This document shows, in pieces, positions 1 to 23,832 of a DNA stretch of 23,832 bases. Below the pieces are notes generated by a model. That model was not told the origin of the DNA, searched no databases, and saw only the letters and a program-made list of their open reading frames with translations. The DNA is taken from positions 1-23,832 of IMG/VR virus record IMGVR_UViG_3300033553_000833; one strand, given 5' to 3'. Source of the stretch: a virus. Every line of letters begins with the position of its first letter. Positions within the stretch are counted from its first letter, which is position 1. The position numbers were made by a program, and so were the translations under genes.

Positions 1-153
1 TTAATTGGCCACTAACACGCGCTGAGTAAAGCGCCAGTTGGCCAGGCGCTGGTTGTCCAGAATGCCGCGCTCTTTCATGGCGCGGATCAGTTTGCGAGGG
101 CCCAGGTTCAGCAGCTTGGCGGCTTCCTGGAGCGTGATGGTTTCCGGAATCAT
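1..153 (-). CDS. Small KilAC-like helix-turn-helix protein (50 aa)
   Basis: This complete short frame runs from an ATG at 153 to a TAA that is the first three bases of the window. The translation begins MIPETITLQEAAKLLNLG and continues with a helix ending MKERGIL. That is the pattern of the KilAC domain found at the C-terminus of phage antirepressors (an 'EAAKLL' helix, then 'LRE.GIL'). The C-terminal part of a typical KilAC domain is short or missing here. The ATG overlaps the stop of the LuxR-type gene upstream in an ATGA junction, so the two are probably translated together. A DNA-binding accessory regulator is the likely role. The family call rests on motif resemblance only; it could also be an excisionase-like mini HTH. 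Confidence 0.55.
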   Translation of the reverse strand: MIPETITLQEAAKLLNLGPRKLIRAMKERGILDNQRLANWRFTQRVLVAN

Positions 154-584
154 GCGGCCTCCCTGTCTCCGGTGTGGAGATCTGCACCGTTGTTGAGCTG
201 GATGATTGGGTGGTCGTCGGCATCCCGACGGTTGGAAACCCGCACCCGGGCAACTCGCGGTGTGCGGACAGTGGCTGGCTGGTCGCCGGTACCGGGCATG
301 GCATTGCCCAGAATCAACAGGCCGATAGCCAGTTGCCGGGCTTTTACCAGGCCGTTCTTGAACGCGCGGCTGATCAGCAGTTGCCGGTTTGGTGCATCGA
401 AATTGCGGAGCAACCGCGCCATGTGAAACTTCACCGTGCCGAGCGTGATGCCCAGCAACATGGCAATGGAGTCGTTCTCTTTGCCTTCCACTACCCAGAC
501 CAGAACCTGCCGCTGGCGCGGGGTGAGGGTGTTGTCTGGGTCGTGGATTTCGAATTCTGAGCCGCTAAAAGTAGTCATACGCAT
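150..584 (-). CDS. LuxR-type HTH regulator with hydrophobic C-terminal segment (144 aa)
   Basis: Residues about 20-75 form a LuxR/GerE-type HTH, with LTPRQRQVL opening the domain and a GTVKFHMARLL recognition helix. No receiver or autoinducer domain precedes it. After the HTH comes a hydrophobic stretch (LAIGLLILGNAM, about residues 86-97), then a basic, polar tail. Small LuxR-like proteins of this shape are known from Pseudomonas-type prophages. The hydrophobic stretch may be a membrane anchor or just a buried helix. Two starts are possible, ATG 584 or ATG 578; a GCGGAT-type Shine-Dalgarno sits near both. The gene is coupled to the small KilAC-like gene by ATGA and read away from the AT-rich 585-718 stretch. 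Its targets are unknown. Confidence 0.7.
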   Translation of the reverse strand: MRMTTFSGSEFEIHDPDNTLTPRQRQVLVWVVEGKENDSIAMLLGITLGTVKFHMARLLRNFDAPNRQLLISRAFKNGLVKARQLAIGLLILGNAMPGTGDQPATVRTPRVARVRVSNRRDADDHPIIQLNNGADLHTGDREAA

Positions 585-718
585 ATCCGCGATTACGTTT
601 AGTTATATTGCGAAAGGTAGCGTTATACTAATCAGCAGTCAAGAAAAGTGGTGTTATTTTTTGCTTTTTGTGGAGGATTAAGAAATTGGTGAGTAGGCGA
701 GGGCGGTGATTTGGGCAT
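585..718. other. AT-rich intergenic stretch upstream of LuxR-type gene
   Basis: There is no plausible gene in this stretch. It is clearly more AT-rich than its surroundings and must contain the promoter of the leftward LuxR-type gene. TATAAC-like hexamers occur on the minus strand (around 601-606 and 620-626), but I could not pair them with a convincing -35 box at normal spacing, so no promoter is placed. Confidence 0.4.
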
Positions 719-754
719 AAAAAAAGCCCCGGAGGCGTTGGCCTGCGGGGCTTT
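719..754 (-). terminator. Intrinsic terminator of the leftward membrane-protein gene
   Basis: An 8-bp perfect stem (AAAGCCCC with GGGGCTTT) encloses a shorter inner stem (AGGC/GCCT, loop CAAC). On the minus strand it is followed by seven T residues. It lies just downstream of the stop codon at 778, so it ends the leftward transcript. The A/T-flanked stem could also work weakly in the other direction. Confidence 0.85.
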
Positions 755-777
755 GGTGGGGCGATGAAGTGTCTGGT

Positions 778-1194
778 CTAAGGAGCAGAACTCGGCTCAA
801 GCCTTTCTAGCGTCTTTATGGCTTCTTGCAATGATTCGAGCTGAAAATCGTCGTCTATCAGAAAGTCCGCGATAGTGGATTGGAGCTTGTTTTGATCTTC
901 CGTGGAGGGGAGGTTTGGAGCGCACTCCGTAGTTGCTAGTTGGTCTGAGATGCGCTTCAGATTGTCTAGCTGTGCATTGAGCAATGACTCGGCCTCAGCC
1001 AATCTCCTGCGCTTGAGTTCTAGTTGTTGTTGGGCTGCTTTGGTGTCGATCACAGCAGACTTCAGTTCGAGTTTATATTTGTCATACTCCAAGGATATGC
1101 TCGACGCCATGCCTGCCAAGACTATAATCGCCGTCGTGGCTGCTGCCATGCATAAGCTGAGCGTATACCAAAAAACGTTAGGGATATTGTGCAT
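778..1194 (-). CDS. Membrane-anchored coiled-coil protein, function unknown (138 aa)
   Basis: The protein has one strong hydrophobic segment near the N-terminus (about residues 8-30, including MAAATTAIIVLAGMASSIS). A long charged helix follows, with heptad-like leucines (about residues 35-90, e.g. LELKRRRLAEAESLLNAQL), then an acidic C-terminus. The layout fits a single-pass inner-membrane protein with a coiled coil on one side. It is the last gene of the leftward repressor group and has a strong terminator after it, so it is probably expressed in the lysogen. A superinfection-exclusion or other lysogenic-conversion role is possible from position alone. No family is recognised. The ATG is preceded by a GAGG element about 9 nt upstream. 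Confidence 0.7.
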   Translation of the reverse strand: MHNIPNVFWYTLSLCMAAATTAIIVLAGMASSISLEYDKYKLELKSAVIDTKAAQQQLELKRRRLAEAESLLNAQLDNLKRISDQLATTECAPNLPSTEDQNKLQSTIADFLIDDDFQLESLQEAIKTLERLEPSSAP

Positions 1195-1251
1195 TCGTTA
1201 TCGCCTCGCGCCTTACATTGTTTGTGCCGGTTAATTTCGTATGGTCGGTGG

Positions 1252-1647
1252 TCAGCTCTTCGGCATGGCTTCAAGCATTTGCGTTAACGCTGAAGCAAGC
1301 TCCGGGGTCAATTGGCCAGATTCTGTCAGCTGGCTTTGTCTATGAATCAAGTCCGCGTGTTGTTGTGATGCTTGGATCATTGCCAGCACTGAACGTTCGA
1401 GGCTGGTGTTATCGTTGCCAAGCTTTGGACCTTCTCCAAATGCCAGCCACCAGAAATTGAATCCGGTGATTGCTGACAGTTCCTTGATATGATCAATTTG
1501 AATTCCGCCGCGTCTCGTCCAGTTCAGGACGGAAGTTCTGGCAACGCCAATTTTGTCAGCAATCCGACTCATGGGGACGCCGGATATTTTGATGGCCTCT
1601 CGAATTCTCTGGGCTCTGGTTAGCGTCGGCTCGGATTTGTCGGCCAT
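1252..1647 (-). CDS. Third tandem CI-like HTH repressor paralogue (131 aa)
   Basis: An N-terminal Xre/CI-type HTH (about residues 8-60) contains the recognition region VARTSVLNWTRRG and the downstream signature FWWLAFGEGPK. A short C-terminal helical region ends in LTPELASALTQML. There is no LexA/S24 peptidase domain, so RecA-stimulated self-cleavage is not expected. The ATG at 1647 is chosen over an upstream TTG (1662) because GAGAGA lies 7 nt before it. The start lies 92 nt inside the end of the second paralogue. The closest relatives in the window are the two genes just upstream. A phage repressor or modulator role follows from family and place. Confidence 0.85.
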   Translation of the reverse strand: MADKSEPTLTRAQRIREAIKISGVPMSRIADKIGVARTSVLNWTRRGGIQIDHIKELSAITGFNFWWLAFGEGPKLGNDNTSLERSVLAMIQASQQHADLIHRQSQLTESGQLTPELASALTQMLEAMPKS

Positions 1648-2065
1648 GGGCGGGTCTCTCAATGGTTCTTTGTATGGTGCCTTCCAGGAACTGAGTAAGA
1701 TGTCTTGCCATGTCAGTGGTCAGGACTCCCGCTTGGGTGCTCTGTGTCAGGATATCAATCAGTGCGGCGTGTTCGTTAGATGCTGTTGCAACGCGATCGG
1801 ACGAGATCGCGTGCTGGCTCAGGTCAGTATCATCTTTCGAATGCTTGGGCCCTTCACCGAACGCAAGCCACCAGAACCGATAACCTGTTATGTCTGCCAG
1901 GCCTCTCAGGTTATCTACTGTTATGGCTCCGCGCTTTTTCCAATTGAGTACAGATGTGCGGGATGCAGATAGCAGGCTGGCTATCTCGTGAGCTTTGAGC
2001 GGCCCATTTTCAATGGCTTCAGTGAGGCGTGCGGCTCGTCCGTCCGTGGTATTTAGGTCTGTCAT
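1556..2065 (-). CDS. Second tandem CI-like HTH repressor paralogue with extended C-terminus (169 aa)
   Basis: The HTH (ASRTSVLNWKKRG) is followed by the same FWWLAFGEGPK signature and a C-terminal LTTDMARHLTQFL motif as its neighbours. The ATG at 2065 overlaps the TGA of the first paralogue (ATGA), so the start is well supported. The two sister proteins end 8-12 residues after the LTQ motif. This one continues for 44 residues, in a different frame over the start of the third paralogue, as a polar Arg/His-rich tail ending ESDC. A TGA in another frame at 1659-1661 lies where the stop would be expected, so a one-base indel probably caused the extension. It is a DNA-binding repressor by family. 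Confidence 0.8.
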   Translation of the reverse strand: MTDLNTTDGRAARLTEAIENGPLKAHEIASLLSASRTSVLNWKKRGAITVDNLRGLADITGYRFWWLAFGEGPKHSKDDTDLSQHAISSDRVATASNEHAALIDILTQSTQAGVLTTDMARHLTQFLEGTIQRTIERPAHGRQIRADANQSPENSRGHQNIRRPHESDC

Positions 2066-2472
2066 TCGTCCTTTCTGGTCGTTGCAAATGCATTCAGGGT
2101 TTGTGTCAGCCCCTCGGCGGCAGCAGGGGTCAGTATGCCGGCATGTGTTAGGTGCGAGATGCACTCTGCAAAGCGGGCATGCTCTGGTGAGCACTTTGAA
2201 ATACTCATTAATGGGTTGTCGAACTCTGCGCTGTCTTCCGTGCTGGAGTAGGTTTTGGGGCCCTCTCCGAAGGCAAGCCACCAAAAGCGATAACCGGTCA
2301 GCTGGGCAAAGCCGCGAAGGTTGTCCAGATTAATGTTTCCTTTCTTTTTCCAGTTCAGCACAGATGTGCGGGCTACTTTCATCGTGTCAGCGATCTCGCT
2401 CATTGCGAGAGGGCCGTTCTCGATGGCTTCCCGGATTCTTGCAGCTCTGGCATCAAAGTCTCGTTCATTCAT
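2062..2472 (-). CDS. First tandem CI-like HTH repressor, candidate master repressor (136 aa)
   Basis: This is the promoter-proximal member of the three paralogues and faces the rightward Cro-like gene, the position of lambda cI. Its HTH has the recognition region VARTSVLNWKKKG, followed by FWWLAFGEGPK. A small C-terminal region (SPEHARFAECISHLTHAG, then LTQTL) is shared with the sisters and may mediate dimerisation. There is no peptidase domain, so induction probably does not use the LexA-like route. The ATG at 2472 has no clear Shine-Dalgarno, but a TAATAT box lies exactly 6 nt upstream of the A. This suggests a leaderless mRNA, as for lambda cI from pRM. Confidence 0.87.
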   Translation of the reverse strand: MNERDFDARAARIREAIENGPLAMSEIADTMKVARTSVLNWKKKGNINLDNLRGFAQLTGYRFWWLAFGEGPKTYSSTEDSAEFDNPLMSISKCSPEHARFAECISHLTHAGILTPAAAEGLTQTLNAFATTRKDE

Positions 2473-2478
2473 AACGCA

Positions 2479-2507
2479 ATATTAGCCTTTTACTACTTCC
2501 CAAGTAA
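2479..2507 (-). promoter_or_regulatory. Candidate leaderless promoter of the repressor operon (pRM-like)
   Basis: On the minus strand, TTACTT (2507-2502) and TAATAT (2484-2479) are spaced 17 bp apart. The predicted start falls on or next to the A of the ATG at 2472. The -35 is weak, as expected for a maintenance promoter. Inferred from sequence only. Confidence 0.45.
2494..2506. promoter_or_regulatory. Candidate operator palindrome TACTT-CCC-AAGTA
   Basis: A perfect inverted repeat with 5-bp arms and a 3-bp centre overlaps the -35 and spacer of the repressor promoter. A further ACTT half-site occurs at 2517-2520. It is a natural binding site for the neighbouring HTH repressors or the Cro analogue, but the true operator unit is not proven. 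Confidence 0.45.
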
Positions 2508-2518
2508 GACAAACAAAC

Positions 2519-2547
2519 TTGATCAAAAATTAGGATGACGCTACTCT
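2519..2547 (+). promoter_or_regulatory. Candidate rightward early promoter (pR-like)
   Basis: TTGATC (2519-2524) and TACTCT (2542-2547) are separated by 17 bp. The start would be near 2554, giving a short leader with GGAGG before the Cro-like gene. The -35 box lies in an 8-bp palindrome TTGATCAA (2519-2526), a possible second operator. The same TACTCT -10 is found in the late promoter at 5424-5429. Confidence 0.5.
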
Positions 2548-2572
2548 ACTAAAGCTTATTCGGAGGATGCGT

Positions 2573-2809
2573 ATGACTGATTGTGTTTTTGACCAGGTGG
2601 TTGAGTGCCTGGGGACGAAAGTTGAGGTGGCTCGCGTATGCGGTATCAGGCCGCCCACGCTTCAAGGTTGGACAAGAATTCCTGCTCATCATGTGTTGGC
2701 CCTCGAGGAAGCGATTAAAGAGAGGGGTGGCGAGATCGATCGCTACTCCATGCGGCCAGATATTTACGGCCAGTCTCCAGAGTCTACCGAGCAGGCCTCG
2801 GTGGCATAA
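2573..2809 (+). CDS. Cro analogue, YdaS-type HTH protein (78 aa)
   Basis: This is the first gene of the rightward early operon. The protein matches the YdaS/Cro-like pattern: an HTH with VEVARVCGIRPPTLQGW, then IPAHHVLALEEAI, then a Tyr-x-x-Arg-Pro-Asp-Ile-Tyr motif (YSMRPDIYG) typical of this family. Start choice: GGAGG (2562-2566) touches an upstream ATG at 2567 and sits 6 nt before the ATG at 2573, so 2573 is preferred. By position and family it should repress the divergent repressor promoter and favour lytic growth, like lambda Cro. The C-terminus (SPESTEQASVA) looks disordered. Confidence 0.85.
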   Translation: MTDCVFDQVVECLGTKVEVARVCGIRPPTLQGWTRIPAHHVLALEEAIKERGGEIDRYSMRPDIYGQSPESTEQASVA

Positions 2810-2832
2810 CTAACCAAGTGGATGAGGTGAGC

Positions 2833-3459
2833 ATGCCAAAGCTGACTGCAGAACAGATTGAAGACATATTGTCCCGTGGCAAATGTGCGGCGGAGGAAGT
2901 TGGGCTTACCGGGGAAGAAGCGGAAGCCGAAAGAGAGCGGCAAATTGACAAGCGAATTTCTCAGCTTGAAATTTCGCATCCGTTTTATGGTGACCCTACG
3001 TGGCCATCACCGATCGAGAGCTTGATCAGAAAGGCGGTGTTTTACGTTCTGAATGATCGCCCCAGCAAAACTTTTGAACTAAGGCTCATGTGGCCATTCA
3101 CGGAGTGGGAGCATCCGAGAGATCCTCGGAATGAATCTGTTCAGCTTATTGGCATGGTTGTCGAGGAGCTGGTGGCGCTGCTTCCGCCGGAGGCGCTTGA
3201 GCGAATTGCTGAGCGTCGGCATGGCAGCTTGATGCACCGCTGTCGCAATTTCCCGCAGCATGATGGCTACCTGGCCCCGCATCTTAGTGAAAGTGACCGC
3301 AAGCGGAAGCTTGAGGAAAGTGCAGGGCTCAGGGGCAAAAAGCCGAAGTCTCAGAGTTTTCAGACCTGCCCGGCTTGCTCGGCCAAAAGGAAGGCTTCTG
3401 CTGACGAGTCTGCCGGTTCCCATAAGTCGAGGCAGCCCATGCCGTCTGAGAATTCGTGA
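2833..3459 (+). CDS. Early-region protein of unknown function (208 aa)
   Basis: The start at 2833 is supported by a GAGG element 5 nt upstream; an in-frame GTG at 2818 lacks one. The protein is soluble and charged, with an acidic N-terminal helix (EEVGLTGEEAEAERERQID), a central part rich in Trp, Pro and Phe (about residues 50-100), and a basic, Lys/Ser-rich C-terminal third with CPAC near residue 181. No family is recognised. It follows the Cro analogue closely and precedes the replication genes, where phages often carry accessory or host-takeover genes. The last 100 nt lie opposite a gene on the minus strand, so the final 33 residues may be an extension past an older stop. Confidence 0.6.
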   Translation: MPKLTAEQIEDILSRGKCAAEEVGLTGEEAEAERERQIDKRISQLEISHPFYGDPTWPSPIESLIRKAVFYVLNDRPSKTFELRLMWPFTEWEHPRDPRNESVQLIGMVVEELVALLPPEALERIAERRHGSLMHRCRNFPQHDGYLAPHLSESDRKRKLEESAGLRGKKPKSQSFQTCPACSAKRKASADESAGSHKSRQPMPSENS

Positions 3460-3596
3460 ACGCCAACCACGCAATAGTGAAAGTCTGCACCGGGCGCAAG
3501 TTGGATGGTGTCGCCAATCTTGATCAGCCCGGTGGCTTCGTATGTTTCGGGCTGTGAGTCGTCACTGCTTTTCCGGAAGTGCAAGTGGTATTCCAT
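3360..3596 (-). CDS. Small opposite-strand protein, possible moron (78 aa)
   Basis: The ATG at 3596 is preceded by a good Shine-Dalgarno (GGGAG, about 7 nt upstream). The protein starts MEYHLHFRKSSDD and has a balanced, folded-looking composition with alternating hydrophobic and polar residues (IKIGDTIQLAPGADFHYCVV) suggesting a small beta-rich domain. It has an acidic middle and helical end (EAFLLAEQAG). It lies opposite to the early operon and converges with the unknown 208-aa gene, overlapping it by 100 nt. Such isolated reverse-strand genes are often accessory 'morons' expressed on their own. No family is recognised. It could be a shadow of the other strand, but its ribosome binding site and composition argue against that. 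Confidence 0.6.
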   Translation of the reverse strand: MEYHLHFRKSSDDSQPETYEATGLIKIGDTIQLAPGADFHYCVVGVHEFSDGMGCLDLWEPADSSAEAFLLAEQAGQV

Positions 3597-3609
3597 TGGG
3601 CTTCTCCCT

Positions 3610-3622
3610 TCCATGTTATGGA
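3610..3622. promoter_or_regulatory. Short palindrome upstream of the opposite-strand gene
   Basis: A perfect inverted repeat TCCAT-GTT-ATGGA lies 14-26 nt upstream of the ATG at 3596. It has the same 5-3-5 geometry as the palindrome at 2494-2506 but a different sequence. It could be an operator controlling the small gene; this is conjecture. Confidence 0.25.
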
Positions 3623-3708
3623 GCCCTGAAAGTACCAAAACCGAAAAGAACAAACCATGAACAGAGCGCAAACAATTAAGCATGGGTGCTTGATAACGGG
3701 AGGTTGGC

Positions 3709-4662
3709 ATGCGTTCACAGTGGAATGATGCGGAAGATGGCGCCCTGCAGGGGCTTTCGGCGGAAGCCCAGGTGATTTACCTGCGTGGGTTTCGGCGCTA
3801 CATGAATTACGCCACCGGCGTGGCCGGCGGGCCTGCCCGTAAGCTGTCGTACAAGGCTTTGGCGGAACTGATCTCGGTAGACCCGGACTGGGGCAGCCAG
3901 CGCAGCCGAACCGATACGCCAACCGTTGGCCGTGTGCGTGCCCGGGTGGCAGAGCTGGAGCGGGCAGGGCTGGTGGTGAATCACGATTCCTGCCGGAGTA
4001 AGGGGCTTGTTTTTAAACTGCCATTGGCGGATGTGGGATTAGTCCGTTCAGAAAAGGAACAACACAGGGAGCAACACAAGGAGCCGCACCGTGAACAACA
4101 TAGCGGGAAAGTGGTTAACCTCCCGAAAAAACAGGAAATAACGCCCGTTACTACCGAGGGGAGCAACACCGGGAACAACACGGGGAGCAACGCAAGGAAC
4201 AACACGCATCAGGTAACTACTACTGAACTTAACTCTACTAACGCGGGCGCGCGGAACAATGGAGCATGGCCCGACACCTACCAGCCCCAAACGCCAGAAG
4301 AGTGGGGGTCATTCCTTGGCCGGGAACGATGTTGGGCGTACCACAGGGTTTCACGCCCCAAGCTGGTCGCGCTGTACCAGCACTGGACACAGCAGGGGCT
4401 AACCATTAGCGATATGCGCCACATTATGGTTAGCGCGGAGGCCAGTCTTGGCCGCGCTCCAGATGGACCGGAGTGGTACCGACCCTTTGCCGAAAGCTAT
4501 ACCCGTGAGCGGGATCGTCTCAATCAGGAAATCCAAAACCAACAGCAGCGAGGTGCCAATGACTCAGGCCCGACAGATTCACGACATCGTTCAAAGCGTG
4601 AAGAGCGAACTGCAGTCCAGCGACAGCTTTCCGACCCAGAGTACGCCATTGACCACTGGTGA
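3709..4662 (+). CDS. Phage replication initiator, O/DnaT-like, containing the origin (317 aa)
   Basis: A winged-helix-like N-terminal domain (about residues 1-105, with KALAELISVD and RVRARVAELERAGLV) is followed by a low-complexity middle (about 112-175). The C-terminal domain (about 190-270, with EEWGSFLGRERCWAY and LVALYQHWTQQGL) resembles DnaT-type ssDNA-binding or loader domains. The gene precedes a lambda P-like loader, so it is the O-equivalent initiator. The middle encodes EQH and NNT tetrapeptide repeats, which come from 12-bp DNA repeats (see repeat entries). GGAGG lies 5 nt before the ATG. The 3' end overlaps the P-like gene by 104 nt in another frame. Initiator binding to the internal iterons is inferred from the lambda model. 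Confidence 0.8.
   Translation: MRSQWNDAEDGALQGLSAEAQVIYLRGFRRYMNYATGVAGGPARKLSYKALAELISVDPDWGSQRSRTDTPTVGRVRARVAELERAGLVVNHDSCRSKGLVFKLPLADVGLVRSEKEQHREQHKEPHREQHSGKVVNLPKKQEITPVTTEGSNTGNNTGSNARNNTHQVTTTELNSTNAGARNNGAWPDTYQPQTPEEWGSFLGRERCWAYHRVSRPKLVALYQHWTQQGLTISDMRHIMVSAEASLGRAPDGPEWYRPFAESYTRERDRLNQEIQNQQQRGANDSGPTDSRHRSKREERTAVQRQLSDPEYAIDHW
4054..4101 (+). repeat. Iteron cluster A: four 12-bp direct repeats
   Basis: There are four contiguous 12-bp units: AAGGAACAACAC, AGGGAGCAACAC, AAGGAGCCGCAC, CGTGAACAACAT. They lie inside the initiator gene, in a frame that encodes Lys/Arg-Glu-Gln-His type repeats. They are probably initiator binding sites of the phage origin. Confidence 0.8.
4139..4150. 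repeat. Palindrome between the iteron clusters
   Basis: TAACG-CC-CGTTA is a perfect inverted repeat with a 2-bp centre, in the 56-bp spacer between the two iteron clusters. Another 8-bp palindrome, GGTTAACC, lies at 4112-4119. Either may belong to origin structure. Confidence 0.4.
4158..4205 (+). repeat. Iteron cluster B: four 12-bp direct repeats
   Basis: There are four contiguous units: GGGGAGCAACAC, CGGGAACAACAC, GGGGAGCAACGC, AAGGAACAACAC. This is the same consensus as cluster A but in a different reading frame, where it encodes Gly-Ser-Asn-Thr-like repeats. A relatively A/T-rich stretch (about 4206-4247) follows and could be the unwinding element. Confidence 0.8.
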
Positions 4663-5053
4663 CCGGTTCAGTCAGGAGCAAAAGCGTAAGACGGTTCTGT
4701 TTTTTAATCGGTTGCAGCTCATTTATGGACATCGGTTCACCATCCAGTGGTCGGATGAGAAGACTCTAAGGCTGGCGCGGAGGGAATGGGCAGCAGAGAT
4801 TGACGAATTGAGCTGGGACGAGCTTGAGAGGGCGTTGTCCCAAGCTAAATCAAAGCTGATTGAGGGTGCTGAGGATTTTTATTGGCCAGATGTTGGGCGC
4901 ATCATCGGGCTGGCTCGGGAGGACAGCCGTGCTGCTCACAAGAGTTTTCCTCCAGCTTTGCCTGAGTCTGATTCGGTGAAGCAATCGAGGCACAAGGCTG
5001 CCCAGAGGGGTATGGCTCGGGTGTGGGCCATGTTGGGAGGTGGTCATGCTTAG
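4559..5053 (+). CDS. Lambda P-like replication protein, helicase loader (164 aa)
   Basis: The ATG at 4559 has GAGGTG about 4 nt upstream and lies within the end of the initiator gene. The body resembles the lambda P family. It has a variable polar N-terminus (to about residue 40), then a helical region FFNRLQLIYGHRFTIQW, SWDELERALSQAKSKL and the conserved-looking FYWPDVGRIIGLARE, then a basic C-terminus. P-type proteins capture the host DnaB helicase and deliver it to the origin-bound initiator. The position right after the initiator and before Q is the lambda order. The stop at 5053 overlaps the start of the Q gene by 8 nt. Confidence 0.78.
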   Translation: MTQARQIHDIVQSVKSELQSSDSFPTQSTPLTTGDRFSQEQKRKTVLFFNRLQLIYGHRFTIQWSDEKTLRLARREWAAEIDELSWDELERALSQAKSKLIEGAEDFYWPDVGRIIGLAREDSRAAHKSFPPALPESDSVKQSRHKAAQRGMARVWAMLGGGHA

Positions 5054-5378
5054 TGACACCCAAAACCGATTGGCCGCCTGGGGCCACTGGGTGCGTTCTG
5101 GTGGTGTGGATCTGGGCGTGAAGGGCGTTAACCTGGCCGTGGGTAGCAGCGTTGCCATGCCAGTATGCCCGGATGATGACGCCATGGATGTCGACCGGGC
5201 AGTTGCCCGCCTTAAACAACGCGATCGCATGATGGGCCGGATTGTGACTATGGCCTACCTGGGGCAGTACAGCCAGGCGCGCATTGCAAGGGAATCTGGC
5301 GTTGGTAGCAGGGAGCGGGTGCGGTACCTGTTGGGTGCTGGTGAGGCGTGGATTGATTGTGCGCTTCAGGTAGCGTAA
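5046..5378 (+). CDS. Phage antitermination protein Q (110 aa)
   Basis: The ATG at 5046 is preceded by GGAGG with 5-nt spacing; an in-frame GTG at 5040 is less well placed. The protein has the features of the Phage_antitermQ family: an N-terminal RLAAWGHWVRSGG, a central helix VDRAVARLKQRDRMMG, then an HTH-like YLGQYSQARIARESGVG, RERVRYLLGAGEAWID. Q-type proteins bind at or near the late promoter and modify RNA polymerase so that it ignores downstream terminators. Just such a promoter and terminator follow the gene. It is the last gene of the early operon. Confidence 0.85.
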   Translation: MLSDTQNRLAAWGHWVRSGGVDLGVKGVNLAVGSSVAMPVCPDDDAMDVDRAVARLKQRDRMMGRIVTMAYLGQYSQARIARESGVGSRERVRYLLGAGEAWIDCALQVA

Positions 5379-5400
5379 CGCATATTTGTAATTAGTATTG

Positions 5401-5429
5401 TTGACATCCTGCATGCAGAAAACTACTCT
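5401..5429 (+). promoter_or_regulatory. Late promoter (pR'-like)
   Basis: A perfect TTGACA (-35) is followed by 17 bp and TACTCT (-10). The promoter lies directly after the Q gene and about 65 bp before an intrinsic terminator. It therefore fits the constitutive late promoter on which Q acts. The direct-repeat-like GTGCAGAAAGTGCAT (5442-5456) just downstream may be part of the Q-responsive pause or binding region (inference). Confidence 0.75.
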
Positions 5430-5492
5430 CTTTCCCGTAAGGTGCAGAAAGTGCATCTGAGGTACTGACAGCTCACCTTGATACTCCTTTAG

Positions 5493-5516
5493 CCCGGCCA
5501 AGTGCCGGGTTTTTTT
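5493..5516 (+). terminator. Intrinsic terminator in the late leader (tR'-like)
   Basis: A 6-bp GC stem CCCGGC/GCCGGG with a 5-nt loop is followed by seven T residues. It separates the late promoter from the lysis genes. Without Q it should stop the late transcript after about 80 nt. Confidence 0.88.
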
Positions 5517-5529
5517 ATGGGTAATTTTT

Positions 5530-5946
5530 ATGAACCGGCAATTGCTTCTCGAACAGCTTCAGCGCCATGAGGGCCTTCGTCTGAAGCCATACCACGATAC
5601 CGTTGGCAAGCTCACCGTGGGCTATGGCCGCAACCTGGATGACCGTGGCATCAGCCAGGACGAAGCTGAATTCATGCTGGATAACGACATTGATCTGGTG
5701 GTGGCTGAGCTGGAACGCATGCCGCTTTACCTGAGCCTGAACCCAGTTCGGCGGACAGTGCTGGTTAACATGGCGTTCAACATGGGCATGCCAACACTGC
5801 TCACGTTTAGCCGCATGCTGGGTGCCTTGGGTGAGCAGGACTGGGGCCGTGCCTCTGAAGAGATGCTGGCGAGCAAGTGGGCCCGGCAGGTTGGTGCGCG
5901 TGCTGTTGAGCTTGCAGAGCTGATGCGCCGGGGTGAGGCCCTCTGA
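5530..5946 (+). CDS. Endolysin, T4-type lysozyme (GH24), 138 aa
   Basis: The catalytic triad of T4-type lysozymes is visible with exact spacing: Glu14 (in RHEGLRL), Asp23 (YHDT) and Thr29 (KLTVGYGRNL). T4 lysozyme has 11, 20 and 26. The enzyme cuts the MurNAc-GlcNAc bond in peptidoglycan. There is no signal or signal-arrest sequence at the N-terminus, so release depends on the holin encoded next. The length is normal for the family. The start lies 13 nt after the terminator T-run and has no strong Shine-Dalgarno. Confidence 0.93.
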   Translation: MNRQLLLEQLQRHEGLRLKPYHDTVGKLTVGYGRNLDDRGISQDEAEFMLDNDIDLVVAELERMPLYLSLNPVRRTVLVNMAFNMGMPTLLTFSRMLGALGEQDWGRASEEMLASKWARQVGARAVELAELMRRGEAL

Positions 5947-5968
5947 ACGTTGTCGAGAACTACTAACC

Positions 5969-6304
5969 ATGGATAAGAAAATGCCGGAACGGTTGATCCC
6001 AGACCTCATTCAGGGGCTGCTGAAGTACAAAGAAGCTTTGCTGGCTGTTGTTATTGGCCTCGTTGGTGGTGGCCTGGCGTTTCTGTCTGATGTGAAGAGC
6101 GGCAAGCGGAAGTGGGACCTGACTGCTTTTCTGCTGGCTGTCGCGTCTGCTGGGTTCTTTACGCCTTTTGTTTATATCGTGTGTGTCGACCTGTTCCAGT
6201 GGACACCAACCCTGTCTTTGGCTTGCAGCGGCATTGTTGCTCACCTGGGGGCTGATCAGGTCAAGAAGATGTTGATTGCCTTCTTTACCAGGAAGTTCCA
6301 ATGA
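5969..6304 (+). CDS. Putative holin, about three membrane segments (111 aa)
   Basis: There are three hydrophobic segments (about residues 22-40, 51-75 and 81-98), and both ends are charged. Size, topology and a position between endolysin and spanins fit a holin of the LydA/Phage_holin_3 type, which forms the membrane holes that release the cytoplasmic endolysin. The start at 5969 (MDKKMPERL) is preferred; its ribosome site is weak, and ATG 5981 is an alternative. The stop overlaps the spanin start in an ATGA. The exact holin family is not certain. Confidence 0.75.
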   Translation: MDKKMPERLIPDLIQGLLKYKEALLAVVIGLVGGGLAFLSDVKSGKRKWDLTAFLLAVASAGFFTPFVYIVCVDLFQWTPTLSLACSGIVAHLGADQVKKMLIAFFTRKFQ

Positions 6305-6705
6305 AGACTCGACTGATCATTATGGCGGTTGTTGCTCTTGGCCTGGCGTCCACTGGCTGGGCTTCCCGTGGCTGGTTTGAGGATGCCAAGCGCCTGGCTG
6401 TGGCTGAAGACCGGCAGGAACTGGCAGAGCAGATTCGGGGTGATGTCTCTGGCATTGCCAAAAGTGTTGAACAGCGCCTTGGTGAGCTGCAGGCCAATGA
6501 ACGCATTATCGACCGGGGGATTATCCGTGAGATCCAGAAGCCAATTTATCAGCGCGTGTGTGCTGAGCCTGCTGTTGTCCGCATGCTCAACGCAGCCCTC
6601 CGGGGTGAGCCTGAGCCCGGATCAGCAGAACCTGTTGAGGAAGTGCCCGAAGGTGCCAGCACAGCTGCGCAACGGGAAGGGCGGGGAGATGGTGCTGGTG
6701 ATTAA
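6301..6705 (+). CDS. Inner-membrane spanin, Rz-like (134 aa)
   Basis: One N-terminal membrane segment (about residues 4-22) is followed by a charged periplasmic helix (AKRLAVAEDRQELAEQI onward). A motif ending the helix, YQRVC...VVRMLNAALRG, is usual in Rz-type spanins. The C-terminus is disordered, rich in Glu, Pro and Gly. It acts with the outer-membrane lipoprotein encoded in the overlapping frame to fuse or break the outer membrane at lysis. It is coupled to the holin by ATGA. Confidence 0.8.
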   Translation: MKTRLIIMAVVALGLASTGWASRGWFEDAKRLAVAEDRQELAEQIRGDVSGIAKSVEQRLGELQANERIIDRGIIREIQKPIYQRVCAEPAVVRMLNAALRGEPEPGSAEPVEEVPEGASTAAQREGRGDGAGD

Positions 6706-6778
6706 GGACGTTGCCTCCGTGTACCAGGACTGTGCCACCAGGCATAACGGGCTGGTTGATGCCCTGGGTGAGTATTGA
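6527..6778 (+). CDS. Outer-membrane spanin lipoprotein, Rz1-like (83 aa), embedded in Rz frame
   Basis: The protein is a short lipoprotein: a basic start, a hydrophobic core and a lipobox LLSAC with Cys20, then a mature part of 63 residues with three more Cys or His-rich spots. It begins inside the Rz-like gene in another frame and ends 73 nt beyond it. The GTG at 6527 is chosen because GGGGGA lies 6 nt upstream and it gives a 19-residue signal. An ATG at 6497 would add ten residues. The partner is the Rz-like spanin. The stop overlaps the HNH gene start (TGATG). Confidence 0.8.
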   Translation: MRSRSQFISACVLSLLLSACSTQPSGVSLSPDQQNLLRKCPKVPAQLRNGKGGEMVLVIKDVASVYQDCATRHNGLVDALGEY

Positions 6779-7179
6779 TGCCTGCGGCTATACCAACACC
6801 CTGCCGGGCAGGCACTTGCCCGGCTGTGACTACCAACCGTAATGGTTACTGTGAGGAGCATCAGAGTAAGGCCAGCGGTTGGATGAATCAGGATCGTGGT
6901 AGCAGTACCCAGCGTGGTTATGGTGGCCGGTGGAAGAAGATCCGAGAGCGGATCATGGAGAGAGATAAGGGGCTTTGTCAGCCTCATCTGCGCAAGGATC
7001 AGATTATGCCGGCTGTTGCTGTAGACCACATCGTGCCGAAGGCAGAAGGCGGAACTGATGATGACGATAACCTGGAAGCAATTTGTAAGTCCTGCCACAA
7101 ACTGAAAACGCAGGAAGAATCAAAGCGTGGCCGGGTTCGAGTACGGACCCGGGGGCGGGGTCAAAACTCTGTGGGGTAG
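6778..7179 (+). CDS. HNH endonuclease, packaging-associated (133 aa)
   Basis: An N-terminal zinc-binding pattern (Cys9, Cys14, Cys25, His28) is typical of phage HNH proteins. The nuclease core is AVDHIVPKAEGG with Asp83-His84, then Asn98 and CKSCH (Cys103, Cys106, His107). The C-terminal tail is Arg-rich. In HK97-like phages an HNH protein next to terminase is needed for cos cleavage and packaging; the position directly before the small terminase fits that role. The ATG at 6778 overlaps the spanin stop. Confidence 0.87.
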   Translation: MPAAIPTPCRAGTCPAVTTNRNGYCEEHQSKASGWMNQDRGSSTQRGYGGRWKKIRERIMERDKGLCQPHLRKDQIMPAVAVDHIVPKAEGGTDDDDNLEAICKSCHKLKTQEESKRGRVRVRTRGRGQNSVG

Positions 7180-7235
7180 AAGGCGTCGACCGCTGTCTGT
7201 CCGTGATTTTTTTCGATGGCAAAATTGAGGTAGGG

Positions 7236-7265
7236 GGGGTATCCGAAAGGGTGCCCCTTTTTTTT
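7236..7265 (+). terminator. Intrinsic terminator abutting the small terminase start
   Basis: The 9-bp stem GGGGTATCC/GGGTGCCCC includes two G-T wobbles and a GAAA (GNRA) loop. Eight T residues follow and touch the ATG at 7266. It is a strong intrinsic terminator inside the late operon. Confidence 0.85.
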
Positions 7266-7727
7266 ATGACTGCAGGACGTAGACCAAAGCCGGCACAGCT
7301 CAAAGTCCTGGAAGGGAACTTCAGAAAGGACAGAGATAAACACGGTGCTAATGAGCAGCGCCCGATCGGCCTGCCGGAATGCCCGAAGTGGTTACCACGG
7401 GCGGCAAAGAAATACTGGAACGAAGTGGGGCCCCAGCTGGAGCAAGCCGGGCTGATTTCGCTTCTGGACCAGGCGGCGTTTTCAGCACACTGCGATTCCT
7501 TCGGCAAGTTTGAGGAAATCACCAAAAAGCTGAAGCGCCTGGAGGACATGATTGACCACACGCCGCAAAACTACGCAGTGCAGTCGGTGTACTTCCAGAT
7601 CCGAAACAAGCTGTGGGACCAGGTAATGAAGAGCGCCAACGAGTTTGGTTTGACGCCGGCCGGTGCCAGCAAGGTGAAAGCCCAGTCTCAGGGCCAGATG
7701 GATTTTGGCGGCTTTGAGGACATGTGA
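7266..7727 (+). CDS. Terminase small subunit, P27 family (153 aa)
   Basis: The N-terminus TAGRRPKPAQLKVLEGN is the hallmark of P27-type small terminases. It is followed by PECPKWLPRAAKKYWNEV and a helical body that ends FGLTPAGASKVKAQ, also typical. The subunit recognises viral DNA and regulates the large subunit. The ATG at 7266 gives the family start, but no Shine-Dalgarno is properly placed because the terminator T-run precedes it. An in-frame GTG at 7251 is an alternative. The stop overlaps the large subunit start (TGATG). Confidence 0.92.
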   Translation: MTAGRRPKPAQLKVLEGNFRKDRDKHGANEQRPIGLPECPKWLPRAAKKYWNEVGPQLEQAGLISLLDQAAFSAHCDSFGKFEEITKKLKRLEDMIDHTPQNYAVQSVYFQIRNKLWDQVMKSANEFGLTPAGASKVKAQSQGQMDFGGFEDM

Positions 7728-9412
7728 TGGCTCGGGATTACGTTGCCATCGCGGTGGATTACGCGAACGCGGTTGTTAGCGGTGAGATTCCCGCCTGCAA
7801 GTGGGTTCAGCTTGCCTGCCATCGCCAGCTTCGTGACCTGGAGCGTGAGGGCACTGAAGACTTCCCCTATTGGTGGGAGCCGCAGCTGGCCAACCGGGTT
7901 TGCCACTTCATTGAATTGCTGCCCCATGTGAAGGGGGAATGGGCGCGAGAACGCAAGCGGCTGGAGCTGGCGCCCTGGCAGATCTTCCGGATTACCACCG
8001 TGTTCGGGTGGATCAATGAGGAAGGGTACCGCCGGTTCAAGACGGCATACAGTGAGATCCCGCGTAAGAACGGTAAGTCGAGCGAGACCTCCGGTGTGGC
8101 TTTGTACCTGCTGACGGCTGACGGTGAGCCGGGTGCGGAAGTGTACAGCGCGGCCACCAACCGTGAACAGGCGCAGATCACCTGGAAGGACGCGAAGCAA
8201 ATGGTGGATCGAACGCCAGGCATAAGGGCTCGCTTCGGTGTGGCCACTAGTTCGAACACGGTGTTTGTGGAACAGACCAACAGCGTGTTTCGCCCTCTAA
8301 GTCGGGACCAAGGCGGGAACCATGATGGCTTGAACGTGCATGGCGGCATGATTGATGAACTGCATGCCCACAAGACGCGGGAGATCTTCGACGTTATCGA
8401 GACCGGTACCGGCGCCCGTAAACAGCCATTGCTATGGCTCATCACTACCGCCGGCCCAAACCGTAACGGCATCTGCTACGAGCAGCGGGCCTATGTGACC
8501 AAGATCCTGCAAGGCGTTGTTCAGGATGAGAGTTACTTCGGGATCATTTACACCATTGATGATGACGATGACTGGACTGAGCCAGCCAGTTGGGCCAAGG
8601 CGAACCCCAACTGGGGGGTGTCGGTAAACCCGGAAGACATCGAACGCAAAGCCCGCAAGGCCATGGTCATGGCTGCGGCGACGAATAATTTCCTGACCAA
8701 GCACCTGAACGTATGGACTAACGCGGACACCGCCTGGATGGACCTGCAGGCGTGGGAAAAATGCGGCAACCCAAACCTGGCTCTGGAACAGTTTGAAGGG
8801 CGCAAGTGTTGGATCGGTCTGGATCTGGCCAGCAAAGTCGACGTGGCTACCTTGGTGGTTCTGATTGAGGATGACGATGGCGGGTTCACGGCCTTTGTGA
8901 AGTACTACGTTCCGGAGGAGGCTGCTGAAGATGGGCGGAATCAGCACTACGCCGGTTGGGCGCGACAAGGCTTAATCACTCTGACTCCGGGTGCAGTAAT
9001 AGATTTCGCGTTCATCGAAGACGACCTCAGAGAGCTGGCTGTTCTTTTGGACATCCAGGATGTTGCTTTTGACCCATGGCAGGCCATTTACCTGGCCACC
9101 CGAATGCAGGAAGAAGGCTTGCCCATGGTGGAGTACCGGCAAACGGTCGCGAATATGAGCGAACCAATGAAAACGCTGGAAGCGCTCACTCTTGACAGAA
9201 AAATTCGCCACAACGGTGACCCGGTGCTGACCTGGATGATGTCCAACGTGGTGGCTCACCTGGATGCGAAAGACAACATCTATCCACGGAAAGAGTTTCC
9301 GGAAAACAAGATTGATGCGGTTGTGGCATTAATCATGGCGCTGGGGCGCGCTATCCGACAGCAGGAACCTGAATCTCAGTACGTTGACACTTCATTTGTA
9401 GGGCTTCTTTGA
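7727..9412 (+). CDS. Terminase large subunit, HK97 type (561 aa)
   Basis: The packaging ATPase and nuclease. A Walker A-like PRKNGKS lies near residue 113-118. Walker B, MIDELHAH, has the Asp-Glu pair near residues 210-211. A conserved ATPase coupling region follows (LLWLITTAGPN, about 240). The C-terminal nuclease starts at WIGLDLASK (Asp near 366), with further acidic residues near VAFDPWQA and ENKIDAVVAL. Length and order are normal for HK97-like large terminases. It translocates DNA into the prohead through the portal encoded next and cuts it. The start and stop overlap the neighbours as TGATG. Confidence 0.95.
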   Translation: MARDYVAIAVDYANAVVSGEIPACKWVQLACHRQLRDLEREGTEDFPYWWEPQLANRVCHFIELLPHVKGEWARERKRLELAPWQIFRITTVFGWINEEGYRRFKTAYSEIPRKNGKSSETSGVALYLLTADGEPGAEVYSAATNREQAQITWKDAKQMVDRTPGIRARFGVATSSNTVFVEQTNSVFRPLSRDQGGNHDGLNVHGGMIDELHAHKTREIFDVIETGTGARKQPLLWLITTAGPNRNGICYEQRAYVTKILQGVVQDESYFGIIYTIDDDDDWTEPASWAKANPNWGVSVNPEDIERKARKAMVMAAATNNFLTKHLNVWTNADTAWMDLQAWEKCGNPNLALEQFEGRKCWIGLDLASKVDVATLVVLIEDDDGGFTAFVKYYVPEEAAEDGRNQHYAGWARQGLITLTPGAVIDFAFIEDDLRELAVLLDIQDVAFDPWQAIYLATRMQEEGLPMVEYRQTVANMSEPMKTLEALTLDRKIRHNGDPVLTWMMSNVVAHLDAKDNIYPRKEFPENKIDAVVALIMALGRAIRQQEPESQYVDTSFVGLL

Positions 9413-10725
9413 TGGGACTGTTATTACGCAAGCAAGCACCGGTTGAGTCGCAACAGGAACCTTCTATGGAGCTGATGCGGCTGGAAGCAGAGCTGGAAAA
9501 TACCCAGCGAGATATGGCTAACATCAGGAATGAAACCCAGAACTGGAGTTCCGGTTACGAAGCACTGCACGAATTGTTCGCCGCTCAGGCGAGCGTGGCC
9601 GGTGTTCACGTAGACGACCACACCGCAATGCGAGTGTCTGCGGTATATGCCTGTGTTCGGATCATTGCTGGTGCAATTGGCAGCCTGCCGTTCCAGGTGT
9701 ATCGCAACACGGACAGCCACCGGGAACGTTTCAGCCAGCATCCGCTGTATCGGGTAATTCACACTGAGCCGAATCCACAGCTGTCCGCCGTGGTGTACTG
9801 GGAAACTGTGGTCAGCCACATATTGCTGGCGGGCAATCACTTCAGCTTGATCGCCCGTACCCGTGGCGGCCAACCGCTGGGGCTTCTTCCGCTCAAACCC
9901 AGCCGGGTAGAGGTAGACGAGCGCAATGGCCGGCTGGTGTATTTTGTCTGGTTCGATGACGGCACCTGGGCTGGCTATGACCAGGATGACATTCTTCATA
10001 TTCCTGGTGTGGGTTGGGATGGCCGCCGTGGGCTGTCAGTGATCCGAAGTGTTGGCCAGAACAGCATTGGTACCGCACTGGCTGCTGATGAGTACAGCGG
10101 CAAATTCTTCGCTAACGATTCCACGCCTCGCGGCTATATCCGCTTTCCGGACGGCAAGAAATTGACCGATGACCAGGCCCGCGTTATCCGGGATTACTGG
10201 TTTGAAAAGCATCAAGGCCTGAGCAATAAGCACCTGCCGGCCTTCATCCCCGATGGCGGCGAATTCAAAGAAATCGAAATGTCGGCTGAAGATTCCCAGC
10301 TGATAGAAACCCGAAAGTTCCAGGTGAAGGACATTGCCCGGATCTTTGGGGTACCGCCCCACATGATTGGCGACACGGAATCTTCCAGCAGCTGGGGCAC
10401 CGGTATCGAGCAGCAATCCATTGGCTTTGTGCAATACACCTTGAAGCCTCACCTGACACGCATTGAACAAGAAGTTAACCGAAAGCTTTTCCGTTCCGCT
10501 GAGTACTTTGCTGAATTCAACGTGTCGGGCCTGCTGAGGGGAGACATCAAGGGCCGTAACGAGGCCTACAAGATTGCGCTGGGTGGTAACCAGCAAGTGG
10601 GCTACATGACGGTAAACGAAGTCCGGGCCCTGGAAAATCTGCCGCCGATCGAAGGCGGTAATGAACTCTACAAACCCGTAACCGGAGGACAGCCCAGTGC
10701 GCAACAAACTGATGAATCTGATTAA
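9412..10725 (+). CDS. Portal protein, HK97 family (437 aa)
   Basis: Recognisable HK97 portal features include AMRVSAVYACVRIIAGAIG, LPFQVYR, the HILLAGNHFSLIAR segment and LLPLKPSRVEV. The clip/stem region contains DILHIPGVGWDGRRGLSVI, and the C-terminal part has VPPHMIGDTESSSSWG followed by a helix and EVRALENLPPIEGG. It forms the dodecameric DNA channel at one capsid vertex and docks the terminase and the connectors. An N-terminal coiled-coil stretch (about residues 15-45) precedes the core. The start overlaps the terminase stop; the end overlaps the protease by 29 nt. Confidence 0.95.
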   Translation: MGLLLRKQAPVESQQEPSMELMRLEAELENTQRDMANIRNETQNWSSGYEALHELFAAQASVAGVHVDDHTAMRVSAVYACVRIIAGAIGSLPFQVYRNTDSHRERFSQHPLYRVIHTEPNPQLSAVVYWETVVSHILLAGNHFSLIARTRGGQPLGLLPLKPSRVEVDERNGRLVYFVWFDDGTWAGYDQDDILHIPGVGWDGRRGLSVIRSVGQNSIGTALAADEYSGKFFANDSTPRGYIRFPDGKKLTDDQARVIRDYWFEKHQGLSNKHLPAFIPDGGEFKEIEMSAEDSQLIETRKFQVKDIARIFGVPPHMIGDTESSSSWGTGIEQQSIGFVQYTLKPHLTRIEQEVNRKLFRSAEYFAEFNVSGLLRGDIKGRNEAYKIALGGNQQVGYMTVNEVRALENLPPIEGGNELYKPVTGGQPSAQQTDESD

Positions 10726-11404
10726 GGATAACCTGCAGGAAAAGCGGGATTTCCGAGTTCGCAGCGAGGGCAATGAAGCAACCCTTTACTTGTATGACGT
10801 GATTGATGACTTATGGGGAATCTCGGCAGAGATGGTTGCCCGGGAGCTGGCCGATCTGGATGTCACTACCATTCACCTGCGAGTGAACAGCCCGGGTGGC
10901 GATGTCTTCGCCGGCCGTGCCATTCAGACCGTGCTGGCTCAGCATCCCGCCCGTGTTATTGCCCATATTGATGGACTGTCAGCCAGCGCTGCCACATTCG
11001 TAACCACCGCTGCTGACGAAATCCGCATGACAGACGGTGGTTTCTACATGATCCACAAGGGCTGGACGATGGAACTCGGTAATGCCGATGACATGCGCAA
11101 AATTGCCGGTCTGTTGGATCAGGTAGATGAGAGTATCGCCCGCACTTACGCCACCCGCTCCGGCCGGGCAGAAGACGAAATCATTGCATGGATGGCAGAC
11201 GAAACCTGGATGTCTGCAGAGGAAGCCAAGGAGCGCGGGCTGGTTGATGTCATCGATGTGGTCACCAAAGGCAGTGCGGCACAGAACATGAGTCGCTTCA
11301 ACCTCAACGCCTATAGCAAGGCACCCCAAATTACACCGCCTGAGCCAGATCATCAGGCATACCGGGCGCACCTTGAACGGCGCCTGCAACTGGTTGGCAC
11401 TTAG
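10697..11404 (+). CDS. Prohead maturation protease, ClpP-like (S14), 235 aa
   Basis: The ClpP fold motifs are clear: INSPGGDVFAG-like (NSPGGDVFAG), the nucleophile region DGLSASAAT (Ser97), MIHKG (His120) and DETWMSAEEAKERGLVD (Asp168). These proteases cut the capsid delta domain during head maturation. The GTG at 10697 is chosen because GGAGG lies 8 nt upstream; the ATG at 10712 has no ribosome site. A C-terminal tail of about 45 residues beyond the protease may be a scaffold-related piece. It is followed by a terminator before the capsid gene. Confidence 0.9.
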   Translation: MRNKLMNLIKDNLQEKRDFRVRSEGNEATLYLYDVIDDLWGISAEMVARELADLDVTTIHLRVNSPGGDVFAGRAIQTVLAQHPARVIAHIDGLSASAATFVTTAADEIRMTDGGFYMIHKGWTMELGNADDMRKIAGLLDQVDESIARTYATRSGRAEDEIIAWMADETWMSAEEAKERGLVDVIDVVTKGSAAQNMSRFNLNAYSKAPQITPPEPDHQAYRAHLERRLQLVGT

Positions 11405-11429
11405 CGGGCACCGTTAAGCGCCTGAACAG

Positions 11430-11452
11430 CCGTCCTCCGGGGCGGTTTTTTT
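11430..11452 (+). terminator. Intrinsic terminator between protease and capsid genes
   Basis: A 6-bp stem CCGTCC/GGGCGG with one wobble and a TCCG (UNCG-type) loop is followed by seven T residues. It should end basal transcripts before the capsid gene unless polymerase is Q-modified. Confidence 0.85.
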
Positions 11453-11475
11453 ATGTCCGAAATAGGAGCACGACT

Positions 11476-12717
11476 ATGAACCGGTCCATTCAGGCCCTGC
11501 GCGAAGAGCGCACCAAACTGGCGGCTGATGCCCGCAAGCTGCTCGATGATGTCGAGCCCGAAAAGTGGAGTGACGAACACAACTCTCAGTACGACAAGCT
11601 GGTTGCCAACATCGATAATCTGGATGGCCAGATCAACCGCCACCAGAAGCAGTTGGATATTGAGGCTTCCAACCGTCAATCCATTCAGGATCGGGCAGAG
11701 CAGAACGGAATCTCCACAGATGAGGCAGAACACCAGGCTCATCAGGAGAAAGAAATCTTCGCCACCTATATGCGTGGTGGCATGGATGCGCTGAGCATGG
11801 AGCAGCGCCAACAGGTACTGGCTAAGGCCCGCCAGGTGCGCGGTGATATGTCCACCGGTACCGGATCTGAAGGCGGCTATCTGGTGCCACGTGAATTCTC
11901 CAGCATGATGCTGGAAGCCCTGAAAGACTTCGGTGGCATGCGTGAAGTTGCCAGCATCATCCGCACTAACTCTGGTGCAGGTATGGACTGGCCAACCACA
12001 GATGCCACCTCAGAAGAGGGTGAAATTGTTGGTGAAAACGGGTCGGTCTCCCGTCAGGACGCCAACTTCGGTACCAAGTCGCTGGACACCTTCAAATTCA
12101 GCTCCAAGGCGATCGCGGTACCGTTCGAGCTGTTGCAGGACAGTGCCATTGATCTGGAAGCCCATATCATCGAACGGCTGCAGCAGCGCCTTGGCCGTGT
12201 GACCAACCGCATGTTCACCACCGGTACCGGCTCCGGTCAGCCTGGCGGTGTCGTGGGTGGCTCAGCCAGTGGCCGCATTGCACCGACCGGTCAGACCGCT
12301 GATGTCCTGTGGCAAGACCTGCTGCACCTGAAGCACAGCGTAGACCCGGCCTACCGTAACGCCGCCCGCTTCATGTTCCATGACCAGACCCTGAAGCATC
12401 TCAAGATGATGAAAGATGACCAGAGCCGGCCGCTGTGGGTACCTGGCGTGGCCATGGGCGAACCGGACACCATTGACGGCTCCGGTTATGTGATCAACCA
12501 ACACATGCCGGAACTGGCTGCTGACTCCAAGGCGATCCTGTACGGCGATTTCAGCAAGTACATCATTCGCGATGTTATGCAGTTCATGCTGTTCCGCATG
12601 ACCGACTCTAAGTACACCGAAAAAGGCCAGGTGGGCTTCCTCGCCTTCATGCGCTCCGGTGGTGGACTGATGGACGTTGGCGGCGCGGTGAAGCACTTCG
12701 CTACTGCAGCTTCCTGA
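11476..12717 (+). CDS. Major capsid protein, HK97 family, with delta domain (413 aa)
   Basis: An N-terminal coiled-coil region of about 110 residues (IQALREERTKLAADARKLL, VANIDNLDGQINRHQKQL) is the scaffolding delta domain removed by the protease. The capsid core starts near GSEGGYLVPREFSSMM, with typical segments such as DWPTTDATSEEGEIVGEN, FSSKAIAVPFELLQDS, RVTNRMFTTGTGSGQPGG and a C-terminal YGDFSKYIIRDVMQFMLFR. AGGAG lies about 8 nt before the ATG. As the most abundant virion protein it sits between a terminator and a hairpin. Confidence 0.95.
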   Translation: MNRSIQALREERTKLAADARKLLDDVEPEKWSDEHNSQYDKLVANIDNLDGQINRHQKQLDIEASNRQSIQDRAEQNGISTDEAEHQAHQEKEIFATYMRGGMDALSMEQRQQVLAKARQVRGDMSTGTGSEGGYLVPREFSSMMLEALKDFGGMREVASIIRTNSGAGMDWPTTDATSEEGEIVGENGSVSRQDANFGTKSLDTFKFSSKAIAVPFELLQDSAIDLEAHIIERLQQRLGRVTNRMFTTGTGSGQPGGVVGGSASGRIAPTGQTADVLWQDLLHLKHSVDPAYRNAARFMFHDQTLKHLKMMKDDQSRPLWVPGVAMGEPDTIDGSGYVINQHMPELAADSKAILYGDFSKYIIRDVMQFMLFRMTDSKYTEKGQVGFLAFMRSGGGLMDVGGAVKHFATAAS

Positions 12718-12722
12718 TGATC

Positions 12723-12740
12723 GGGAGGCTGCGGCCTCCC
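12723..12740 (+). promoter_or_regulatory. Strong hairpin after the capsid gene
   Basis: A perfect 7-bp stem GGGAGGC/GCCTCCC with TGCG loop (UNCG type) is flanked by GATC on both sides. There is no T-run, so it is not a classic terminator. It may stabilise the capsid mRNA 3' end or pause transcription. Confidence 0.6.
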
Positions 12741-12785
12741 TGATCTTCCGGTATTTCATGAACCAGCCATAAAGGAAGACCCGAC

Positions 12786-13223
12786 ATGGCAGCCAAGAAA
12801 CAGAACCAGCAAAGCCAGGACTCTGAATCTCAGAAGTCTGGGGCGCCGCAACAGCAGGAACTGGGGCAGGGTGACCAGCAGCAGGAGAATCAGGGGCAAG
12901 CGCCTGAAGCTAAACCTGATAACGCTAGCGGTCCTGCAGAGCAGGGCGGTGAGGCGTCGGGTTCAAACCCGGATCCAGCGCCAACACCAGATCCGGGTGA
13001 TGATGGCGACCAGGACAGCGATACCGAACAGGAAGTGTTTGTGCTGGTGGACCACAACCCACTGGGCCTGAAGTGCGCCACCGTAGCAACAATGCCGGCC
13101 TCTCAGGCTGCACGGCTGGAAAAACAGGGCATTGTCGATACGGCTGAAGCGGCCGTCTCTCGTGGCAAAGCTAACCAGCCCGGCGGCACTGGTGGTGATC
13201 AAGTCATTGAGGATGACGACTGA
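12786..13223 (+). CDS. Gln-rich linker protein with small C-terminal domain (145 aa)
   Basis: Residues 1 to about 83 are disordered: Gln/Ser-rich, then Pro/Asp-rich (PDPAPTPDPGDDGDQD). A compact part follows, EVFVLVDHNPLGLKCATVAT and SQAARLEKQGIVDTAEAA. The place between capsid and connector fits a head decoration or fibre-like protein, or an unknown accessory head protein; this is inference. The C-terminal motif (QAARLEKQGIV) resembles the one in the 49-aa protein at 16136 (QAERLTRRKVI). The stop overlaps the connector start (TGATG). Confidence 0.75.
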   Translation: MAAKKQNQQSQDSESQKSGAPQQQELGQGDQQQENQGQAPEAKPDNASGPAEQGGEASGSNPDPAPTPDPGDDGDQDSDTEQEVFVLVDHNPLGLKCATVATMPASQAARLEKQGIVDTAEAAVSRGKANQPGGTGGDQVIEDDD

Positions 13224-13744
13224 TGATCACTCTGGCCGAAGCTAAAGCCCACTTGCGAGTCGAGCATGAGGAAGAGGATGCCCTTATCCAGTCGCTGGTG
13301 GATGCCGCCGTGCTGAATCTTGAGCACGACACCGGCCGGGCCTTTCGGGTGCGGGAAGAGTCGCTGGTGCTGGACAGCTGGCCGACCACTTTGGTGTTGC
13401 CCTGGTGGCCGGTGCGCTCTGTTGTGTCCATCACCTACGTGGACCCGCTGGGCAACACCCAAACGCTGGAAAACTATGCCCTGGATACACGCCGGTTCCC
13501 GGCCAAGCTTCGGCCCGCCTACGGTGAAGCCTGGCCAGAGGTGCTCCCGGGTAATGGAGTGGTAGAGATCAAGCTGGAAGTGGGTATGGAAACCCTGCCG
13601 GAAGATCTCAAACGGGCTGCTTTGTTGATGGTGGGCCACCTTTACGAACACCGAGAAGCGGTGGTTATCGGCACCATCACCAGTACGCTGCCCATGGCCG
13701 TTGAATACCTGGTGCAACCTCACCGGATCATGAGGGTAGGGTGA
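13223..13744 (+). CDS. Head-tail connector, gp6-like adaptor (173 aa)
   Basis: It begins ITLAEAKAHLRVEHEEEDALI, the usual start of HK97 gp6-like adaptor proteins, followed by LVDAAVLNLEHDTGRAF and a beta region (LPWWPVRSVVSITYVD). It ends with the conserved-looking helix LKRAALLMVGHLYEHREAV. It forms a ring under the portal to which the closure protein binds. Order in the operon supports this. It is coupled at both ends by TGATG. Confidence 0.88.
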   Translation: MITLAEAKAHLRVEHEEEDALIQSLVDAAVLNLEHDTGRAFRVREESLVLDSWPTTLVLPWWPVRSVVSITYVDPLGNTQTLENYALDTRRFPAKLRPAYGEAWPEVLPGNGVVEIKLEVGMETLPEDLKRAALLMVGHLYEHREAVVIGTITSTLPMAVEYLVQPHRIMRVG

Positions 13745-14295
13745 TGCAAGCTGGCAAACTGAAAGACCGCATAACGTTGTTCAGCCCTCGCACCGGCGCC
13801 AATCCACCAACCTGGCCGGAAGCTGGCAAAGCCTGGGCCGCCTTTGCGGAACCGAAGAGCGCTGGCCGGGCTGAGCAAACCGGCATTCGTGCCAGTGCCA
13901 GTACCTTTGTGCGCATGCGGTACCGGCCTGGCGTCCGGCATGGCCAGCTAATCCAGCGGGATGGCGATTGGTACATCATCGAATCTGTGGAGCCGGGGCA
14001 AAGCCGCAGCGAGCTGATTATTTCCGCCCGTCGCATTATCGGCCACGCCGCCACCTATCGGCAGAAAGGCGGCACTGAAGACATCCCCGTGCTGGCCTTT
14101 CTCACCCGGGAAAACATCTATGTGGGGCCCATGAGTGAGCCCCGGCACCAGATCGAACTCTTCCAGCCACAGCTGCCATACCCGTGGGGCCGCCGTGGTG
14201 ACACGGTCACCCTGAACGGTGCCACCTACACCGTAGATGGTGTGGTGGAGGGCAGTGACGACGGCATCACTCTGCGGGTAATGGGGACCTTGTAA
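13744..14295 (+). CDS. Head closure protein with C-terminal extra domain (183 aa)
   Basis: The first 105 residues look like a head closure (head-tail joining) protein: GKLKDRITLFSPRTG, then FVRMRYRPGVRHGQLIQRDG, WYIIESVEPGQSRSELIISARR. Closure proteins are usually about 105-115 residues. Here a second part follows (about residues 110-183), with PWGRRGDTVTLNGATYTVDGV and GITLRVMGTL, a small beta barrel pattern like gpFII-type attachment proteins. The two may be fused connector modules. The start at 13744 is in a TGATG with the adaptor stop; the stop overlaps the next gene (TAATG). Confidence 0.83.
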   Translation: MQAGKLKDRITLFSPRTGANPPTWPEAGKAWAAFAEPKSAGRAEQTGIRASASTFVRMRYRPGVRHGQLIQRDGDWYIIESVEPGQSRSELIISARRIIGHAATYRQKGGTEDIPVLAFLTRENIYVGPMSEPRHQIELFQPQLPYPWGRRGDTVTLNGATYTVDGVVEGSDDGITLRVMGTL

Positions 14296-14849
14296 TGGCA
14301 AGGCGTAGACCGGGCATTCAGCTCACCGGCCTTGAATCAGCGGTTGAAAGCTTGCAGAACCAGCCAGCAACAATTCGACGGGCAACGCGGGCAGCCATCA
14401 ATGACCAGGGCCGCGAAAGCAAGCAAGAACTCGCACAGCAGATTGCTGGCGACGGTATTTCCCGCGCCAAAGCAGGCGGGCAAATCAAGCTCCAGCGAGC
14501 CACCAACAAAGACCCGGTAGCCGTGCTGGCTCCAACCAGTCGGAGAATCCCATTCCGGTTTTGGAAAACCACCACCAAAGTCACCGACAGCACCGGCACC
14601 CGCGCCAGCGTGTGGATACGTAAGGGCGGGCAGTTGATGCGTGTGTGGGGCTTTGTAAACCCGAAAGCCAAAAAGCGCAGGGTACTCACTCGGTACCGCA
14701 AGGCAGGTGAAGACAGAATCCGCGAAGCCTCTGGCCACAGCATCAAGCTGCACTTTCAGGCTGCAGCTGATGACCGGTACCGCAAAGCCGTTGGCGAAAG
14801 CCTGAGTGACAAATTCATTCGCCGTTATAACGAGCAGCTGAAAAAATGA
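14295..14849 (+). CDS. Tail completion protein, gpZ / HK97 gp10-like (184 aa)
   Basis: A basic protein with an N-terminal helix (LTGLESAVESLQNQPATIRRATRAAINDQG is the region, residues about 11-40), then KQELAQQIAGDGISRAKAG and a central beta part (DPVAVLAPTSRRIPFRFW, ASVWIRKGGQLMRVWGF). This pattern is seen in minor tail Z-like or gp10-like tail completion proteins, which complete the tail end for joining to the head. The basic charge is notable. The end overlaps the next gene in an ATGA after a run of six A residues. Confidence 0.75.
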   Translation: MARRRPGIQLTGLESAVESLQNQPATIRRATRAAINDQGRESKQELAQQIAGDGISRAKAGGQIKLQRATNKDPVAVLAPTSRRIPFRFWKTTTKVTDSTGTRASVWIRKGGQLMRVWGFVNPKAKKRRVLTRYRKAGEDRIREASGHSIKLHFQAAADDRYRKAVGESLSDKFIRRYNEQLKK

Positions 14850-15301
14850 CCGAAAAAGCCAAAGCCACACAAGTGGTGGACGAAGTGATAGCCCGCCTGA
14901 ACGACATCAATCAGGCCAATGGCTACGCCACCAATATTCCCGAACTGGTGCAGGATGAAGACCCGGCCCTGTACTTCGACCAGCACACCCCGTTGCCCTG
15001 CGTGGGTATTCGCAACCTGTCTGACAGGTTAGCCACCAAGGCCCGCGCTGCAACCAACCAGACACGAACGGTAGAGATCGTGGCTTACGTGGCCCGAGAG
15101 CAGGGCGGCCGGGCCAGGCAAGACCATTTGCTGCAAGACATCTACCGCACCCTGTTCAGGCCAGAGAGCATCAAGTTCAACGGCCTGGCTGTCGAGATCG
15201 AAGCCGGCGAGGCTCAGCTCGACGATGTGGAGCTCGGCACCAAGATTCTGCCGATCTACCTGCCGATCATCATCACATACAACACCCTGAACTGGAGATA
15301 A
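14846..15301 (+). CDS. Tail terminator protein, gpU-like (151 aa)
   Basis: The layout is that of a tail terminator: a first helix (VVDEVIARLNDINQANGY), a domain with TPLPCVGIRNLSDRL, a strand TRTVEIVAYV, a helix ARQDHLLQDIYRTLF and C-terminal strands (ILPIYLPIIITYNTLNW). This protein caps the tail tube at the set length and connects it to the head. It sits between tail completion and tube genes, the expected order. Family assignment is from pattern and context. Confidence 0.8.
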   Translation: MTEKAKATQVVDEVIARLNDINQANGYATNIPELVQDEDPALYFDQHTPLPCVGIRNLSDRLATKARAATNQTRTVEIVAYVAREQGGRARQDHLLQDIYRTLFRPESIKFNGLAVEIEAGEAQLDDVELGTKILPIYLPIIITYNTLNWR

Positions 15302-15304
15302 CTC

Positions 15305-16063
15305 ATGGACCAATATCAAGACACTGGCCTCATCTTCGCCGGCAACATCTACATGAGGGAAATTGTAGATGGTGTGCCTGGTGAATATGCTGGCCCTATC
15401 AACGTAACACGGCTGGAAATGACCCCGCCTCAGCCAGAATCGGTAGACCGCACCAGCTACCAACGCGACACCTATGGCCAAGTGCTGGACTCCGTAAACC
15501 TGCCAGGTGAAGCCCCGCGCATGGCCATGGATTTCGACTCCCTGCCTTCGTCCCAGCTGGCAGACGCCCTGGCCGGTACCACTGAGGATTACAGCGCCAC
15601 CGTGCAAACCGTAACCGGTGAAGCGATCACGCTGAAGCAAGGCACCTGGAAAAAGCTGCCATTCCCGAACGTAGACACAGCAACCATCAGCGTAACGCTG
15701 GACTCAGATGGCACCACCGAGCTGGTTCGCGGTACCGATTACGATGTTGAGCCAACCAGTGGCCTGATCCGCGCCCTGAACGAAACCGGCGCAGTTGCTG
15801 TGGCGGTGGATTTCGACACCGTGCAGGCCTCTGGCCAGCGCATCCTTGGTGCCACCGAGATCTCCAAAAAGCGCGAGATCATCATGGATGGCAAGAACCT
15901 GGTAACCGGCAAGAACGCACTGGTCACAATCCACAGCGCTTCCTTCAGTGCCACTCAGGCGCTGGACTTGATGGCCAGGGAATTTATCAGTGGCACCCTG
16001 GAAGGAACCATGACCACCCCGGCCGGGGAGAAGAGCCCTTACGACATTGTGATGCACGAGTAA
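15305..16063 (+). CDS. Major tail tube protein (252 aa)
   Basis: A beta-rich protein that starts close after the tail terminator (GGAG 7 nt upstream of ATG). It includes ITLKQGTWKKLPFPNVDTA, ISVTLDSDGTTELVRGTDY and DYDVEPTSGLIRALNE, and ends with a compact part in which ALDLMAREFISGTLEGTM occurs. Size and position before the tape measure identify the tube subunit. The DYDVEPTSGLI segment is a beta repeat of the type also present in the large tail protein at 19974. A strong hairpin follows the gene. Confidence 0.85.
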   Translation: MDQYQDTGLIFAGNIYMREIVDGVPGEYAGPINVTRLEMTPPQPESVDRTSYQRDTYGQVLDSVNLPGEAPRMAMDFDSLPSSQLADALAGTTEDYSATVQTVTGEAITLKQGTWKKLPFPNVDTATISVTLDSDGTTELVRGTDYDVEPTSGLIRALNETGAVAVAVDFDTVQASGQRILGATEISKKREIIMDGKNLVTGKNALVTIHSASFSATQALDLMAREFISGTLEGTMTTPAGEKSPYDIVMHE

Positions 16064-16068
16064 TCACA

Positions 16069-16090
16069 CCGGGCGGCTCCGGCCGCCTGG
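16069..16090 (+). promoter_or_regulatory. Strong hairpin after the tail tube gene
   Basis: A 9-bp stem CCGGGCGGC/GCCGCCTGG (one G-T pair) has a TCCG loop (UNCG type). Only a short CTTT follows. It is a weak terminator or a 3'-end stabiliser of the tube mRNA. Confidence 0.6.
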
Positions 16091-16135
16091 CTTTCCATCA
16101 CTAACACGAGCCATCACTAATACCAGGAGAACACC

Positions 16136-16285
16136 ATGACCAAAGTAACTCAGGACACACCGGGGCTGGTTGAAGCAACGTTGAAGAAACCGCACCGGCA
16201 CAACGGTAAAGAATGCGCCGTCGGTGAAAAGATTGAGCTCACCAAAGCCCAGGCGGAGCGCCTGACCCGGCGCAAAGTTATCTAA
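16136..16285 (+). CDS. Small protein in the tail assembly position (49 aa)
   Basis: The frame has a good ribosome site (AGGAG, 7 nt before the ATG at 16136) and ends at TAA 16285. It begins MTKVTQDTPGLVEATLKKP and has a compact motif HNGKECAVGEKIELTKAQ then AERLTRRKVI. Small phage proteins with this 'G....G..I.LT..QA..L' pattern are widespread and of unknown function. It takes the place where tail assembly chaperones (lambda G/GT) normally lie between tube and tape measure. The length is too short for a G-type chaperone. It may be an unknown tail assembly factor. Confidence 0.7.
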   Translation: MTKVTQDTPGLVEATLKKPHRHNGKECAVGEKIELTKAQAERLTRRKVI

Positions 16286-16314
16286 TTCACCCCATAACCT
16301 CACTGCAATCTGCA

Positions 16315-16335
16315 CCCCGCTACGGCGGGGTTTTT
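16315..16335 (+). terminator. Intrinsic terminator before the tape measure gene
   Basis: A perfect 6-bp stem CCCCGC/GCGGGG with TACG loop (UNCG type) is followed by five T residues. It lies 15 nt before the tape measure start. Confidence 0.83.
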
Positions 16336-16350
16336 GTGTTTGGAGCACCC

Positions 16351-19300
16351 ATGGCCAGCCAGAAGCAAGAAGTTGAACTGCTGATCAAAGCCGGTACCGA
16401 AGGCCTGAAGTCTCTTGGTCAGCTGGTGAAAGAACTGGAGTCCCTGGGAGAAGACACCGGCGAAGCCAGCGAAAAGCTGGAAGGCCTCGCCGGTGCTCTG
16501 GATGAACTGCGCAGCCAACAGAAACTGGTGCGCCAGTTCGCTGACCTGAAGGGTCAAACGAAAGAGCTGGCGGACCAACAGGCCAAGGCAAAGGATCGCG
16601 CCACGGAACTGGGCCGCGCCCTGGCTCAAACCGAAAAGCCAACCCGGGCACAACGTAACGAATTCGAAAAAGCCAAAAAGGCAGCGCGCGGCGCGGAAGC
16701 TGCCTGGCAAGACAATCAGATACAACTAAACGGCCTGCGGGATTCCCTCGGGGAAGCGGGTATTAGCACCCGAGACCTGGCCAGCGAACAGCAACGCATT
16801 AAACGGGAAATTGCCGGTGTAGACGATGAAATCGGTGGCGTTACCCGCGAACTTATCCAGATGCGGGACCAATCCAAAAGCGCCGCCAAAGGCTCCCGGG
16901 AGCTGGGTGATGATGTTCAGGAATCTGGCAAAAAGGTCAGCAAGTTCCGTGAACGCCTGAATGGCCTGAGCCCGATACTGGGTAAGGTTGGGGCCGGCCT
17001 GAAAACCGCTGGTATAGCCGTGGCCGGTTTTCTGGCTGCAGCTGGTGCCTCGGCTGCCACCATGACCATCTTCAGCAAAGGCCAGGCAAAGCTGGCTGAT
17101 GAGGTTACCAATACCGGCGAAGAGCTGGATATTTCCCGTAAGAAGCTTCAGCTGTGGCGTATCGCTGGCGATAGGGTGGGGCTTTCTGGTGAGAAAGTTG
17201 CGGATATTCTCAAAAGCGTCACCGAGCGGTTAGGTGAGTTTAGTCGGACTGGTGGCGGTGAAGCGGCTGAAGTAATGAACACCCTGAACCTTAAGATTCA
17301 GGAGTTCAGGGATCTGAGCCCAGATGAGCAAATGCTCAAGCTTGGCCAGGCCATTGGCGAACTGAGCAGCAAATCAGAGCAGGTCGCGTTGCTCGAAAAA
17401 CTGGCCAGTGATGCGAGCCGGTTGCAGCCACTGCTGGATGACAATGCCGCCGGCTTGCGCGCTATTTTCGAGCAGGCAGAGCAGGAAGGTGCCATCTACT
17501 CAGAGAAAGAGCTGAATAAGCTCAACCGCGCCAACGACATCTACAACAAGATTGACCTCAAGATCCGTGGCCTGACCGCCCGCGTGGGTGCCGAACTCGC
17601 CCCGGTTGTGGCAGACGCCACCGACAAAGTGGTGGAGCTGTTCGATCAGTCCGGCGCCGGTGAAAAGCTGGTGAACCTGTTTGAGCGCCTGAGTGATTCC
17701 GCCATTGGCTTCATGGAGCAGCTGTCTGATAGATCCAGCTCCATAAACGAGAAGCTCTCCACGCTGACCAGTACACTCTCATTTTTGGGCAACACCGCAA
17801 CGGCTGTATTCCGTGGTGCCCAGGCAACGGCCGCTTACTTCCTGACATTCGTTACAACTGGCATTGCCGGTGTGATGAGCGCTGCTCAGGGCCTGGCGTT
17901 TGCCCTGAACAAAGTGGGCGTGGTGTCTGATTCTGCTTATCGCAATATCGCGGCGAAGGCAGAGGCTGCCCGTGCCTCGGTTGTGGATCTCCAGGAGAAA
18001 ACACTGGAGTACGGCACTAAGTCTGCAGAGGCGGCGGCCGCTGCTGTTGATGCATTCAAGAAAACTGAAACCGCTGCGAAAGAAACCGCTGACGAGGTGG
18101 ATAAGTCAGTTGGCACGCTCACCACTTTGCCGGAAGACATTAAAGCGGCTGGCGAGGCCGGCGAACAGGCGCTTCGCCGCCAGAAAGATGAAGCCCGCCG
18201 GGCCCGCAAGGATCTGAACGACTACGGCGTGGATGCCCACCAGGTGCTGACCGGTATCAGCACTGACGCTCAGAAGGCTATTGATGGTCTCGGCGGTATG
18301 GCGGAGAACGCTCGCAAGGTAGGTGAGACCAGTGAGGAGGCTGCCAAGGTTTTCGAGGCCAGCTTCATGGAGGCCCTGGGCCAAGTGAATTCAGAGAAGG
18401 GCCTGAAAGCCCTTCAGAAAGAAATCGAATCCCTGAAGGAATCTGGCGAAATCGGCGCGACGGGCGCCAATGCTGCCCTATCCAAAATCCAGAAGAAAAT
18501 GCTGGAGTTGAAAGGCCTGACCCTTGATTTGAACACCGGCCTCGGGGAGGGCATGGAGAGTGTTCAGAAGGATGGCCAGAAGGCCAAGGAAGAAATCGAG
18601 AGCTTGTCCCAAACCATGGGCAACTCCAGCAAAGAAGCCCAGCAATTCAAAGAAAAGTGGCGAGACGCCTGGGGCGGCGCATTCGGCAAAGCCATCTCCA
18701 ATGCGCGCGAAAAAGTAACCGCTCTCAGCAACGCTGCCCGCAACCTCTTTGAAATGAAGATCGGCGGCAACGCCTTTGTGAAAGAAAGCCAGTCCGCCGA
18801 TGAAGCCCTGCAAAAGGCCACCCAACGAGTCCACGAACTCGCCAGCGCCCGCCGCCGGCTGATGAACAGCTCCCTCGGTGCCTGGTTTGCAGACACCGCC
18901 CTGAAAGCAGCCGAAGTAGAGCAGAAATTCTGGTCCCAGGCCGCCGCCATGGAAAACCTCACCGAAAAGGTGAACAGCGGTGCTTACTCCATGAGCCAGC
19001 TGGACCGCATGAGCCAAAGTGCAGCCAACCGGTTTGATCTGCTCGATGACCAGCAACTCAGCGGCCTGCAACAAGCCATCGACAGCGCCCGGCAAAAGCT
19101 CGACTCCCTCAACTCCAGCGCAGACAGCACCCTCAGCAGCCTGCAGCAACGGCTGGCGGATATCCGGGGTGACACCGAGGAAGCCCAGCGCATTCAGTAT
19201 GAAGCCGAGCGGGAGCGCTTGCAGGCCCAGCTGGAGCAGGCCCGCAAAGCCGGTGCCACGGATGCGGCCGCAGACTACCAGCGCTCACTCGACACCCTGG

Positions 19301-19572
19301 AACAAATTTACAAGGTCGAGCAGAAGAACCGGCGCGAGGCCGAAAACGAACGCGAGAAAGCCGCAGCCGACAGGGCCCGTGAGCAGGAGATGGCTAACCT
19401 CCAGCGCCAGGAGAATCAGCGCGCTCTCAACCAAACCACCACTAGCCAGCCCAGCACCCAGCCCTTGAAGACCATTAACGTCAACCTCGGGGGCGAAACC
19501 TTCCGCGTGCTGGCGGACGACGAAACCGACTTTCTCAAAGCGCTCGAAAACGCACGAGGTACCGCCGCATGA
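16351..19572 (+). CDS. Tail tape measure protein (1073 aa)
   Basis: This is a long, mostly helical protein. The N-terminal third is coiled coil (LVKELESLGEDTGEASEKLEGL, residues about 25-200). Hydrophobic segments lie near residues 216-240 and 480-520. A very charged, Ala/Glu/Lys/Arg-rich helical C-terminal region then ends with a disordered Gln/Thr stretch. It spans the tail tube and sets its length. At about 1.5 angstrom per residue this predicts a tail of roughly 160 nm (estimate). The ATG at 16351 is preferred to the upstream GTG 16336 because GGAG precedes it. The stop overlaps the next gene as ATGA. Confidence 0.95.
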   Translation: MASQKQEVELLIKAGTEGLKSLGQLVKELESLGEDTGEASEKLEGLAGALDELRSQQKLVRQFADLKGQTKELADQQAKAKDRATELGRALAQTEKPTRAQRNEFEKAKKAARGAEAAWQDNQIQLNGLRDSLGEAGISTRDLASEQQRIKREIAGVDDEIGGVTRELIQMRDQSKSAAKGSRELGDDVQESGKKVSKFRERLNGLSPILGKVGAGLKTAGIAVAGFLAAAGASAATMTIFSKGQAKLADEVTNTGEELDISRKKLQLWRIAGDRVGLSGEKVADILKSVTERLGEFSRTGGGEAAEVMNTLNLKIQEFRDLSPDEQMLKLGQAIGELSSKSEQVALLEKLASDASRLQPLLDDNAAGLRAIFEQAEQEGAIYSEKELNKLNRANDIYNKIDLKIRGLTARVGAELAPVVADATDKVVELFDQSGAGEKLVNLFERLSDSAIGFMEQLSDRSSSINEKLSTLTSTLSFLGNTATAVFRGAQATAAYFLTFVTTGIAGVMSAAQGLAFALNKVGVVSDSAYRNIAAKAEAARASVVDLQEKTLEYGTKSAEAAAAAVDAFKKTETAAKETADEVDKSVGTLTTLPEDIKAAGEAGEQALRRQKDEARRARKDLNDYGVDAHQVLTGISTDAQKAIDGLGGMAENARKVGETSEEAAKVFEASFMEALGQVNSEKGLKALQKEIESLKESGEIGATGANAALSKIQKKMLELKGLTLDLNTGLGEGMESVQKDGQKAKEEIESLSQTMGNSSKEAQQFKEKWRDAWGGAFGKAISNAREKVTALSNAARNLFEMKIGGNAFVKESQSADEALQKATQRVHELASARRRLMNSSLGAWFADTALKAAEVEQKFWSQAAAMENLTEKVNSGAYSMSQLDRMSQSAANRFDLLDDQQLSGLQQAIDSARQKLDSLNSSADSTLSSLQQRLADIRGDTEEAQRIQYEAERERLQAQLEQARKAGATDAAADYQRSLDTLEQIYKVEQKNRREAENEREKAAADRAREQEMANLQRQENQRALNQTTTSQPSTQPLKTINVNLGGETFRVLADDETDFLKALENARGTAA

Positions 19573-19970
19573 TCACCCTCTCAGACGGCACCGAAACCAT
19601 AGAACTGCCCGAAGACCTCAACTGGGCAGACCGCCACTGGTCACCCGTGGCGCAGGCTTTTACCCGCTCAGTTACCGGTAAGCCCATCATCCAGGAGGCA
19701 GCCAGCCAACAAGGCCGGCCCATCACCCTGGAGCCGCCAACCAACGGCGGCTGGATGCTGGCCAGCAATGAACCGCAGATTACCACCTGGCACGACACCC
19801 CGGGCCAAAAGCTCACCCTGGACTACCACGGCGAAACCCACACCGTGCAGTTCCGCCACCACGACGGCCAGGGCTACGAAAGCACCCCCGTGCGCTACGT
19901 GATCAAACCAGCACAAGACCCCGGCCACCAGGTCATCCCCACATTCCGATTCATCACCGTGGAGCCGTAA
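19569..19970 (+). CDS. Small tail protein after the tape measure (133 aa)
   Basis: A short beta-rich protein: ITLSDGTETIELPEDLNWAD, WSPVAQAFTRSVTGKPIIQE, GRPITLEPPTNGGWMLASN, then LTLDYHGETHTVQFRHHDG and IPTFRFITVEP. Pattern and location, right after the tape measure and before the large tail protein, fit a distal-tail or tail-tip structural protein known in Pseudomonas-type siphophages, but the exact family name is not certain. It is coupled to the tape measure by ATGA. Confidence 0.75.
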   Translation: MITLSDGTETIELPEDLNWADRHWSPVAQAFTRSVTGKPIIQEAASQQGRPITLEPPTNGGWMLASNEPQITTWHDTPGQKLTLDYHGETHTVQFRHHDGQGYESTPVRYVIKPAQDPGHQVIPTFRFITVEP

Positions 19971-19973
19971 TCC

Positions 19974-22900
19974 ATGCCCATCCAAGAAGAGAACATCAAA
20001 TTCCTGGCCAGCCAGGTCATGGACGACGTGCCAGAAGGCGGCGGGGCTGCCACCGGCAACGAAATCCCCGATGGCGAAATGAACAACGTGTACCCGGACA
20101 TCAGCGATCTGGACCGGGCTATGGGTCGCTTCAACCTGCGCAAGCTATTCCTGGCCGTCCGCACCCTAAGCACGGACCTTTTCGGCGGCGCCAAAACTGT
20201 GGTCACCGCCCTGCCAGAAGACCCGGCCATCGGCTACACCCTGTTCACCACCGATGACCCGTTCGACACCCGGGAGCAAGCCGCCAACCGCGTGGAAGCC
20301 TACCTGTTCAAGGGGCCGATGTGGCACGGCGCATTGTTTGAGAACCACATCGAGGGGATGCGGCAAATCCGGATCATTCAGCGGGATGAAAGCACCACGC
20401 TGCCACCGCGAGGGAAAACCCTCTGCCTGGTACAAAACGAAGGTGAACCGGGAGAAAAGGAGCAGTACGTTCGGGTAACCGATGTCAGTGCCGAAATGCA
20501 GACGTTCACCGGTGAAGGCGGGCAACCCTTCCAGCGCCTGATTGTATCGCTGGATCTTTCCGATGCGCTGCGCTTCGATTTCACCGGTCATCAGGTGAAC
20601 GAGTACGACAATTACAACTACAGCATCGGGGCTCGCCTGCGAGATACCACCGTGGCCGATGCCACCCGCTACTTCGGCGCCCAATACCTGCAGGCTGCTG
20701 CCAGCATTGGTGACTACAGTTTGCGGGCTCAATCCATGTTTACCCAACTGGTGCCGGCGGCACAGAGTGAGGAGCCTGTCACCAACCAGGCCCTGAACCC
20801 CGAAATCATCCGTACCATCAATGCCGGCACCCGCGATGTGGAAGTGCCCCAGCAAGCCCATAGCTGGGCGCGGGTAATCACCCCCGAAAACCGCTCCCGC
20901 AACATCGTTCAAACCCTGTCGCCCATACCGGCGCCCGGAAGCCTGAATTTTTCGTTCATGGCGCAGGGCAACTTCTACACCCTGACTGATAACGGGGAGG
21001 GCCAGATATCCGGCAGCGATCCATCAATCGGCGTGGGCACTATCGATTACACCACCGGTGCGGCAAGCATCACCATGGGCGCCCTGCCAGACGTAGGCAG
21101 CAGCGTGATTATGATTTTTGCCAGCCCGGTGCATTTTGAAAAGCTGGCGGGCCACACCGATATAGATGCCGGAATAACCGTTGAGCAAAGCGTAGGTGAG
21201 CCGTTCAAGCCGGGCACGCTTGTTATTACCTGGCTTGTTGGCGGGGTGACAAAAACAGCCACCGTTGCAGCCGACGGCACTATTTCAGGGGATGCGACCG
21301 GCTACGCTAGCGCCGTTACCGGTGACTTCTTGCTGGAGCTGACCACGCCTCCAGATCCTCAGACCAAACTCGGCGTGGATTATGAAAGGCAAACCGCTGA
21401 AACAGTCGTGTTCACTGGTGTTTCTGAAACCGATGGTCTGGTGTCTCTAAATCTGGGAGTAGCTGTTGAGCCCGGCACGCTTGAGGCCGAGTGGTATACC
21501 GAATCCATCAGAAAGCGGGATTCTGTCATTGTCGCCAGCCGCGGGCTTTGGCCACCGGAAAAGAGAACTAATACAGAATCAACTAGCCGTCGATATCACA
21601 ATACCGTATCTGATGATGGTGTCGGGGCATGGTTGGGAGCAGCCGGCTCCTTTGATTACCAAAGCGGCTCAGGAACTTTGGGCGTCCTGCCGGACGTGAC
21701 AGAGAAGAACTGGAGCTCAAGCACCGAAGACTGGGGAGACACCACCAACCAGTCCGGCTCCGATGTCACCAGATTTGCCACAGGCACAGTCACCGTCAGC
21801 TATGTGCCAGCCGGTGCAATAGCGACGGCTGTTTCTGCTGAGCTGGACTTGCCTGCTCTTAAGATCCGCGTCCTGCCGCGCCTGCTCGATATTCTGAGTG
21901 TTCAGGGTTCCTTGGAATTCACCTGGAACGGTAAAACCTACATTGACCGTCAGGGAGTGATCTATACCGACATCCAGCCCAATGGCAGCGGTACTCCAGT
22001 GGGCGCAATGGATTACCTCTCTGGCATTGTAACCCTGGACTACTACGACACCGGCAGTGGGCTGGTGGAAATCACCAGCCTGCTGGGCGTTTACGGCGAT
22101 TGGTTTACCAGCGAAACCTTTTTCCGGGCACCGGCCGCCCCGCTGATCCCCCAGAGTCTGCAGGTATTGGCCACCACTATCGAGAGCGAACAGATCAGTG
22201 CCACCTCCGATGAAGATGGCAACATCGTGGGCGACAAGGCCAAAGGCCAGATTAACTACCAATACGGCACCGCTGAAGTGGAGTTCGGCCAGCTGGTCGA
22301 AGACGCCAGCCTGACCGAAGACGAAAAAGCCGAAGACTGGTACGTCCCCGCCAACGTGGACGGCAGCGGGATGATATGGAAGCCAGCCTTCGTGCAACCC
22401 AGCACCATGAAATACAACGCGGTCTCCGTGAGCTATATCCCGCTGGACGCCGACATCGTAGGCATAGACGCCGTGCGCCTGCCTGCCGATGGCCGCGTTC
22501 CCATTTATCGCCCCGGCGATGTGGTCATGGTCATGCACCCGCAAGACACCGCCCCGCAAACCGCGGCCAATGGCGACACCATCGCCACCCGCCCGCGCGT
22601 GGCCTGGATACGGGTGCTGGACGCCAACGGGGAACAGGTTACCACCGGCTACAGCCTTGATAGAGCCACCGGAGTGGTCACCTTTGACGACGTAACCGGC
22701 ATCGCCCAACCCGTAACCGTCCGCCACACCGTTGGCGATTTGCGGCTGGTGACCGACGTACAGATCACCGGGGACATTACCCTGAGCCGTCCGCTCACCC
22801 ACGACTACCCAGCGGGAGAAACCATCGTCGCAAGCTGCCTGATCCATGGCGATCGGCGCGCCCGCGTGTCCGGAACCTGGGATCAAGAAACATGGAACGG

Positions 22901-23342
22901 CACCTGGTCAGACGCCCAACAGGGCGACGAAGCCACCGCCACCCTGAACGTAATCGACCACCCCATCACTGTGACAAACGAGGGCTGCGACACCGACCGC
23001 TGGCTGTTCCGCTGCACCAACGCCAGCAGTAATGCCTGGGAGCTAATCAGCGAAAAGCGTGGCCTTGTCTGGAGCGGCACTTACACACAGACCGGTGACG
23101 ATGTAGCTCCTATAAATCCCCGTACCCGAGGCGAAGACGGCGCCGGCGGTGTCCCGTACATGACCATCCCGGCCGCAGCCAACGGCGGTGGCTGGAGCAC
23201 CGGCAACGTAATACGCATCAACACCGTGGGCGCCATCGCGGATTTCTGGATTGCCCGCGCCATCCAGCAAAGCGACGAACCGCTGGACGACGGCGCAGAC
23301 GGCTGCGAAATCTACGCCCTGGGCAACATCAACAGGCCATAA
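19974..23342 (+). CDS. Large tail (tip or hub type) structural protein with repeated beta modules (1122 aa)
   Basis: The first 300 residues form one or more domains specific to this family (DRAMGRFNLRKLFLAVRTLS, RVEAYLFKGPMWHGALFENHIEGM). From about residue 310 the protein is beta-rich, with a recurring short pattern Gly-x-aromatic/aliphatic-Asp-Tyr-x-x-Gly followed by alternating hydrophobics. Examples are near residues 355, 557, 677, 757 and 893. It ends in a unique domain with Cys residues and a Gly-rich part (about 1000-1122). Place after the tape measure suggests a tail tip or receptor-related structural role. No enzyme motif was seen. The stop at 23342 is followed by GGAGA and the next gene. 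Confidence 0.7.
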   Translation: MPIQEENIKFLASQVMDDVPEGGGAATGNEIPDGEMNNVYPDISDLDRAMGRFNLRKLFLAVRTLSTDLFGGAKTVVTALPEDPAIGYTLFTTDDPFDTREQAANRVEAYLFKGPMWHGALFENHIEGMRQIRIIQRDESTTLPPRGKTLCLVQNEGEPGEKEQYVRVTDVSAEMQTFTGEGGQPFQRLIVSLDLSDALRFDFTGHQVNEYDNYNYSIGARLRDTTVADATRYFGAQYLQAAASIGDYSLRAQSMFTQLVPAAQSEEPVTNQALNPEIIRTINAGTRDVEVPQQAHSWARVITPENRSRNIVQTLSPIPAPGSLNFSFMAQGNFYTLTDNGEGQISGSDPSIGVGTIDYTTGAASITMGALPDVGSSVIMIFASPVHFEKLAGHTDIDAGITVEQSVGEPFKPGTLVITWLVGGVTKTATVAADGTISGDATGYASAVTGDFLLELTTPPDPQTKLGVDYERQTAETVVFTGVSETDGLVSLNLGVAVEPGTLEAEWYTESIRKRDSVIVASRGLWPPEKRTNTESTSRRYHNTVSDDGVGAWLGAAGSFDYQSGSGTLGVLPDVTEKNWSSSTEDWGDTTNQSGSDVTRFATGTVTVSYVPAGAIATAVSAELDLPALKIRVLPRLLDILSVQGSLEFTWNGKTYIDRQGVIYTDIQPNGSGTPVGAMDYLSGIVTLDYYDTGSGLVEITSLLGVYGDWFTSETFFRAPAAPLIPQSLQVLATTIESEQISATSDEDGNIVGDKAKGQINYQYGTAEVEFGQLVEDASLTEDEKAEDWYVPANVDGSGMIWKPAFVQPSTMKYNAVSVSYIPLDADIVGIDAVRLPADGRVPIYRPGDVVMVMHPQDTAPQTAANGDTIATRPRVAWIRVLDANGEQVTTGYSLDRATGVVTFDDVTGIAQPVTVRHTVGDLRLVTDVQITGDITLSRPLTHDYPAGETIVASCLIHGDRRARVSGTWDQETWNGTWSDAQQGDEATATLNVIDHPITVTNEGCDTDRWLFRCTNASSNAWELISEKRGLVWSGTYTQTGDDVAPINPRTRGEDGAGGVPYMTIPAAANGGGWSTGNVIRINTVGAIADFWIARAIQQSDEPLDDGADGCEIYALGNINRP

Positions 23343-23352
23343 CGGAGACAAA

Positions 23353-23832
23353 ATGGACATATCACCAGCACACGAAACGGCGGTGGAGGAAGCCACCCGA
23401 ATTCCCGCCCTATACGCCCGGCTGGCCCTGCTAAAGCAGACAGACGACCAGTCCACCGACCGGGGCAGCATCGCCCTTTTCGGCGGCACCCGGCCAGCTC
23501 CCGGCGAAACGCCGGCCAGCGATCCGGTCGTCGCCATGCTGATGACCGCCAACGCCGGCACCGTAGACGAACAACTCCACCAGCTCGTCCTCGATGCCCC
23601 GCTGGAAGGGCAAAACACCGGTGCAGATCCAGACACTGGCACCATCCCTACCTGGGCACGAATCTATACCCCCACCGGGGCGTGGTGGGCCGATGTGTCG
23701 GTATCCGTGGAAGGCGACGGCGGGGAAATCCAAATGGTAGCTACCGGCACCGAAGGCGACCCGGCAGAGCCGGTGGTTCGACTTTTTAACGGCGCGTTTG
23801 CGCGCCTTTCTTCAGCGATTTTTCAGGGGTGA
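23353..23832 (+). CDS. Tail-region protein of unknown function (159 aa)
   Basis: The ATG at 23353 is 4-5 nt after GGAGA and 10 nt after the previous stop. The protein starts with a helical part (HETAVEEATRIPALYARLALL), then a flexible linker (PAPGETPASDP), a helix DEQLHQLVLDAP and a beta-rich end (TWARIYTPTGAWWADVSVSV, GEIQMVATGTEG). It ends exactly at the last base of the window. It is likely another tail-tip component because of its position. No family is recognised. Confidence 0.65.
   Translation: MDISPAHETAVEEATRIPALYARLALLKQTDDQSTDRGSIALFGGTRPAPGETPASDPVVAMLMTANAGTVDEQLHQLVLDAPLEGQNTGADPDTGTIPTWARIYTPTGAWWADVSVSVEGDGGEIQMVATGTEGDPAEPVVRLFNGAFARLSSAIFQG

Follow-up and report, generated by a model that had tools for sequence, protein, structure and literature searches.

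A phage is usually credited with a single immunity repressor, specific to its own kind. The locus described here, from a Marinobacter temperate phage, carries three related repressor genes side by side, which raises the question of where the additional copies came from and what a temperate phage would gain by keeping them. The window, i.e. the whole stretch of DNA analyzed, is the 23,832-base virus record IMGVR_UViG_3300033553_000833, a fragment whose relatives measure 36–38 kb. From sequence comparisons, we consider it probable that the first gene (A) is the resident repressor, that the other two (B and C) are extra repressors from other lineages lodged in a cargo slot, and that B, and probably also C, broadens superinfection immunity.

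Three adjacent repressor genes on one strand

An earlier note, made from the sequence of this DNA, had described three tandem paralogs in a leftward operon position, and three consecutive ORFs were indeed found on the minus strand, tightly packed and in the same direction. Gene A (2062..2472) encodes a protein of 136 aa, gene B (1556..2065, with ATG at 2065) one of 169 aa, and gene C (1252..1647, with ATG at 1647 or alternatively TTG at 1662) one of 131 aa. The stop of A and the start of B share an ATGA, and the first part of C lies within the 3′ end of B, with an overlap of 92 nt. The tail of B comprises about 30 residues encoded at 1556–1647, where C begins in a different reading frame, and is missing in the relatives of B. 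No consensus promoter was found for gene A, and by eye only a weak −10-like TAATAT could be seen just before its ATG.

Searching the record with A as query returned only A, B (51% identity, E-value 1.6e-38) and C (46%, E-value 1e-31). All three are full-length paralogs in which a linker joins an HTH domain to a helical C-terminus, and they share, as had been claimed, the RTSVLNW recognition helix and the FWWLAFGEGPK signature; relatedness of the C-terminal halves is recognizable but weak, with 29–38% identity. The PF07022 (Phage_CI_repr) HTH profile matched B (25.5 bits) and C (27.4 bits) above its curated cut-off of 22 bits, with A just under it (21.2 bits). The AlphaFold2 model of A (mean pLDDT 78) comprises a five-helix HTH domain with the recognition helix at residues 35–44, a disordered linker (72–85) and a C-terminal helical hairpin (96–110 and 116–134). 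Its fold matches, namely Clostridium 3ivp, 186 CI, SinR and an SPC32H-type repressor, were all weak, none having an E-value <0.001. The HTH domain resembles that of phage 186 CI (PDB 2fjr) weakly both by profile and by fold, whereas the short C-terminal hairpin is unlike the C-terminal domain of 186 CI. A cleavable repressor of the LexA/lambda CI type was rejected, because the profile search found no S24 or LexA-type peptidase domain in A, B or C, in agreement with the earlier note, and the C-terminus is a helical hairpin.

Copy number, ancestry and selection

The family is practically limited to Marinobacter. It is represented in phage AS1 (67%) and, at a greater distance, in phage PS3, as well as in some 20 viral contigs; when 124 genomes were searched as the genus of M. 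koreensis, a few of these had it too. One copy is the normal state for a phage, as had been supposed: among the relatives whose downstream sequence could be read, about 20 have a single gene and one has two, compared with three in the window, a count that leaves out L006, L008 and L021, whose contigs end just behind the repressor. The sole two-copy relative is a Marinobacter koreensis prophage (L063), which has a B-type gene followed by an adjacent C-type gene and is without A. Searches for more arrays at the family and order levels revealed no other array.

Because A, B and C are adjacent, on the same strand and of the same family, they could be taken for products of local tandem duplication and divergence within the window phage, and the earlier note had proposed a tree for dating the duplications. 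The tree instead placed the three genes in three separate outside lineages: A groups with the single-copy repressors of L004 and L064 (M. maroccanus), with support of 99/96, B with L020, L022, L023 and the B-type gene of L063 (90/100), and C is sister to the M. koreensis C (100/99). Approximately unbiased (AU) tests rejected a single clade for A+B+C (p-AU 6e-87), A+B (3e-4) and B+C (3e-5). With these rejections, and with a closer outside relative for each copy, in situ duplication was ruled out as a candidate under the tree model used, and we regard it as extremely improbable. Because the three genes fall in separate clades and joint clades are rejected, the array, as judged from the trees, is not a product of duplication here; it was either assembled from separate lineages or keeps very old paralogs that were lost elsewhere. 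A search of viral contigs with C alone found no relative, its only close relative being that in M. koreensis, and a plasmid search with B gave no match.

Another explanation is that B and C are leftovers of an immunity-module exchange, in which an A-type cI/cro module was recently gained and the old repressors have not yet been lost. Such an event would fit the start of B falling right on the stop codon of A, the odd tail of B running into C, and the occurrence of decayed repressor remnants in other Marinobacter genomes (L060 and L067). It is opposed by the state of the two genes, which have no internal stop codons and show synonymous sites near saturation at low nonsynonymous divergence: compared with its nearest relatives, the N-domain of B gave pS 0.77–0.85 and pN 0.11–0.14, and the N-domain (HTH) of C gave pS 0.74 and pN 0.13 against its nearest relative, although this selection may predate the arrival of the genes. 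The operator in the LuxR-operon promoter (see below) is also A-type, so that a swap would have to cover two places. We consider a leftover of exchange decidedly unlikely. Judging from these values, strong purifying selection has acted on both B and C, which are kept as proteins, though much of the divergence may have preceded their arrival in the window phage; decay of the duplicates, which the earlier note had named as an outcome that would undo its reading, was thereby ruled out. The remnant in L060 (8210–8572) is an A-type repressor gene with a stop and frame changes, and that in L067 (392–607) is a truncated B-type piece.

A separate pattern was seen among the repressors of L008, L011, L013, L014, L015, L018 and L035. 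Their DNA-binding halves are 97–100% identical at the protein level, with synonymous sites often widely diverged (pS 0.70 and pN 0.00 for L008 and L018), and their C-terminal halves are 49–77% identical (pN 0.15–0.33), suggesting that operator specificity is kept in this set and that the C-terminal domain changes quickly.

Operators and specificity residues

Operators were sought by an unsupervised palindrome scan of the gaps between repressor and cro. The top spaced palindrome in A-clade gaps was TTAG-N7-CTAA, present in 13 of 15 phages and in seven of nine non-redundant ones, compared with at most two in 30 shuffles. Among B-clade phages, the gaps of L020 and L022 each have GTTGA-N7-TCAAC twice; only four phages define this B-type class, and in L023 and the M. 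koreensis prophage the sites are asymmetric half-site variants such as GCTTA-N7-TCAAC. The same division was found at the promoter of the downstream LuxR-type operon, where seven of the nine A-type phages read have TTAG-N7-CTA (compared with 2.6% of background windows), and L020 and L022 have GTTGA-N7-TCAAC, matching their own gap class.

Three putative A-type operators were located in the window, with scores from weight matrices that were applied, here and below, to the same sites they were trained on. One lies on the A-gene side of the gap (2481..2497, ATTAGCCTTTTACTACT, score 18.2). The second lies on the cro side (2529..2545, score 13.1), between a −35-like TTGATC and a −10-like TACTCT identified by eye, and the third lies in the promoter of the LuxR-type operon (616..632, score 17.1), filling the 17-bp spacer between TTGACT and TACCTT. 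The cro-like gene on the opposite strand (2567..2809, plus strand; YdaS-type HTH, PF15943, E-value 2.6e-11) belongs to the A-type subgroup, with 76% identity to the cro of L004 and 74% to that of L064. These operators, together with the A-type cro beside A, argue for A as the resident repressor. No B-type operator was seen in the 23.8-kb fragment, the best score being 9.7 compared with mostly 16–23 for known sites; the part of the phage genome outside the record might still contain such sites. With B in the B clade and the cro and operators of the window being A-type, B belongs to an immunity group other than that of its carrier.

Thirteen positions in the HTH domain separate the A and B clades. 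A agrees with the A clade at 11 of them and C at nine, and B agrees with the B clade at six and with the A clade at two. The informative positions lie at the start of helix 2 (24–25) and immediately ahead of the recognition helix and at its beginning (32–34); the RTSVLNW core is common to all, and these residues may set specificity. A near-identical recognition region does not imply the same specificity, as flanking positions and operators both differ between A- and B-type phages.

The common RTSVLNW helix, the A-like specificity residues of C and the tight packing of the genes in one direction would also suit a joint action of A, B and C on the phage's own operators, with mixed dimers or competition tuning the lysis–lysogeny decision. 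The C-terminal, presumably dimerizing, halves are, however, just 29–38% identical, about 20 relatives manage without extra copies, and the residues and ancestry of B are those of phages with the other operator; we therefore consider joint action unlikely. Among the roles listed in the earlier note, those of recognizing several operators and of acting against heteroimmune phages gained support from the different operator of the B-clade phages, and that of hetero-oligomeric repressors falls under this less favored alternative.

Operator-like sites of the B type were additionally noticed between a Q-like gene and a lysozyme gene, at the same place in L063 (position 6096 in its oriented sequence, score 18.7) and L022 (position 1711, score 13.8). 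They may possibly mark a fourth controlled promoter, or have arisen by chance.

The cargo slot and the proposed role of the extra repressors

Gene order was the same in all relatives read: cro on the opposite strand, the repressor, a variable slot, and then genes for a LuxR/GerE-type protein, a KilAC-type antirepressor-like protein and a PrtN-like protein. L020 and L022 have nothing in the slot, which holds genes of 371, 112 and 159 aa in AS1 and L004, a PDC-M19B candidate defense gene in L005 and L066, C in the M. koreensis prophage, and other genes in other relatives. In the window it holds B, C and a 138-aa membrane-anchored protein. Because other phages hold cargo in this same slot, B and C can be said to sit at a cargo position. 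PADLOC and Pfam searches of the slot cargo identified one candidate defense gene (PDC-M19B) and one STAS-like DUF4325, the rest being without assignment. The 138-aa coiled-coil-like protein is encoded downstream of C (778..1194, minus strand) and shares 48% identity with the product of the same-slot gene of M. oulmenensis (L066), which adjoins the candidate defense gene there; it gave no family match beyond a weak spanin match, and no relatives of its gene were found in viral contigs. A close described counterpart is the AS1 repressor (AS1_42, MK088078), which is of the same family and in the same place, with A-type operators and a LuxR-antirepressor-PrtN operon downstream; unlike the window, AS1 has one copy.

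The nearest precedent for a repressor of a lineage other than that of its carrier is in mycobacteriophage LRRHood, whose gp44 is a case of 'repressor theft': a repressor from another group is carried as cargo by a phage without its binding sites, and protection of infected cells from superinfection was proposed, though not proven (Pope et al. 2011, PMC3029335). Gene B in the window is similar in being of the B clade in a carrier with A-type cro and operators; its expected sites were not seen in the 23.8-kb fragment, though they may lie outside it. C likewise belongs to a clade apart, although in no phage was it found as the sole, resident repressor. LRRHood differs in that it is not temperate, has no resident repressor and carries one recent copy, >99% identical to Bxb1 gp69 (PMC3029335), whereas in the window a resident repressor is followed immediately by two further members of its family, both diverged, and the B–C pair recurs in a second prophage. 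We found no precedent for tandem or second repressors in the open-access literature beyond LRRHood.

Under the reading of B and C as cargo repressors, A would maintain the prophage through the three A-type operators, i.e. at its own start, at cro and at the promoter of the LuxR-antirepressor operon. Co-transcription of B and C with A is probable, in keeping with the ATGA coupling of A and B. B would be expected to bind GTTGA-type operators and thereby shut down phages of the B immunity group that enter the cell, and C, with its A-like specificity residues, may give or strengthen immunity to A-type phages. A broadening of immunity by C would be clearest in the M. koreensis prophage, where the resident repressor ahead of it is of the B type; the C of the window would duplicate the range of A or modulate A, and where it repeats the specificity of A, heteroimmunity alone is no explanation. 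The likely benefit would be a lysogen with immunity against competitors of more than one kind. If this is true, keeping the repressors of other groups under selection behind its own would offer a temperate phage a simple way to shut out rivals; as the genes occur singly, in pairs and in threes, and two operator classes can be read, the idea is directly testable. More tentatively, and with somewhat less than even confidence, we suggest that Marinobacter phages of this group assemble heterotypic repressor arrays in the cargo slot behind the resident repressor, such that one lysogenic transcript would provide immunity toward several operator classes together, and that the B–C pair moves between phages as a cassette that broadens immunity.

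The downstream operon begins in the window with the LuxR/GerE-type HTH gene (150..584, minus strand; PF00196, E-value 8.5e-15), whose place is conserved in all relatives, followed by the start of the KilAC-type antirepressor-like gene (1..153, minus strand; PF03374 at its cut-off), which is cut by the contig end. The LuxR/GerE, KilAC antirepressor-like and PrtN-like operon is conserved, and for each operator class that was confidently read a repressor operator stands at its promoter; the operon could act as a switch for induction without repressor cleavage.
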